This document shows positions 1 to 57,507 of a stretch of DNA of 57,507 nucleotides, one piece after another. Made by a program: the position numbers and the translations under genes. The notes below the pieces were generated by a model, which saw only the letters and a list, made by a program, of their open reading frames with translations, did no database searches and had not been told where the DNA came from. Source of the stretch: Gemmatimonadetes bacterium SCN 70-22 (GTDB lineage: Bacteria; Gemmatimonadota; Gemmatimonadetes; Gemmatimonadales; Gemmatimonadaceae); NCBI GenBank assembly GCA_001724275.1, contig MEDZ01000021.1:30025-87531 (forward strand), written 5' to 3'. Within the stretch, counting starts at the first letter, position 1; each line of letters begins with the position of its first letter.

Positions 1-41
1 CTGGGAGCACGCGCGGCGCAGCCGCGCTACTGCCGGTGGCT

Positions 42-70
42 TTCAACGGCGATGGTCGGTCCGATACCTT
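42..70 (+). promoter_or_regulatory. possible nfo promoter
   Basis: A TTCAAC hexamer at 42-47 and a TACCTT hexamer at 65-70 are separated by 17 bases. Transcription would start near 77, leaving a leader of about 25 bases before the ATG at 102. The -35 match is weak. The first 100 bases of the window hold no recognisable gene. Confidence 0.3.
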
Positions 71-101
71 TCGCCTCCGTCGCCGCCCCTCGACCCGTCG
101 C

Positions 102-1001
102 ATGCCCACACGCTCTCCCAGTTCCCGGCTCCCGTCTCCCGTCCCGCCCATCGCCCCGTTAGGCGCCCATGTCTCGACGGCCGGCGGCGTCCCGTCGGCC
201 ATCCCGCGCGCCAAGGCCATCGGGGCCACGGCGATGCAGATCTTCACCAAGCAGGCGAACCAGTGGAAGGAGCCGGCCATCGCCGAGGGCGATCGGGCCA
301 CCTTCCTGGGCACACTGGCCGCGACCGAGGTCGTCGTCACCAACGCGCACGACTCGTACCTCATCAACCTCGCCTCGCCGGACCCGGTGCTGTGGACCCG
401 GTCGCTCATCTCGTTCGTCTCGGAGCTGAAGCGCTGCGAGGCCCTGCGGCTGACGTACCTCGTCTCGCACCCGGGCAACTACATGGACGATCGGGCGAAC
501 GGCCTGGCCCGCAACGCGGAGGCCATCAGCATCGCCCTCGACGTGGTCCCGGGAACGACCACGCTCCTCCTCGAGACCACCGCGGGGAGCGGCACGGCGA
601 TCGGCGCATCGTTCGAGGAGATGGCGGCGCTCATCGAGACGATCGATCGCTCGGTGCGGCACCGCGTGGGGGTGTGCGTCGACACCGCGCACGTGTTCGC
701 CGCCGGCTACGACCTGGCGAACGCCTATGACGACGTGTGGCAGCGCTTTGGCGACACGATCGGCTTCGCGCGGCTCGGCATGATGCACCTGAACGACTCC
801 AAGGCGCCCTTCGCCTCCCGCAAGGACCGGCACGAGCTGATCGGCGAGGGGGCCATCGGCGAAGGTGCGTTTCGCCGCATCATGACCGACCCGCGCCTCG
901 CGGGCGTGGCCAAGGTGATCGAGACGCCGAAGGGAGACGAGCCCGAGGTGATGGACACGCGCATGCTGGAGCGCCTCCGCGCGTACGCCCGCGGCGAGTG
1001 A
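102..1001 (+). CDS. nfo: Endonuclease IV (AP endonuclease, Nfo)
   Basis: This is a 299-residue DNA repair enzyme that cuts 5' of abasic sites, a TIM-barrel with three zinc ions. The family motifs appear in order: GAHVS near residue 21, HPGN near 123, LETTAGSGTA near 157, VDTAHVFAAGYD near 193, HLNDSK near 229, HELIGEGAIGEG near 243 and IETPKGDEPE near 275. All expected His, Glu and Asp zinc ligands are therefore present. The frame is open back to 36, but the ATG at 102 fits better: it leaves only about 20 residues before GAHVS, and a candidate promoter lies at 42-70. Those N-terminal residues are Ser/Pro/Arg-rich and come from a CCCGTCTCCC-type micro-repeat. A 9-bp hairpin follows the stop. 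Confidence 0.93.
   Translation: MPTRSPSSRLPSPVPPIAPLGAHVSTAGGVPSAIPRAKAIGATAMQIFTKQANQWKEPAIAEGDRATFLGTLAATEVVVTNAHDSYLINLASPDPVLWTRSLISFVSELKRCEALRLTYLVSHPGNYMDDRANGLARNAEAISIALDVVPGTTTLLLETTAGSGTAIGASFEEMAALIETIDRSVRHRVGVCVDTAHVFAAGYDLANAYDDVWQRFGDTIGFARLGMMHLNDSKAPFASRKDRHELIGEGAIGEGAFRRIMTDPRLAGVAKVIETPKGDEPEVMDTRMLERLRAYARGE
113..152. repeat. CCCGTCTCCC-type micro-repeat inside nfo
   Basis: A pyrimidine-rich stretch contains CTCCCAGTTCCCGGCTCCC followed by GTCTCCCGTCCC and encodes the Ser/Pro-rich N-terminus of Nfo. Closely similar words recur at 21031-21068 and 22991-23020 on the opposite strand and at 52486-52503. Two of those copies also lie inside genes. Confidence 0.5.
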
Positions 1002-1002
1002 G

Positions 1003-1025
1003 GCCGCGCGCAGCGAGCGCGCGGC
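1003..1025. terminator. hairpin between convergent nfo and TonB receptor genes
   Basis: A perfect 9-bp inverted repeat (GCCGCGCGC / GCGCGCGGC) with a 5-base loop starts at the nfo stop codon. It could serve either convergent gene. No T-run follows. Confidence 0.5.
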
Positions 1026-1101
1026 GAGGTGGCCGCCGTCGGGACTCGAGCCCGCGCGGGGGCGCCGCCAAACTGCGCCCCCGCACGCACGACCCGGCCG
1101 C

Positions 1102-3411
1102 CTAGAACCCGATCTTGTACACCAGCGCCACGTTCCGCCCGGGGTTCGCCGCAAAACTCTTGATGCGGCTCGTCGCGTCGAAGTACCGCTCGTCGAGCAG
1201 GTTGTCGGCTCGCAGCACGATCGTCTGCACCGTCGCCCCGCGCAGGAGCGTCCATCCGAGCGACAGGTTCATGAGCGTGTAGGAGTCGGTCGCGACGTCG
1301 AGCGCATCACCCGAGACCCTGGACTGGTCGAGGACGTGGCGCACGCCGCCCCCGATGCTCATCCGGGAATTGTCCCACCGCAGGTTCGCCGCCACACGGG
1401 CGGCGGGGATGTAGGGAAGGTTCGTGTCATCGGCGAAGCGTCCACGCACCCAGTCGGCGCTCGCGCCGAGGACCCAGTGGCGTGCGACCTCTCCCTCCCC
1501 CTGCAGCTCGAAACCGAAGAGCCGCGCGTCCTGCTGGAAGAAGTTCACCAGCGGGACGGTCGCGGGCCCCTCCTCGGTGTCGACGGTGCGCTCGCCCACG
1601 GCGCGAGGCGCGATGTAGCCGGCAATGGCGTTGAGGTACGTGCTGACCTGCACGAAGCCGCGCGCCGACTGGGCGCGCAGCACGCCCTCCACCCCCGTGC
1701 TCGTCTCGGCGCGCAGGTTGGGGTTGCCGACGTCGTAGGTGCCGACCGCGACGTGATAGCCGTCGGCGTAGACCTCGTCGACCGACGGCGCGCGAAAGGC
1801 ACGCTGCGCGTTCACGTTGAAGGTGGCGCCCGTCGCGATGGGCAGGCTCAGCCCGAGCGAGGCCGACGTGTGGTTGAAGGCGCGCGTGAACCCCACGCCG
1901 AAGCGCGCGTCGTCGGCCGACTCGAGACCGAACCAGTCATGGCGCGCCCCCAGCTGCAAACGGGCGACACGGGCATCGGCTCCCCCGCCGGCTCGCAGCG
2001 GGAACTCCTGGAACAGCAGGACGGCGAGGTTCCGGTTGTCGGCCGACGGCGTGAACGCCTCCTCCCCGCGCGGGGTGTACGAACGGAGGTACCCCTGCAC
2101 GCCCACCGACCCGGTGAGCCGCCCGTGCTGCGTGCGCCCGAGCACGTTGAAGGTCTGCGTGTTGAGGCTGAAGGTCGTCCCCACGGCCCCCGTGGCCTCG
2201 AGCTCGTCGTGCGTGTAGTGCTGCGCCGTGCCATCGACGCGGATGGTGGGGAGGAACGACGTCCCGGTGTTGAGGGTCGCGCGCAGCGCCGCCTGATTGC
2301 GGCCGCCATCCAGGCGGATCCCTTCCCCGCCGTCGGGGAACGGGACCCCGAACTCGAACTGGGTCGTGCGCACCACCACGCCAACCTGTGCGCGATCACC
2401 TACATACCCGATGCCGACGGAGCCCCCGACGTTCTCCGCGTCGGTATTGGCCTGCCGCCCGCCCCCCCCGACGCGCAGGTCGTCGGTCCGTCGCATGGTG
2501 CCGCGGACGACGAGGGCGAAGCTGTCACCGATGGGGATCGTCCCCCCGCCCCCCAGGACGCCGCCGGGCGTCACCGTCTCTCCCTGGCCGCCGAGGAAGA
2601 AGGATGACGTCCCCGGGACCGACGTCGGAATGTCGTTGGCGATGACGTTCACGACCCCGCCGAGTGCGTTGTTCCCGTACAGCAGCGAGGCGGGGCCGCG
2701 GATCACCTCGATCCGCTCGGCGCTGAACGGGTCGATCGAGAGCGCATGGTCCGCGGAGGCGCCGGCGAGGTCGCCGGTGCGCTCACCGTCCTGCAGCACG
2801 AGGATGCGATCGCCGGTGAGGCCACGGATGACGGGGATGTTGGCCATCGGCCCGTTGTAGCGCATCGCCATCCCGGGCTCCCCGGCCAGGGTCTGGGCGA
2901 CCGATCCCCCCATGTTGAGGGCGAGGTTCTTCCCGGAGAGCTCGACGGTCGCCTGGGTGACGGCGAGCGGGTCGGTCCCGGTGGGCGCGGCCGAGACGAT
3001 GACCCCCGTCAGGCGCAAGGCGGAGCGGCGCAGGACGATGTCCAGCCGCACGTCGTCGCCCGATTCCGGGATCGTGACCACGGCATGCTGTGGGGCGTAG
3101 CCGATGAGCGACACGTCGACGTGGTAGATCCCGGGCGCGAGGCCACGGATCAGGAACTCGCCGTTCGCGTCGGACTGGAGCACGCGGTTGACGACGCTCA
3201 CCACGACCTGCGCGTGGGCGAGCGGGTGCCCCGCGCTGTCGCGCACCGTGCCGGCGATCCCCGGCACGACGGCGGGCACGGCGGCGCGCGGCGTGACCAT
3301 GGGCCGTGGGTGGGCAGGTGCCGGTGCGTCGAACCCGGCAGGCGCCGACGGCACCGCCGCCGCGGCGATCGGTGCGGCCGCCATGAGGAGGGCGCCCTGT
3401 CGCATCGCCAT
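1102..3411 (-). CDS. TonB-dependent outer membrane receptor with CarboxypepD_reg domain
   Basis: This is a beta-barrel receptor for TonB-energised uptake. After a hydrophobic N-terminus comes a carboxypeptidase-regulatory-like domain (GTVRDSAGHPLAHAQVVVS, about residues 50-130). A plug domain follows (NIPVIRGLTGDRILVLQDG; VIRGPASLLYGNNALGGVVN) and then a barrel ending in NVALVYKIGF, with a C-terminal aromatic. The open frame continues upstream to 4059. I chose the ATG at 3411 (MAMRQGALLMAAA) because it begins a signal-peptide-like stretch; an ATG at 3564 is possible, but its codons have unusually low GC at third positions. The neighbours are a small DUF2946-like protein just upstream and, divergently, a zinc/manganese-type ABC importer. 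I infer the substrate is a metal or metal chelate, as for ZnuD, but the sequence does not prove it. Confidence 0.85.
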   Translation of the reverse strand: MAMRQGALLMAAAPIAAAAVPSAPAGFDAPAPAHPRPMVTPRAAVPAVVPGIAGTVRDSAGHPLAHAQVVVSVVNRVLQSDANGEFLIRGLAPGIYHVDVSLIGYAPQHAVVTIPESGDDVRLDIVLRRSALRLTGVIVSAAPTGTDPLAVTQATVELSGKNLALNMGGSVAQTLAGEPGMAMRYNGPMANIPVIRGLTGDRILVLQDGERTGDLAGASADHALSIDPFSAERIEVIRGPASLLYGNNALGGVVNVIANDIPTSVPGTSSFFLGGQGETVTPGGVLGGGGTIPIGDSFALVVRGTMRRTDDLRVGGGGRQANTDAENVGGSVGIGYVGDRAQVGVVVRTTQFEFGVPFPDGGEGIRLDGGRNQAALRATLNTGTSFLPTIRVDGTAQHYTHDELEATGAVGTTFSLNTQTFNVLGRTQHGRLTGSVGVQGYLRSYTPRGEEAFTPSADNRNLAVLLFQEFPLRAGGGADARVARLQLGARHDWFGLESADDARFGVGFTRAFNHTSASLGLSLPIATGATFNVNAQRAFRAPSVDEVYADGYHVAVGTYDVGNPNLRAETSTGVEGVLRAQSARGFVQVSTYLNAIAGYIAPRAVGERTVDTEEGPATVPLVNFFQQDARLFGFELQGEGEVARHWVLGASADWVRGRFADDTNLPYIPAARVAANLRWDNSRMSIGGGVRHVLDQSRVSGDALDVATDSYTLMNLSLGWTLLRGATVQTIVLRADNLLDERYFDATSRIKSFAANPGRNVALVYKIGF

Positions 3412-3680
3412 GCGCGCGCCACTCAGCGCCCGCGCGGCCCAACCCGGCGTCGGGGGTCGGTTTCGGGGCGGCGTGCCGAGGGCGTGCACGACGGCGTATG
3501 CGATCGTGTGTACGATGGAATGAGGCGCGATCGAGCGATCGCGTACGAGGTATGTGCGTGACATGAGTGAATTCCGCAGCAACGCGTGTGACGCAGCCGA
3601 CGGCCCGCGGGCGTGCGACTGACGTGGAGTCGGGAGCTGTGCAGGGTCCGCGCGCACTCGAGGGGAGGGCGCGGCGTCAC
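3412..3680 (-). other. intergenic stretch before the TonB receptor
   Basis: I see no independent gene here. The stretch has lower GC than the flanks and contains small symmetric elements: ATCGT-4-ACGAT at 3503-3516 and two direct GCGATCG copies at 3527-3541. These could be operator sites for the receptor gene. I recognise no Fur or Zur box. Confidence 0.3.
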
Positions 3681-4025
3681 TCAGGCCGGTGGGGCCCTCG
3701 ACTGGATCGCGGCGTCGAGCGCCGCGTCGTGGCGCGCCAGCCAGACGGCGCGCGGCGGCCAGGCGCGGACGCCTGTGCCCGCGAGGGGCGTGCCCGGAAC
3801 GAACGGGTCGGCGACGAGGTGTGTCGCCACATTGCACAGGACGCAGTGTTCCTGGTGCGCGATGGCGTGAGCCGACCCGGGCTCCTCGAAATGGACGATC
3901 GAGCGCTCGGATGCCGCGTAGGCCGCGGGTCGCGCGTCGATGAGGGACGCGACGCCAGGGGCGAAGCCCTGAACGACCGCCACGAGGGCGGCGAGCAGGC
4001 GAAGGGCGAGGCGTCTCGAGAGCAT
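3681..4025 (-). CDS. small exported Cys/His protein, DUF2946-like
   Basis: This 114-residue protein starts with an Arg-rich n-region and a hydrophobic stretch (LALRLLAALVAVVQGFA) typical of a signal peptide or membrane anchor. Near residue 60 it carries an HQEHCVLC cluster that could bind a metal ion. The size and the HxxHCxxC-like motif resemble the DUF2946 family, which often accompanies TonB receptors and copper or other metal genes; family membership is inferred by eye. It precedes the receptor gene in the same orientation with about 270 bases between them. The start is supported by a promoter whose -10 ends 5 bases before the ATG. A role in periplasmic metal handling is plausible but unproven. 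Confidence 0.7.
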   Translation of the reverse strand: MLSRRLALRLLAALVAVVQGFAPGVASLIDARPAAYAASERSIVHFEEPGSAHAIAHQEHCVLCNVATHLVADPFVPGTPLAGTGVRAWPPRAVWLARHDAALDAAIQSRAPPA

Positions 4026-4030
4026 GCCAT

Positions 4031-4059
4031 ACCATAGCGGCCGTTGCGGGGCGGGACAA
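4031..4059 (-). promoter_or_regulatory. promoter of the DUF2946-like gene, leaderless type
   Basis: On the minus strand TTGTCC (4059-4054), 17 bases, then TATGGT (4036-4031) are followed after 5 bases by the ATG at 4025. Transcription would start at or within a base or two of the start codon, giving an mRNA without a Shine-Dalgarno site. Confidence 0.5.
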
Positions 4060-4245
4060 TTCCCCGCGGCGCCCCCCGCATCTTCACGGCAATCGTCATG
4101 GCACGTACAGGTGCGGCTCCTAAGTTGACCCCGGTTCCGTCACTCTGGCGGGACTCCGGCGACGGGGCGCGTCGCGAGGGGCCCGTCGCGAAGGGAGCGC
4201 CGCGTCACCGTGCCAGTCCAAGCGTCGGCAGCCAGCTGCCGTGTC

Positions 4246-5565
4246 ATGCGCCCCACCGCGCGGGGTCACGTCGGCGCGGTGCGCCTCGGCATCTACGTGG
4301 GCGTGCTTGCGCTCGTCGCCCTCGCCGCTCCGCTTGCCCTCGCAGCCCAGCAACGCGACTCCACCGCCAAGCGATCCAGGGCCGACTCGCTGCGGGGCGA
4401 CAGCGCGCGCGCCGCCGACTCCCTCGCCCTCGTGCGGGAGCTCGAAGCGTCCGCGGCAAGCACCCGCCCAGCCGCCGCCGCGCAAGGCCCCAGCGGACCG
4501 TCCAACCCGCGCCTCCTGCCGGACCTGAGTGCCGTGGCCGATCTCATTGGTGATCTCTCACCCAAGGGGAGCACGCAAGAGGGGGGGAGTCGCCTCGGGA
4601 TTCGCGAGGTGGAGGTGGCGATCCAGGCGGCGGTGGATCCGTTCTTCCGCGGCGACATCTACTTCGGCTTCTCCGACGCCGAAGGCGCGTCGATCGAGCA
4701 GGCGTATCTCACGGCCACGTCGCTTCCGTGGGGATTGGAGCTTCGCGCGGGCCGGCTCCTGCTTCCGGTCGGCAAGGCGAACACGACGCACCGGCACGAC
4801 CTGCACACCTTCGAGTATCCGTGGGTGCTTCAACGATTCCTGGGCCCCGAGGGACTCAAGGGAACGGGGCTGTACGCCAGCCGGATCTTTTCACCGTTCG
4901 GGTTCTACCAGGAGGTGATCCTGACGGCGATGGATCGCTTCGGTGAGGCGCCCGAGGGGTTGCAGGCGACGGAGCAGCCGAACCGGCGCCTGGCAGGCAT
5001 GGGGTATTCGGCCCGCCTGCGGAACTACTGGGACCTGTCGCAGGCCGCCAACGTCGAGCTCTCCGCATCGGCGGTGACCGGGCGCCGGGAGCAGCCCGTG
5101 ACCGGCGCCGCGGGCGTCAACGCGACGCTCGCCCGGCAATCGGTCGTTGGGGGCGACGTCACCTTCCGGTGGCGGCCGCTGCAACAGGGGTTGTACCGGT
5201 CGTTCATCCTGCAGGGCGAGCTGCTCCGACAGCTCAACGAGCGCTCGCCGTCATTGCCGGCCGCCAGCGGGCCCGTCACGTACGACGGGCCGACCCGGGA
5301 CTTCACGGGCGGGTACGCGTTCGCGCGATGGCAGCTGTCGCGGCGCGGCTACCTCGGGGCGCGCATCGACGCGCTGCAGGACCCTGCCTACGGCGGGGGA
5401 ACGACACGGGCCGCCTCGGGTTACCTCCAGTTCTACCCCAGCGAGTTCTCGAAGCTCCTCGCCGGGGTCGAGCGCGTCGCCCCGCCTTCGGGCAACGCCC
5501 GGACGACGCGCGTCATCCTGCAGGCCACCTTCGCCCTTGGCCCGCACAAGCCGCATCCCTTCTGA
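4246..5565 (+). CDS. outer membrane beta-barrel protein linked to metal ABC importer
   Basis: A 439-residue protein with a signal peptide (LGIYVGVLALVALAAPLALAAQ) and a charged Ser/Asp/Arg-rich spacer. Its barrel-like body contains GIREVEVAIQAAVDPFF, AYLTATSLPWGLELRAGRL and RHDLHTFEYPWVLQRF and ends in an aromatic after an HKPH tail. It resembles the putative porin-like proteins found just upstream of znuA-type genes in several Gram-negative groups; that resemblance is from memory. A GTG at 4210 would add 12 residues, but the ATG at 4246 gives a more normal signal peptide. Only 19 bases separate its stop from the next start, so it probably shares an operon with the ABC genes and provides outer-membrane passage for the metal. 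Confidence 0.75.
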   Translation: MRPTARGHVGAVRLGIYVGVLALVALAAPLALAAQQRDSTAKRSRADSLRGDSARAADSLALVRELEASAASTRPAAAAQGPSGPSNPRLLPDLSAVADLIGDLSPKGSTQEGGSRLGIREVEVAIQAAVDPFFRGDIYFGFSDAEGASIEQAYLTATSLPWGLELRAGRLLLPVGKANTTHRHDLHTFEYPWVLQRFLGPEGLKGTGLYASRIFSPFGFYQEVILTAMDRFGEAPEGLQATEQPNRRLAGMGYSARLRNYWDLSQAANVELSASAVTGRREQPVTGAAGVNATLARQSVVGGDVTFRWRPLQQGLYRSFILQGELLRQLNERSPSLPAASGPVTYDGPTRDFTGGYAFARWQLSRRGYLGARIDALQDPAYGGGTTRAASGYLQFYPSEFSKLLAGVERVAPPSGNARTTRVILQATFALGPHKPHPF

Positions 5566-5584
5566 GCCATCCTCGTCGCTTCCG

Positions 5585-6508
5585 ATGACCCGCACCGCCT
5601 CGTTGCACCTGATCCTTGCGATGGCGCTCGCCACCTCCCTCGTCCCCGCGCGGGCGGCGGAGGCGCAGCTCCGCGTCGTCACCAGCACCACCGACCTCTA
5701 CGACATTGCCCGCGCCGTGGGCGGCGACCGCATCGTGGCGGCCCACATCGGCGAGGGGTACCAGGACCCGCACTTCATCGAGGCCAAGCCGAGCTTCGTG
5801 CTCCAGCTGCAAAAGGCCGACGTCTGGGCCTTCGTGGGACTCGACCTCGAGATCGGGTGGATGCCGCTCCTGCTGGACGGGGCGCGCAACCCGCGCATCC
5901 GCATGGGGGGGAACGGCTACCTGGACGTGTCGCGCGTCATCCCCGTGCTCGACGTCGCCCGCGGCAACGTGGATCGTTCGCAGGGCGACGTGCACCCGCT
6001 GGGGAACCCGCACTACTGGCTCGATCCGGAGAACGGGCGCCGGATCGCGCGTCTCTTTCGTGACAAGTTCTCCGAGCTCGCCCCCGCCGACGCCCCGCGC
6101 TTCTCCGCGAATGAACGGGCCTTCGAGGAGCGGCTGGCGGCGGCCGAACGCGGCTGGGCGGGCGACCTCGCCGCCATCAAGGGAAAGCCGGTGGTGGCCT
6201 GGCACACCAGCTGGCGCTACTTCGCCGGGTACACGGGAATGACCATCGTCGGCTTCATGGAACCGAAGCCCGGCGTCCCTCCCTCGCCCTCGCACCTGGC
6301 GGGGCTCATCCAGACCATGAAGCAGACCGGGGCGCGCGTGATCGTCATGGAGCCCTTCTACGACCGGAAGACGGCCGACTTCGTGGCCTCGAAGACGGGG
6401 GCCAAGGTCCTCATCCTCCCCACCTCGGTGGGCGGCGCCAAGGGGCTCGACGACTACGTCTCGGTCATCCGCCACGACGTGCAGCAGATCGCGGCCGCCG
6501 TGCGATGA
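5585..6508 (+). CDS. znuA: zinc/manganese ABC transporter substrate-binding protein (ZnuA family)
   Basis: A 307-residue periplasmic cluster A-I metal-binding protein with a signal peptide ending near ARAAEA. Candidate metal ligands sit in the usual order: His in DPHFIEAKPS (about 60), HPLGNPHYWLDP (about 140), WHTSWRYF (about 206) and an acidic residue in VMEPFYDRKTADF (about 260). The His-rich loop typical of enterobacterial ZnuA is missing, so manganese or a broader metal range cannot be excluded. The frame is open far upstream, but the ATG at 5585 begins the signal peptide and lies just after the outer-membrane gene. The stop overlaps the next start (ATGA). Confidence 0.88.
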   Translation: MTRTASLHLILAMALATSLVPARAAEAQLRVVTSTTDLYDIARAVGGDRIVAAHIGEGYQDPHFIEAKPSFVLQLQKADVWAFVGLDLEIGWMPLLLDGARNPRIRMGGNGYLDVSRVIPVLDVARGNVDRSQGDVHPLGNPHYWLDPENGRRIARLFRDKFSELAPADAPRFSANERAFEERLAAAERGWAGDLAAIKGKPVVAWHTSWRYFAGYTGMTIVGFMEPKPGVPPSPSHLAGLIQTMKQTGARVIVMEPFYDRKTADFVASKTGAKVLILPTSVGGAKGLDDYVSVIRHDVQQIAAAVR

Positions 6509-7308
6509 GCGACCTCGTCCTGTTCGAGGGGGTGACGTTAGGCTATGGCCGCCGGATCGTCCTGGCCAACCTGAACTTCAGCATCGCGGAGGGCGACTTC
6601 CTCGGCTTTGTCGGTCCCAACGGCGCCGGGAAGACGACGGTGCTCCGCGCGCTGCTGGGGACGCTCACCCCCATCGCCGGGACCGTGCGGCGGGCTCCCG
6701 GCCTCCGATTCGGCTATGTCCCGCAGCGAGAGCAGGTCAGCTCGCACTTTCCGCTGCGAGTGATCGACGTGGTCCTGATGGGACGTTACGACCGCATCGG
6801 CCTGGGGCGACGGCCGGGGCGCGACGACAGGCAGCGAGCCCTGCGCGCGCTCGAGCAGGTCGGCATCGGCGACCTCGCCGAGCGGCGGCTGACCGCGCTG
6901 TCGGGCGGGCAGAAGCAACGAACCCTCATCGCGCGCGCCCTCGTGGGCGAGCCCAACGTCCTGGTGCTCGACGAGCCGACCAACGGGATGGACCTCGTCT
7001 CCACGACGCAGATCCTGGGGCTCGTGCGCGACCTGCACGAGCGGAGCGGCCTCACCGTGCTGATGGTGAGCCACGCGCTCAACGAAGTGGCCAACTATGT
7101 CGAGCGCATCGCCCTCGTGGTGGGGGGCGGCTTCCGCATCGGCCGGGTCGACGAGATCCTCTCCGAGGAGACGCTGCGCCAGATGTACGGCATCGACGTG
7201 GAGGTCGAGAGCTTCGATGGCCATCGCGTCGTCCTCGCCAAGCGCGTCCCGTACAGCGGCGCCTTCCAGGTGACCGGACAGCACCCCGTCGGGAGGCCCG
7301 ATGCTTGA
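6505..7308 (+). CDS. znuC: metal ABC transporter ATP-binding protein
   Basis: A 267-residue ATPase of the zinc/manganese/iron-chelate importer class. It shows Walker A GPNGAGKTT near residue 38, the Q-loop region VPQREQVSSHFP, signature LSGGQKQR near 133, Walker B VLVLDEPTNGMD near 152 and the switch His in VMVSHALNE. It overlaps the binding-protein gene by 4 bases and the permease gene by 8 bases, so the three are translationally coupled. A CGTTAGGC octamer falls at 6536-6543. Confidence 0.9.
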   Translation: MSDLVLFEGVTLGYGRRIVLANLNFSIAEGDFLGFVGPNGAGKTTVLRALLGTLTPIAGTVRRAPGLRFGYVPQREQVSSHFPLRVIDVVLMGRYDRIGLGRRPGRDDRQRALRALEQVGIGDLAERRLTALSGGQKQRTLIARALVGEPNVLVLDEPTNGMDLVSTTQILGLVRDLHERSGLTVLMVSHALNEVANYVERIALVVGGGFRIGRVDEILSEETLRQMYGIDVEVESFDGHRVVLAKRVPYSGAFQVTGQHPVGRPDA

Positions 7309-8128
7309 CGCCGTCCTCCTGTTCCGCGAGTCGCTCTACGGAACACTGGTCATCGCGCTGGCATGCGCCGTGATCGGGGTCTACGTCGTCCTGCGCCGCA
7401 TCGTCTTCGTGGGGGCTGCGCTGGCGCAGATCTCCTCGGCGGGTATCGCGATCGCCTTGTGGCTGGCGGGGCTCGGGGTGGCGCACGGCCTCACCGGGCA
7501 CCCGCTCGCGGTATCGCTCCTGATCACCCTCGGCGGCGTCGCCTTCTTCGCCACCCCCGACCGCGGCGACATCCCGCCAGACGCGGGGATCGGCGTCGCC
7601 TACGCCGTGGCGGCGGCGGCAGGGATCCTGTTCATCGCCAAGGCCAAGTCGGGCGAGGCACACGACATCTTCCTGCAGGGGAACATCCTCGGCATCACCC
7701 GGCACGACACGCTCCTCCTCCTGAGTGCGTCGCTCCCCGTCCTCGTCGCACACGCCGTGTTCTACAAGGAGTTCCTCTTCGTCTCCTTCGACCGCGAAAC
7801 CGCGCGCACGCTCGGCTATCGCGTGCGGCGCTGGGACCTGGCGCTCTACCTCACGCTCGGCGTGGTCATTGCCTTCGCCATGCAGTTCGCGGGGGTGATG
7901 CTGGTCTTCAACTTTCTCGTCCTGCCCGCGGTGACCGGCCTCCTCGTCTCGCGGAGCATGCGGGGGACGTTCGTCGTGTCGATCGCGTCGGCCCTCCTCG
8001 CCGCGCTCGTCGGCTTCGCCGGTTCCATTCCGTTCGACTTGCCGACCGGTCCGGCGATCATCGCCGTCTCGGGGTTCCTCGTCGCCGTGGCGTGGAGCGT
8101 GAAGCACCTGCAACGAGGAAGTGCCTGA
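7301..8128 (+). CDS. znuB: metal ABC transporter permease (ABC-3 family)
   Basis: A 275-residue membrane protein with about eight hydrophobic segments, for example GTLVIALACAVIGVYVVL, DAGIGVAYAVAAAAGILFI and VMLVFNFLVLPAVTGLLV. The ABC-3 family landmark VGAALAQISSAGIAIA is present near residue 38. It is the last gene of the porin-znuA-znuC-znuB operon. The stop is followed 22 bases later by a 10-bp tandem array, and I see no classical terminator. Confidence 0.9.
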   Translation: MLDAVLLFRESLYGTLVIALACAVIGVYVVLRRIVFVGAALAQISSAGIAIALWLAGLGVAHGLTGHPLAVSLLITLGGVAFFATPDRGDIPPDAGIGVAYAVAAAAGILFIAKAKSGEAHDIFLQGNILGITRHDTLLLLSASLPVLVAHAVFYKEFLFVSFDRETARTLGYRVRRWDLALYLTLGVVIAFAMQFAGVMLVFNFLVLPAVTGLLVSRSMRGTFVVSIASALLAALVGFAGSIPFDLPTGPAIIAVSGFLVAVAWSVKHLQRGSA

Positions 8129-8150
8129 GGGGGGGCGGTCAGGGCATATG

Positions 8151-8290
8151 GGAGGGGTACGGAGGGGCACGGAGGGGCACGGAGGGGCACGGAGGGGCAC
8201 GAAGGGGCACGAAGGGGCACGGAGGGGCACGGAGGGGCACGGAAGGGCGCTGAAGGGCGCTGAAGGGCGCTGAAGGCCACTGGGAGGCGC
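8151..8290. repeat. 10-bp tandem array, about 14 units
   Basis: The array consists of ggaggggcac units with drift to gaaggggcac, ggaagggcgc and tgaagggcgc. The exact 10-base period is kept across 140 bases, so each unit is about one helical turn. It begins 22 bases after the permease stop. It has no spacers and is not a CRISPR. Confidence 0.85.
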
Positions 8291-8540
8291 CGAGAAACGG
8301 CGAGGCGTGCGTATGGGCGCCGCGGAGGCATCGCGAAGGGCGCCGGGCACAGAACCCGCGGCGAGTTCGCGCGCGAGGAGCGTCGCCTCCCTCTCGCGCA
8401 TGCCAGCAACGACGCATCATGTTTCCGCGTGCGCGACGAAGCCACGCCGATCTTCCGGCGCCGCGCGCGCGTCCCCGCCCTTGCCCCGCGCTAGCCCCGC
8501 CCGTGCCCCCCGAAACTCCCCCACTTCACTACCTGGTCGC
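8291..8540. other. intergenic, no gene seen
   Basis: This stretch lies between the 10-bp array and rpiB. Its open frames show no recognisable protein and have shadow-like composition. It probably contains the rpiB promoter, but no convincing -35/-10 pair was found. Confidence 0.4.
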
Positions 8541-9230
8541 ATGCCCCGTCGCCGGCTGATCACCGAACGAGACGTCGTGCGTGCGCACCGCGAGCACCAG
8601 GCATCGATTGCCGCCGACGGCGCGCTCGTCACACCGGCCGCGCGAGACGCAGCCAGCAGACTCGGTGTCGTCCTGTCGACCGCAGCCGCCTCGCCGGGGA
8701 CGTCGACGCCGGCCCCGGCGCGCCCATCCGTGACCGCGGCGCGCTCCCCCGAGCGTCGTCCCCCTCCGACCGCCGCCGCCACCCGCGTGGCGATCGGCGC
8801 CGACCACGGCGGCGTCGCCATGAAGGACGCGATCCTCGCGTACCTGCGCGAGCGCGGCGCGGCGGTGCACGACGTCGGCACCTTCGGAACCGATGCCGTC
8901 GACTATCCCGACTTCGCCGTGGCCGTGGCGCGCGCCGTCGCATCCGGGGCGGCCGACGTCGGGATCATGGTCGACGGTGCCGGGATCGGGAGCTGCATGG
9001 CGGCGAACAAGGTCCCCGGGGCGCGCGCGGCCATGTGCCACGACGTCACCACCGCGTCGAACGCCCGCGAGCACAACAACGCCAACGTGCTCACGTTAGG
9101 CGGGACGCTGATCGGCGCGCGCCTCGCGCTCGACATCGTGCGCACCTTCCTCGACACGCCGTTCGCCGGGGGGCGCCACGCGCGGCGCGTCGACAAGGTC
9201 GACGCCCTCGATGCGGCGCGTGTCCCTTGA
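8541..9230 (+). CDS. rpiB: RpiB/LacAB-family sugar-phosphate isomerase with N-terminal extension
   Basis: A 229-residue protein. Residues 85-229 form an RpiB/LacAB-type isomerase: RVAIGADHGGVAMKD, DYPDFAVAVARAV, DGAGIGSCMAANKVPGARA and AREHNNANVLTLGG. Canonical RpiB interconverts ribose-5-P and ribulose-5-P. Two things are odd. The usual catalytic Cys of the CGTGIG loop is Asp here (VDGAGIG, D145), with a Cys seven residues later (C152). There is also an 80-residue N-terminal extension starting LITERDVVRAHREHQ and containing GALVTPAARDAASRLGV, a small-domain pattern that I associate with microcompartment-linked enzymes, followed by a Pro/Ala linker. No microcompartment genes are visible. The frame opens at 8307, but the ATG at 8541 starts the conserved extension. 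The substrate is therefore uncertain. Confidence 0.82.
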   Translation: MPRRRLITERDVVRAHREHQASIAADGALVTPAARDAASRLGVVLSTAAASPGTSTPAPARPSVTAARSPERRPPPTAAATRVAIGADHGGVAMKDAILAYLRERGAAVHDVGTFGTDAVDYPDFAVAVARAVASGAADVGIMVDGAGIGSCMAANKVPGARAAMCHDVTTASNAREHNNANVLTLGGTLIGARLALDIVRTFLDTPFAGGRHARRVDKVDALDAARVP

Positions 9231-9310
9231 CGCTCCCTGGCGTCGCCTGACATCTCCTAACGCCACCTAATACCACCTAACGCCACCTGACGCCACCTAA
9301 CGCTACTCGG
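9221..9310. repeat. 10-bp tandem array carrying stop codons, behind rpiB
   Basis: Consecutive 10-base units of the form cgccacctRA begin with the last codons of rpiB (tgtcccttga) and continue to about 9310. TGA or TAA recurs at 9228, 9248, 9258, 9268, 9278, 9288 and 9298, so all three frames are closed repeatedly. Confidence 0.75.
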
Positions 9311-9342
9311 CGCCCTCACCCCTTCCATCACCCCCACCCCCC

Positions 9343-10800
9343 GTGCCCCTCCCGTCTGCTCCTCGCTCGTCCTCGCGCCTCCTCGGCGCGTGCGTGCTCC
9401 TCGCCCTGGCCGCGCCGAGCGGTCTCCACGCCCAGGAGACCCCGACCCAGCGCGCCGCCGCCGTCGATGTCGTGAAGCGACAGGGTGAGCTGCAGCAGCG
9501 CATCGGCGCGGCCGCGCTGGCGACCCGACTGACCACCGCCGGGAACGCGCGGCGCGACGCCGTCGTCGCCCGGGCCCGGGCCCTCTGGGAGACCGAGCTC
9601 CAGGCGATGGCCGACGACATCACCCGGCATCCCGAGGTCGGCTTCAAGGAGGAGCGTTCGGTGAAGCTCCTCACCGACTACCTCACCAGGCACGGCTTCG
9701 CGGTGGAGACGGGGGTGGCGGGGCTCTCGACGGCGTTCGTCGCCCGCTACACCAAGGGGACGCCCGGCCCCAACCTCGGCGTCATCGTCGAGTACGACGC
9801 GCTGCGCGGGACGCTGCGGGACTATCACGGCGACCAGCACTCCGCGCAGGGGCCCGTGGGCCTGGCCGCCGCGGTCGCCGTGGCGGAGTTCCTGACCAGC
9901 AGCAAGACGCCGGGGACCGTCACCGTGTACGGCACGCCAGCCGAGGAGATGATGCCCCCGCCCTCGAAGAGCGTGATGCACCAGGGCGGGGTCTTCAACG
10001 GCGCCGACGTCATCGTCCGCTCGCACTCGTCGACCAACACGCAACGTCCCGCGCCCGGCTTCGGCACCTGCTGCCTCAACATCGACGGGGTGCGCTACGT
10101 CTTCTCCGGCGCGCCGGCGCACCAGATGACCGCCTGGGAGGGGCGCGACGCGCTGACCGCCGTCATCCACCTCTTCCAGGCCATCGACGGGCTGCGCAAG
10201 AACATGCGTCCCGAGACGCGCATCCAGGGGATCATCACCGAGGGGGGGAAGGCCCCCAACGTCGTCCCCGACCGCGCGGTGGCCGACTTCTACATCCGCT
10301 ACCCGGACGAGGTGTACCTGGCACAGGTCCGTGAGCTGGTCGACAACGCGGCGCGCGGCGCCGCGCTCGCGACCGGGACGAGGGTGACCATCGAGAACTA
10401 CGGCGCCATGCGCGACGGGATCTCGGTTGCGGCGCTGAACGAGGTCGCCTTCGCGTACCTCAGGAAGTACGGCGCGACCCGCGTGCTGACCGAGCCCCAG
10501 AAGCCGCAGGGCTACGAGGAGACCGGCTCCGTCTCTCGCGACATTCCCGGCGCCGGCTTCTCCGCATTCACCTCGACCGGCGGCTTCCACACGTACGAAA
10601 TGGAGGCCGACGCCCTGGGCGAGGTGGGACATGCCGGCTTCCGCATCGATGCCATGGCCATGGCGGCGCTCCTCACCGACTTCGCCACCGACGCCGAGTT
10701 CCGCGCCAAGGTGAAGGAGGAGTTCGCGACCACCAGGGCGCTGTTCGGCGATTACGTGGCGGCACTGCAGAAGGCCTACCCCCTCCCGGCGGTCAAGTAG
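9343..10800 (+). CDS. secreted M20-family amidohydrolase/peptidase (AbgB-like)
   Basis: A 485-residue protein beginning at GTG with a signal peptide (LLGACVLLALAAPSGLHAQ). The body is M20D-like: IVEYDALRGTLRDYHGDQHSAQ holds metal-ligand candidates, VTVYGTPAEEMMPP has the catalytic Glu pair, and DVIVRSHSSTNTQ and FSGAPAHQMTAWEGRDAL form the dimerisation-domain region. Members hydrolyse aminoacyl or acyl amides such as p-aminobenzoyl-glutamate or N-acyl amino acids; the substrate here is unknown. Export indicates periplasmic action. It stands alone and is followed by a strong hairpin shared with the convergent Rieske operon. Confidence 0.82.
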   Translation: MPLPSAPRSSSRLLGACVLLALAAPSGLHAQETPTQRAAAVDVVKRQGELQQRIGAAALATRLTTAGNARRDAVVARARALWETELQAMADDITRHPEVGFKEERSVKLLTDYLTRHGFAVETGVAGLSTAFVARYTKGTPGPNLGVIVEYDALRGTLRDYHGDQHSAQGPVGLAAAVAVAEFLTSSKTPGTVTVYGTPAEEMMPPPSKSVMHQGGVFNGADVIVRSHSSTNTQRPAPGFGTCCLNIDGVRYVFSGAPAHQMTAWEGRDALTAVIHLFQAIDGLRKNMRPETRIQGIITEGGKAPNVVPDRAVADFYIRYPDEVYLAQVRELVDNAARGAALATGTRVTIENYGAMRDGISVAALNEVAFAYLRKYGATRVLTEPQKPQGYEETGSVSRDIPGAGFSAFTSTGGFHTYEMEADALGEVGHAGFRIDAMAMAALLTDFATDAEFRAKVKEEFATTRALFGDYVAALQKAYPLPAVK

Positions 10801-10828
10801 CGCGGCGTCGTCCGCCAGACGCAACAAC

Positions 10829-10857
10829 GGGGCGCCGGCCGGCCTGGCTGGCGCCCC
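10829..10857. terminator. bidirectional hairpin between M20 and Rieske genes
   Basis: GGGGCGCC and GGCGCCCC form an 8-bp stem, with a possible GGCC/GGCC inner stem. The hairpin lies 29 bases after the M20 stop and between convergent genes. Confidence 0.6.
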
Positions 10858-10910
10858 CTCGTCGTCTTCGCGCCTCACGCAGGCGGGAACCCGCCTCGTC
10901 CCCGCCCCGC

Positions 10911-11477
10911 TCAGGCAGGGACCTTGGCGCCTCCCCACCCTGCAGGATCGGCATCCTGCTCGAAGAGCGCGTCGAGGTTCACGAGCAGGCGGTCTCCCTC
11001 GCGTCGCACCGCGAAGCGGTCCATCGCCCGTGTGGCACGCCCCGAAATGAAGACGCCATCGGGTTGGTACTGCGACTTGTGGCGCGGACACTGGAAGCGC
11101 CCGGCCGTCGGGTTCCAGCGAAGGGCCGTGTTCTGGTGCGGGCAGCTGAGGGCGAAGGCGTACAGCATCCCCGCATGGCGGGCGATGATGACCCCCGCCT
11201 GCTTGTCGATCGAGACGCCGTCGGTTGCCGGGACGGGATACGCCACCTCCTGTCCGCCAGCCGCAACCCCGCGCACCACGGCCGCCGGGAGCGCCATCGC
11301 GTCGCGGGGGAGGAGGCCGTCCACGGCCAGCGCGGCCAGCGCGGCCAGCGCCGCCGCCATCCCGCCAAGGAAGGCGCGACGGCTGGCGCGCAGGTCACAC
11401 CCGCCGCAGGCCTCGGCACCGGGCGGCTCGGCAGCTGGTGTGCCTTCTGGTTCCATGCGGTACATGATCTCCCCCAT
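10911..11477 (-). CDS. Tat-exported Rieske [2Fe-2S] protein
   Basis: A 188-residue protein. It has a short Cys-containing N-terminus (EACGGCDLRASRRAFLGG) leading into a twin-arginine signal and a hydrophobic stretch rich in Ala. The C-terminal Rieske domain (about 85-175) binds a [2Fe-2S] cluster through CPHQNTALRW and FQCPRHKSQYQPDG, giving the CxH and CxxH ligand pairs. It is the last gene of a three-gene operon, and its ATG overlaps the preceding stop by one base (TGATG). A periplasmic electron-transfer role with the two membrane proteins is inferred. It is not a standard bc1 Rieske arrangement, because no cytochrome b or c1 gene is adjacent. Confidence 0.85.
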   Translation of the reverse strand: MGEIMYRMEPEGTPAAEPPGAEACGGCDLRASRRAFLGGMAAALAALAALAVDGLLPRDAMALPAAVVRGVAAGGQEVAYPVPATDGVSIDKQAGVIIARHAGMLYAFALSCPHQNTALRWNPTAGRFQCPRHKSQYQPDGVFISGRATRAMDRFAVRREGDRLLVNLDALFEQDADPAGWGGAKVPA

Positions 11478-11983
11478 CAGGCAGCGGTCACGAGGAACGT
11501 GCTCGACAGCACCAGCGCGAACCACAGCGCCAGGCTGGCGTACGAAAGGCCGGCGAGTCGCTTCCACTGCCGCCGCTCGCCCTCGGGGCCAGGCGGCGCG
11601 GGAATCGGGCGTTCGGCGCGCGTGATGAGGGCGCCGTTGGCGAGCAGCGCAACCAGCAGCCCCATCTTCACCCAGAACACCGGCGTCCCCAGCAGCGTCT
11701 CCACGTCGGCGGCCAGGAGGAGGATCCCGCTGGCGACGACTACGCCCAATCCCAGGAGGATCGCGCGGTGCGAGGCGCGCAGCCCTTGCAGCGCGTGCGC
11801 GCGCTCCCCGGGCTCGCGGCGCGCCGCGGCCAGGGTGGCACGATCGGTCGTCACCGCACCACCGCCGCTGAGCAGCACCCCCCCCAGGTGCGCGAACATC
11901 ACGAACGACTGCAACACGGTGCTGTGGTTGTACAGGTCTGCCCACGGCTGTGCAGCGGCGGCGAGATGGGCCACGATGGACAT
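11477..11983 (-). CDS. four-helix membrane protein of the Rieske operon
   Basis: A 168-residue protein that I cannot assign to a named family. Four hydrophobic segments are visible: around LQSFVMFAHLGGVLLSGG, AILLGLGVVVASGILLLA, FWVKMGLLVALLANGALI and YASLALWFALVLSSTFLV. His residues near the first helices (NHSTVL, FAHLGG, ASHRAIL) could bind haem or a quinone, but this is only suggestive. It begins 5 bases after the upstream gene and overlaps the Rieske start, so all three are co-translated. The longer open frame to 12295 is rejected because it overlaps the upstream gene. Confidence 0.7.
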   Translation of the reverse strand: MSIVAHLAAAAQPWADLYNHSTVLQSFVMFAHLGGVLLSGGGAVTTDRATLAAARREPGERAHALQGLRASHRAILLGLGVVVASGILLLAADVETLLGTPVFWVKMGLLVALLANGALITRAERPIPAPPGPEGERRQWKRLAGLSYASLALWFALVLSSTFLVTAA

Positions 11984-11988
11984 CGCGC

Positions 11989-12636
11989 TCACTCGCGGCG
12001 GAATGGCGGCAGCATCATCAGCCACCCCGCGGCCGCGATCCCCATCGAGGTGAGGGCCAGCGACTTGTGCGTCTGCAGGCGTGAGCGGTCGCTCCCCCCC
12101 TCGTCCTCGGCGAAGGCCGGGGTGATCGCGAATCCCGCATCGGCGGCGAGCATCAGGACGGCGTGGGCCGTGCGCCAGCGACGGGCAGTCGGGTCCCGAC
12201 GTGAGTCCCACCAGTTCCACCCCCCCGTGAGCGTGTTCACGCCGAACAGGACCCCCGTGGCGCCGGCGAGCGCCGGGTGCCAGTCGCGCGCCCACTTCGG
12301 GGCGCCGTCACGCCCCTTGTCCAGCAGCTGCTGCCCCGCTGCGTACTGCGCGACGAAGATCGGGAGCATCGTCCACGATGCCAGCTGGTGGATGCGCAGC
12401 CTACGCCCGTACCAGTCGCTGTACTCGATCGCCGCCGGGCGCCGGCGCGTGGTGTCGCCCGGCGCGGCCACGACCACCGCGCGGGAGGGGAGCTCGCCGG
12501 GCGGCCCCATCACGAATGGCGAGGCGACCCGCTCCTGCCCTCCTGCCAGGGAGGGAATCGCAAGGGCCGCGGCGAGCGCCATGGCGCCCAGCGCTCCGGT
12601 CGGCGCCCTGCGTCCGTGCGAGGAGTTCACCCACAT
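11989..12636 (-). CDS. signal-peptide membrane protein, cytochrome b561-like topology
   Basis: A 215-residue protein with a signal peptide (LGAMALAAALAIPSLAGGQ), a soluble part of about 50 residues and then four hydrophobic segments. Each is preceded by or contains His: RIHQLASWTMLPIFVAQY, DWHPALAGATGVLFGV, RTAHAVLMLAADAGFAI and THKSLALTSMGIAAAGW. The four-helix, four-His layout recalls b-type di-haem proteins, but I recognise no family signature. A GGAGGG Shine-Dalgarno lies 5-10 bases before the ATG. First gene of the operon that continues with a membrane protein and the Tat Rieske protein. Confidence 0.68.
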   Translation of the reverse strand: MWVNSSHGRRAPTGALGAMALAAALAIPSLAGGQERVASPFVMGPPGELPSRAVVVAAPGDTTRRRPAAIEYSDWYGRRLRIHQLASWTMLPIFVAQYAAGQQLLDKGRDGAPKWARDWHPALAGATGVLFGVNTLTGGWNWWDSRRDPTARRWRTAHAVLMLAADAGFAITPAFAEDEGGSDRSRLQTHKSLALTSMGIAAAGWLMMLPPFRRE

Positions 12637-12776
12637 ACCATCCCTCCGCTGGTGGTTCGTCGGTCGCGTCCCGGAGATCTAGCGCGATCCCCTTAACGAC
12701 CGATGAATGCCCGCGCTCCCCCTTCCCTTCGCGGGCACCGGGATTTCACCCTCACGCAGGGTGGGGGATGCCCATC

Positions 12777-12803
12777 TTGCATCACCATTCCCCCCGGTAG
12801 ATT
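12777..12803 (+). promoter_or_regulatory. maeB promoter, leaderless type
   Basis: TTGCAT at 12777-12782 and TAGATT at 12798-12803 are spaced by 15 bases. The -10 ends 6 bases before the maeB ATG at 12810, and no Shine-Dalgarno is present, so a leaderless transcript is likely. Confidence 0.4.
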
Positions 12804-12809
12804 ACGGGC

Positions 12810-15113
12810 ATGAAACGCATCGACGCCCTCGACTATCACGCCCTTCCCAAACCGGGGAAGATCGCGGTCGTTCCGACCAAGCCCCTGAACAACCAGCGCG
12901 ACCTTTCCCTGGCCTACTCGCCCGGGGTCGCGGAACCCTGCCTGGAGATCCAGAAGAACCCCAACGACGCCTACCGCTACACGGCGCGGGGGAACCTGGT
13001 CGCCGTCGTGACCAACGGCACCGCGGTCCTCGGGCTCGGGAACATCGGCGCGCTCGCGGGGAAGCCGGTCATGGAGGGCAAGGGCAACCTGTTCAAGCAG
13101 TTCGCCGACATCGACGTCTTCGACCTCGAGGTCGGGTCGGAGAACGCCGACGACGTGATCCGCTTCTGCCAGCTCCTCGAGCCGACCGTGGGAGGGATCA
13201 ACCTCGAGGACATCAAGGCGCCCGACTGCTTCTACATCGAGGAGACGCTGCGGAAGACGATGAAGATCCCCGTCTTCCACGACGACCAGCACGGGACGGC
13301 GATCATCTCCGGCGCCGCGCTCCTCAACGCCGTCGAGGTCGTGGAGAAGGACATCTCGCAGATCCGGGTCGTCTTTTCGGGGGCGGGCGCGTCGGCCATC
13401 GCGACCGCCTCGCACTACGTCCGGCTCGGAGTCCGGCGCGAGAACATCACCATGTGCGACAAGGCCGGCGTGATCTGGAAGGGGCGCCCCGAGCACATGG
13501 ATCCGTACAAGGCGCGTTTCGCCAACGACACCAGCGCCCGCACCCTCAAGGAGGCGCTGGCCGGGGCCGATGTCTTCGTGGGGCTATCGGCGGCTGGGGC
13601 CATGACCCAGGACATGGTGGCGGTCATGGGCCCCAACCCCATCATCTTCGCCCTCGCCAACCCCGTCCCGGAGATCCTCCCCGAGGAAGTCAAGGCGGTT
13701 CGCGACGACGCGATCGTCGCCACCGGACGTTCGGACTACCCGAACCAGGTCAACAACGTCCTGGGCTTCCCCTTCATCTTCCGTGGGGCGCTCGACGCGC
13801 GAGCGACCGAGGTCAACGAGGAGATGAAGATGGCCGCCACCCGCGCCCTCGCCGCCCTCGCCAAGGAAGACGTGCCGGAGTCGGTGTCGGCGCTGTACGG
13901 ACTCAGCAAGGTGAAGTTCGGGCGCGAGTACCTGATCCCCTTCCCCTTCGACCCGCGGGCCCTGCTGTGGGTGGCGCCGGCGGTGGCGTGGGCAGCCGTG
14001 GCCAGCGGAGTCGCCCAGGAGTTCATCGAGGTCGAGGAGTACCGCCAGCAGCTGGAGGCCCGCCTCGGCCGCGCCAAGGGGATCATGCGCGGGATCATCA
14101 ACCGTGCCCTTCGCGACCCCAAGCGGATCGCCCTCCCCGAGGGCGAGGCGCGCAAGATGATTCGGGCCGCCCGCCTTCTCGTGGACGAGGGAATCGCCCA
14201 GCCCATCCTGCTCGGCAACGAGGAGACCATTCGGCGCAAGGCGCAGCAGGACGGCATCGACATCTCCGACATCCAGATCGAGGATCCGGCACGCTCCCCG
14301 CGACTGGAGAGCTACGCCGTGCACCTCTGGGAGCGGCGGCAGCGCAAGGGATTGTCGCTGGCGGAGGCGCACCGTCGCGTCGTCAATGGCAACTATTTCG
14401 GGAACGTCATGGTCGCCAAGGGCGACGCCGATGCGCTCCTGACCGGGATGACGACCACCTACCCGGAGGCGCTCCGCCCCGCCCTGGAGGTGATCGGGGC
14501 CAATCCCAAGGCGGGGCTGGTCGCCGGGATGTACATGCTTGTCTTCGAGAAGCACGTCATCTTCTGCGGTGACACGACCGTCAACATCGAGCCGACATCG
14601 GAGCAGCTGGCGCAGATCGCCTACGCCGCCGCCCGCATCGTGCGGGCCTTCGGGCAGACGCCGAAGGTGGCCATGTTGTCGTTCTCCAACTTTGGCTCGG
14701 TACGCCACCCCGAGGCCTCGCGGGTGGCCCAGGCCGTGGCGCTCGTTCGCCAACGCGATCCGTCGCTCATGGTGGACGGCGAGATGCAGGCCGATACCGC
14801 GGTGGACGAAGCCATCCTCGCCGAGTCGTTCCCGTTCAGCACTCTCAAGGAATCGGCCAACGTGTTGATCTTCCCCAACTTGAGTGCGGGGAACATTGCG
14901 TACAAGTTGTTACGGGACCTGGGCGGTGCGACCGCCATTGGTCCGATCCTGGTCGGCATGGCCCACCCTGTTCATATCCTGGAGCAGGGGGCGGACGTTC
15001 CCGACATCGTGAACATGGCCGCCGTCGCGGTCATGGACGCGCAGGAGCGCGGACGCTCGTCGTCACGGGATCTGCAACCCCCGGGCGGGGCACGCGCGTT
15101 TTCCTTCCTCTGA
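12810..15113 (+). CDS. maeB: NADP-type malic enzyme with phosphotransacetylase-like domain (MaeB)
   Basis: A 767-residue protein that decarboxylates malate to pyruvate with NAD(P) reduction. The N-terminal malic domain shows [16 protein letters not shown] near residue 33. [18 protein letters not shown] near 155 holds the metal and substrate sites, and the [18 protein letters not shown] nucleotide-binding loop lies near 190. From about residue 430 comes a phosphate acetyl/butyryltransferase-like domain ([34 protein letters not shown]), usually regulatory in MaeB. It lies 70 bases before pckA in the same direction, so both supply or drain the C4/C3 node. A leaderless promoter is indicated. Confidence 0.95.
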
Positions 15114-15183
15114 TCGTCATACTCCACCTACCAGGGCCACGCCCGGCGCTCCCGGCCGCGGCGTGCCCATTTCCCGACTTCTC

Positions 15184-16779
15184 ATGGCCATCACGACTTC
15201 CCCCCAGAATGCCCTCGCGGGCCAGGGGCTCAATCCGAAGGGGACGATCCACTGGAACCTCATCTCCCCGATGCTGGTGCAGGAGGCGATCGCGCGCCAC
15301 GAAGGGACGCTGGCCGACATGGGCCCGTTCGTCGCCATCACCGCGCCGCACACCGGGCGGTCGCCCAACGACAAGTTCGTGGTGAAGGAACCCTCCACCG
15401 CCGGGGACGTCGACTGGGGGAAGGTGAACCAGCCGATCTCGGAGGAGCACTTCGAGCTCCTCCTGGCAGAGGTGCGGGCGTACCTCGATGCGCTGGACGA
15501 CGTGTTCGTCCAGGACCTCTTCTGCGGCGCCGATCCCCGGCACCGGCTCAGCGTCCGCTACGTCACGCCTAACGCCTGGCACGCCCACTTCGTGCGGAAC
15601 ATGTTCATCCGCCCGGCAGCGGACGAACTGGCGAGCTTCGCCCCCAACTTCACCGTCCTGCACGCCCCCGAGTTCCACGCCACGCCCGAGAAGCACGGAA
15701 CGCGCAGCGGAACCTTCATCGTCTTGCACCTGGCCAAGCGCATGATCCTCATCGGGGGGACGCGCTACGCCGGCGAGCTCAAGAAGGCGATGTTCACGGT
15801 GATGAACTACCTGATGCCGAAGCAGGGGGTCCTCTCCATGCACTGCTCGGCGAACATCGGCCCCAAGGGTGACACCGCCCTCTTCTTCGGCCTGTCGGGT
15901 ACGGGGAAGACGACGCTCTCGGCCGACCCGGAGCGCGGGCTCATCGGCGACGACGAGCACGGCTGGTCGGACGAGGGCGTCTTCAACTACGAGGGCGGGT
16001 GCTACGCCAAGGTGATCAACCTGTCGCCGGAGCAGGAGCCCGACATCTATGCCACCACGCAGATGTTCGGGACGATCCTCGAGAACGTCGTCCTCGACCC
16101 GGCCACGCGCAAGGTGCGCTTCGAGGAGCAGACGATCACCGAGAACACGCGCGCCTCGTACCCGCTGCACTACATCCGCAATCACGTCCCCTCGGGACGC
16201 GGCGGGCACCCGAAGAACATTGTCTTCCTGACCGCCGACGCCTTCGGCGTCCTCCCGCCCATCGCGCGCCTGACGCGCGAGCAGGCGATGTACTACTTCA
16301 TGAGCGGCTACACCGCCAAGGTGGCGGGGACGGAGCGCGGCGTCACCGAGCCGCAGGCGACGTTCTCCTCGTGCTTCGGCGCGGTCTTCCTGGTGTGGCA
16401 CGCCTCCAAGTACGCCGAGATGCTCGGCCAGCTGATCGACGAGCACGGGTCGCGCGTCTGGCTCGTGAACACCGGTTGGAGCGGCGGCCCCTACGGCGTG
16501 GGCTCGCGGATGAAGCTCGCCTACACGCGCGCGATGGTCCGCGCCCTCCTCGACGACGCGCTCGAGGGCATCCCCTTCTCCCCCGACCCCATCTTCGGGC
16601 TGTCGATCCCGGCCAAGGTGCCTAACGTCCCGTCCGAGGTCCTGGACCCGCGCCGGACGTGGGGCGAGGGCGCCGCCTACGACGCCCAGGCGAAGAAGCT
16701 GGCGGAGATGTTCCGGAAGAACTTCGAGAAGTTCGGGGCGGTCGCCCCGGCGATCGTCGCCGCGGGACCCAAGGGCTAG
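15184..16779 (+). CDS. pckA: phosphoenolpyruvate carboxykinase (ATP)
   Basis: A 531-residue cytosolic enzyme converting oxaloacetate and ATP to PEP, CO2 and ADP in gluconeogenesis. Visible landmarks are APHTGRSPNDKFVVKE near residue 53, the PEPCK P-loop GLSGTGKTTLS near 238, GDDEHGWSDEGVFNYEGG near 257 with metal ligands, and YTAKVAGTERGVTEPQ near 378. The ATG at 15184 is preferred over an in-frame GTG at 15163, because family members start close to the TIHWNL region. It sits just downstream of maeB. Two CGTTAGGC octamers lie in its antisense strand (15567, 16620). An 8-bp hairpin follows. Confidence 0.95.
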   Translation: MAITTSPQNALAGQGLNPKGTIHWNLISPMLVQEAIARHEGTLADMGPFVAITAPHTGRSPNDKFVVKEPSTAGDVDWGKVNQPISEEHFELLLAEVRAYLDALDDVFVQDLFCGADPRHRLSVRYVTPNAWHAHFVRNMFIRPAADELASFAPNFTVLHAPEFHATPEKHGTRSGTFIVLHLAKRMILIGGTRYAGELKKAMFTVMNYLMPKQGVLSMHCSANIGPKGDTALFFGLSGTGKTTLSADPERGLIGDDEHGWSDEGVFNYEGGCYAKVINLSPEQEPDIYATTQMFGTILENVVLDPATRKVRFEEQTITENTRASYPLHYIRNHVPSGRGGHPKNIVFLTADAFGVLPPIARLTREQAMYYFMSGYTAKVAGTERGVTEPQATFSSCFGAVFLVWHASKYAEMLGQLIDEHGSRVWLVNTGWSGGPYGVGSRMKLAYTRAMVRALLDDALEGIPFSPDPIFGLSIPAKVPNVPSEVLDPRRTWGEGAAYDAQAKKLAEMFRKNFEKFGAVAPAIVAAGPKG

Positions 16780-16793
16780 CGACACGACGCGCG

Positions 16794-16816
16794 CGTCGGC
16801 ATCCGCGTTGCCGACG
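16794..16816. terminator. hairpin after pckA
   Basis: CGTCGGCA and TGCCGACG form a perfect 8-bp stem with a 7-base loop, 15 bases after the pckA stop. No T-run follows. Confidence 0.5.
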
Positions 16817-16843
16817 TCCCGGAACGACTCACCCGCGCCATCC

Positions 16844-16882
16844 GGCCGCCCTGCAACAGCATGATGCTGGCGCAGGGCGGCC
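16844..16882. other. long imperfect intergenic hairpin
   Basis: GGCCGCCCTGC pairs with GCAGGGCGGCC (11 bp). It encloses a 3x3 internal loop and an inner AGCAT/ATGCT pairing. It lies between the pckA hairpin and an 8-bp tandem repeat, upstream of the HD gene. Confidence 0.5.
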
Positions 16883-16891
16883 GTTTCGCCA

Positions 16892-16923
16892 TCTTCTCGT
16901 CTTCTCGTCTTCTCGTCTTCTCG
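16892..16923. repeat. 8-bp tandem repeat upstream of HD gene start
   Basis: Four perfect TCTTCTCG units end 13 bases before the GTG start at 16937. The tract is pure pyrimidine except for the G of each unit and lies where a Shine-Dalgarno would be expected. Confidence 0.8.
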
Positions 16924-16936
16924 TTTCTGTGGTCCC

Positions 16937-18154
16937 GTGATCATTCGCGACCCCCTCTGGAACAACATCCGCGTCGACCCGTTCGCCCAGCGGCTGGTCG
17001 ACACGCGCGTCTTCCAGCGCCTGCGCTACGTGCGGCAGCTGGGGTGGGCGTACCTCGTCTATCCCGGTGCCACGCACGCGCGCTTCGAGCACGCGCTGGG
17101 CGCCTACCACCTCGCGGGCATCACGTTGCGCCTGCTGGACGAGCGCGGCGCCCTGGCAGGGATCGATCCGCGCGAGGGGGCCATCGTGCGCGCCGCCGCG
17201 CTCCTGCACGATGTGGGACACTACCCGTACTCGCACGCCCTCGAGGAAATCGGGGCCCCCCATCACGAGGAGGTCGCACGCCCGCTCATCACCACCGGCG
17301 AGGTGGCCGGCGTGCTGGCGGAGCTGGCCCCCGACGCCCCCGAGCGCGTGCTGGCGCTCATTCGCGGCACGTCGCGCTCCCCGCTGCAAGGGCTCGTCTC
17401 CGGGTCGCTCGACCTCGACAAGATCGAGTATCTCCGGCGCGACACCCTCATGTGCGGCGTCCCGTATGGCGCCATCGATGCCGACCGGCTCATCAACGCC
17501 CTGACCGTCATCCCCGATCCGGACACGGGCGCCCGTCGCATCGGCGTCCTGGAGAAGGGGCTCTCGGCGCTCGAGTCGCTCCTCTTCGCCAAGTACCAGA
17601 TGTATCGCAACGTGTACTGGCACCACGCCGTGCGCAGCGCGACGGCGATGTACAAGCGCATGGTCGACATGGCGCTCGAGCGGGGGGTACTCGACGTGCG
17701 CGAACTCGGGCGCCTGACCGACGAGGCGCTGCTGCACACGCTGGAGACGCGCGCGCCCTCGCCCATGCTCGATGCGCTGCGCAACCGCCGGCTCTTCAAG
17801 CGCGCGTTCGAGTGCCCGGCCGCCGACCTGGAGGAGGACGAGGGAGAGTGGATCGCCTCCAACCGCGCGCGCGCGGTCGCCGTCGAGAACGCCCTGGCGG
17901 TGGAGTGCGGCCTCGCCCCCGGCGAGGTCCTCCTCGACTACCCCGAGAAGACGCAGATGCTGGGGCTCGACATCCCCGTGGTGCGGCGCAACGGCGAGGT
18001 GATGCAGCTGACGAGCGCCGGCCTCAGGGGGGCCCTCAACCTCACGCAGCTCTCCGACCAGCTCTACCGCACGGCGCGCTGGCTGCGGGTCTTCACGGCG
18101 CGCCCGGTCGAGCTTGGGGCAGAGCGGGTCATGGAAGTCGTGCGAGCCGGCTGA
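16937..18154 (+). CDS. HD-domain phosphohydrolase (dGTPase-like superfamily)
   Basis: A 405-residue protein of the HD superfamily, resembling the YdhJ/dGTP triphosphohydrolase-like group. Motifs are FQRLRYVRQLGWAYLVYPG near residue 28, TRFEH-type THARFEHALGAYHLAG near 49, the catalytic HD pair in LLHDVGHYPYSHALEE near 92 and SGSLDLDKIEYLRRDTLMCG near 157. These proteins hydrolyse nucleotides or other phosphoesters with a divalent metal; the substrate here is unknown. The start is GTG (VIIRDPLWNNIRVDPF) and no Shine-Dalgarno is visible because a TCTTCTCG array occupies that position. It is convergent with the FHA-PP2C operon, 49 bases away. Confidence 0.87.
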   Translation: MIIRDPLWNNIRVDPFAQRLVDTRVFQRLRYVRQLGWAYLVYPGATHARFEHALGAYHLAGITLRLLDERGALAGIDPREGAIVRAAALLHDVGHYPYSHALEEIGAPHHEEVARPLITTGEVAGVLAELAPDAPERVLALIRGTSRSPLQGLVSGSLDLDKIEYLRRDTLMCGVPYGAIDADRLINALTVIPDPDTGARRIGVLEKGLSALESLLFAKYQMYRNVYWHHAVRSATAMYKRMVDMALERGVLDVRELGRLTDEALLHTLETRAPSPMLDALRNRRLFKRAFECPAADLEEDEGEWIASNRARAVAVENALAVECGLAPGEVLLDYPEKTQMLGLDIPVVRRNGEVMQLTSAGLRGALNLTQLSDQLYRTARWLRVFTARPVELGAERVMEVVRAG

Positions 18155-18203
18155 CGAACGCCACGCCTCGCCGGCGTCCCCCGCGCCGGGGCGCGGGGCG
18201 ATC

Positions 18204-18383
18204 TCACCCCTTCTCGCGTCCGCGCGCCTCGGCGAGCTTGCGCGCGATGCCGCGGTAGAACGCGGCGTGCTCCTCCTGTCCCTGCTGCTCGAAGCCCAGG
18301 GCGCACGCCTCCAGGGCGTAGAGGATGTTCCCCAGGTACAGCGCCGCGATCGCGGCAACCGTCTCGTCGTCGGCCATCGCCAT
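18204..18383 (-). CDS. 59-residue conserved-context small protein, last gene of FHA-PP2C operon
   Basis: The reading frame encodes 59 residues beginning MAMADDETVAAIAALYLGN and ending RKLAEARGREKG. It is predicted to be largely alpha-helical and amphipathic, with one Cys (EACALGF) and no signal peptide. Its ATG overlaps the PP2C stop codon (TAATG), so it should be translated by coupling. That overlap and the clean GC3 pattern are the evidence that it is real. I recognise no family. It could be an adaptor or regulator for the phosphatase and FHA protein. A start at the second Met (18377) is also possible. Confidence 0.7.
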   Translation of the reverse strand: MAMADDETVAAIAALYLGNILYALEACALGFEQQGQEEHAAFYRGIARKLAEARGREKG

Positions 18384-19168
18384 TACCCGCCGTGCGCGGG
18401 CCCTTCGGCCGTCGGCGTATCGGAGGTGGTGTCGAGCTGCATCACCTGCACGACGATGGCGGTGATGTTGTCCAACCCCCCCCGGTAGTTGGCCTCCGCG
18501 ATGAGCGCGTCGACCACGCGCCCGGCCGAGGCCCGCGAGAGCAGGAGCTGTTGCAGCCGGCGGTCGTCGACCATCCCCGTCAGGCCGTCCGAGGCGACGA
18601 GGAAGACGTCACCCGTCTTGAGCTCGCCCGAATAGGTGTCGGGCTCGACCACGTCGCTCGCCCCGACACAGCGGGTGATCACGTTGCTGTAGGGGTGGTA
18701 GCGTGCCTGCTCGGGGGTGAGGAAGCCGGCGTCGACCTGCTCCTGGACGTAGGAGTGGTCCTTGGTCAGCTGGCGGAGGGCGCCGTCGCGCAGGAGGTAC
18801 ACCCGAGAGTCCCCGACCTGTCCGATGAGGTAGCGCGACCCCGCCACGACGAGGACCGAGGCGGTCGTCCCCATCCCCTGCTTGTCCGCTTCCTGGATGG
18901 TGCGGTCGTAGATGGCGCGGTTGGCGATGCGCAGCGACTCCGCGATCCGGAGGCGCGCCGCCTCGCCGTAGGCCTCGTTGAGTTCCTGCAACTCGCGCGA
19001 GACGATCTGGACCGCCATCTCCGACGCCACTTCGCCGGCCGCGTGCCCGCCCATCCCGTCGGCGACGATGAAGACCCCCTTCTCACGCGTGGCGTGGGCG
19101 AAGAAGGCGTCTTCGTTTCCCGATCGAATCATGCCCACATCGCTGCGGGCGGCAACGGTCAGCTCCAC
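18383..19168 (-). CDS. PP2C-family serine/threonine protein phosphatase (Stp/PrpC-like)
   Basis: A 261-residue soluble metal-dependent phosphatase. All core motifs are present: SDVGMIRSGNEDAFF at the N-terminus, VADGMGGHAAGE near 37, GMGTTASVLVV near 100, GQVGDSRVYLLRDG, LTKDHSYVQEQ, LVASDGLTGMVDD and GGLDNITAIVVQV at the end. It would dephosphorylate Ser/Thr-phosphorylated proteins. I chose the GTG at 19168, which starts VELTVAARSD and overlaps the FHA gene's stop (TAGTG); the upstream extension to 19234 lies inside the FHA gene. No kinase gene is in the window, so the partner kinase must be elsewhere. Confidence 0.9.
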   Translation of the reverse strand: MELTVAARSDVGMIRSGNEDAFFAHATREKGVFIVADGMGGHAAGEVASEMAVQIVSRELQELNEAYGEAARLRIAESLRIANRAIYDRTIQEADKQGMGTTASVLVVAGSRYLIGQVGDSRVYLLRDGALRQLTKDHSYVQEQVDAGFLTPEQARYHPYSNVITRCVGASDVVEPDTYSGELKTGDVFLVASDGLTGMVDDRRLQQLLLSRASAGRVVDALIAEANYRGGLDNITAIVVQVMQLDTTSDTPTAEGPAHGG

Positions 19169-20145
19169 TAGCGACCCTGCAGGACGAGGTAGATGATTAC
19201 CGCACCGAGTGCCACGAGCGCCCCCCACACCCATCCCGATACGCCCGCGCGCCCAGGCGGAGCTTCACGTGATTCACTGCCGCGCGCAAGCGCCTGCGAT
19301 TGCTGGTCCGCGTCGACCGGCGTCGGCGCGGACGATGCCACGGCCACCGTCGCCGCCCCACCACGGGAGTACGCGGCGGACGTCGTGGCGCCCGACACGC
19401 CGGCCGGGCGCTTCACCGCGGGAATCGCGGCCGTGGCCTGAAGCGACGGCACCTCGGTGAGCGATCGCTGCGGGACCGGCGGCTCGGGATCCGCGTAGAA
19501 GCGGAACTCGTCCGGGCCGAGGCGCACGGTGTCACCTCGCGCCAAGGCGAGCGACCCCTGCACGCGATCCCCGTTCACGAAGACACCATTGGTGCTGATG
19601 TCGACCAACTCGTAGCCACCGGGCGCCGGCACGATGCGCGCATGCCGACGCGAGACGTTGGTGGCGGCCACCACGACGTCGCACCCCGCATCCCGCCCCA
19701 GTGTGAGCCCTTCGGCGGGGACGGCGTACTCGCGTCCGTCGGTCAGCGACACGAGGCGGCCGCGTGAGCGCGCCTCGCCGATTCCGGCGCTCGGCGTCGC
19801 CGCCCGCACCTCCCCTTGGGAGGGGAGCTCCTGCGTCGTCCCCGCCTGCGCCTCGTCGGCGAATCGCAGCTCGCACCCGTCGATGACCACGCGATCGCCG
19901 TGCAGGAGCGGGGCGGGCTCACGCCCGACCGGAATCCCGTTCACGAAGACCCCCGCCTCGCCCTGGTCCACGCGAAGCGATGCATGGCCGGCCTCGCCGA
20001 TCGTGATCGCCACGAGCGCGACATCCGCGGCATCACCCGGCGCGGCCCCGGGAGGAACGCGGAGGTCAGCTCCAGCTCCCCGGCCGACGCGCGTCTCGCC
20101 CTTGGCGAGCCGATACTGCGCGTCGTTGTGCTGGAGATAGGGCAT
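19168..20145 (-). CDS. double-FHA domain, tail-anchored membrane protein
   Basis: A 325-residue protein with two FHA phosphothreonine-binding domains. The first (about 18-95) is degenerate (TRVGRGAGADLRV; GVFVNGIPVG). The second (about 145-215) is canonical: LTLGRDAGCDVVV, TNVSRRHARIV, and STNGVFVNGDRV with the conserved NG. A Pro/Ala/Ser-rich linker leads to a single C-terminal hydrophobic helix (WGALVALGAVIIYLVLQ) with a two-residue tail, so both FHA domains face the cytoplasm. It is first in the operon with PP2C and the 59 aa protein. A weak promoter (TTGCAC-17-GGATTT on the minus strand, 20210-20182) lies upstream. It probably recruits phosphoproteins to the membrane. Confidence 0.85.
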   Translation of the reverse strand: MPYLQHNDAQYRLAKGETRVGRGAGADLRVPPGAAPGDAADVALVAITIGEAGHASLRVDQGEAGVFVNGIPVGREPAPLLHGDRVVIDGCELRFADEAQAGTTQELPSQGEVRAATPSAGIGEARSRGRLVSLTDGREYAVPAEGLTLGRDAGCDVVVAATNVSRRHARIVPAPGGYELVDISTNGVFVNGDRVQGSLALARGDTVRLGPDEFRFYADPEPPVPQRSLTEVPSLQATAAIPAVKRPAGVSGATTSAAYSRGGAATVAVASSAPTPVDADQQSQALARGSESREAPPGRAGVSGWVWGALVALGAVIIYLVLQGR

Positions 20146-20264
20146 GCGCTGGGGTGAGGGGCGGGACTTGGGGCACGACCGAAATCCTGCAGGCGGCGTA
20201 CCCGGTGCAAGTGGGGGAAACTATTGTCTCCCCCGCTGGGGCCGCAAGCTGCGGCAGCGCTTGC

Positions 20265-22127
20265 TCATGCGCCGCTCTCCACCCCGCGCTGCAGGCGCCA
20301 GAGCCGCGCGTACAGTCCGCCGTGTGCCAGCAGCTCGCGGTGCGAGCCACGTTCGCGCACTTCGCCGTGATGCATCACGAGGATCTCGTCGGCGTCCCGA
20401 ATGGTGCTCAGCCTGTGGGCGATGGCGATCGTCGTCCGCCCACGCATCAACTCGGCGAGCGCCCGCTGGATCTCCCCCTCGATCTCGCTGTCTACCGCGC
20501 TCGTTGCCTCATCGAGGACGAGGACGGCAGGGTCGGCGGCGATGGCCCGGGCGAACGACAGGAGCTGGCGCTCGCCGACGCTCACCGAGCTCCCACGCTC
20601 GCCCAACTCGTATGCGTAGCCGCCGGGAAGGCGCGCCACGATGCGATCGGCCCCCACCCGCGCCGCCGCCGCGCGGACGTCATCGAGTGAGCGAGGCGAC
20701 GACAGCCGGATGTTCGAGGCGATGTCGCCGGCGAACAGGAAGATGTCCTGCTGCACGTAGCCGATGACGCGCCGCACCTCGGTCACGGGGAGGTCGCGCA
20801 CGTCGATGCCATTCACCCGGATGTGTCCCCGCTGCGGCACGTAGAACCGCAGGAGGAGGTTGATGATCGTCGTCTTCCCCGCCCCGGTGTGGCCGACGAT
20901 CGCCAGGGTCCGCCCGGGACGAGCGGTGAACGAGACATCGCGCAGCACCCACTGCGGCTCGTTCGTGGCGGCATCGTTGGCGCCGCGCTGCGCCGTAGGG
21001 TAGGCGAACCAGACGTGGTCGAATTCGATGGAGACGGGAGACGGGAGATGGGGGACGGGAGTGCCGGCCCGCGCATGCGCCACGGCGTCGCCCGCACGTC
21101 CGGTCGTCGCCGTCGTGTCCACCTCCTCGTCCAGCAGGCGAAAGATGCGCTCGGACGATGCCATGGCCTGCTGCAGCGTGTTGTACTTGTCCGAGAGGTC
21201 CTGGAGCGGCTCGAAGAAGCGGCGTACGAGCTGGAGGAAGGCGGCCACCGTCCCCACGGTCATCGTCCCGGTATCGACGCGCCACGCCCCCGTCACGAGA
21301 ATGGACGCGATGGCGACGGTCGTGAGCAGTTCGATGACCGGGAAGTACAGCGCATAGACGGTGATCGACTTGAGGTGTGCGTCGAGGTGATCGGCGTTGA
21401 GCCGGTCGAACCGGCGCCCCTCCTCGCCCTCGCGCCCGAACAGCTGCACCACCCGGACGCCCGACAGGCGTTCCTGCAGGAAGGCGTTGATGCGTGCCAG
21501 TCGCGTGCGGATGGCGCGGTAGGCCTCGCGCACCCGCACCCGGAAGACGTTGGACGCCGCGAGCACGAGCGGGATGACGACGAAGGCGGCCAGGGCGAGG
21601 CGCCAGTCGACGACCAGCATCATGATGCTGATCGCCAGGAGGGTGAAGAGATCGCCCAGCCCGGCGACGACTCCCGAGGTGAAGAGCTCGTTGAGCGACT
21701 CCACGTCGGAGGTGACCCGGGTGACGAGGCGTCCCACCGGGTTGCGATCGAAGAAGGCGATGGGGAGGCGCTGGAGGTGGGCGAAGAGCTGGGTCCGGAG
21801 GTCGTGCATCACGCGCTGCCCGAGGCGCGCGGTGAGGACGGTCTCGCCGTAGCTGCAGGCGAACTGGGCGACGAGGGTCGCGGCGAAGAGGAGGGCGGCG
21901 TGCGCGATGTCGGTGGTGTCGCGCGCCGGGACGGCGACGTCGATCACGTGCCGGGTCAGGAGGGGACCCACCAGCTGCAGCGCGCCATCCACCATGAGGA
22001 GGGCGAGCGAGGCGAAGATCACCCCGCGGTACGGCCACGCGTAGCGGAGCAGGCGTCGCGCGAGCCGGGCGTCGTACGCCTTGCCGAGGACTTCCTCCTC
22101 GGTGGGATCGGGGGGGTGGTTGGACAT
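20265..22127 (-). CDS. ABC exporter, fused TMD-NBD (MsbA/MdlB-like)
   Basis: A 620-residue half-transporter. The transmembrane domain (about 30-320) has six hydrophobic helices, including GVIFASLALLMVDGALQLV and FTLLAISIMMLVVDWRLALA. The ATPase domain (about 370-610) shows Walker A IVGHTGAGKTTIIN, Q-loop YVQQDIFLFAGDIASNIRLS, a signature written VSVGERQ rather than LSGGQ as in MdlB-type exporters, Walker B AVLVLDEATSAVDSE and the switch His in IAIAHRLST. The linker near residues 353-365 (PHLPSPVS) is encoded by a CCCGTCTCCC-type repeat. The substrate, perhaps a lipid or a drug, cannot be deduced. It is divergent from uvrA. Confidence 0.9.
   Translation of the reverse strand: MSNHPPDPTEEEVLGKAYDARLARRLLRYAWPYRGVIFASLALLMVDGALQLVGPLLTRHVIDVAVPARDTTDIAHAALLFAATLVAQFACSYGETVLTARLGQRVMHDLRTQLFAHLQRLPIAFFDRNPVGRLVTRVTSDVESLNELFTSGVVAGLGDLFTLLAISIMMLVVDWRLALAAFVVIPLVLAASNVFRVRVREAYRAIRTRLARINAFLQERLSGVRVVQLFGREGEEGRRFDRLNADHLDAHLKSITVYALYFPVIELLTTVAIASILVTGAWRVDTGTMTVGTVAAFLQLVRRFFEPLQDLSDKYNTLQQAMASSERIFRLLDEEVDTTATTGRAGDAVAHARAGTPVPHLPSPVSIEFDHVWFAYPTAQRGANDAATNEPQWVLRDVSFTARPGRTLAIVGHTGAGKTTIINLLLRFYVPQRGHIRVNGIDVRDLPVTEVRRVIGYVQQDIFLFAGDIASNIRLSSPRSLDDVRAAAARVGADRIVARLPGGYAYELGERGSSVSVGERQLLSFARAIAADPAVLVLDEATSAVDSEIEGEIQRALAELMRGRTTIAIAHRLSTIRDADEILVMHHGEVRERGSHRELLAHGGLYARLWRLQRGVESGA
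21031..21068. repeat. CCCGTCTCCC-type micro-repeat in the ABC exporter linker
   Basis: The minus strand reads CTCCCGTCCCCCATCTCCC followed by GTCTCCCGTCTC, encoding the linker between the membrane and ATPase domains. Related copies lie at 113-152 and 22991-23020. Confidence 0.5.
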
Positions 22128-22235
22128 GCCACGAGAAGGCTAGCCGACGATGGCGGAGCCCGCGAGGCACCGCGCGCGATCGGGCGCCACGTCACCGACG
22201 AGCGCCGGCGAGGCGGCGCCCCCGGCGAAGGGGCG

Positions 22236-22264
22236 TCGACCAGCCGTGCGACGGCTGGTAGCTT
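22236..22264 (+). promoter_or_regulatory. uvrA promoter, leaderless type
   Basis: TCGACC at 22236-22241, 17 bases, then TAGCTT at 22259-22264, followed after 7 bases by the GTG start. The same TCGACC-17-TAnnTT pattern precedes the 5'-nucleotidase gene. I see no LexA-type SOS box. Confidence 0.5.
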
Positions 22265-22271
22265 TCCGAAG

Positions 22272-25190
<2,919 letters not shown>

Positions 25191-25243
25191 CTGCCGCGTC
25201 ACCCCGCCGCGCGCGGGCGGGCGTGGGGCGCCGCCGGCGGGCG

Positions 25244-25272
25244 TCGACCGCGCGCCCCGCAACCGGTACATT
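25244..25272 (+). promoter_or_regulatory. promoter of the 5'-nucleotidase gene
   Basis: TCGACC at 25244-25249, 17 bases, TACATT at 25267-25272. The predicted start near 25279 leaves a leader of about 27 bases that contains a six-codon ORF (25289-25309) whose TGA overlaps the nucleotidase ATG. Confidence 0.5.
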
Positions 25273-25288
25273 GGCTCGCCACCACCGC

Positions 25289-25309
25289 ATGGAGACCGCC
25301 CACGCATGA
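25289..25309 (+). other. six-codon upstream ORF overlapping nucleotidase start
   Basis: ATG GAG ACC GCC CAC GCA TGA encodes METAHA. The stop overlaps the ATG of the lipoprotein gene (ATGA). It may couple or modulate translation; it could also be chance. Confidence 0.3.
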
Positions 25310-26841
25310 CCAGCCCCCGCTACGCACGCGCGCTCGCACTGAGCTGCGCCGCCGCCCTCGCCGCCGCGAGCGCCGCGGGATGCGCGCGGGGGGCAGCGTC
25401 GGGCGATGGGGCGGGACGCCCCGCGCCCGCCATGGCGCCGGCGACGACGCCAGCCTTCACCATCCTGCACTTCAACGACGTGTACGAGATCACCCCCGTC
25501 GAAGGGGGACGATCGGGGGGGCTGGCACGCGTGGCCGCCCTGCGCCGGCGACTGGCCGACTCGGTCGGGCCGGTGGTCACGACCCTCGGCGGAGACTTCG
25601 TCTCCCCGTCGGCGCTCGGGACCGCGCGCGTCGACGGCGAACGCCTCGCCGGGCGGCAGATGGTGGCCGTCCTCAATGCCCTCGGCCTCGACTGGGCCAC
25701 GTTAGGCAACCACGAGTTCGACATCCCCGAGGCGGCCTTCCGCGCACGCCTGGCGGAATCGCGCTTCCGGTACGTCGCCTCCAACGTGACCGACAGCGCC
25801 GGCCGCCCCTTCCCCGGCGTGTCGCCCCATGCCATCGCGACCGTTGCATCCGGCGGCCGCACCATCCGGATCGGCTTCGTCGGCGTGGTCCTTCCCGCCA
25901 ACCCGCAGCCATGGGTGCGCTACGACGCGCCGATCCCCTCGCTCCGCCGGCACGCGGCCATGATCCGCGATTCGGTCGACGTGCTCGTCGCGCTGACGCA
26001 CCTCGCCATCGCCGACGACCAGCGCGCCGCCGAGTCCATCCCCGAAATCGACCTCATCCTCGGCGGGCACGAACACGAGAACTACCTCCTGCAGCGCGGG
26101 GCGCACTTCACCCCCATCATCAAGGGTGACGCCAACGTGCGCAGCGTCGCCGTGGTCCGCGTCGAGGCCGGCGCGCCGGGGAGGCACCCGCGCGTGCAGA
26201 GCACGCTCGTCCCGGTGACCGATGCCCTGGCCAGCGACAGCGCCGTTGCCGCCGAGGTGCACCGATGGGTCGACAAGGCGTACGCCGGCTACCGCAGCCA
26301 GGGGTTCGCCCCCGAGAGCGTGGTGGCCGAGCTGCGCTCGCCGCTGGACGGGCGCGAGAGCGTCGTGCGCACCCGCTCCGGCTCGCTGAGCGATGTCATC
26401 CTCGCCGCGATGCGCGCCGACGTCCCCGATGCCGACGCCGCGATCTTCAATGGCGGGTCGATCCGCATCGACGACGTCGTCCCGGCCGGGCCCATCACGC
26501 AATACGACGTGATCCGGATCCTCCCCTTCGGGGGGAACCTCGTTCGGGTGCAACTCAGCGGCGCCCTGTTGCGCCGGGTGCTGCAAGCGGGGCGTTCGAA
26601 TGCCGGAAGCGGCGGCTTCCTCCACGTCTCCGGCGCCTCGCTCGACGCGGCGGGGAGTGCTGTGGTGGGCGGGGCGCCCGTGGACGACGGGCGATACTAC
26701 ACGGTGGCGCTCACCGACTTCCTCCTCTCGGGCAACGAGGTCGGTCTCTCGTTCCTGAAGCGCGATGCCGACGGGGTACGCGGCGTGCAGGAACTGCGCG
26801 ACATCCGGCAGGCGCTCATGGCGCAGTTGCGGCGGATGTAA
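25306..26841 (+). CDS. lipoprotein 5'-nucleotidase/2',3'-cyclic phosphodiesterase (UshA family)
   Basis: A 511-residue exported metallophosphoesterase. The signal ends in a lipobox (ASAAGC), so the mature protein is lipid-anchored. The N-terminal calcineurin-like domain carries TILHFNDVYEITP, TTLGGDFVSPSALG, TLGNHEFDIPE, ALTHLAIADDQ and LILGGHEHENY, giving the dinuclear metal ligands. The C-terminal 5'-nucleotidase domain (from about 310) has GSLSDVILAAMRADV, AIFNGGSIRIDD, ITQYDVIRILPFGGN and the substrate-binding SNAGSGGFLHVSG region. It would release phosphate and nucleosides from periplasmic nucleotides. The ATG at 25306 was chosen for the lipoprotein signal. A CGTTAGGC octamer supplies the TLGNHE codons. 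Confidence 0.9.
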   Translation: MTSPRYARALALSCAAALAAASAAGCARGAASGDGAGRPAPAMAPATTPAFTILHFNDVYEITPVEGGRSGGLARVAALRRRLADSVGPVVTTLGGDFVSPSALGTARVDGERLAGRQMVAVLNALGLDWATLGNHEFDIPEAAFRARLAESRFRYVASNVTDSAGRPFPGVSPHAIATVASGGRTIRIGFVGVVLPANPQPWVRYDAPIPSLRRHAAMIRDSVDVLVALTHLAIADDQRAAESIPEIDLILGGHEHENYLLQRGAHFTPIIKGDANVRSVAVVRVEAGAPGRHPRVQSTLVPVTDALASDSAVAAEVHRWVDKAYAGYRSQGFAPESVVAELRSPLDGRESVVRTRSGSLSDVILAAMRADVPDADAAIFNGGSIRIDDVVPAGPITQYDVIRILPFGGNLVRVQLSGALLRRVLQAGRSNAGSGGFLHVSGASLDAAGSAVVGGAPVDDGRYYTVALTDFLLSGNEVGLSFLKRDADGVRGVQELRDIRQALMAQLRRM

Positions 26842-26893
26842 GCGATTGGCCCGATGGGATTTGCAGCAATGCCCAAGCGGGGGGCGACGCGGG

Positions 26894-26922
26894 TTGACCG
26901 GGTGCGGTGGGGTGTCTACTTT
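26894..26922 (+). promoter_or_regulatory. tRNA-Asn promoter
   Basis: TTGACC at 26894-26899, exactly 17 bases, then TACTTT at 26917-26922. The tRNA begins 12 bases after the -10. Confidence 0.65.
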
Positions 26923-26933
26923 TCGCGACCTGA

Positions 26934-27006
26934 TCCCGAGTAGCTCAGGTGGTAGAGCGGGTGACTGTTAATCACCATGTCGGGGGTTCGAGTCCCTCCT
27001 CGGGAG
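26934..27006 (+). tRNA. tRNA-Asn (anticodon GTT)
   Basis: A 73-base cloverleaf. The acceptor stem is TCCCGAG/CTCGGGA, the D arm GCTC-AGGTGGTA-GAGC, and the anticodon stem GGTGA/TCACC with loop CTGTTAA (anticodon GTT). The variable loop is ATGTC and the T arm GGGGG-TTCGAGT-CCCTC. The discriminator base is G, and CCA is not encoded. The tRNA is preceded by a good promoter and followed by a strong terminator. Confidence 0.97.
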
Positions 27007-27016
27007 CTGTCCCAAC

Positions 27017-27052
27017 CGCAAAGGCCCGTGCCGGAAGGCACGGGCCTTTGCG
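27017..27052 (+). terminator. terminator hairpin after tRNA-Asn
   Basis: A perfect 16-bp stem (CGCAAAGGCCCGTGCC and its complement) is capped by a GGAA tetraloop of the stable GNRA type. The 3' arm ends CCTTTGCG. Confidence 0.85.
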
Positions 27053-27103
27053 CGTTCTGGCGACCACGGTCCGCGCACGTCCGTATGCCCGCTCGATGCA
27101 CAC

Positions 27104-27131
27104 ATGCACTTGACAACATGTACGAGTGCAT
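27104..27131 (+). promoter_or_regulatory. candidate operator/promoter of the VapBC-like pair
   Basis: A 7-bp inverted repeat, ATGCACT (27104-27110) and AGTGCAT (27125-27131), flanks a TTGACA hexamer (27110-27115) and an inner ACATGT palindrome. It lies 14 bases upstream of the antitoxin ATG, as expected for an autoregulated toxin-antitoxin promoter. Confidence 0.4.
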
Positions 27132-27144
27132 CGAGGTTACATGC

Positions 27145-27432
27145 ATGAGCCAGCATGATTCAGCTCCGAAGCGTGTCCGCGAGCCCGTCCAGGTGTATCT
27201 GGAAGCCGACGACAGCGCGCTGCTCTCCCGTCTCGCGGAGGAGACGGGGCTGTCCAAGGCCGAAATCCTGCGTCGCGGCCTGCGCGGCTTCGCCACGCAG
27301 CACGGGAGTGGGAGTCCGATGCTTCGTTTCGTCGCCGACAGCGACGCCTCGGGATGGCGTACGGGGGTGGCGGCGGCACACGACGAAGTCCTGGCGGAGA
27401 GCTACCGTGCCAAGCGAAAGCAGCGCGCGTGA
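27145..27432 (+). CDS. vapB: ribbon-helix-helix antitoxin, VapB-like
   Basis: A 95-residue protein. The segment PVQVYLEADDSALLSRLAEE followed by TGLSKAEILRRGLRGFA (about residues 13-50) fits an Arc/CopG-type ribbon-helix-helix DNA-binding domain. The C-terminus (WRTGVAAAHDEVLAESYR) would contact the toxin. I prefer the ATG at 27145 over an in-frame ATG at 27118, because the latter lies inside the inverted-repeat operator. The stop overlaps the toxin's GTG (GTGA), so the pair is coupled. The expected role is to neutralise the PIN toxin and repress its own operon. Confidence 0.8.
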   Translation: MSQHDSAPKRVREPVQVYLEADDSALLSRLAEETGLSKAEILRRGLRGFATQHGSGSPMLRFVADSDASGWRTGVAAAHDEVLAESYRAKRKQRA

Positions 27433-27839
27433 GTGGGGTCTTTCTCGACACGTCGGGATGGTTCGCGGCGCTGAGCCCGAAGGAGCCACGACACGCGGAA
27501 GCGTTCGCCGCCTATCGTGAATGGATCGAGGGACGCGTGGCGCTGGTTACCACCAACCTGGTGGTCGCCGAAATGCAGATCCTGCTCACCAGGTACCGGG
27601 GGAGCGCCGAGGGGCTCCGATTCCTCGACAGCCTGTACCAGGATCCCACCCACACGGTCGTCTTCGTCGATCGAACCATCGAGCGCGCGGCCGTCGACCG
27701 ATGGCTGCGACGATTCGGCGATCAGCGCCTGAGCCTGGCCGATGCCGTGAGCTTCGAGGTCATGCGATCGCGAAAGCTCCGGTACGCCCTCGCTCTCGAC
27801 GAGCACTTCGCCATGGCGGGGTTCGAGGCGGTGCCCTGA
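27429..27839 (+). CDS. vapC: PIN-domain ribonuclease toxin, VapC-like
   Basis: A 136-residue PIN domain protein. The acidic active-site residues are in place: VFLDTSGWFA at the N-terminus, TTNLVVAEMQILL near 42, LSLADAVSFEVM near 102 and ALDEHFAMAGF near 123. Family members are Mg-dependent RNases that cut tRNA or rRNA. The GTG start overlaps the antitoxin stop. The pair sits immediately downstream of tRNA-Asn, a common integration region, although no integrase or att duplication is seen. The stop is followed by a tandem 22-bp duplication. Confidence 0.85.
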   Translation: MSGVFLDTSGWFAALSPKEPRHAEAFAAYREWIEGRVALVTTNLVVAEMQILLTRYRGSAEGLRFLDSLYQDPTHTVVFVDRTIERAAVDRWLRRFGDQRLSLADAVSFEVMRSRKLRYALALDEHFAMAGFEAVP

Positions 27840-27843
27840 GGCC

Positions 27844-27887
27844 GCGCGCCGTCGGCGCCTAGGACGCGCGCCGTCGGCGCCTAGGAC
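27844..27887. repeat. 22-bp direct duplication behind vapC
   Basis: Two perfect adjacent copies of a 22-base unit (gcgcgccgtcggcgcctagg plus ac) begin 4 bases after the vapC stop. Each contains a TAG. Confidence 0.85.
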
Positions 27888-27959
27888 GCGCACGGCGGCG
27901 GGCTCGACGATGAGGCGCCCCACATGGGTCCACCGGGAACTTCCCCGCCCTGCGCCGGC

Positions 27960-27965
27960 TACAAT
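27960..27965 (+). promoter_or_regulatory. -10 element ahead of the endonuclease/phosphatase gene
   Basis: TACAAT ends 5 bases before the ATG at 27971, the same short spacing as the other leaderless candidates. No clear -35 is present. Confidence 0.35.
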
Positions 27966-27970
27966 TGTCG

Positions 27971-29116
27971 ATGCAGTTCTCGCCGCCGAGTGCGCCGCGA
28001 ACCCGCGGCGCCCTGCGCCTGCCACCGATGCCCGCCCTGCTCGGCGCCGCCCTCCTGGCCGCCCAGGGGCCCACGACCGCGAGTCCTTCCCGCCCCGACG
28101 CCGCCCCCGTGATCGAAGTCCACCCGTGTAGGCAGCTCCGAGCCGACCGCACGACCGCCCCGGAACGCCAGCTCACCTGGAGCAGCCGGTGGAGCACGGC
28201 ACACGCCTCCTGGTGCGACGCGGTCGGGCCGGCGCTGGGGCATCGCCCGGAGAGCGACGGCGCACGCGAGGTCGCCCTCGAGGAGCTCGCCATCGTCTCG
28301 TGGAACATGCAGGGTGGCGGCGGCGACATCGACTCGCTCATTCGCGACATCCGACGCGGGCGCGTGCACGGCGCTCCGCGTCCGGACTTCGTGCTTCTGG
28401 TGCAGGAAGCCGTTCGCACCGGGGGCGACGTCCCCGAGCGCCCCGTCGCGGGGAGCAAGGTCGGGAAGCGCGTCGCACCAGGGGTGCAGGGGCGACGCCG
28501 GCAGTCCATCGACGAGGTTGCGCGGCGGAACGGGTTGCACCTGTTCTACGTCCCTTCGGTGCGCAACGGGGGAGCCGCCGATCCGGCAGAAGACCGGGGG
28601 AACGCGATCCTCTCATCCGTCCCGCTGGATGACCTCGAGGCCATCGAGCTCCCACTGGAGCGCGAGCGTCGCGTGGCCGTGGCCGCGCGCATTCGCACGC
28701 GGAGCGCGGCGGGTGACCCCGTCGCGGTGCAGCTGGTGAACCTGCACCTCGACCTCCGCTCGTCGTGGGGGCGCGTGCACCGCAGCCTCGGTGCGGCGCG
28801 CGCGGAGCAGGCGCGGAGCACGGTGGAGCGCTTCACCGGCGATTCGGTCGTGGTGGTGGGCGGCGACCTCAACACCTGGTTCCGGGGGCACCGGGAAGAC
28901 GCCGTGCGCATCCTGCGCGAGGCGTTCCCTCACGCGGATACCGTGACCACGACGCGCACCCTCAGCACGCCGGCGTTCCTCCCCGACCTGACGCTGGATC
29001 ACCTGTTCTTCCGGCTCCCGGGCGGGATGTCGGCCACGCACGCGGTGCTGGGAGATCGCTACGGCTCCGACCACTACCCCGTGGCGGCGCAGTTGCGCCC
29101 GCGGGCGCTGCGCTGA
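27971..29116 (+). CDS. secreted endonuclease/exonuclease/phosphatase-fold hydrolase
   Basis: A 381-residue protein with an Arg-rich start and a hydrophobic stretch (PALLGAALLAAQGPTTA) that is probably a signal peptide. The EEP (DNase I-like) motifs appear in order: IVSWNMQGGGGDIDSLIRDI near 103, LLVQEAVRTGG near 138, LVNLHLDLRSSWG near 255, VVVGGDLNTWFRG near 295, LTLDHLFFRL near 340 and DRYGSDHYPVAAQL near 362. These supply the catalytic Asn, Glu, Asp and His. Family members hydrolyse phosphodiesters or phosphoesters with Mg; whether the substrate is nucleic acid or lipid is open. A -10 element lies 5 bases upstream of this ATG. The stop codon lies in the first unit of a tandem array. Confidence 0.82.
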   Translation: MQFSPPSAPRTRGALRLPPMPALLGAALLAAQGPTTASPSRPDAAPVIEVHPCRQLRADRTTAPERQLTWSSRWSTAHASWCDAVGPALGHRPESDGAREVALEELAIVSWNMQGGGGDIDSLIRDIRRGRVHGAPRPDFVLLVQEAVRTGGDVPERPVAGSKVGKRVAPGVQGRRRQSIDEVARRNGLHLFYVPSVRNGGAADPAEDRGNAILSSVPLDDLEAIELPLERERRVAVAARIRTRSAAGDPVAVQLVNLHLDLRSSWGRVHRSLGAARAEQARSTVERFTGDSVVVVGGDLNTWFRGHREDAVRILREAFPHADTVTTTRTLSTPAFLPDLTLDHLFFRLPGGMSATHAVLGDRYGSDHYPVAAQLRPRALR

Positions 29117-29200
29117 CGCGAGCCGCTGACGCGAGCCGCTGAGGGGCGCCTGAGGGGCGCCTGAGGGGCGCCTGAGGGGCGCCTGAGGGGCGCCTGACGC
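29112..29200. repeat. 13-bp then 11-bp tandem array carrying stop codons
   Basis: Two copies of gctgacgcgagcc (29112-29137) pass into five perfect tgaggggcgcc units (29140-29194). The gene's TGA is in the first unit, and every unit carries TGA. With a period of 11, all frames are closed. Confidence 0.85.
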
Positions 29201-29291
29201 ACGACAGAGGCACATCGGGCCCGCGCCCGACGCCCCGCGACCGCATGCGTCCGCGGGGCCACCGAGGGTGGCCCCGTGACCCTGCGCGACG

Positions 29292-30815
29292 CTATCCGGC
29301 CAGCACCGGGAGCCGCCGGAGCTTCTCCTCCCACTCCTTCGGCCCGCTCTCGTGCACGTTGTGCCCGGCCGCATCCACCGCGACCGTCACCGGCATCTCC
29401 TCGACCTCGAACTCGTAGATCGCCTCCATCCCTAAATCGGCAAAGGCGACGACGCGAGACGACCGGATGGCCTTGGACACGAGGTAGGCCGCGCCGCCCA
29501 CCGCCATGAGATAGGCCGCCTTGTGCTTGCGGATGGCCTCGAGCCCAGCAGGCCCGCGCTCGGCCTTCCCGATCATCGCGATGAGCCCCGTCTGCCCGAG
29601 CATCATCTCGGTGAACTTGTCCATGCGCGTCGCCGTCGTCGGCCCGGCTGGCCCCACCGCCTCGTCGCGCACCGGATCCACCGGCCCGACGTAGTAGATC
29701 ACGCGGTTGGTGAAGTCGACGCCATCGGGGAGCGTCTCTCCCTTGGCGAAGAGGTCGGCGATGCGCTTGTGCGCCGCGTCGCGACCGGTGAGGAGCTTGC
29801 CGTTGAGCAGGAGGCGGTCGCCGGCCTTCCAGGTGGCCACGACTTCCGGCGTCAGCGTGTCCAGGTCCACGCGCTTCGCGTTCGCATCCGGCTTCCAGGT
29901 GACCTGCGGCCAGTCGGAGAGCTTCGGGATCGGGAGTTGCGCGACGCCGGAGCCGTCGAGCGTGAAATGCGCGTGGCGCGTGGCGGCGCAGTTGGGAATC
30001 ATGGCGATCGGCTTCGACGCGGCGTGCGTCGGGTAGTCGAAGATCTTCACGTCGAGCACGGTCGACAGCCCGCCCAGCCCCTGCGCCCCGATGCCTAACG
30101 CGTTGATCTTGTCGCAGAGCTCGATGCGCAGCTCCTCGATCTTGTTCTGCGGCCCGCGGGCCTTGAGCTGCGCCATGTCGATGTGCTCCATCAGCGACTC
30201 CTTGGCCATCACCATCGCCTTCTCGGCCGAGCCGCCGATCCCGATCCCCAGCATCCCCGGGGGGCACCACCCGGCGCCCATCTGCGGGACGGTCTTGAGG
30301 ACCCAGTCGACGATGGAGTCGCTGGGGTTGAGCATCGCGAACTTCGTCTTGTTCTCCGACCCGCCCCCCTTGGCGGCGAGCTTGACCTCGACGGTGTCGC
30401 CGGGGACGAGCTCGTAGTGCACCACGGCCGGGGTGTTGTCGCGCGTGTTCTTGCGCGTGAAGGCGGGGTCGGCGACGATCGAGGCACGCAGGACGTTCGT
30501 GGGCTCGAGGTAGGCGCGGCGCACCCCCTCGTTCACCATCTCCTGCACCGACATCGACGCGTCCCAGCGTACGTCCATCCCCACCTTGAGGAAGACGACG
30601 ACGATCCCCGTGTCCTGGCAGATGGGGCGATGTCCCTCGGCGCACATGCGCGAGTTCGTGAGGATCTGCGCGATGGCATCCTTCGCCGCGGGAGACTGTT
30701 CGCGCTCGTACGCGTCGGCCAGTGCCTGGATGTAATCCAGCGGGTGGTAGTACGAGATGTGCTGGAGCGCGTCGGCGATCGACTGGATGAAGTCGGCTTG
30801 TTTGATGGTCGTCAT
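29292..30815 (-). CDS. fumA: class I fumarate hydratase (iron-sulfur, FumA/FumB type)
   Basis: A 507-residue single-chain fumarase of the oxygen-sensitive [4Fe-4S] class, interconverting fumarate and malate in the TCA cycle. Candidate cluster cysteines lie in RMCAEGHRPICQDTG near residue 59, GAGWCPPGMLGIGIGG near 180 and IPNCAATRHAHF near 268. The C-terminal swivel (beta) domain begins near 340 and contains GRDAAHKRIADLF, YYVGPVDPVRDEAVGPAGPT and TATRMDKFTEMM. The ATG at 30815 is supported by a promoter 7 bases upstream; the frame extension to 31076 is non-coding. The two halves are fused, as in FumA, rather than split. Confidence 0.94.
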   Translation of the reverse strand: MTTIKQADFIQSIADALQHISYYHPLDYIQALADAYEREQSPAAKDAIAQILTNSRMCAEGHRPICQDTGIVVVFLKVGMDVRWDASMSVQEMVNEGVRRAYLEPTNVLRASIVADPAFTRKNTRDNTPAVVHYELVPGDTVEVKLAAKGGGSENKTKFAMLNPSDSIVDWVLKTVPQMGAGWCPPGMLGIGIGGSAEKAMVMAKESLMEHIDMAQLKARGPQNKIEELRIELCDKINALGIGAQGLGGLSTVLDVKIFDYPTHAASKPIAMIPNCAATRHAHFTLDGSGVAQLPIPKLSDWPQVTWKPDANAKRVDLDTLTPEVVATWKAGDRLLLNGKLLTGRDAAHKRIADLFAKGETLPDGVDFTNRVIYYVGPVDPVRDEAVGPAGPTTATRMDKFTEMMLGQTGLIAMIGKAERGPAGLEAIRKHKAAYLMAVGGAAYLVSKAIRSSRVVAFADLGMEAIYEFEVEEMPVTVAVDAAGHNVHESGPKEWEEKLRRLPVLAG

Positions 30816-30822
30816 GCGTCGA

Positions 30823-30851
30823 AAGCTACAAGGAATGCTCCACGTGCCCAA
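30823..30851 (-). promoter_or_regulatory. fumarase promoter, leaderless type
   Basis: On the minus strand TTGGGC (30851-30846), 17 bases, TAGCTT (30828-30823), then 7 bases to the ATG. The -10 is identical to that of uvrA. Confidence 0.55.
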
Positions 30852-30951
30852 CCACCGCCGTGTGACATACATATCTTGCCCCCCCCTCGAGTCGACGCTA
30901 GGGTAGAGCGTCCTGCCAATCCCGGCATGGCCGAGCAACGTTGGAGGCAAC

Positions 30952-31143
30952 ATGCGAAACGCATTCGCGGGGTTGATGACGGTGGTGCTTGCGGGGCTCC
31001 TGCTCGCGGGAGCACCAATGCTGACGGGGGCGCCGGCGAACGCCGCGTGCACGGACGACGGGTGTCCGAACGCCAATCCGAACGTGGACTGCTGGACGAA
31101 TGGGCAGTGGTATTACAACCTCTGCAACCAGGCCTGCATCTGA
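30952..31143 (+). CDS. exported Cys-rich 63-residue peptide
   Basis: A clear GGAGG Shine-Dalgarno precedes the ATG. The first 31 residues are a signal peptide (LMTVVLAGLLLAGAPMLTG, ending APANA). The mature part is about 32 residues with five Cys (ACTDDGC, VDCWTNGQWYY, NLCNQACI) and no cleaved tail. I know no named family. The arrangement of a short exported Cys-rich peptide directly before a six-bladed propeller gene resembles the NVEALA-type peptide/propeller pairs of Bacteroidetes, although the NVEALA motif itself is absent. An intercistronic hairpin follows. It is probably abundant, disulfide-bonded and extracytoplasmic; its function is unknown. Confidence 0.75.
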   Translation: MRNAFAGLMTVVLAGLLLAGAPMLTGAPANAACTDDGCPNANPNVDCWTNGQWYYNLCNQACI

Positions 31144-31152
31144 AGGTGAACT

Positions 31153-31187
31153 GCGCGGGCGAGTCGCCCCTGTCGACGCGCCCGCGC
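31153..31187 (+). promoter_or_regulatory. intercistronic hairpin between peptide and propeller genes
   Basis: GCGCGGGCG (31153-31161) can pair with CGCCCGCGC (31179-31187). An alternative GGGCGA/TCGCCC hairpin overlaps the first arm. The element may act as an attenuator or partial terminator that sets peptide well above propeller expression. Confidence 0.45.
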
Positions 31188-31243
31188 CACACCAGAGGCC
31201 CCGAAGCGCCCCCACACGCCCACATCGAACTGGAGGATCCACG

Positions 31244-32398
31244 GTGCCGATCTGTCGCCGCGCCAGCCTCGTCGCATGCGTCGTGATTCCGCTCCTGCTG
31301 GCGTGGAGGGCCGCTCCCGCGCAATCGCGGTGGCGTCTTTCCGATCCGGTAGTCGCGATCGGTCGAGGCGAGAGTGCGGGATTTGGAAATGTCGCTGGGG
31401 CCCTTCGCCTTGCAAACGGCGGCATCATCGCCGCCGACGGTCAGACCCTCGAACTTCGCTACTTCGACGCCAGTGGGCGACTCGTCGCACGGGCCGGGCG
31501 GCGAGGTGATGGCCCGGGGGAGTTCCGATCGATCCGCGCCCTGTTGCGGTGCGGGGGCGACTCGGCATTCGTATACGATCCGATCCTCTTGAGGGTCTCG
31601 GTATTCGCGCCGTCTGGTCGATACGTTCGCGCTATCGATCTGCGGGCGGCGGGGATCGGCATTCCTCCATACGAGGCGTACTGCAACAGCCGCGGCATGT
31701 TGGTATTTGTCAACCGGTCGCCGTCACCGCCCGCGGCGATCGGCCCGCGACGTCCGATGGTTGAACTGACGGCTCTCCCCACATCCGGCTCGGGACTCAA
31801 GTCGTTCGGGCGCTCCCCCGCCAGCGAACGCTATTTCACCGGACGGGAGGACATGCCGCGCCCGCTTGGCGCGCTCACACTCGTTGCCGTCGGGCCCTCG
31901 GGTATCCACGTGAGTACCGGGCGAGATGAAGCTGGCGAGCGCCGCGTGGAGATCCGAAGAATGCGGGCCGACGGGACCCCGCGCCGTCCCGCGATCGTGG
32001 ACCTCCCGCGCGCGCGAGTGACGAGTCGACAGCTGCAAACCTTCATCGACGCGCAGGTCGACGCGCAGCGCAGCCGGTCGGACGGCGCACGCGTGCGCAG
32101 CCTGCTGGAATCGTTGCAGTACCCCGATGAGTATCCGCCGCTCGCCCGACTCCTCGCCGGCGCGGGCGGTGACCTCTGGGCATCCGAGTATCCGATCCCG
32201 GGCGCCGATTCGGTCCGCTGGCACGTGATCGCGCCGGATGGAGCGTTGCGCGCCACGCTCATGGCCCCCGTGGCGCTCGACATCGTCGATGTCGGCGACG
32301 GCGCACTGCTCGGGGTCTGGCGCGACGACATGGGGGTGCCGACCGTGCGGGTGCATCGGTTTGGCGCGAGCGGTGGGAGAGCTGACGCTCGTCGCTAG
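31244..32398 (+). CDS. secreted six-bladed beta-propeller protein
   Basis: A 384-residue protein starting at GTG after a strong GGAGG site. It has a signal peptide (ASLVACVVIPLLLAWRAAPA). The body has the repeats of NHL/BF3164-like propellers: GALRLANGGIIAADGQTLEL, YFDASGRLVARAGRRGDGPG followed by EF, RVSVFAPSGRYVRAID, EYPPLARLLAGAGGDLWASE and WHVIAPDGALRATL. The RxGxxGDGPGEF motif is typical of this class. It follows the Cys-rich peptide in an apparent two-gene unit. It may bind or present the peptide outside the cytoplasm, by analogy with Bacteroidetes pairs; this is inference. No lipobox is present. Confidence 0.78.
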   Translation: MPICRRASLVACVVIPLLLAWRAAPAQSRWRLSDPVVAIGRGESAGFGNVAGALRLANGGIIAADGQTLELRYFDASGRLVARAGRRGDGPGEFRSIRALLRCGGDSAFVYDPILLRVSVFAPSGRYVRAIDLRAAGIGIPPYEAYCNSRGMLVFVNRSPSPPAAIGPRRPMVELTALPTSGSGLKSFGRSPASERYFTGREDMPRPLGALTLVAVGPSGIHVSTGRDEAGERRVEIRRMRADGTPRRPAIVDLPRARVTSRQLQTFIDAQVDAQRSRSDGARVRSLLESLQYPDEYPPLARLLAGAGGDLWASEYPIPGADSVRWHVIAPDGALRATLMAPVALDIVDVGDGALLGVWRDDMGVPTVRVHRFGASGGRADARR

Positions 32399-32550
32399 GG
32401 GCGGGGCGTGTGGCGACGCGGGGCCCCGAACCGACAATGGTTCAAATGACCCAAGCCATCCCCTTCGTGTGGTCGTAGTCTCCTCGCACGGCGCCGCGGA
32501 GGTCGCGCGCTGGCCTCCACGGTGAGACGACCGCAACGAAGGTGAGCGAA

Positions 32551-33447
32551 ATGGCAGCGCGAACGATATTTCGGTGGGGTGGGCGGATCGTGGCAGGGCT
32601 CCTGGTGCTGGTGCTCCTCGGCGCCGCCTCCGCGTATGGCGTCTCCGAACGCCGCGGACGCCGGACGTACGACGTCCCCGAGCACTCGGTCACCGTCGTC
32701 TCCGACTCAGCGACGATCGAGCGCGGCCGTCACCTGGCGACGATTCGCGGCTGCAACGAGTGCCATGCCCCGAACATGGGGGGGAGGGTCATGGTCGACG
32801 ACCCGGCCATCGGGCGCCTCGTGAGCACCAACCTCACGAATGGGCGCAAGGGCGGCGCCCTCTCCGATCGTGACTGGGAGCGCGCGGTACGGCACGGGGT
32901 GCGCGGCGATTCCACCCCGCTCACCGTCATGCCGGCGCACGAGTTCACGGGCTTCGCCGACGAAGACCTCGCCGCGATCATCGGGTGGACGCGAAGCTTG
33001 CCGTCGGTCTCCGATTCGCTTCCGACCACGCGCGTCGGTCCGCTCGGGCGCGCGCTGCACGCGGCGGGAGAACTCGTCCTGTATCCCGCCGAGCGAATCG
33101 ATCACGAGGCGGTGCACCCCGGGCGAGTCGTCCCCGCCCCGGATGCGCCGTACGGCAAGTACATGGCGGCCGGGTGCATCGGATGCCACGGCGCCACCTA
33201 CTCGGGCGGCAAGATCGCGGGCGCCCCGCCCGAGTGGCCAGCGGCCGGGAATCTCACGCCGACGGGGATGACAGCATACGACGAAGCGAGCTTCATCGCC
33301 GCCCTGCGCACCGGGAGGCGTCCCGACGGGACCGCGATCCGTCCGCCGATGGACCCGAAGCTGATGGGGGCGATGACCGACGTGGAGCTGAAGGCGGTCT
33401 GGGCCTTCCTCAGAACGCTCCCGCCCAGGGCGACGGGCGAGCGATAG
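32551..33447 (+). CDS. membrane-anchored di-haem cytochrome c
   Basis: A 298-residue protein with an N-terminal membrane anchor (IVAGLLVLVLLGAASAYGV) and two cytochrome c domains. The haem sites are RGCNECHAPNMGG near residue 70 and AAGCIGCHGATYSGG near 209. Candidate axial Met residues follow each (TVMPAHEF near 129 and RPPMDPKLMGAM near 270). It would transfer electrons in the periplasm, resembling the cytochrome subunits of dehydrogenases. The ATG at 32551 is preceded by AAGGTG; a GTG at 32542 is an alternative. A CcdC-like gene follows 158 bases downstream. Confidence 0.85.
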   Translation: MAARTIFRWGGRIVAGLLVLVLLGAASAYGVSERRGRRTYDVPEHSVTVVSDSATIERGRHLATIRGCNECHAPNMGGRVMVDDPAIGRLVSTNLTNGRKGGALSDRDWERAVRHGVRGDSTPLTVMPAHEFTGFADEDLAAIIGWTRSLPSVSDSLPTTRVGPLGRALHAAGELVLYPAERIDHEAVHPGRVVPAPDAPYGKYMAAGCIGCHGATYSGGKIAGAPPEWPAAGNLTPTGMTAYDEASFIAALRTGRRPDGTAIRPPMDPKLMGAMTDVELKAVWAFLRTLPPRATGER

Positions 33448-33605
33448 GCGTCGCCACCGGCAACGACGACGAGGCGCGGCCGGCGGGCCGCGCCCTTTTC
33501 ACGTTCCTTGTGGCCGTGGCGTAGGCTCCACACGCGGTCGCCGGAGCGCGACTACATTTCGGCATCGCGGCGCACTTCCGCGCCCGTCCGAGCATCGTCC
33601 GACGT

Positions 33606-34103
33606 GTGAGCCTGCAGCAGCTGTACGCCCAGTACCTCCCGATCCTGCGTCCCGTCCTGCGCGTCGGCCCCATCGTCGGCGGGATCGCGATCCTGGCGTG
33701 GCGCGTACGCGAGACGCGCGTGCCGGTCACCCCCCGCGCCATCGTGATCCCGCCGCTGGCGATGAGCACCGGCTTCGCCATGTTCGCCGTCCCGATGACG
33801 CGCGTTCCGTGGTCGTGGGCCATCGGCGCCTTCCTCCTCGGCGCCCTCGTGCTCTCCTGGCCGCTGGTGCGCTCCACCCGCCTGGAGCCGCGCGATGGAG
33901 TGATCTACGTGAAGCGGTCGCGCGCGTTCATGGCGATCCTTCTCGTATTGCTGGCACTGCGGCTCGCCCTGCACGACTACGTTGGTCACCTGGTGACGCC
34001 ATTGCAGACGGCGGCGCTGTTCTACCTGCTGGCGTTCGGGATGATCGTGCGGTGGCGCGGCGTGATGTACGGGCAGTATCGCGCGCTGGCCGGCACCCGC
34101 TAG
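33606..34103 (+). CDS. CcdC-like (DUF1453) membrane protein
   Basis: A 165-residue protein beginning at GTG with four to five hydrophobic helices (VGPIVGGIAILAWRV, GFAMFAVPM, WAIGAFLLGALVLSWPLV, FMAILLVLLALRLAL, LFYLLAFGMIVRW). The interspersed RVRETRVPVTPRAIVIPPLA and YVKRSRAFMAILLV segments match the CcdC/DUF1453 pattern linked to cytochrome c maturation in Bacillus. Its position after a cytochrome c gene agrees with that, but its biochemical role is not established. A TACATT at 33553-33558 may be the -10, without a clear -35. A hairpin follows. Confidence 0.7.
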   Translation: MSLQQLYAQYLPILRPVLRVGPIVGGIAILAWRVRETRVPVTPRAIVIPPLAMSTGFAMFAVPMTRVPWSWAIGAFLLGALVLSWPLVRSTRLEPRDGVIYVKRSRAFMAILLVLLALRLALHDYVGHLVTPLQTAALFYLLAFGMIVRWRGVMYGQYRALAGTR

Positions 34104-34171
34104 TACCCTTCCGCACGACGGCCGGCGCGCCAACACCCCTCCGCGTCGCCGGCGCGCCCCGGGAAACGGTT

Positions 34172-34209
34172 CGGGGGCCCCATCGCGCCCTAACGCGACG
34201 GAGCCCCCG
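34172..34209 (+). terminator. hairpin after CcdC-like gene
   Basis: CGGGGGC and GCCCCCG form the outer stem, with an inner TCGCG/CGCGA pairing and a short loop. It lies 69 bases after the stop codon. Confidence 0.5.
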
Positions 34210-34551
34210 TGTTACGTGACCGCGCGGCGCGGTGCGCCTTACAGCCAGTGCGGACGTGCTTACCAGCCTCTGGCGATCCGCGCCGTTCTAGGGTCAGTAG
34301 ACAATGGATCACCTCCTCGCTGCAGGGTGGACGTTGAGGGTACGGTAGCGCGGGGGAAGATCGGCGGTGGACCGGGGGGGCGCAATACTCCCGCCGGGGC
34401 CACGTCGCAGCACGGCGCTTTGACGCCGCGTATCCCCGGGGATAGGATCTTGCCGACCGCTTCCGGCAGGGCGAGGCGCACCTTCATGAGCATCACCTCA
34501 TGCGGCGCGTGCCCCGCGTGCCTGCCGGCGCACGCCACCCCCGAGGCCGTG
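34210..34551. other. upstream region of the VPS10-like gene, no separate gene
   Basis: This 340-base stretch has lower GC than its flanks. The frame of the downstream gene is open through it, but the encoded residues look non-native. A TAGACAAT at 34298-34305 is a possible -10, so a long leader is likely. In-frame ATGs occur at 34486 and 34552. Confidence 0.35.
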
Positions 34552-37500
34552 ATGCCACACGCTCCCCGCTTCGCCGCCCGCGCCCTCGCCGGGCTCCTCC
34601 TTGCCCTCCCCTCGCTCGCCCTGGCCCAGGGCGCGGCGGCTCCCGCGCGCATCGCCACCGACAGCTACCGTCAGCTGCATTGGCGCACGATCGGCCCCGA
34701 GGGGAACCGCTTCACCTCGGCGGCCGGGATCCCCGGCGACCCGCTCACCTATTACGTCGGCGCCGCATCGGGCGGCGTCTGGAAGACGTCCGACGGCGGG
34801 ACCAACTGGACCCCGCTCTTCGACGACCAACGGGTGCAATCCATCGGCTCGCTCGCCGTGTCGAAGTCGGACCCCAACGTCGTCTGGGCCGGGACGGGCG
34901 AGGGGAAGATCCGCAGCCACATCTCGATCGGCGAGGGCGTGTACAAGTCGGTCGATGCCGGAAAGACCTGGACGCTGATGGGGCTCGAGAAGACGGCGCG
35001 CATCCCGCGCACCATCATCCACCCCACCGACCCGAACACGGTCCTCGTCTGCGCGCTGGGGCACGCCTACGGGCCGCAACCGGAGCGCGGCGTGTATCGC
35101 ACCACCGACGGCGGGGCCACGTGGACACGCGTGCTGTTCGTCGACGAGAACACCGGGTGCTCGGACCTGGCCATGGACCCCAGGAATCCGCGCATCCTGT
35201 TCGCCGGCATGTGGCAGTTGGAGATCCACACCTGGGGGAGGACCAGCGGCGGGCCGGGGAGCGGGCTCTTCATGTCGCGCGACGGCGGCGCCACCTGGAC
35301 GCGCCTCACGGGGCATGGGCTCCCCAAGGGACCGGTGGGCAAGGTGGCCGTCGCCATCGCCCCGTCGAACCCCGATCGCGTCTATGCGCTGATCGAGACC
35401 GGCGACGGCATTCCCTGGAACGGACAACCCACCGAGAGCGGGCAGCTGTGGCGCTCCGAGAACGGCGGCGAGGACTGGGCCCTCGTCAGCCGCGACCGCA
35501 ACGCGATGGGGCGTGCGCACTACTACTCGCGCATGGCCGTCGCTCCGGACGATGCGGACGAGGCGTACTTCCTGACCGCGTCGTACGCCAAGACGCTGGA
35601 TGGCGGGAGCACGATCCGCGTGCTCGGCGGCGGACTGGCGCCGGGCGGCGACCACCACGACATCTGGATCGACCCCACCAACGCCAACCGCCAGATCGTC
35701 GCCCACGACCAGGGGCTCTCCATCACCCAGAACCGCGGCAAGACGTGGTACCGCCAGCGCCTGCTCAACGCGCAGATGTACCACGTGACGGTGGACAACG
35801 AGATCCCGTACAACGTGCTGGGAAACAAGCAGGACGAGCCGTCGTATCGCGGGCCGTCCAACTCGCGCGTCATGGGCGGACGCGGCGCCGGGATCTCGCG
35901 CGGGATGTGGCACTCGGTGGGGGGCGGCGAGAGCGGATGGGCGACCCCGGACCCCACCGACTCCCGGATCATCTGGTCGACCGCGTCGGGCTCCGGCATG
36001 GTCGGCGGGATCGTCGTCCGCTTCGAGGAAGACCGCCGCCAGTTCCGCAACGTCGAGGTCTGGCCGCAGCAGTCCAACGGCCCGGCCGATGGGGTGAAGT
36101 ACCGCTTCGTGTGGGACTCGCCGTTCCACATCTCGCCGCACGATCACAACACGATCTACGTCGGCAGCCAGCACGTGCACCGTACCACCAACGGGGGGCA
36201 GAGCTGGGAGGTGATCTCCCCCGACCTCACGCTGAACGACCGATCGCGCATGGGGCCTTCGGGGGGGCTCACCCCCGACAACATCGGCGTCGAGTACGCC
36301 GGCGTGGTGTACGGCATCGCCGAGTCGCCGCGCGAGCAGGGGCTCATCTGGGTCGGGACCAACGACGGCCTCGTGCAGCTGACGAGGGACGGCGGCAAGA
36401 CGTGGACGAACGTCACGAAGAACATCCCGAACCTCCCGCCGTGGGGGTCGGTGCGGAGCATCGCCCCGTCGCGCTACGACGCGGGGACGGCGTACCTGAC
36501 GGTCGACTTCCACCAGGTGAACAATCGCGATCCGTTCATCTACAAGACCACCGACTACGGCAAGAGCTGGAAGAGCATCACCACCGGCATCCCGAGGAGC
36601 GCGCTGAGCTACGCCAAGGTCATCACCGAGGACCCGGTACGCCGCGGGCTGCTCTACGTGGGGACGGAGAACGCGATCTACGTCTCGTTCGACGACGGGG
36701 AGAACTGGCAGCCGTTGCAGAACGACCTCCCGCACGCCCCGGTGTCGGGGATCGTGGTCCAGGAGCACTTCAACGACCTGGTCATCTCGACATACGGGCG
36801 CGGCTTCTGGATCATGGACGACATCACGCCGCTCCGGCAGCTGACCCCTGACGTGCTGGCCAAGGGCGCGCACCTGTTCACGCTGCGCGCGGCGTATCGC
36901 TTCCGCCCCATCACCGCCCCGTCGACGACGTACGACGACCCCACGCGCGGCGAGGATCCCGAATACGGGGCCTCGATCAACTATTACCTCAAGGCGCCCG
37001 TCGCGGGCGGGGTGAAACTCACCGTGACCGACGCGCAGGGCCAGGTGGTGCGCACGCTGACGGGGAGCAACGCGGCGGGGATCAACCGCGTCTATTGGGA
37101 CCTGCGACACGAGCCCACCATGGAAGTCCGGCTCCGCACCAGCCCGATATACGCCCCGCACATCATCCCCGGCCCCAATGGGCGCACGGCCCCCGGGACC
37201 GGGCAGCTCGCCATCCTCGCCCCGCCCGGGCGCTACACGGTGACGCTGTCGGCGGGAGGGGTGGAGCAGCGCCAGCCGCTCGAGGTGCGCAAGGACCCGA
37301 ACTCCGGGGGGACGGAAGGCGACATCGCCGAGCAGGTGCGCCTGCTCGCGGCGGTGGCGCGCGACATGAACGACGGCGCGGATGCCGTGCATCGCATCGA
37401 GGCGGTGCGGGTGCAGGTGGACGCGATTGCCCGCGTGGTGGACGACGGGGACGTGAAGCGCGCCGCCGAGGCGCTGCTGCAGAAGTTCACCGACCTGGAG

Positions 37501-37788
37501 ATGAACCTCGTGGACTTGCGGCTGACGGGCGGTGGACAGGACGGCGTCCGCTTCGGCTCCAAGCTGCTGGGGAAGCTCAACTACCTGGCCAATGGCCTGT
37601 CGGGATCCGACTACCGGCCCACCGACCAGCACGTGGAGGTGCAGGCGTTGCTGGACGGCCAGCTCAAGGAACAGCTGTCGGCGCTGGACGGGTTGATCAC
37701 GAAGGAGCTGGCCGCCTTCAACGAGCTGCTGAAGGCGCGAAGCGTCCCCAACGTCGTCGTGAAGCCGCGCGGCCCCATCAGCGACTGA
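34552..37788 (+). CDS. large secreted VPS10/sortilin-like Asp-box propeller protein
   Basis: A 1078-residue protein with a signal peptide (FAARALAGLLLALPSLALAQ). Residues 35-800 hold about eleven Asp-box repeats of the form SxDxGxTW (TSDGGTNW, SVDAGKTW, TTDGGATW, SRDGGATW, TQNRGKTW, TTNGGQSW, TRDGGKTW, TTDYGKSW, SFDDGENW), which fold as sortilin/BNR propellers, probably two. Then comes a FlgD-like segment (TVTDAQGQVVRTLTGSNAAG) and a helical C-terminal region. Such proteins are annotated as glycosyl hydrolases, but no catalytic residues can be named here. Binding or processing of extracellular peptide or glycan is likely. An alternative ATG at 34486 would add 22 residues (TSCGACPACLP). It stands alone. 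Confidence 0.85.
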   Translation: MPHAPRFAARALAGLLLALPSLALAQGAAAPARIATDSYRQLHWRTIGPEGNRFTSAAGIPGDPLTYYVGAASGGVWKTSDGGTNWTPLFDDQRVQSIGSLAVSKSDPNVVWAGTGEGKIRSHISIGEGVYKSVDAGKTWTLMGLEKTARIPRTIIHPTDPNTVLVCALGHAYGPQPERGVYRTTDGGATWTRVLFVDENTGCSDLAMDPRNPRILFAGMWQLEIHTWGRTSGGPGSGLFMSRDGGATWTRLTGHGLPKGPVGKVAVAIAPSNPDRVYALIETGDGIPWNGQPTESGQLWRSENGGEDWALVSRDRNAMGRAHYYSRMAVAPDDADEAYFLTASYAKTLDGGSTIRVLGGGLAPGGDHHDIWIDPTNANRQIVAHDQGLSITQNRGKTWYRQRLLNAQMYHVTVDNEIPYNVLGNKQDEPSYRGPSNSRVMGGRGAGISRGMWHSVGGGESGWATPDPTDSRIIWSTASGSGMVGGIVVRFEEDRRQFRNVEVWPQQSNGPADGVKYRFVWDSPFHISPHDHNTIYVGSQHVHRTTNGGQSWEVISPDLTLNDRSRMGPSGGLTPDNIGVEYAGVVYGIAESPREQGLIWVGTNDGLVQLTRDGGKTWTNVTKNIPNLPPWGSVRSIAPSRYDAGTAYLTVDFHQVNNRDPFIYKTTDYGKSWKSITTGIPRSALSYAKVITEDPVRRGLLYVGTENAIYVSFDDGENWQPLQNDLPHAPVSGIVVQEHFNDLVISTYGRGFWIMDDITPLRQLTPDVLAKGAHLFTLRAAYRFRPITAPSTTYDDPTRGEDPEYGASINYYLKAPVAGGVKLTVTDAQGQVVRTLTGSNAAGINRVYWDLRHEPTMEVRLRTSPIYAPHIIPGPNGRTAPGTGQLAILAPPGRYTVTLSAGGVEQRQPLEVRKDPNSGGTEGDIAEQVRLLAAVARDMNDGADAVHRIEAVRVQVDAIARVVDDGDVKRAAEALLQKFTDLEMNLVDLRLTGGGQDGVRFGSKLLGKLNYLANGLSGSDYRPTDQHVEVQALLDGQLKEQLSALDGLITKELAAFNELLKARSVPNVVVKPRGPISD

Positions 37789-37892
37789 TCGGGCCCGCGG
37801 CACCTTGCGGCGGCCACCGGCGGACGTTGGTTGTCCACGGGCGGCCGCCGCTGGCGTTTCTTCCCCTTCCACCATCACACGAGAGACCGCCC

Positions 37893-38312
37893 GTGCCCCG
37901 GACCCCACACCTGCCCCCGTTCTCGTTCCTGGCGAAGGCCACGTCCCGCCTGGCAGGGCGCCCCTTCTCGTTCTTCCTCGCCCTCATGGTCATCGCCGCG
38001 TGGCTCGTGAGCGGACCGCTCTTCGGCTACAGCGATACCTGGCAGCTGGTCATCAACACCGGGACGACCATCATCACATTTTTGATGGTGTTCCTGATCC
38101 AGAACACACAGAACCGTGACACCGAGGCGTTGCAGATCAAGCTCGACGAGCTGGTCCGCGCCACCGAAGGGGCGCACAACGCCCTCCTCGACCTGGAGGA
38201 GCTCGAGGAGCAGGAGCTCGACCGGATCCGGGATAACTACGTGGTCCTGGCGCGCCGGGCCCGCGCCGGACTGCGCGAGGGGACGAGCGACACCGACCGC
38301 CCTCCGGTCTGA
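37893..38312 (+). CDS. low-affinity iron permease family protein (Fet4-type)
   Basis: A 139-residue protein starting at GTG. It has two hydrophobic helices (PFSFFLALMVIAAWLVSG and WQLVINTGTTIITFLMVFLI), then the family hallmark QNTQNRDTEALQIKLDELVR and an acidic C-terminal tail (LEELEEQELDRI). The family is named after yeast Fet4; bacterial members are small and their transport activity is poorly documented. The long frame open from 37095 overlaps the VPS10 gene and is rejected. Confidence 0.83.
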   Translation: MPRTPHLPPFSFLAKATSRLAGRPFSFFLALMVIAAWLVSGPLFGYSDTWQLVINTGTTIITFLMVFLIQNTQNRDTEALQIKLDELVRATEGAHNALLDLEELEEQELDRIRDNYVVLARRARAGLREGTSDTDRPPV

Positions 38313-38386
38313 GCCCCCGCGACACCTCGCGCCCCGGCTTTCCGTATTGTCGGTGGCGCCCCTTCACTCCCCTACCCTCTCCGCGC

Positions 38387-38752
38387 ATGTCCATCCTGAT
38401 CCGGCTCCTCATCAACGCCGCCGCACTCTTCGTCGCCACGCGCCTCGTGAACGGCATCGAGTTCAAGGGGACGCCGATGGCGCTCCTCGGCGTGGCGCTC
38501 GTCTTCGCGATCGTCAACACCTTCGTGAAGCCCATCATTTCCTTCTTCTCGCTCCCCTTCATCTTCGTGACGCTCGGACTCTTCCTCCTCGTCATCAACG
38601 CCGTAATGCTGATGGTGACGTCGGGGCTCTCGCGCTCCCTCGGGCTCGGCTTCTCGGTGCGCGGCTTCGGCGCCGCGCTCCTGGGGTCGATCGTGGTCTC
38701 GCTCACGAGCCTCGTCCTCGGCGCATTCCTGGACGGAGGCAAGTCGGACTGA
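38387..38752 (+). CDS. YvlD/phage-holin-4-superfamily membrane protein
   Basis: A 121-residue membrane protein with four helices: LLINAAALFVATRLVNGI, ALLGVALVFAIVNTFVKPII, FIFVTLGLFLLVINAVMLMV and FGAALLGSIVVSLTSLVLGA. The VNTFVKPIISFFSLPFIFVT segment is the signature of the YvlD-type family (mobile-element-independent despite the holin name). Members are linked to envelope stress in Bacillus. The role here is unknown. It is followed by a 9-bp tandem array and a strong hairpin. Confidence 0.85.
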   Translation: MSILIRLLINAAALFVATRLVNGIEFKGTPMALLGVALVFAIVNTFVKPIISFFSLPFIFVTLGLFLLVINAVMLMVTSGLSRSLGLGFSVRGFGAALLGSIVVSLTSLVLGAFLDGGKSD

Positions 38753-38775
38753 CGGGGGCCGAGAGGGCGCCCGCC

Positions 38776-38850
38776 CGGCACCCTCGGCACCCTCGGCACC
38801 CTCGGCCCCCTCGGCACGTCGGCACCCTCGGCCCCCTCGGCACGTCGGCA
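38776..38850. repeat. 9-bp tandem array with 26-bp higher-order repeat
   Basis: The units are cggcaccct and cggccccct, with shortened cggcacgt units. The 26-base block made of these three is duplicated exactly at 38794-38819 and 38820-38845. Confidence 0.85.
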
Positions 38851-38909
38851 TCGCGGGCGCACGGAGTCGTGGACACGACTTTCGCCGGCCCATCTCTACG
38901 TCATGGCCC

Positions 38910-38947
38910 TCCGGCCGCTACGTCACTCATCCGATGTAGCGGCCGGA
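38910..38947. terminator. perfect 12-bp hairpin upstream of SGNH gene
   Basis: TCCGGCCGCTAC and GTAGCGGCCGGA pair perfectly around a 14-base loop. The hairpin lies 158 bases after the YvlD-type gene and 68 bases before the SGNH gene, so it may terminate the first or regulate the second. Confidence 0.55.
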
Positions 38948-39014
38948 CCGTCTCTCCGACCTTGGTCACGCGCTCATGGGGAGCGCACGTCACCTCGCAT
39001 GAGAGGAGAGGATC

Positions 39015-40280
39015 ATGACTTACGCACGCGGCATTTCCCTCGGCATGGCGCTGGCCTTCATCACCGCCTGCTCCGACACCCCCTCGCCACTGTCGCCCGA
39101 CCGCGCACCGCAGGCGGCGCTCGAGGAGTCCAATGCGCTCTTGCAGCGGTACGTCGCCATCGGGACGAGCGTCTCGATGGGGTGGCAGTCCGACGGCCTC
39201 ACCGCCGCCTCACAGTACGACTCGTGGCCGGCGCAGTTCACCCGGATGTCGGGGGTCGCGTTCACCCAACCGTACGTCTCGGGGACCGGATGCCGCGCCC
39301 CGCTGGCGGCGCCGCTCGCGTCGGGACTCCGGATCTCCGGCGAGCCGGCCGGGGCGCCGGCGGCCTCGCTCGCATGCGCCCCATTGCAGGGCGGCATCAC
39401 GCTGCCGACGCAGAACGTCGCCATCAATGGGGCAACCACGTTCAACGCGCTCAACAGCACGCCAGAGTCGTTCGCCGACCCCTTTACGCCGAAGCTGTAT
39501 GGGCTCGTCCTCCCTCCGGGAACGACGCAGCTGCGGGCGGCGATGCAGCAGAAGCCGCGCGTCGTCTCGGTCGAACTTGGCGCCAACGAAGTGCTGCCGG
39601 CGCGCAGCGGCATCGCCATTCCCGGTACGACCATCACCCCATTCGCCGCGTGGGCGCCGCTGTACGACGCGCTGGTCGATACGGTTCAGCAGGTTGCACC
39701 GCGCGTCGTCCTGGTCGGGCTGATCAGCGACGTCGCCACCTTCCCGGGCTTCCGCCGAGGGGCGGAGATCTACGCCGACGCCGCGATGCTCCTCGGCGCC
39801 TTCCACGTCCAGGTCGCAGCGGACTGCGATGCGAACCAGAACCTCGTGTTCGTTCCGGTACGCATTCCGACGGCGGTGGCAACGGGGATCGGTCGCCGCA
39901 ACGCCGGGCTGTCACCCACCGTGCTCTCGTGCGCCGATGGCGGGAGCGGCGTGCAGGACTTCATCCTCACCCCAGCGGAAGCAGGAGTCGTCAATGCCGC
40001 GCTCGGGCAGATGAACGCCCACATCCGCGCCGTAGCCGATCGCCACAAGCTGGCGCACTTCGCGCTCGAGACGCTGTACGGGATGCCTGGGCTCAAGCCG
40101 CCGTTCTCCTCGGTGCAGCTGATGACGTCGGCTCAGCCCTACGGGTCGCTGATCAGCCTCGACGGCATCCATCCCAGCGGCGCCGGACATGCCATCCTCG
40201 CCAGCGCAGCGGCGCGGGCGCTCAACGCTCGCTACAACATGCGCCTGCCGGAGGCATCGGCGTTCATCGCAGGTCGTTAG
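39015..40280 (+). CDS. SGNH-type hydrolase-like lipoprotein
   Basis: A 421-residue protein with a strong AGGAGAGG Shine-Dalgarno and a lipoprotein signal (GISLGMALAFITAC, Cys near residue 19). SGNH-like blocks are degenerate but ordered: block I YVAIGTSVSMGWQSDG near 49 (GTS instead of GDS), block III VSVELGANEVLPA near 189 (GANE instead of GxND) and block V ISLDGIHPSGAGHAILA near 380 with the Asp/His pair. The family includes esterases and acyl-hydrolases; the deviations leave the catalytic Ser assignment uncertain. Its stop codon is inside a CGTTAGGC octamer. It faces the LuxR-type regulator gene convergently. Confidence 0.75.
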   Translation: MTYARGISLGMALAFITACSDTPSPLSPDRAPQAALEESNALLQRYVAIGTSVSMGWQSDGLTAASQYDSWPAQFTRMSGVAFTQPYVSGTGCRAPLAAPLASGLRISGEPAGAPAASLACAPLQGGITLPTQNVAINGATTFNALNSTPESFADPFTPKLYGLVLPPGTTQLRAAMQQKPRVVSVELGANEVLPARSGIAIPGTTITPFAAWAPLYDALVDTVQQVAPRVVLVGLISDVATFPGFRRGAEIYADAAMLLGAFHVQVAADCDANQNLVFVPVRIPTAVATGIGRRNAGLSPTVLSCADGGSGVQDFILTPAEAGVVNAALGQMNAHIRAVADRHKLAHFALETLYGMPGLKPPFSSVQLMTSAQPYGSLISLDGIHPSGAGHAILASAAARALNARYNMRLPEASAFIAGR

Positions 40281-40354
40281 GCTGTCGCGGCGCGGCCGAG
40301 CCGCACGCCGGACACGGACGCCGGCCGGGCCATCTGCGCCCGGTCGGCGCTCGC

Positions 40355-43300
40355 CTATCTCACCGGCGGGTCGTCGTCGGCAAAGCCCGGCTGGGCGCGA
40401 AGGACATCCACCAGCGCTCCGCGCGAGTCCACCCCCAGCTTGCCGAACATGTTGGAGAGGTGCGTGCTCACCGTCCGCGCCGAGATGTCGAGCCGCGTCG
40501 CGATCTCCTTGTTGGTGAGGCGTTGGGCGACGAGGCGGGCGATGTCGAGTTCGCGCCCGGTCAGGGAGAAGGCGCCGTCGGTCGTCCCCCGCGGCGGGAG
40601 GCGCACGCCCAGCGAGCGCAGCTCGCTCCGCGTGCCGCGCAGTTCGTACTCGGCGCCGAGGCGGGCGAAGACCTCGTGCGCCTTCCGCAGCTCACGCACC
40701 GCGCCGTCGACGTCACGATCGGAGAGCATGACCTGGGCCGCATTGCGCCGCACCCGCGCCGCGTGGAAGGGAAACGGGATCGCCTCCAGCTCGGCGGCTG
40801 CCGACAGGAGCGCCGCCGCGGTGTCCGGGTGGTGCTCCTCGAAGCGCAACCTCAGTGCCTCGGCGGTGGTGGCCCACGCGAGTCCGAGGCGATGCCCCAA
40901 CAGGAGGGACTGCTCGCGCAATCGCACGCTCATCTGCCTGACGAGTGTGAACTCCTGCAGCCAGAGCGCCGCCTCGATGATGCCGGGCATGAGGCGATGG
41001 ATCCCCCAGACGACGTATCCGAAGCGATCGGCGAGCGCGAGCCCCCGCTGGCCGTACTCGAGCGCCCGCTGCCATTCGCACCGCGCGAGCCAGTAGCCCG
41101 CCATCCCGGTGTGCGCGAGGACCGCGGTGTGCACCTCGCCCTGCAGCGGCGTTCCCCCCGCGCGGATCGCGGCCTCCACCTCCTCGGCGCGCGACAAGCG
41201 CCACGCTTCCTCGATGAGTGCCCACCCCCGCTCCTGGTCATCACGGGCGAGCACGATGAATCCCGTCCAGACGAGGAGCCGTGGCAGCAAGGTGGCGGGA
41301 GCGATGGCTCGCGCGACGGGGATCGCCCGCTCGGCGCGGGCGAGCCCCTCGTTCCAATCGCCGACACCCGACGCGTGCTCGATGGCGATCTCGGCGATCT
41401 GCAGTTGGAGCAGCGGCGAGCGGAGTTGCTCCGCCAGCTGCTCGGCCTCGCGCCGGTGCCGAGCGACGCCCTCCGCGTTCCCTCCGAACCCTTCGAGCAC
41501 CGCCAGCCCCCAGTGCGCCCAGAAGGCGAGGACCCGCTCGTCGCTGGCGGTGGCGTGCGCGAGCGCGGCAGCGCCGTGCGCCCGAGCCTTGTCGGCGCGG
41601 CCGGTGAAGCTGTAGAGCAACGTGAGCGCGCGATGCACGCGCGCCTGCAACGCGTGGTCTCCGGTTCGCTCAGCCACCGGGAGGATCTCCTCCAGCGCCA
41701 CCCGCGCGTCATCGCCACGTCCCATCGCCTGCAGGAGCATCCCCTTGTCCACACGCACCCGGATGGCGAGGTCCATGCGACCGGCCTCCGTGGCGGTGAC
41801 CTCCGACTCGTCGAGGGATCGCAGCCCGTCTGCCGGACGACCGGCGACAGAGAGTGCCAGCCCGATTCGGCGCAACAGGCGAGAGCGGGCCACCGCATCG
41901 CCGGCCTCGGTCGCGAGCCCGAGAGCCCGCTCCCACAGCGCCATCGCCCCGCCCCGATCGCCCGTCCTCTGGCGCGCGCGCGCGAGGTCTTCGAGCATCG
42001 CGCGATAGTCGGCGGCGTCGCTCCCCTCGCCCGGGAATCGCTCGGCGATGGCGACCGCGTCGGTGAGCAGGCGCAACGCCTCGTTGTCGGCATACCGGTC
42101 GAGCGCCTCGCGTCCGGCGGCGACGACATATCGCAGGGCTCGCGCATCACCCCCGAGGGCGTCGCCCTCCATCAGGTGGCGGGCGATCTCGCGAGCGTGC
42201 CCCAGGGAGGCCGCCCCGAGCGTGCGCTCCATCTCGGTCGCGGTGGCGAGGTGCAGTGCGCGGCGGCGCGCCGCCGTCAACCCGGCCATCGCCGTCAGCT
42301 GCATCAGCGGGTGCACGAACTCGTACTGCGGCATCCCCCCCTCGCCGACCTCGCGCAGCACCCGCTTGGCGCACAGGACGTCGATCGCGTCGGCAAACGA
42401 CTGCGCTCCGAGCGTCGTCACGCCCTGCAGGAGAGGGAGCGGGGCGCGCGTTCCGATGACCGCCGCGGCTTCGGCCACCCTCCGGGCGCCGGCGTCGACC
42501 TCCGCCAGCCGTCCCTCGAGCGCCTCACGAATGGTCGCCGGGAGTCCGACGTCGTCGACCTCGCCGAGCACCCAGCGTTCGCCCTCGTAGCGCAGGCGCC
42601 CCGCCCCCACGAGGTGCCGCAGGAGCTGGTCGACGAACAGGGGATTGCCGCGCGCCCGCTCATGGAGCCGCTCGGCGAGGCGTGCCACGTCTTCGGCGGC
42701 AAGCGCGAAGAGCTGCCGCAGGATCTCGGCCACGTCGTAGCGCGTCAGCGGCGGGATCCGGCGAACCGTCGCCTCGCCGCGGGACACCAGGGAGCGTTCG
42801 GTAGTCCTGAGGGCGACGGGGAGTTCCTGCTCGTCGTCGGCGTAGGTGACGACCAGGAGGATCGGCGCCTGCCGCAGCTGCCGGGCGACGAAGTGGAGGA
42901 GTTCCATCGACGACGGGTCGCTCCACTGCGCGTTCTCGAGGACGAGCCGGAGCGGTTGGCGCGCGGCGAGTCGCGAGAGGAACTGGGCGAAGTTCCAGAG
43001 GAGGCGTGCCTTCCGGTCGCCATCGTGGGCGACCGCCGGCTCGGGGCCGTCGCGCCCGAAGGCGAGGCCGTGCAGGACCATTCCCAGCTCCTGCTCCGCA
43101 CCGCGCGCCAGCACCAACAGCGTCGACGCCGGGAGGGCGCGGAGGGGTGGCACCAGCGCGTCGGAGATCATCCCGTAGGGGATGCCCGCCTCGACGGCGT
43201 AGGCCCCACCCGATGCGACCATGACCTCGCGACGTATGGCGTCGCGCACCACGGCTTGGACAAGCCGTGTCTTGCCGACGCCGGCGTCGCCAGCGAGGAA

Positions 43301-43432
43301 GATCACCCGACCGCGTCCGTCGATCGCGTCATCGAGCGCGAGCCGAAGCGCGCCGAGGTCTGCCCGACGTCCGACGAGCGGGAGCTCGGTCTGGGAGGTG
43401 AAGGTGCGCGGGGTGTCGCCGACCATGGACAT
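40355..43432 (-). CDS. LAL-type LuxR-family ATPase regulator (MalT-like)
   Basis: A 1025-residue transcriptional regulator. An N-terminal AAA/NACHT-like ATPase has Walker A LAGDAGVGKTRLV near residue 47 and LRLVLENAQWSDPSSMELLH near 160. A long helical TPR-like region (about 450-940) follows, and a C-terminal LuxR helix-turn-helix (GRELDIARLVAQRLTNKEIA followed by TRLDISARTVSTHLSNMFGK, about 960-1005). Such proteins activate transcription when ATP and a ligand bind. It lies downstream of the SusD gene in the same orientation with a terminator-like hairpin between, so it may control the SusCD pair. The 1579-codon antisense frame is a shadow. Confidence 0.9.
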   Translation of the reverse strand: MSMVGDTPRTFTSQTELPLVGRRADLGALRLALDDAIDGRGRVIFLAGDAGVGKTRLVQAVVRDAIRREVMVASGGAYAVEAGIPYGMISDALVPPLRALPASTLLVLARGAEQELGMVLHGLAFGRDGPEPAVAHDGDRKARLLWNFAQFLSRLAARQPLRLVLENAQWSDPSSMELLHFVARQLRQAPILLVVTYADDEQELPVALRTTERSLVSRGEATVRRIPPLTRYDVAEILRQLFALAAEDVARLAERLHERARGNPLFVDQLLRHLVGAGRLRYEGERWVLGEVDDVGLPATIREALEGRLAEVDAGARRVAEAAAVIGTRAPLPLLQGVTTLGAQSFADAIDVLCAKRVLREVGEGGMPQYEFVHPLMQLTAMAGLTAARRRALHLATATEMERTLGAASLGHAREIARHLMEGDALGGDARALRYVVAAGREALDRYADNEALRLLTDAVAIAERFPGEGSDAADYRAMLEDLARARQRTGDRGGAMALWERALGLATEAGDAVARSRLLRRIGLALSVAGRPADGLRSLDESEVTATEAGRMDLAIRVRVDKGMLLQAMGRGDDARVALEEILPVAERTGDHALQARVHRALTLLYSFTGRADKARAHGAAALAHATASDERVLAFWAHWGLAVLEGFGGNAEGVARHRREAEQLAEQLRSPLLQLQIAEIAIEHASGVGDWNEGLARAERAIPVARAIAPATLLPRLLVWTGFIVLARDDQERGWALIEEAWRLSRAEEVEAAIRAGGTPLQGEVHTAVLAHTGMAGYWLARCEWQRALEYGQRGLALADRFGYVVWGIHRLMPGIIEAALWLQEFTLVRQMSVRLREQSLLLGHRLGLAWATTAEALRLRFEEHHPDTAAALLSAAAELEAIPFPFHAARVRRNAAQVMLSDRDVDGAVRELRKAHEVFARLGAEYELRGTRSELRSLGVRLPPRGTTDGAFSLTGRELDIARLVAQRLTNKEIATRLDISARTVSTHLSNMFGKLGVDSRGALVDVLRAQPGFADDDPPVR

Positions 43433-43620
43433 GGGCAGAATCTTGGGGCGCGGCGCAATCCTGCGCTAGGGTGGGCCTGCGCCAGTGACACCGGGGTGTC
43501 CGTCACACCGACGGCGCACCGCTGGCGCGCATGCCGGCACGCTGGCGCTCCTCGGCGCGGCACCCCTCGGCGCGAAGCCCGTTGTGGGCGGCGGCCGGCG
43601 CACCCCCACGCCCGCAGGCG

Positions 43621-43659
43621 ACACGACCCGCGAACGCCGTAGGCGCCCGCGGGCCGTGT
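43621..43659 (-). terminator. hairpin after SusD-like gene
   Basis: Twelve bases on each side pair (ACACGACCCGCG / CGCGGGCCGTGT) with one mismatch that becomes G-U in the minus-strand RNA, around a 15-base loop. It lies 31 bases after the SusD stop. Confidence 0.5.
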
Positions 43660-43689
43660 GCTGAAGCTGTGATGGGACTCCGAATGCCG

Positions 43690-45066
43690 TTAGGCGCTCC
43701 GGTTGGTGCACCCGTTGAACTTGGGGTTGTTGCGCTCGTCCACCACGATCGGGAAGTTCACGTCGGTTCCGTACGCTCCCCCCTTGTAGTGGATCCCCTC
43801 GGGGAACACGTCGGTGACCGCGCGGCCATACTGCCGGACCAGGCGCCGCATGTCCCCAAGACGCTGGCCGCGACTGAAGGTCCAGAACGCCTTCTCACGG
43901 AAGTGCAGATCCAGGCGAGCAGCCGGCGTTCCCGGGTCGGTCAGCGGCGGCATGGCGGCGGGCGTCACGGTCCCCAGCGTCGGAGGCGATGCGCGAAGCG
44001 TGTTGTGAATGGAGAGGAACTTCGCGACATCACCGGCCTTCAGTGCGGCCTCTGCCTCGATCATCCGCGCATCGATGCCATTGACCACGTCCACAGCGGT
44101 GAGCTGCCCGTACAGGGCCGTCATGCGGACGCGCGTCAATCCGTCCTGGCCGAGCGAATTCAGCACGGTAACCGGGAGACGGGGATCGCCCTTCGACACG
44201 AAGGGGATGGCGTTCTTGACCAGGATGTTGCGGGCGTTTCCCTCCGCCGAGTCGCCGACCACATAGCGTCGCGACGAGAAACCCTGGCCCCATATGGTGT
44301 TCGAGCCTGTCGTGAGGGCGAACGTCTGCTGGTAGGCGTAAGACGTCGGAATACTATCGACCGTGACCGCCGCCTGGGCGATCTGGTTCAGCCCGAGTTG
44401 GGCGCGCCCCTTGCCAATACGGATCGCGCGCGCGAGTGCGACGCTGGCCGCATCCTTCCCATTCGCGAAGGCGAGCGCGCTGTCGTAGGAGGCCACCGCC
44501 TTGGTGAAGACTTCCTGTACACTCAGCGGATCACCATCGGTCGCAACTCCGTCCACCAGCTCGCTCAGCGGGATGCCATTGCAGAAATCCTGCGCCAGCT
44601 GCATCTCGGTGAACCCTCGTGCGAAGTACATCTCGGCCCGACGCACGCGATCGTCGGGACGATACTCGGCCAGTGCCCGGATCGCCTCTGACGCCCGAAT
44701 GCGCGACCGATAGAGGCGATAGAGCATGTTCGTGACCTGCAAGTTGTTCTCCTCGATGCGCCGCTGATCGGTCTGGTCGTTCTGCGGGAACGTGGACGAG
44801 GTGGACCATTCATCGGCCAGGAGGCCGCCGAAGAGCCAGGTGCTCTCGTTCCCTGCGGTGATGTCGCGGAAGCTGGCCAAGGCGCCGTTGGCGAGACCGA
44901 TGGCCCCCTCCGACGACTTCAGGTCAGCGGGATTGATGATGTCCGGGTCCGTGGCCTCCAGGAGCGAATCGGTCACACTGGAGCACGCCGTCGTCGTTAC
45001 GAGGGCCAGGAGCAGGGCTGCGCGCCTCCCGAGGGAGCGGGGGCGCAGGGTCTGTGCATTGCGCAT
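43690..45066 (-). CDS. SusD/RagB-family outer membrane lipoprotein
   Basis: A 458-residue surface lipoprotein with a signal and lipobox (ALLLALVTTTACSS, Cys near residue 28). It has the alpha-helical SusD fold pattern: ATDPDIINPADLKSSEGAIG at the mature start, a TPR-like middle (YRLYRSRIRASEAIRALAEY; RRAEMYFARGFTEMQLAQDF) and a C-terminal HFREKAFWTFSRGQRLGDMRR with GRAVTDVFPEGIHYKGG. SusD proteins cap the SusC barrel and bind its oligomeric substrate. It begins 16 bases after the SusC gene. The substrate is not deducible; no polysaccharide-degrading enzymes are nearby. Confidence 0.87.
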   Translation of the reverse strand: MRNAQTLRPRSLGRRAALLLALVTTTACSSVTDSLLEATDPDIINPADLKSSEGAIGLANGALASFRDITAGNESTWLFGGLLADEWSTSSTFPQNDQTDQRRIEENNLQVTNMLYRLYRSRIRASEAIRALAEYRPDDRVRRAEMYFARGFTEMQLAQDFCNGIPLSELVDGVATDGDPLSVQEVFTKAVASYDSALAFANGKDAASVALARAIRIGKGRAQLGLNQIAQAAVTVDSIPTSYAYQQTFALTTGSNTIWGQGFSSRRYVVGDSAEGNARNILVKNAIPFVSKGDPRLPVTVLNSLGQDGLTRVRMTALYGQLTAVDVVNGIDARMIEAEAALKAGDVAKFLSIHNTLRASPPTLGTVTPAAMPPLTDPGTPAARLDLHFREKAFWTFSRGQRLGDMRRLVRQYGRAVTDVFPEGIHYKGGAYGTDVNFPIVVDERNNPKFNGCTNRSA

Positions 45067-45082
45067 ATCGGCTCCGTTGGGG

Positions 45083-48000
45083 TTAGTAGCCAAGGTTGAT
45101 CCGGAAGATGAAGTACGACGGCGGCGCGATGGTCTGGAAGTCGGCCGGGACGTCGGTACCGCTGGTGAAATTGAAGGCCGTCTCCGGATCCGTGCCGGGG
45201 TAATTGGTCCAGAGTGCCAGGTTGCGGCCACTCACGACGACAGAAGCGGTACGAGCCCGCAGGAAGCGCTGTGCAACGCTCGGCGAGAGCGTGTACTGCA
45301 CCGATGCCTCGCGGAGCCGGACGAAGGGCCCCGACTGGAAGTAGCCGTCCAGCGTCTGTATGGGCATCTCGAGGCGGGCGATGTTCGCCGCCTGCAGGTC
45401 GAATGGCGCCTTCGGATTGTTGCGACCGCCGCAGTTCGGCCGCTGGCAGCGCAGGCGCTCCGTGTCATTGTACCACTTGTGGCCACCACGGTAGTCGAAC
45501 AGCGTCTGTAGACGGAGGCGACGGCTCAGCAGATCGAAGCCCGACACGAGCGTCGCGATGTAACGCGGCGTGGAATACCCACGGAAGATCGCGGAGTCAC
45601 CGACGAACACCTCATTCTTGGTCGGATCGGCCCAGTAGGTCAGGATTCCATCCTTGTTCTTGTCCTCCCAGCCAAGGATCGGCGGGGCCCAGAGCCCACC
45701 GATTGGATAGCCGACGACGACGCGTGAAGCGGTGCCGATCTGCGGCGGCGTGTTTCCGAGGCTCTCGACCTCGTTCGCGTTGAGCGACGCCGAGATGTTG
45801 AGATCCCACGCCAGCCACTTCCTGTCCAGCGGGAGCGCGTTCACCTGAAACTCCCAGCCGCTGTTCCGCACCGCGCCCAGGTTGGCGAGCTGGCGCGTCA
45901 CGGATCCATAGGACGGGGGGACGATCCGCTCGATGAGCGCGTCCTCCGTCTTCTTGTTGTAGTACGTGACGTCGAGGGTCAGGCGCGAGTTCAGCAGTTG
46001 CGTCTCGAAGCCTCCCTCGATCTCCGCTGACCGCTCCGGCTTGAGGTTCGGATCGCCCAGCGATGCGAAGGTGACGGTCGGTTGGTCGACGTTCGCGATG
46101 TTCGTCGTGTTCGCGGTGTAGAAGCGCAGGGCATCGTTCGGTCCCGGCTGCACGCCCGACTGTCCGTAGGCCAAGCGGAATCGCATCGTGTTCATCCACG
46201 ACGGGGCCTTCCAGAACGACTCCTCCGAGACGAGCCACGACGCACTGAACTTCGGGTAGAAGACGCGCTGGAACTCCGTGCCGAACGCCGAGTTCTGGTC
46301 CGATCGGACGGCACCCGTGAGGAAGAGTTTGTCGCGGAGCGCCACGGCCTGCTCGACGAAGACGCCGAACGTCTTTTGCAGCGTCGTCCCCTCGAACACC
46401 GACGGCTGCGCCCCGGATTGCACCGTCTGGGCACCAGGCGCGAGCTGCGACCCGCCGGTCTGCGCCTGCGAGAACCGATAGTTGATGTACTGCACCCCCG
46501 CCGTCGTCTTGAGGTTCATCCAGGCCCGCGGATTGAATGTCGCCGTGCTGCCGAGGTCGACGGTGAAATTGTTGATGTTCACCCGGCTGACGCCGCGAGA
46601 GCCCAGCCGCGTGTTCGCCGATAGCGGCGGCCCTTCGCCTCGCAGCAGAAGGTTTTCATCGGAGCGCATGGTGAAATCCTGACCGACCGTGGCGCGGTTC
46701 TGGAGCCACGACGTCGGGCGCCAGTCGGCGCGGGAACTCCAGATGAAGCGCGAGATGTTCTGCTCCGTCTTCTCCTGCCACATGTACCCCGGCGTCCAGG
46801 CGCGATAGCCGTTGAGCGGCGTCCCGAGCCCCGACACGGTACCGTTGTTCCGGTAACCGGGGCCACCGAAGACGTGCGATCCGAGGCCGGCGGTCGAGTT
46901 CGACTCGAGCGCGTAGCGCTGCGTGAGATCGATGAAGTTGGTCTGAGCCGACAGGTCGAGCTTCGGATTCACTGCCGCATTCAGGTTCACGCGCAGCGAA
47001 TTCCGGTCCAGCGCATTCGGACGGTCTGTCCAGTCGTGCAGCGGAAGGCCGGTCGCCTTGAACCGATCGCGCTCGAACTCCGGCAGCGAGAGGACGCCGA
47101 CTTCGTTCTCGTTCTCCGCCGCCATGAAATAGCGAATCTGCTCGGTTCCTCCGGAGACCTGCACGCCACCCTGACGTCGATTCCCCGTCCCGACGGGCGT
47201 GAGATCACCTTCGTTGAAGATGTTCAGCGCGCCAATCGAGTCGACCTTGCAGAGTCCGGTCCCGACGCGCTGCAGGTTGCAGAAGCTGGGGGCCGTCGGC
47301 GTTACGCCATCGGTGCGCGTGCCAAACAGGGTGTACGCCCACGGATAGTCATTGCGATCCTGGATGATGCCGCCCTCGCCATAAATGCTCCACTGAGCAG
47401 CGCCGGCCCGTCCGCGCTTGGTGGTCACGAGAATCACGCCATTCGCCGCGTCCGTGCCGTACAGCGTCGCCGCCGAGGGTCCCTTGACGATCTCGATGCT
47501 CTCGATCTCCTCGGGATTCAGGTCGCCCACGCGACTCGCGTTGTTCCCTCCCGTGTTGCTCGACGCACCGTTGCCCGTGACCGTGGAGAACGATCCGTTG
47601 TTCGACGTCATGCGAACACCATCTATGATCCAGATGGGCTCGTTGTTCAGCGATATCGAATTCATGCCGCGCACGCGGATACGAGAGCCCGTGCCGGTCT
47701 GGGTCCCCGTGGCCACCTGCACGCCGGGCGCGCGCGCGTTCAGCACGTCGCTCAGGCTCCCCACCGGCGCGGCCGCCACGACCTCGGACGCGGAGATGTT
47801 GGCCGTCGCGTTGCCGATCTCCTGGCGACGCTGGGTACCTGTTGCCGTGGTGACGACCGGCGCCAGGGTCAGCGCCACCTCGGTGAGCGCGAACTCGACA
47901 TCGGCCGTCTGTCCCGCCGTGACGGCGACGCCCTTCTTCTGCTCCGAGAAGCCGACGCGCAGCACGCGGACCTGGACCGTGCCAGCGTTGACGTTCCGGA

Positions 48001-48208
48001 AGGTGAAGCGACCGTCCGCATTGGTCAGCCCTCCGAACGTGGTCCCGACGATCACGACTTGGGCCTGATCGAGGGGCCGTCCGCTCGCGGCCTCCGTCAC
48101 ACGGACGTTGATGCTCCCTTGCGTTCCCTGCGCGGCGACCGTGCCGACTCCAACTGCCAGCAGCACGACGGCGGAACGCAGGGTTCGTCCGAACGAGCGA
48201 GCACTCAT
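45083..48208 (-). CDS. SusC/RagA-family TonB-linked outer membrane protein
   Basis: A 1041-residue TonB-dependent transporter. After the signal peptide (AVVLLAVGVGTVAAQ) comes a carboxypeptidase-like domain (GSINVRVTEAASGRPLDQAQ, about 30-110) and a plug with RQEIGNATANISASEV, GSRIRVRGMNSISLNNEPIW and IESIEIVKGPSAATLYGTDA followed by ANGVILVTTKRG (about 130-250). A large barrel follows, ending ARTASVVVSGRNLALWTNYP and ending SYFIFRINLGY. The ATG at 48208 follows a very good AGGAGGT site. A promoter lies at 48352-48380, giving a leader of about 140 bases. It forms a pair with the SusD-like lipoprotein for import of a large ligand. Confidence 0.92.
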   Translation of the reverse strand: MSARSFGRTLRSAVVLLAVGVGTVAAQGTQGSINVRVTEAASGRPLDQAQVVIVGTTFGGLTNADGRFTFRNVNAGTVQVRVLRVGFSEQKKGVAVTAGQTADVEFALTEVALTLAPVVTTATGTQRRQEIGNATANISASEVVAAAPVGSLSDVLNARAPGVQVATGTQTGTGSRIRVRGMNSISLNNEPIWIIDGVRMTSNNGSFSTVTGNGASSNTGGNNASRVGDLNPEEIESIEIVKGPSAATLYGTDAANGVILVTTKRGRAGAAQWSIYGEGGIIQDRNDYPWAYTLFGTRTDGVTPTAPSFCNLQRVGTGLCKVDSIGALNIFNEGDLTPVGTGNRRQGGVQVSGGTEQIRYFMAAENENEVGVLSLPEFERDRFKATGLPLHDWTDRPNALDRNSLRVNLNAAVNPKLDLSAQTNFIDLTQRYALESNSTAGLGSHVFGGPGYRNNGTVSGLGTPLNGYRAWTPGYMWQEKTEQNISRFIWSSRADWRPTSWLQNRATVGQDFTMRSDENLLLRGEGPPLSANTRLGSRGVSRVNINNFTVDLGSTATFNPRAWMNLKTTAGVQYINYRFSQAQTGGSQLAPGAQTVQSGAQPSVFEGTTLQKTFGVFVEQAVALRDKLFLTGAVRSDQNSAFGTEFQRVFYPKFSASWLVSEESFWKAPSWMNTMRFRLAYGQSGVQPGPNDALRFYTANTTNIANVDQPTVTFASLGDPNLKPERSAEIEGGFETQLLNSRLTLDVTYYNKKTEDALIERIVPPSYGSVTRQLANLGAVRNSGWEFQVNALPLDRKWLAWDLNISASLNANEVESLGNTPPQIGTASRVVVGYPIGGLWAPPILGWEDKNKDGILTYWADPTKNEVFVGDSAIFRGYSTPRYIATLVSGFDLLSRRLRLQTLFDYRGGHKWYNDTERLRCQRPNCGGRNNPKAPFDLQAANIARLEMPIQTLDGYFQSGPFVRLREASVQYTLSPSVAQRFLRARTASVVVSGRNLALWTNYPGTDPETAFNFTSGTDVPADFQTIAPPSYFIFRINLGY

Positions 48209-48351
48209 TCTGGACCTCCTGACTGTGGGGGGTGGATGCCGGGCCATCGCCTGGCCGAGGCGCCTGCACGGTGCGTCAGTCGACCGCTGCCGAGGCGCGA
48301 CCGCCCTAAACGGCAAACCCCTCGCGCTCAGCGACGGAACCCGGGCGCGCT

Positions 48352-48380
48352 ACGATAGAGCCCGATCGACGGCGCGTCAA
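48352..48380 (-). promoter_or_regulatory. promoter of the SusCD pair
   Basis: On the minus strand TTGACG (48380-48375), 17 bases, TATCGT (48357-48352). The -35 overlaps the end of the hyaD coding region, and the 5' leader would be about 140 bases. Confidence 0.6.
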
Positions 48381-48862
48381 CGGTCCCGGCTCGCCCACGC
48401 CTCCAACTGCCCGACCGCCGCGACCGCCACGGCCTCGACCGCCGCCGCGACCTCGGGTGAGAGCGTTCCAACGAGCTCCACCACCGCCGGCTGCGCGCCA
48501 ATGGCGACCACCTCGGCCGGCGCGCGCCCTCGCAGTGCGGCCAGGGCGAGCACCTCGCGCATGTCCACTTGATGCGGCGAGACTTTCGTCATCAGGTACG
48601 ACGGGATCTCGTCATCGCGGAGCCGCACCACGGTGCCGGGCGTGCCTCCGCACTCGATGGCGTCGAGCAGGAGGAGGCGTTCGGCCCGCTCGACGACGGG
48701 CAGGAGCGACAACCCCCACGTGCCCCCGTCCACGAACTCCACCTCGGCCGTGGGCGCCCAAAGCGCCCGCAGCGCATCGAGCGCCGCCAGGCCGAAGCCG
48801 TCATCTCCCATGATCGGGTTGCCCAACCCGATGACGACCGTCGCGCCCCCCCCGTCAGGCAT
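48377..48862 (-). CDS. hyaD: hydrogenase maturation protease (HyaD/HupD family)
   Basis: A 161-residue endopeptidase that removes the C-terminal tail of the [NiFe] large subunit after nickel insertion. Motifs: VVIGLGNPIMGDDGFG near residue 9 with the nickel-sensing Glu position occupied by M/G context, FVDGGTWGLSLLPVVE near 43 with the conserved Asp, LLLDAIECGG near 63 and KVSPHQVDMREVLALA near 93 with the conserved His. It is the last gene of the hya operon and overlaps hyaC by 8 bases. Confidence 0.88.
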   Translation of the reverse strand: MPDGGGATVVIGLGNPIMGDDGFGLAALDALRALWAPTAEVEFVDGGTWGLSLLPVVERAERLLLLDAIECGGTPGTVVRLRDDEIPSYLMTKVSPHQVDMREVLALAALRGRAPAEVVAIGAQPAVVELVGTLSPEVAAAVEAVAVAAVGQLEAWASRDR

Positions 48863-49622
48863 CCTCGAAGTGCTCCTGCGCGCTCACGAAGCGCCCGCCG
48901 CTGATGATGGACGAGACCACGGCGCCGTGGTCGAGCAGCTCGTGCCGGATGGCGAGGTAGATGTGCATGGGGACGAAGATCACCACGACCCAGGTGAGGA
49001 CGTGATGGACGAAGCGCACGACCTGCATCCCGCCGAGCAGCGGCGCCACCCACGCGAAGGTCCGCGCAATCAGGCCGTCCGGCGTCGCCTGGCCGTACAG
49101 GGCGAAGCCGGTGCAGACCATGACCAGGATCACGAAGTAGAGCCCGGTCACCGCCACCTGCTGCAGCGGGTTGTGCCCGAGATACTGCGGCGCCTCGTCG
49201 GGGCGGATCAACGCATACGCGCGAAAGGTGCGCCAGAGGTCGTAGAGCCGCTTTCGGCTGAACGGGAAGAGCGCGCCGAAGCGCTCGTACCGGTTCCCCA
49301 TGAAGAACCAGTACAGGCGCAGGATGCCGGCCGCGACCAGGACGCCCCCGCAGACGAAATGCACGAGCCGCATCCACCCCATCACGAAGTGATTGCTCGC
49401 TTCGCCGGCAATGAGGAAGTAGGGGCGTCCGATGTACAACCCAGTGACGACGAGGATGACGATCGCGAGCGCCGAGGTCCAGTGCACCACGCGCAGCGGC
49501 CACCCCCACAGGTACACCCAGCGATAGTCGCCCGAGGGCGAGCGCAGCTGGCTGCGCAGCTCGAGGCCGGCCGGCCGGCGCCACTTCTTCGGCCCGCGGA
49601 TGGGTTCCGAGGTTGCGCTCAT
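48855..49622 (-). CDS. hyaC: [NiFe] hydrogenase b-type cytochrome subunit
   Basis: A 255-residue integral membrane di-haem cytochrome b that passes electrons from the hydrogenase to quinone. Hydrophobic segments with His ligands: RVVHWTSALAIVILVVTGLY, MRLVHFVCGGVLVAAGILRL, TGLYFVILVMVCTGFALYGQ, VRFVHHVLTWVVVIFVPMHI followed by YLAIRHELLDHG. The family hallmark is the final HHVLTW...HIYLA helix. Its ATG overlaps the large-subunit stop (ATGA). Confidence 0.92.
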   Translation of the reverse strand: MSATSEPIRGPKKWRRPAGLELRSQLRSPSGDYRWVYLWGWPLRVVHWTSALAIVILVVTGLYIGRPYFLIAGEASNHFVMGWMRLVHFVCGGVLVAAGILRLYWFFMGNRYERFGALFPFSRKRLYDLWRTFRAYALIRPDEAPQYLGHNPLQQVAVTGLYFVILVMVCTGFALYGQATPDGLIARTFAWVAPLLGGMQVVRFVHHVLTWVVVIFVPMHIYLAIRHELLDHGAVVSSIISGGRFVSAQEHFEDA

Positions 49623-51334
49623 TGCACCTGCACCTCCACGACCGGCCGCCCCTCGGCATCGATCACGTGCACGCCGCAGGCCAGGCAGGGATCGAATGAG
49701 TGGATGGTGCGCAGGATCTCCAGGGGCTGGTCGGGCTTCGCCAGCGGGTGGTTGTCCACCAGCGACTGCTCGTAGGGCCCCATCTGCCCCTGGGGATCGC
49801 GGGGCGAACAGTTCCACGTGGAGGGGACGACGCATTGGTAGTGCTTGATGGCCGGCCCCTCGATCTGCACCCAGTGCCCCAGCGCCCCGCGCGGGGCGTC
49901 GAGGTAGCCGTACCCGCGTGACGTCGCCGGCCAGCTCTCCGGCTTCCATTTGTCGCCGGCAAACGTCGTCGTGTCGCCGCTCTTGATGCGCTCGACGAGC
50001 TGGTTGTACCACACGTCGAGGCGACGGGCGATCAGCACCGTCTCCGCCGCCCGCGCCGCCGTGCGCCCGAGCGTGGAGAAGAGCGCCTCCGGCCCGACCC
50101 CCAGCCTGCCCAACGCTTCGCCGACGATGGCCTTCGCCTCCTCGTGCCCCGACGCGTAGGCCACCAGCATCCGCGCCAGCGGCCCCACCTCCATCACCCG
50201 CCCCTCGTATCGCGGCGCCTTCATCCACGAGTACTTCTTCTCCTCCTGCAGGAACTTCCAGGGCGTCGGCGGTCCCGAGTACCTCGGCGTCGTTTCCCCC
50301 TCGTACGGGTGCAACTCCGCCTCGTTTCCGCCGGAGTACTCGTACCAGCTCGAGAAGATGTTCTCCTTGACCTTTTCCTGTTCGTAGGGATGCACCTTCG
50401 TCAGGTCGCGGTCGAGGATGATGCCCTGCGGGAAGTACAGCGACTTCACGTCGCGGATGTCGTGGTCGGGGAACTCGCCGCATGCGAGGTAGTTCTTCGC
50501 CCCGCCCCCGATCGACGCCCAGTCCTTGTAGAAGCCGGCGATGGCCAGCACATCGGGCCAGTAGACCTGCTCCACGAAACGCTGCGCCGTGGTGATGAGC
50601 TGCCGGATGTCGGTGAGGCGCTCGGCGTTGATGGTCGCGGTGGAATCGAGGTTGATGGCCGAGGCCATCCCGCCGACCAGGAAGTTGGGGTGCGGGTTCT
50701 TCCCGCCGAAGATGGCGTGCAGGCGAATGATCTCCCGCTGCCAGTCCAGCGCCTCGAGGTAGTGCGCCACGGCGATGAGGTTCACCTCGGGAGGAAGCTT
50801 GTACGCCGGGTGCCCCCAGTACCCATTGGCGAAGATCCCGAGCTGCCCGGCCCCCACGAACTTCTTGAGCCGCTCCTGCACCGCCCCGAAGTACGTCGCG
50901 GAGTTGTTGGGCCAGGGCGAGAGGGAACTCGCGATCCGGGCCGCCGCCGCCGGATCGGCCTTGAGCGCGCTCACCACGTCCACCCAGTCCAGGGCGTGCA
51001 GGTGGTAGAAGTGCACCACGTGGTCGTGCACGAACTGCTGCGCGAGGACGAGGTTGCGGATGAGGTTGGCGTTGGGCGGGATCGTGATGCCTAACGCGTC
51101 CTCCACCGCCCGGCACGAGGCCACCGCGTGCACCACGGTGCAGACCCCGCAGATGCGCTGCGTGAAGGCCCAGGCATCGCGCGGATCGCGGTCCTTCATG
51201 ATGAGCTCGATCCCGCGGAATTGCGTGGCCGCGGCCCAGGCGTTCCCGATCTTCCCGTTCTCGGCCTGCACCTCGATGCGCAGGTGCCCCTCGATGCGCG
51301 AGATGGGGTCGACGACGACGCGCGTGCTAGCCAT
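49619..51334 (-). CDS. hyaB: [NiFe] hydrogenase large subunit
   Basis: A 571-residue catalytic subunit. The N-terminal VVDPISRIEGHLRIEV precedes the L1 motif RICGVCTVVHA near residue 60. The L2 motif is SFDPCLACGVH near 545. These give the four Cys ligands of the nickel-iron centre. The protein continues for 15 residues (VIDAEGRPVVEVQVQ) after the motif His, which is the expected tail cut off by HyaD. It belongs to the group 1 membrane-bound uptake type, judging by L1, the HyaC partner and the Tat small subunit. It overlaps hyaA by 8 bases and hyaC by 4. hyp maturation genes are not in the window. Confidence 0.95.
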   Translation of the reverse strand: MASTRVVVDPISRIEGHLRIEVQAENGKIGNAWAAATQFRGIELIMKDRDPRDAWAFTQRICGVCTVVHAVASCRAVEDALGITIPPNANLIRNLVLAQQFVHDHVVHFYHLHALDWVDVVSALKADPAAAARIASSLSPWPNNSATYFGAVQERLKKFVGAGQLGIFANGYWGHPAYKLPPEVNLIAVAHYLEALDWQREIIRLHAIFGGKNPHPNFLVGGMASAINLDSTATINAERLTDIRQLITTAQRFVEQVYWPDVLAIAGFYKDWASIGGGAKNYLACGEFPDHDIRDVKSLYFPQGIILDRDLTKVHPYEQEKVKENIFSSWYEYSGGNEAELHPYEGETTPRYSGPPTPWKFLQEEKKYSWMKAPRYEGRVMEVGPLARMLVAYASGHEEAKAIVGEALGRLGVGPEALFSTLGRTAARAAETVLIARRLDVWYNQLVERIKSGDTTTFAGDKWKPESWPATSRGYGYLDAPRGALGHWVQIEGPAIKHYQCVVPSTWNCSPRDPQGQMGPYEQSLVDNHPLAKPDQPLEILRTIHSFDPCLACGVHVIDAEGRPVVEVQVQ

Positions 51335-52484
51335 GGGTCGATTCCTCCTTCGTGGCAGGGGCGGCCGTGGCGGCGCTCCCGGCTTCCGCCTTCCGGCGAT
51401 GGCGGATCTGGTAAATCCCGGTGGCGGTGGCGTGCAGGGCGACCCCGGCGGTCACCGCCCCGGCGAGCGTCGCCCCGATCAGGTCGGCCCGGCGCTCCAC
51501 CCCGATCCCAACCACGCCGGGGAGCCGGTCGTAGAAGGGGGTCATCGTGTCCCAGAAGTACGGCTCGGTGCAGCCGATGCACGGGTGCCCGGCCCCGATC
51601 GGCCAGCTGGTGCGCGTGTTCCACAGGAAGATCGGGCACGGCGAGAACGTCGCCGGTCCCTTGCAGCCGACGTGGTAGAGGCACCACCCCTTCCGCGCCG
51701 CCTCGTCATCGAACTCCTCGACGTACTGCCCGGCGTCGAAGTGTGCGCGCCGAGGGCACTGGTCGTGGATCCGCTTCCCGTAGGCGAACAGCGGACGCCC
51801 CTCGCCATCCACCGCCGGCAGGCGACTGAAGGTGAGGTAGTGCGCAATCGTCGCCGTGATGACGTCGCCGATGGGCGGGCAACCCGGAATGTTCACCACC
51901 GGCTTGTTCTTGATGATGTCGCGCACGCCCACCGCCCCGGTCGGGTTCGGGCGCGCCGCCTGCACGCTCCCCCAATAGGCGCATGCTCCCACGGCGAGGA
52001 TCGCCGCCGCCCCGGCCGCCGCCTCCTCGAGGATCTCCTGCGCGGGACGCCCGCCGATGGTGCAGTAGATCCCGTTCTCCCTGGTGGGGATGGAGCCGGT
52101 CACGACCAGGACGTACTTTCCCTTGTTCTCGGCCATCGCCGACTGCAGCGCCCGCTCGATGTCGCTCCCCGCCGCCGCCATCAGCGTGTGCTGGTAGTCG
52201 AGGGAGATGACGTCGAGCACCAGGTCGCCGACCGTCGGCTCCGCGCTGCGCAGGAGGCTCTCGACGCACCCGGTGCACTCTTGCAGCTGAAGCCAGACGA
52301 CAGAGGGGCGCCTGAGGGACTGCAACGCCTCGGCCATGCGCGGCAACGCGCTGTTGGCCAGCCCGAGGATGGCCACCATCTTGCCGCAGAACTCCAGGAA
52401 CTCGCGGCGCCCGATGCCGCGCTCGTCGAGGTGCGCGCCGAGGGTCTCGCCGTCGACCCACGGGTGTGTGGAGGGACCGTGCAT
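51327..52484 (-). CDS. hyaA: [NiFe] hydrogenase small subunit, Tat-exported
   Basis: A 385-residue electron-transfer subunit with three iron-sulfur clusters. The Tat signal is RGIGRREFLEFCGKMVAILG. Proximal cluster ligands include LQLQECTGCVES (C70, C73), VGACAYWGS (C168) and IPGCPP (C202); later clusters use IHDQCPRRAHFDAG, LYHVGCKGPATFSPCP and GHPCIGCTEPYFW. A C-terminal helix (ADLIGATLAGAVTAGVALHA) anchors it in the membrane. The two extra Cys of O2-tolerant group 1d enzymes are absent: ECTGC has Gly where Hyd-1 has Cys, and S173 replaces the second. So a standard proximal [4Fe-4S] cluster is predicted. ATG at 52484; the frame is open further upstream without a good start. Confidence 0.93.
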   Translation of the reverse strand: MHGPSTHPWVDGETLGAHLDERGIGRREFLEFCGKMVAILGLANSALPRMAEALQSLRRPSVVWLQLQECTGCVESLLRSAEPTVGDLVLDVISLDYQHTLMAAAGSDIERALQSAMAENKGKYVLVVTGSIPTRENGIYCTIGGRPAQEILEEAAAGAAAILAVGACAYWGSVQAARPNPTGAVGVRDIIKNKPVVNIPGCPPIGDVITATIAHYLTFSRLPAVDGEGRPLFAYGKRIHDQCPRRAHFDAGQYVEEFDDEAARKGWCLYHVGCKGPATFSPCPIFLWNTRTSWPIGAGHPCIGCTEPYFWDTMTPFYDRLPGVVGIGVERRADLIGATLAGAVTAGVALHATATGIYQIRHRRKAEAGSAATAAPATKEESTHG

Positions 52485-52772
52485 CGTCGCCCGTCTCCCG
52501 GTTGGAGGAAAGTCCCCCGCCCCTGACATCGACTCGCTGGACCCACTCGCCAGCGCACGGAACGGTGGAACGTCGAGCCGTCGTGACGGTCCACCATGGA
52601 GACGAGCCCACCCCCTCGCAATAGCGATTCGTCCGACATGGACGGGCGCGATGCTACGGGACAATCCCCGACGCGGCACCCGGGCAGCGGCGGGGATCGT
52701 CTCGTCTGCATTCGCATTCAAGGGGTGCAAATCACGTACGGTCCGTACAGGATGCCGTCGCGCCCCCCTACC
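52485..52772 (-). promoter_or_regulatory. hya upstream region with palindrome
   Basis: No gene is visible. A 13-base palindrome GTACGG-T-CCGTAC lies at 52736-52748, close to the end of the S9 peptidase gene. A TTGCAC (minus strand, 52730-52725) is a possible -35. I see no convincing FNR or sigma-54 site. A CCCGTCTCCC repeat word lies at 52486-52503. Confidence 0.35.
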
Positions 52773-54863
52773 TCAGCGCAGCCGGCGCTCCAGGAACTCG
52801 GCGGCCGCCCGGTACGCCGCCAGCCACGACGCATGGCGCAGGAACGAGTGGACCTCGTCGGGGAAGACCAGCTGCTCCACCTCCACGTTGCGCTCGCGCA
52901 GTCGCTCGACGAGGGTGATGGTCTCGGCAAACGACACGTTGCGGTCGTCGTCACCGTGAATCACCAGCACCGGCGCCTTCCACCGCTCGAGCGAGGCTAG
53001 CGGCGACGACTCCAGCGCCTGGCGGGCACGCTCCGGGTCCTCGAGCGTGTTGTAGCTCGGGACGAAGGTCCGGATGCCGACATTCCAGTCGTGCACGCCG
53101 TGCAGGTCCACGCCGGTGGCGAAGAGCTCGGGGGCTCGGGCGAGCCCCATGGCCGTCAGGTATCCCCCGTACGAACCGCCCCACAGCGCGATCTTCCCCG
53201 GGGCCACGTCGGGGCGGCTGCGCAGGTACAGGCCGGCGCCCACGACGTCGTTGAACTCGCTGGCTCCGCCGGCCCCGTAGCGTTCCGCCTCGCGAAAGGC
53301 GAGCCCGTAGCCGATGCCGCTCCGGTAATTCACGGACAGCACCACGAAGCCCCGGCTCGCGAGGTACTGGTTGAGCGAATAGGCGTTGTGGTAGTACTCG
53401 CCGTAGTTGTAGCCGAGGAGCATCTGCCGGCGCGAGCCGCCATGGAAGAAGATCGCCGCGGGGCGCCGCTCGCCCGGGCGCCCCCCGCTCGGGAGGAAGA
53501 GCTGGGCCGGTATCGGCATGCCGTCGGCGGCCGTGATCGTGACCGCCTGCGGTACCACCAGGCGCGCCGACGGGAAGCCGGCCAGGAGGGCGGGGGCCAG
53601 CGGCGCCGGGCTCCCGCCAGCGGCAAGCCGCACCGCGTGCGCCGGCGTGCGGGCATCCGACCGGAGATACACCAGCGAGCCGTCGCTCAGCTCGGTGGGG
53701 GCCCACTCGATCCCGTCGCCGCGGGTCACGGGGCGCGGCGTCCCCCCTTGCACGGGGACGCGCCAGATGTGCCGGCGGTCGATGTCCCCCTGGTTGCTGT
53801 TGTAGATCACCTCGCGGCGGTCGCGTGACAGCGTGACGTACTCCACCTCGCCCTCGCCGGGCGTGAGGAGCACCGGGCGCCCACCGCCCAGCGACACGGA
53901 GTACAGGTGGGTCCACCCGTCCTTTTCCCACGGGAAGACGAGGGCGTCGCCCGCGCCCCACAGGAGCTGGTTGTCCCCCACGATGCCGCGCACCACGCTT
54001 CCATCCCCCTCGTCGGCGGTCCACACGGTGCGGGCCGCCCCCGTGGCCACGTCGGCCACCATGATGGACCACGGACGCCCGCTACGCTGGGCACGGAACA
54101 GGGCGAGCGCGCTGGACGCGGGCTCACGTACGAAGGCGATGCGCGTCCCGTCGGGGGACCAGACCTGCGCCCCATCCGTGTCGACGCTGGGCGCGAGGAA
54201 CTTCACCGTGCGCGTGGCAACGTCGTAGACGCCGATGAAGGCGTGGTCGCCCCGGTTGCTCACGAAGCTGAACTTCGATCCGTCCGGCGACCAGCGCACG
54301 TTGACGAGCGCCCCACGCACGTTGACCAACTCGGAAAAGTCGGCGTCGGGATCGCGCAGCGAGCGTGCCCAGAGCTTGCCCCGACTGATGAGGAGCGTGC
54401 CGCCGTCCGGGGAGATGCTGGGGGCGGTGCCACCGCCCAGGCGCACCGGGGCCCCGCCGGCGAGCGCCACGCGGTAGATCGCACTCTCCGCGCCGCGCGG
54501 GTCATGCGCCGGATTGGGGCTCTCCCCGGCCCGGTTCCGTGCCCCGCCGCGCACGTACACCAGCGACGTCCCGTCGCTCCCCCAGGTCAGGGAGGAGATC
54601 TCCTGTCCGTCATCGTCCGTGTAGCTCGTCAGGCGCCGCCCGGCATAGGCGGGCGGCGTCGCCACCCAGATGTTGCGCGCTCCCTGCTCGTTGAGGATCC
54701 ACGCGACGCCCCCCCCGCGTGGCGCCGCGCTGATCGCGGTCGGGAAGGGCGTGGCCAGCAGCGCCTCGAGCGTGAGGGCGCCGCTCCCCTGTGCGTGAAG
54801 CGTCGGCTGGGGCGCGGCGAAGGCCGCGGCCGCCGCGAGGGCGAGCAGGAGTCGTCTGGACAT
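52773..54863 (-). CDS. secreted S9-family prolyl oligopeptidase-like peptidase
   Basis: A 696-residue exported serine peptidase. The signal peptide is LLLALAAAAAFAAPQPTLHA. Residues 40-430 form a WD40/TolB-like propeller (SSLTWGSDGTSLVYV, APSISPDGGTLLIS, NVRWSPDGSKFSFVS, GAQVWSPDGTRIAF). The C-terminal alpha/beta-hydrolase has the nucleophile in LWGGSYGGYLTAMGLA near 555, Asp in VIHGDDDRNVSFAE near 637 and His in FPDEVHSFLRH near 670. It trims peptides, often after Pro or Ala, in the periplasm. The ATG at 54863 begins the signal peptide; 54893 is an alternative. It is divergent from purE. Confidence 0.9.
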   Translation of the reverse strand: MSRRLLLALAAAAAFAAPQPTLHAQGSGALTLEALLATPFPTAISAAPRGGGVAWILNEQGARNIWVATPPAYAGRRLTSYTDDDGQEISSLTWGSDGTSLVYVRGGARNRAGESPNPAHDPRGAESAIYRVALAGGAPVRLGGGTAPSISPDGGTLLISRGKLWARSLRDPDADFSELVNVRGALVNVRWSPDGSKFSFVSNRGDHAFIGVYDVATRTVKFLAPSVDTDGAQVWSPDGTRIAFVREPASSALALFRAQRSGRPWSIMVADVATGAARTVWTADEGDGSVVRGIVGDNQLLWGAGDALVFPWEKDGWTHLYSVSLGGGRPVLLTPGEGEVEYVTLSRDRREVIYNSNQGDIDRRHIWRVPVQGGTPRPVTRGDGIEWAPTELSDGSLVYLRSDARTPAHAVRLAAGGSPAPLAPALLAGFPSARLVVPQAVTITAADGMPIPAQLFLPSGGRPGERRPAAIFFHGGSRRQMLLGYNYGEYYHNAYSLNQYLASRGFVVLSVNYRSGIGYGLAFREAERYGAGGASEFNDVVGAGLYLRSRPDVAPGKIALWGGSYGGYLTAMGLARAPELFATGVDLHGVHDWNVGIRTFVPSYNTLEDPERARQALESSPLASLERWKAPVLVIHGDDDRNVSFAETITLVERLRERNVEVEQLVFPDEVHSFLRHASWLAAYRAAAEFLERRLR

Positions 54864-55129
54864 GTTGTGCGGTGGTATGAGCCGGGGAGTCATCGGGCGG
54901 TGACGCAGGGGCAGGAATATGCGCCGGGTGCGCCCCCCTGGCGACGACGGCATCCGACGCCGGCTCCCGGGGCGACGCGCCGTCCGTCGACGTAGCCGCA
55001 CGCCCCCGAGCCCCTTCGTCCATGCTCGCCCGCGCGGCATATTTCGTGGTCGAAGCCGCGGCCGGCCCGTGCCGGCTTCCCCCGGGGCGCCCAGCGTGCC
55101 GCCCCCCACTCCTCTCCCCACCGCCCTTC

Positions 55130-55624
55130 ATGCCGCAGTCGACCACCCCACTCGTCGGAGTGGTGATGGGCTCCAAGTCCGACTACGAGCACATGCAGCA
55201 CTGCTGCGCCATGCTCGACGAGCTCGAGGTCCCCTACGAGGCGCGTATCGTGTCGGCGCACCGCACGCCGGACTGGATGTTCCTGTACGCGGAGCAGGCC
55301 GAGTCGCGCGGGCTGCAGGTGATCATCGCCGCCGCGGGGGGGGCCGCGCACCTTCCCGGAATGCTCGCGGCCAAGACGCTCGTCCCCGTGCTCGGCGTCC
55401 CGATCCCCGCCACGGTGCTCAACGGCCAGGATGCGCTCCTCTCGATCGCGCAGATGCCGGCCGGCGTCCCCGTCGGGACGCTGGCCATCGGGAAGCCCGG
55501 GGCGGTCAACGCCGCGATCCTCGCCGCCGAGATCGTGGCCTCGCACGACCCCGCCCTCCGGGAGCGCCTGCGCGCGTGGCGTTCCCAGCGCCGCGACGAC
55601 GTGCTGGCGCAGGTGCTCCCGTGA
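55130..55624 (+). CDS. purE: N5-carboxyaminoimidazole ribonucleotide mutase
   Basis: A 164-residue class I PurE that rearranges N5-CAIR to CAIR in purine synthesis. Motifs: VGVVMGSKSDYEHMQHCCAM at the N-terminus, RIVSAHRTPDWMFLYAEQA near 41, IIAAAGGAAHLPGMLAA near 63 and GVPIPATVLNGQDALLS near 89. The ATG at 55130 is the first that gives the conserved start; no clear Shine-Dalgarno is present. The stop overlaps the purK GTG. Confidence 0.95.
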   Translation: MPQSTTPLVGVVMGSKSDYEHMQHCCAMLDELEVPYEARIVSAHRTPDWMFLYAEQAESRGLQVIIAAAGGAAHLPGMLAAKTLVPVLGVPIPATVLNGQDALLSIAQMPAGVPVGTLAIGKPGAVNAAILAAEIVASHDPALRERLRAWRSQRRDDVLAQVLP

Positions 55625-56754
55625 GCGTGATCCTCCCCGGAGCCACCATCGGGATCCTGGGCGGGGGGCAGCTGGGGCGCATGACCGGGATGGCGGCCCG
55701 CTCGTTAGGCTACGACGTCCACGTCCTCGACCCCGACCCCGACTGCCCCGCGCGCGCCATCGCCTCGCGCGTCGTCACCGCGCGCTTCGACGACGCCGAC
55801 GCCGCCGCCGACCTGGCGCGCGATTGCGACGTCGTGACGCTGGAGATCGAGCAGATCGCCCGTCCCGCCCTCGAGGCGGTGACCCAGGTGGCCCCGCTGC
55901 GCCCGCGCGCCGAGGCGGTCTTCACCGTGCAGGATCGCATCCGCCAGCGCACGTGGCTCGACTCCCACCACTTCCCGGTGGGGAGCTATCGCGCCGTGAA
56001 GACCGAGGACGAGTGCGCCGACGCCGTCGCGGCGCTCGGCCCCTCCATCTGCAAGGCGCCGATGGGGGGCTATGACGGGCGCGGCCAGCGCCGCGTGCGC
56101 ACCGCCGACGAGGCGCGCGAGGCCCACCGGTCGTTGGGCGGCGGCCGCGTCATCGTCGAGCAGTTCCTCGACCTGGAGCTGGAGCTCTCCGTCCTCGTCG
56201 CCCGCCGCGAGGACGGCATGGCGGCCGTCTACCCGCCCTCGGTCAACCACCACGTCCACGGCGTCCTCGACTGGGCCATCACCCCGGGCGCCCTCGCCCC
56301 GGAGCTCGTCGCCCGGGCCCAGGAGCTCGCGCGCGGGATCGCCGACGCCATGGGGATCATCGGGCTCATCGCCGTGGAGCTCTTCGTCACACGGGACGGC
56401 CAGCTCCTGGTCAACGAGCTCGCCCCGCGCCCGCACAACACGTTTCACCACACCGAGCGCGGCCACTCCACGTCGCAGTTCGAGCAGCTCGTGCGCGCCG
56501 CCTGCGGCCTCCCGTTAGGCGACGTCCACGCCGTCGTCCCCGCCGCCATCGCCAACCTCCTCGGCGACCTCTGGGTCGAGGGGGAGCGTCCACTCTTCGC
56601 CGAGGCGCTCGCCATTCCCGACGTGCGACTCCATCTGTACGGCAAGGCCTCCGCGCGCCCCGGACGCAAGATGGGGCACCTCTCCGCCATCGCCCCCACC
56701 GCCCAGGAAGCGCTCGACAAGGTGCTGGAGGCCCGTCGCCGTCTCACCCCATGA
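55621..56754 (+). CDS. purK: N5-carboxyaminoimidazole ribonucleotide synthase
   Basis: A 377-residue ATP-grasp enzyme making N5-CAIR from AIR, bicarbonate and ATP. Motifs: IGILGGGQLGRMTGMAARSL at the N-terminus, ICKAPMGGYDGRGQRRV near 143, VIVEQFLDLELELSVLVAR near 178, VNELAPRPHNTFHHTERGHS near 264 and TSQFEQLVRAACGLPLGDV. The GTG start overlaps the purE stop (GTGA), and its TGA overlaps the sodC ATG. Two CGTTAGGC octamers lie in it (55703, 56513). Confidence 0.95.
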   Translation: MSVILPGATIGILGGGQLGRMTGMAARSLGYDVHVLDPDPDCPARAIASRVVTARFDDADAAADLARDCDVVTLEIEQIARPALEAVTQVAPLRPRAEAVFTVQDRIRQRTWLDSHHFPVGSYRAVKTEDECADAVAALGPSICKAPMGGYDGRGQRRVRTADEAREAHRSLGGGRVIVEQFLDLELELSVLVARREDGMAAVYPPSVNHHVHGVLDWAITPGALAPELVARAQELARGIADAMGIIGLIAVELFVTRDGQLLVNELAPRPHNTFHHTERGHSTSQFEQLVRAACGLPLGDVHAVVPAAIANLLGDLWVEGERPLFAEALAIPDVRLHLYGKASARPGRKMGHLSAIAPTAQEALDKVLEARRRLTP

Positions 56755-57341
56755 CCACCCGTCCCATGCCGCACCTCCTTCGCTCGCCCTTCCCCGCCGT
56801 CGTCCCATCGACGGCGTCGCGCGCAGGCGTCATCGCCACGCTCGTCCTCGTGCTCTCCGCCTGCGCATCCTCGCAACGCGGCGCCCCCGCCCCCTTCGCC
56901 CAGGCCACCCTGCGCACACCAGCCGGGGTCGAGGTGGGGACGGCGACGTTCCGCCAGATCGACCGCGGCATCCATGTCGACCTCGACCTGCGCGGCCTCC
57001 CCGACGGGGTGCACGGATTCCACATCCACGCGGTGGGACGCTGCGATCCCCCCGACTTCGCCTCGGCCGGCGGCCACCTGAACCCGGACGCAAAGAAGCA
57101 CGGCGTGAAGAACCCGGAGGGGCCCCACGCGGGCGACCTTCCGAACGTGGTCATTCGCGGCGGGCGCAGCCAGGGATGGACGGCGGGGACGCTGCGGGTC
57201 ACCAACGACGCCGGCCCCGCCGGCCTGTTCGACGCGGACGGCTCCGCCGTCGTGCTGCACGCGCTCGTCGACGACGAGATGACCGACCCCAGCGGCAACA
57301 GCGGAGCCCGCATCGCCTGCGGCGTGATCCAGCGGCGCTGA
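56751..57341 (+). CDS. sodC: Cu/Zn superoxide dismutase, lipoprotein
   Basis: A 196-residue periplasmic dismutase. The signal ends in a lipobox (VIATLVLVLSAC, Cys near residue 38). Metal ligands: GFHIHAVGRCD near 88 (two copper His and the disulfide Cys), SAGGHLNP near 107 (bridging His), KKHGVKNPEGPHAGDLPN near 114 (zinc His and Asp) and VVLHALVDDEMTD near 168 (fourth copper His). The closing SGNSGARIACGVIQ supplies the second disulfide Cys. It detoxifies superoxide outside the cytoplasm. It is translationally coupled to purK (ATGA), an unusual operon partner. A hairpin terminator follows. Confidence 0.93.
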   Translation: MTTRPMPHLLRSPFPAVVPSTASRAGVIATLVLVLSACASSQRGAPAPFAQATLRTPAGVEVGTATFRQIDRGIHVDLDLRGLPDGVHGFHIHAVGRCDPPDFASAGGHLNPDAKKHGVKNPEGPHAGDLPNVVIRGGRSQGWTAGTLRVTNDAGPAGLFDADGSAVVLHALVDDEMTDPSGNSGARIACGVIQRR

Positions 57342-57347
57342 GCTCGC

Positions 57348-57386
57348 TTTGGGCAGCGCGGGGCGCCGGTGCCCGCGCCGCCCAAA
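57348..57386 (+). terminator. terminator of purEK-sodC operon
   Basis: TTTGGGC and GCCCAAA form the outer stem, continued inward by GCG/CGC and GGGC/GCCC with single-base mismatches. It begins 7 bases after the sodC stop. Confidence 0.65.
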
Positions 57387-57423
57387 CCGTTCGCACCACC
57401 CGCGATCCTATCGGCACCCGGCA

Positions 57424-57451
57424 TTGACAGCCGGGACACCTGCGGTAGTGT
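57424..57451 (+). promoter_or_regulatory. promoter near window end
   Basis: A consensus TTGACA at 57424-57429 and TAGTGT at 57446-57451 are 16 bases apart. An ATG follows at 57465. Confidence 0.5.
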
Positions 57452-57464
57452 GCGGTGTTTTCCC

Positions 57465-57507
57465 ATGGAACCAACTCGCGGGTCGTACCGCGCCGGGCGA
57501 ATCCATT
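57465..57507 (+). CDS. possible start of a gene cut by the window end
   Basis: ATG at 57465 opens a frame of 14 codons to the window edge (MEPTRGSYRAGRIH). The promoter 14 bases upstream supports it, but the product cannot be identified. Confidence 0.25.
   Translation, partial: MEPTRGSYRAGRIH

Follow-up and report, generated by a model that had tools for sequence, protein, structure and literature searches.

Pairs of a short exported peptide and a secreted beta-propeller are found in Bacteroidales, where NVEALA peptides (PF14055) are encoded directly upstream of propellers of the BF3164/TolB_like type (PF15869). The peptides are short, variable and Cys-bearing, and their loci can form arrays of several pairs that include a thioredoxin-fold gene. 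Both arrangements occur on two Phocaeicola plasmids, in which NVEALA peptides stand ahead of BF3164 lipoproteins or other propellers: one plasmid carries a single pair, and the other carries six NVEALA peptides together with propellers and one thioredoxin-fold gene. Searches of an open full-text library for papers that name NVEALA peptides or deal with such pairs in Gemmatimonadota gave none, and the papers naming related accessions describe no such pairs in their titles and abstracts. Two further groups of proteins are relevant for comparison, namely the DUF5128/NHL six-bladed propellers (PF17170 and NHL structures of the TRIM2 type) and the DsbA-like thiol oxidoreductases (PF13462, PF01323).

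A gene pair of similar layout is located in the window, a stretch of 57,507 nucleotides from Gemmatimonadetes bacterium SCN 70-22. The features of the locus and two short tandem repeats found elsewhere in the window are listed in Table 1.

Table 1. Positions of the features of the peptide/propeller locus and of tandem repeats in the window.
Feature	Position	Strand	Basis and remarks
Conserved upstream block	30873-30945	+	Alignment of window, G053 and G026, three species of the genus; retained even without the peptide ORF
Shine-Dalgarno site of the peptide gene, GGAGG	30943-30947	+	Sequence
Exported Cys-rich peptide gene, 63 aa	30952-31143	+	ATG at 30952, stop at 31141-31143
Hairpin between the peptide and propeller genes	31153-31187	+	Predicted folding; no T-run after it
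Shine-Dalgarno site of the propeller gene, GGAGG	31232-31236	+	Sequence
Secreted NHL/TolB-like beta-propeller gene, 384 aa	31244-32398	+	GTG start; DUF5128 below cutoff, NHL structures
Gene with two CxxCH motifs, directly 3' of the propeller	32542-33447		Sequence; retained beside the propeller in G026 too
Tandem repeat, 10-bp GGAGGGGCAC x9.8	8151-8248		Short, perfect or near-perfect
Tandem repeat, 11-bp CTGAGGGGCGC x5.4	29139-29197		Short, perfect or near-perfect

The N-terminus of the peptide, judged by its sequence, resembles a signal peptide over about residues 1-31. The mature part, ACTDDGCPNANPNVDCWTNGQWYYNLCNQACI, comprises 32 residues (about 32-63) starting from Ala32 and contains five Cys at positions 33, 38, 47, 58 and 62. 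No match to the peptide was obtained in Pfam (up to E 5) or NCBIfam, and the ORF is present in a single copy in the genome. Two other readings of the peptide were considered and rejected. A Kazal-like core, suggested by C-x10-C-x3-C together with NG and Y, matched nothing in Pfam and no Kazal structure, and its pattern is not kept in relatives; a lipoprotein reading of the Ala-Cys pair disagrees with the sequence, in which this Cys is located far past the hydrophobic core and no lipobox is present.

The signal peptide of the propeller ends in APAQS, and the mature part of the protein has two Cys. The likeness of the propeller to DUF5128 is weak, with a score of 17.2 bits (E 0.003) under the family cutoff of 22.9, and its likeness to NHL propeller structures (TRIM2 and related proteins) is clear, with an E-value of 1.5e-10. 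The term six-bladed is thus used here by assignment to these families, and the AlphaFold model of the propeller, made from a two-row alignment, is too poor for counting blades (mean pLDDT 38). The model of the peptide, also from a two-row alignment, was unusable (mean pLDDT 57). The preliminary description of this DNA had reported an exported, five-Cys peptide of 63 residues ahead of a secreted propeller, with strong Shine-Dalgarno sites on both genes, and the ORFs, the signal peptides and the two GGAGG motifs agree with it. The gene upstream of the peptide gene, oriented divergently from it, reads as a fumarate hydratase. The conserved upstream block probably comprises a promoter and a 5' leader, and the gene with two CxxCH motifs, by virtue of these motifs, probably encodes a c-type cytochrome.

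The locus was compared with its counterparts in two other genomes. G053 contains the same pair, with both proteins 94% identical to those of the window. The peptide genes differ at seven positions, four of them third codon positions, and the dN/dS ratio of about 0.4 is derived from these very few changes. Since a 94% identical copy is present in G053 and the differences are mostly in third positions, the peptide ORF is not a chance reading frame. The sister species G026 has the upstream block, the hairpin and a 70% identical propeller, and the peptide ORF is absent, with only an apparent remnant of its leader at the corresponding position. The peptide was probably lost in G026; its gain in the species of the window and in G053 is less likely. 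The propeller can therefore exist without the peptide, and the pair is not obligatory, as most propellers of the window type also have no adjoining peptide. Such propellers have many paralogues, with between 11 and 31 matches in each of six genomes, and no relatives of the window propeller were found at E 1e-6 in the plasmid collection.

A search with the window peptide alone (tblastn) yielded mostly chance matches beyond G053, and profiles were required. The peptide profiles A2, A3 and A4 were searched, by sequence only, against about 400 genomes at a time and detected a divergent peptide family across the class. The last of these searches gave 14 new ORFs with a signal peptide and a Cys-rich tail. 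A propeller was located within 1.5 kb, upstream or downstream, at 13 of these 14 loci, as against 0 of 28 loci with chance matches (Fisher P about 5e-10), a contrast that is still large when it is considered that related genomes share ancestry and the effective sample is smaller. Pairwise similarity of the window peptide to the class-wide set is weak; the peptide has all the features by which the pair family is defined here, namely a signal peptide, a spacer, a first Cys after Ala, an odd number of Cys and an adjoining propeller. The retention of a short ORF beside homologous propellers, on which the preliminary description had staked its proposal beforehand, is thus observed across the class.

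The 1.6-kb regions upstream of 129 propeller-family loci were scanned with a strict ORF filter (signal peptide, Shine-Dalgarno site, at least three Cys, 40-120 aa and low Arg content). Nine matches were obtained on the coding strand, meaning that most propellers are not accompanied by such a peptide, and the lone match on the other strand is part of a nearby cluster of peptide, DsbA and propeller genes. Applied to the window and to 20 longer loci, 655 kb with both strands counted, the filter gave ten matches, all adjoining propellers; as these regions are enriched in propellers, this count alone is not a measure of linkage. The arrangement of the genes varies: G306 and G087 have tandem peptides ahead of one propeller, and in G001 a peptide stands beside a DsbA gene with no propeller. 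In G013 (L209:1468-3141), a gene reading like signal peptidase I comes after the peptide and propeller genes and could encode a dedicated processing enzyme. More odd-Cys exported ORFs, beyond the profile matches, are located on propeller-bearing contigs in G184 (L336) and G189 (L337).

The similarity of the peptides tracks the similarity of their propellers, with a Mantel r of 0.66 for 22 pairs. Within the family of the window alone, r is 0.58 (P 2e-4), with several of the loci being paralogues. Some of this correlation can stem from the common ancestry of entire loci, itself a form of joint inheritance of peptide and propeller. In addition, on a 2.9-Mb contig of G193 (L304:1501-2706), a peptide precursor and a propeller are encoded in one ORF. 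The first 67 aa of its product align without gaps to the peptide precursor of G302, and the propeller part then follows without a signal peptide of its own. A simple loss of a stop codon would have retained the signal peptide of the propeller, and the ORF, barring an assembly error, therefore represents a genuine fusion of two genes. The fusion implies that the peptide and the propeller act in the same compartment.

An odd Cys number is an old trait: the window-like members of the peptide family (n = 30, about 16-21 groups after clustering) have 3, 5, 7 or 9 Cys beyond the signal peptide, always an odd number in this set, a tally that may be somewhat biased by the profile seeds, all of which were odd-Cys. 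The three-Cys members lack both C4 and C5, and the G193 fusion lacks C1 as well. Cys residues seem to be gained or lost pairwise, with one left unpaired. This pattern of paired loss suggests that C2 pairs with C3 and C4 with C5 (C38-C47 and C58-C62 in the window), and that C1, the Cys of the Ala-Cys motif (C33 in the window), is unpaired.

A second set of peptides has an even number of Cys (4, 6, 8 or 10), usually with an adjoining DsbA-like gene, an assignment supported by Pfam. A DsbA-like gene lies within 500 bp of 7 of the 10 even-Cys peptides vs. 1 of 34 odd-Cys peptides (P 2e-5, for an odd/even split drawn after the data had been seen). As to the other three, two, both in G097, lie in one cluster with a DsbA-like gene, and the one in the genome of the window is followed by a CYYC protein and propellers. 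An exception is an 8-Cys ORF of G306 (L322:3849-4052), which lacks both neighbours. Even-Cys exported peptides with adjoining DsbA-like genes are exemplified by loci in G126 (L243), G070 (L126), G042 (L128) and G001 (L245), and the gene order in G126 is peptide-DsbA-peptide-DsbA-propeller-propeller. In contrast, no DsbA-like gene is located beside the window locus or nearly all odd-Cys loci. The cluster in the genome of the window (G000, L236:13927-16863, contig C27) consists of a 4-Cys exported peptide, a CYYC thioredoxin-like lipoprotein, which has no Pfam match, and then propellers.

The preliminary description had also drawn a parallel with the layout of NVEALA pairs while regarding the peptide sequence as different. 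Both parts of this comparison hold, with the layout seen in Phocaeicola and PF14055 membership absent. The window peptide might be a drifted true NVEALA peptide, representing the Bacteroidales system in another phylum. The order and size of the parts are the same, with the peptide directly before a TolB-like/BF3164 propeller in the window and its relatives; a thioredoxin-fold gene is sometimes present, and the partner propellers in other families match PF15869 TolB_like. Nevertheless, we consider such an origin unlikely. PF14055 did not score over cutoff in any of 101 Gemmatimonadota genomes, while the control search was over cutoff in 1 of 14 named genomes, among which Bacteroides was the one expected. 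No NVEALA match to the window peptide or its relatives was obtained with hmmscan, a leader ending in NVEALA is absent from the window peptide and 12 relatives, and profile-profile alignment with hhalign covered the signal peptide alone, with a probability of 9.8%. The Gemmatimonadota peptides instead have a motif of their own, Ala-Cys after the spacer, and odd Cys numbers, class-wide. By analogy, the window pair would work like an NVEALA/propeller pair, yet these tests do not place its peptide among the NVEALA peptides. The same row of genes, with a small peptide containing Cys and Trp, a propeller and a two-CxxCH protein, also resembles a quinoprotein-type amine dehydrogenase (QHNDH or MADH), of which the peptide would be the small subunit (gamma in the quinohaemoprotein enzyme, QHNDH) and the propeller and the c-type cytochrome the others. 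This identity is scarcely credible, as the lack of a Pfam match of the peptide extends to the small subunits, Trp is absent from several relatives, the Trp-Cys cofactor residues are not conserved, and in G026, which has no peptide, the cytochrome gene still adjoins that of the propeller.

The intergenic hairpin bears on whether the product of the short ORF has a function at all, since the ORF could serve as a leader peptide that controls the propeller by attenuation and yields a functionless product. The hairpin stem is predicted in three species, those of the window and G053 and, in a longer form, G026, with z-scores of -1.7 in the window and -3.1 in G026. The hairpin noted in the preliminary description is thus confirmed, while the potential attenuator role suggested for it is unsupported: no T-run follows, and the structure persists in G026 without the peptide ORF. 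The mature Cys pattern is conserved class-wide along with the signal peptide and the spacer, and the peptide is fused to the propeller in G193, which makes a functionless leader very improbable. The hairpin may adjust the relative amounts of peptide and propeller. The odd Cys had been taken to suggest dimers, a modified Cys or a link to the propeller. A covalent two-chain complex, in which the odd Cys is disulfide-bonded to the propeller, accords with the odd number itself and with the loss of the first Cys in the G193 fusion; however, the mature propellers of G324, G377, G412 and G013 contain no Cys, and that of the window has two. A disulfide to the propeller is accordingly ruled out as a general rule and appears improbable, which leaves dimerisation, bonding to another partner or chemical modification as uses of the odd Cys.

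Taken together with the class-wide pairing, the fusion and the co-inheritance, the standing of the locus as a candidate for an undescribed secreted system is strengthened. The gene pair, its export signals, the linkage across the class, the co-inheritance, the fusion and the Cys parity are seen in the sequences, and the disulfide pattern, the binding and the role are proposed from them. We consider it probable that this is a class-wide system of Gemmatimonadota, in which a Sec-exported Cys-rich peptide and a cognate secreted propeller act outside the cytoplasm. The small peptide, with its variable Cys-rich mature part, would be made together with the propeller as a precursor in which a short spacer separates the signal peptide from a mature part stabilised by disulfides. 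The C2-C3 and C4-C5 pairs would stabilise this part and leave C33 available for homodimerisation, for another partner or for modification, and the propeller would bind the peptide non-covalently. The most likely role would be that of a diversifying extracellular recognition module, with the peptide serving as a secreted signal or a small antagonist and the propeller as its receptor, carrier or immunity-like protein. More tentatively, it may be a new two-part recognition system in which every one of the diverging odd-Cys peptides is matched to a propeller of its own and retains an unpaired Cys for a particular covalent purpose (a dimer, a modification or a tether), with a parallel even-Cys branch that has its own DsbA.

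No family model in Pfam or NCBIfam covers the short peptide genes, and pairs of a peptide with a propeller, now found in two phyla, appear to form a theme that is still unexplained. The pairing, the fusion and the Cys parity make it testable whether each propeller binds its own peptide and what purpose the unpaired Cys serves.
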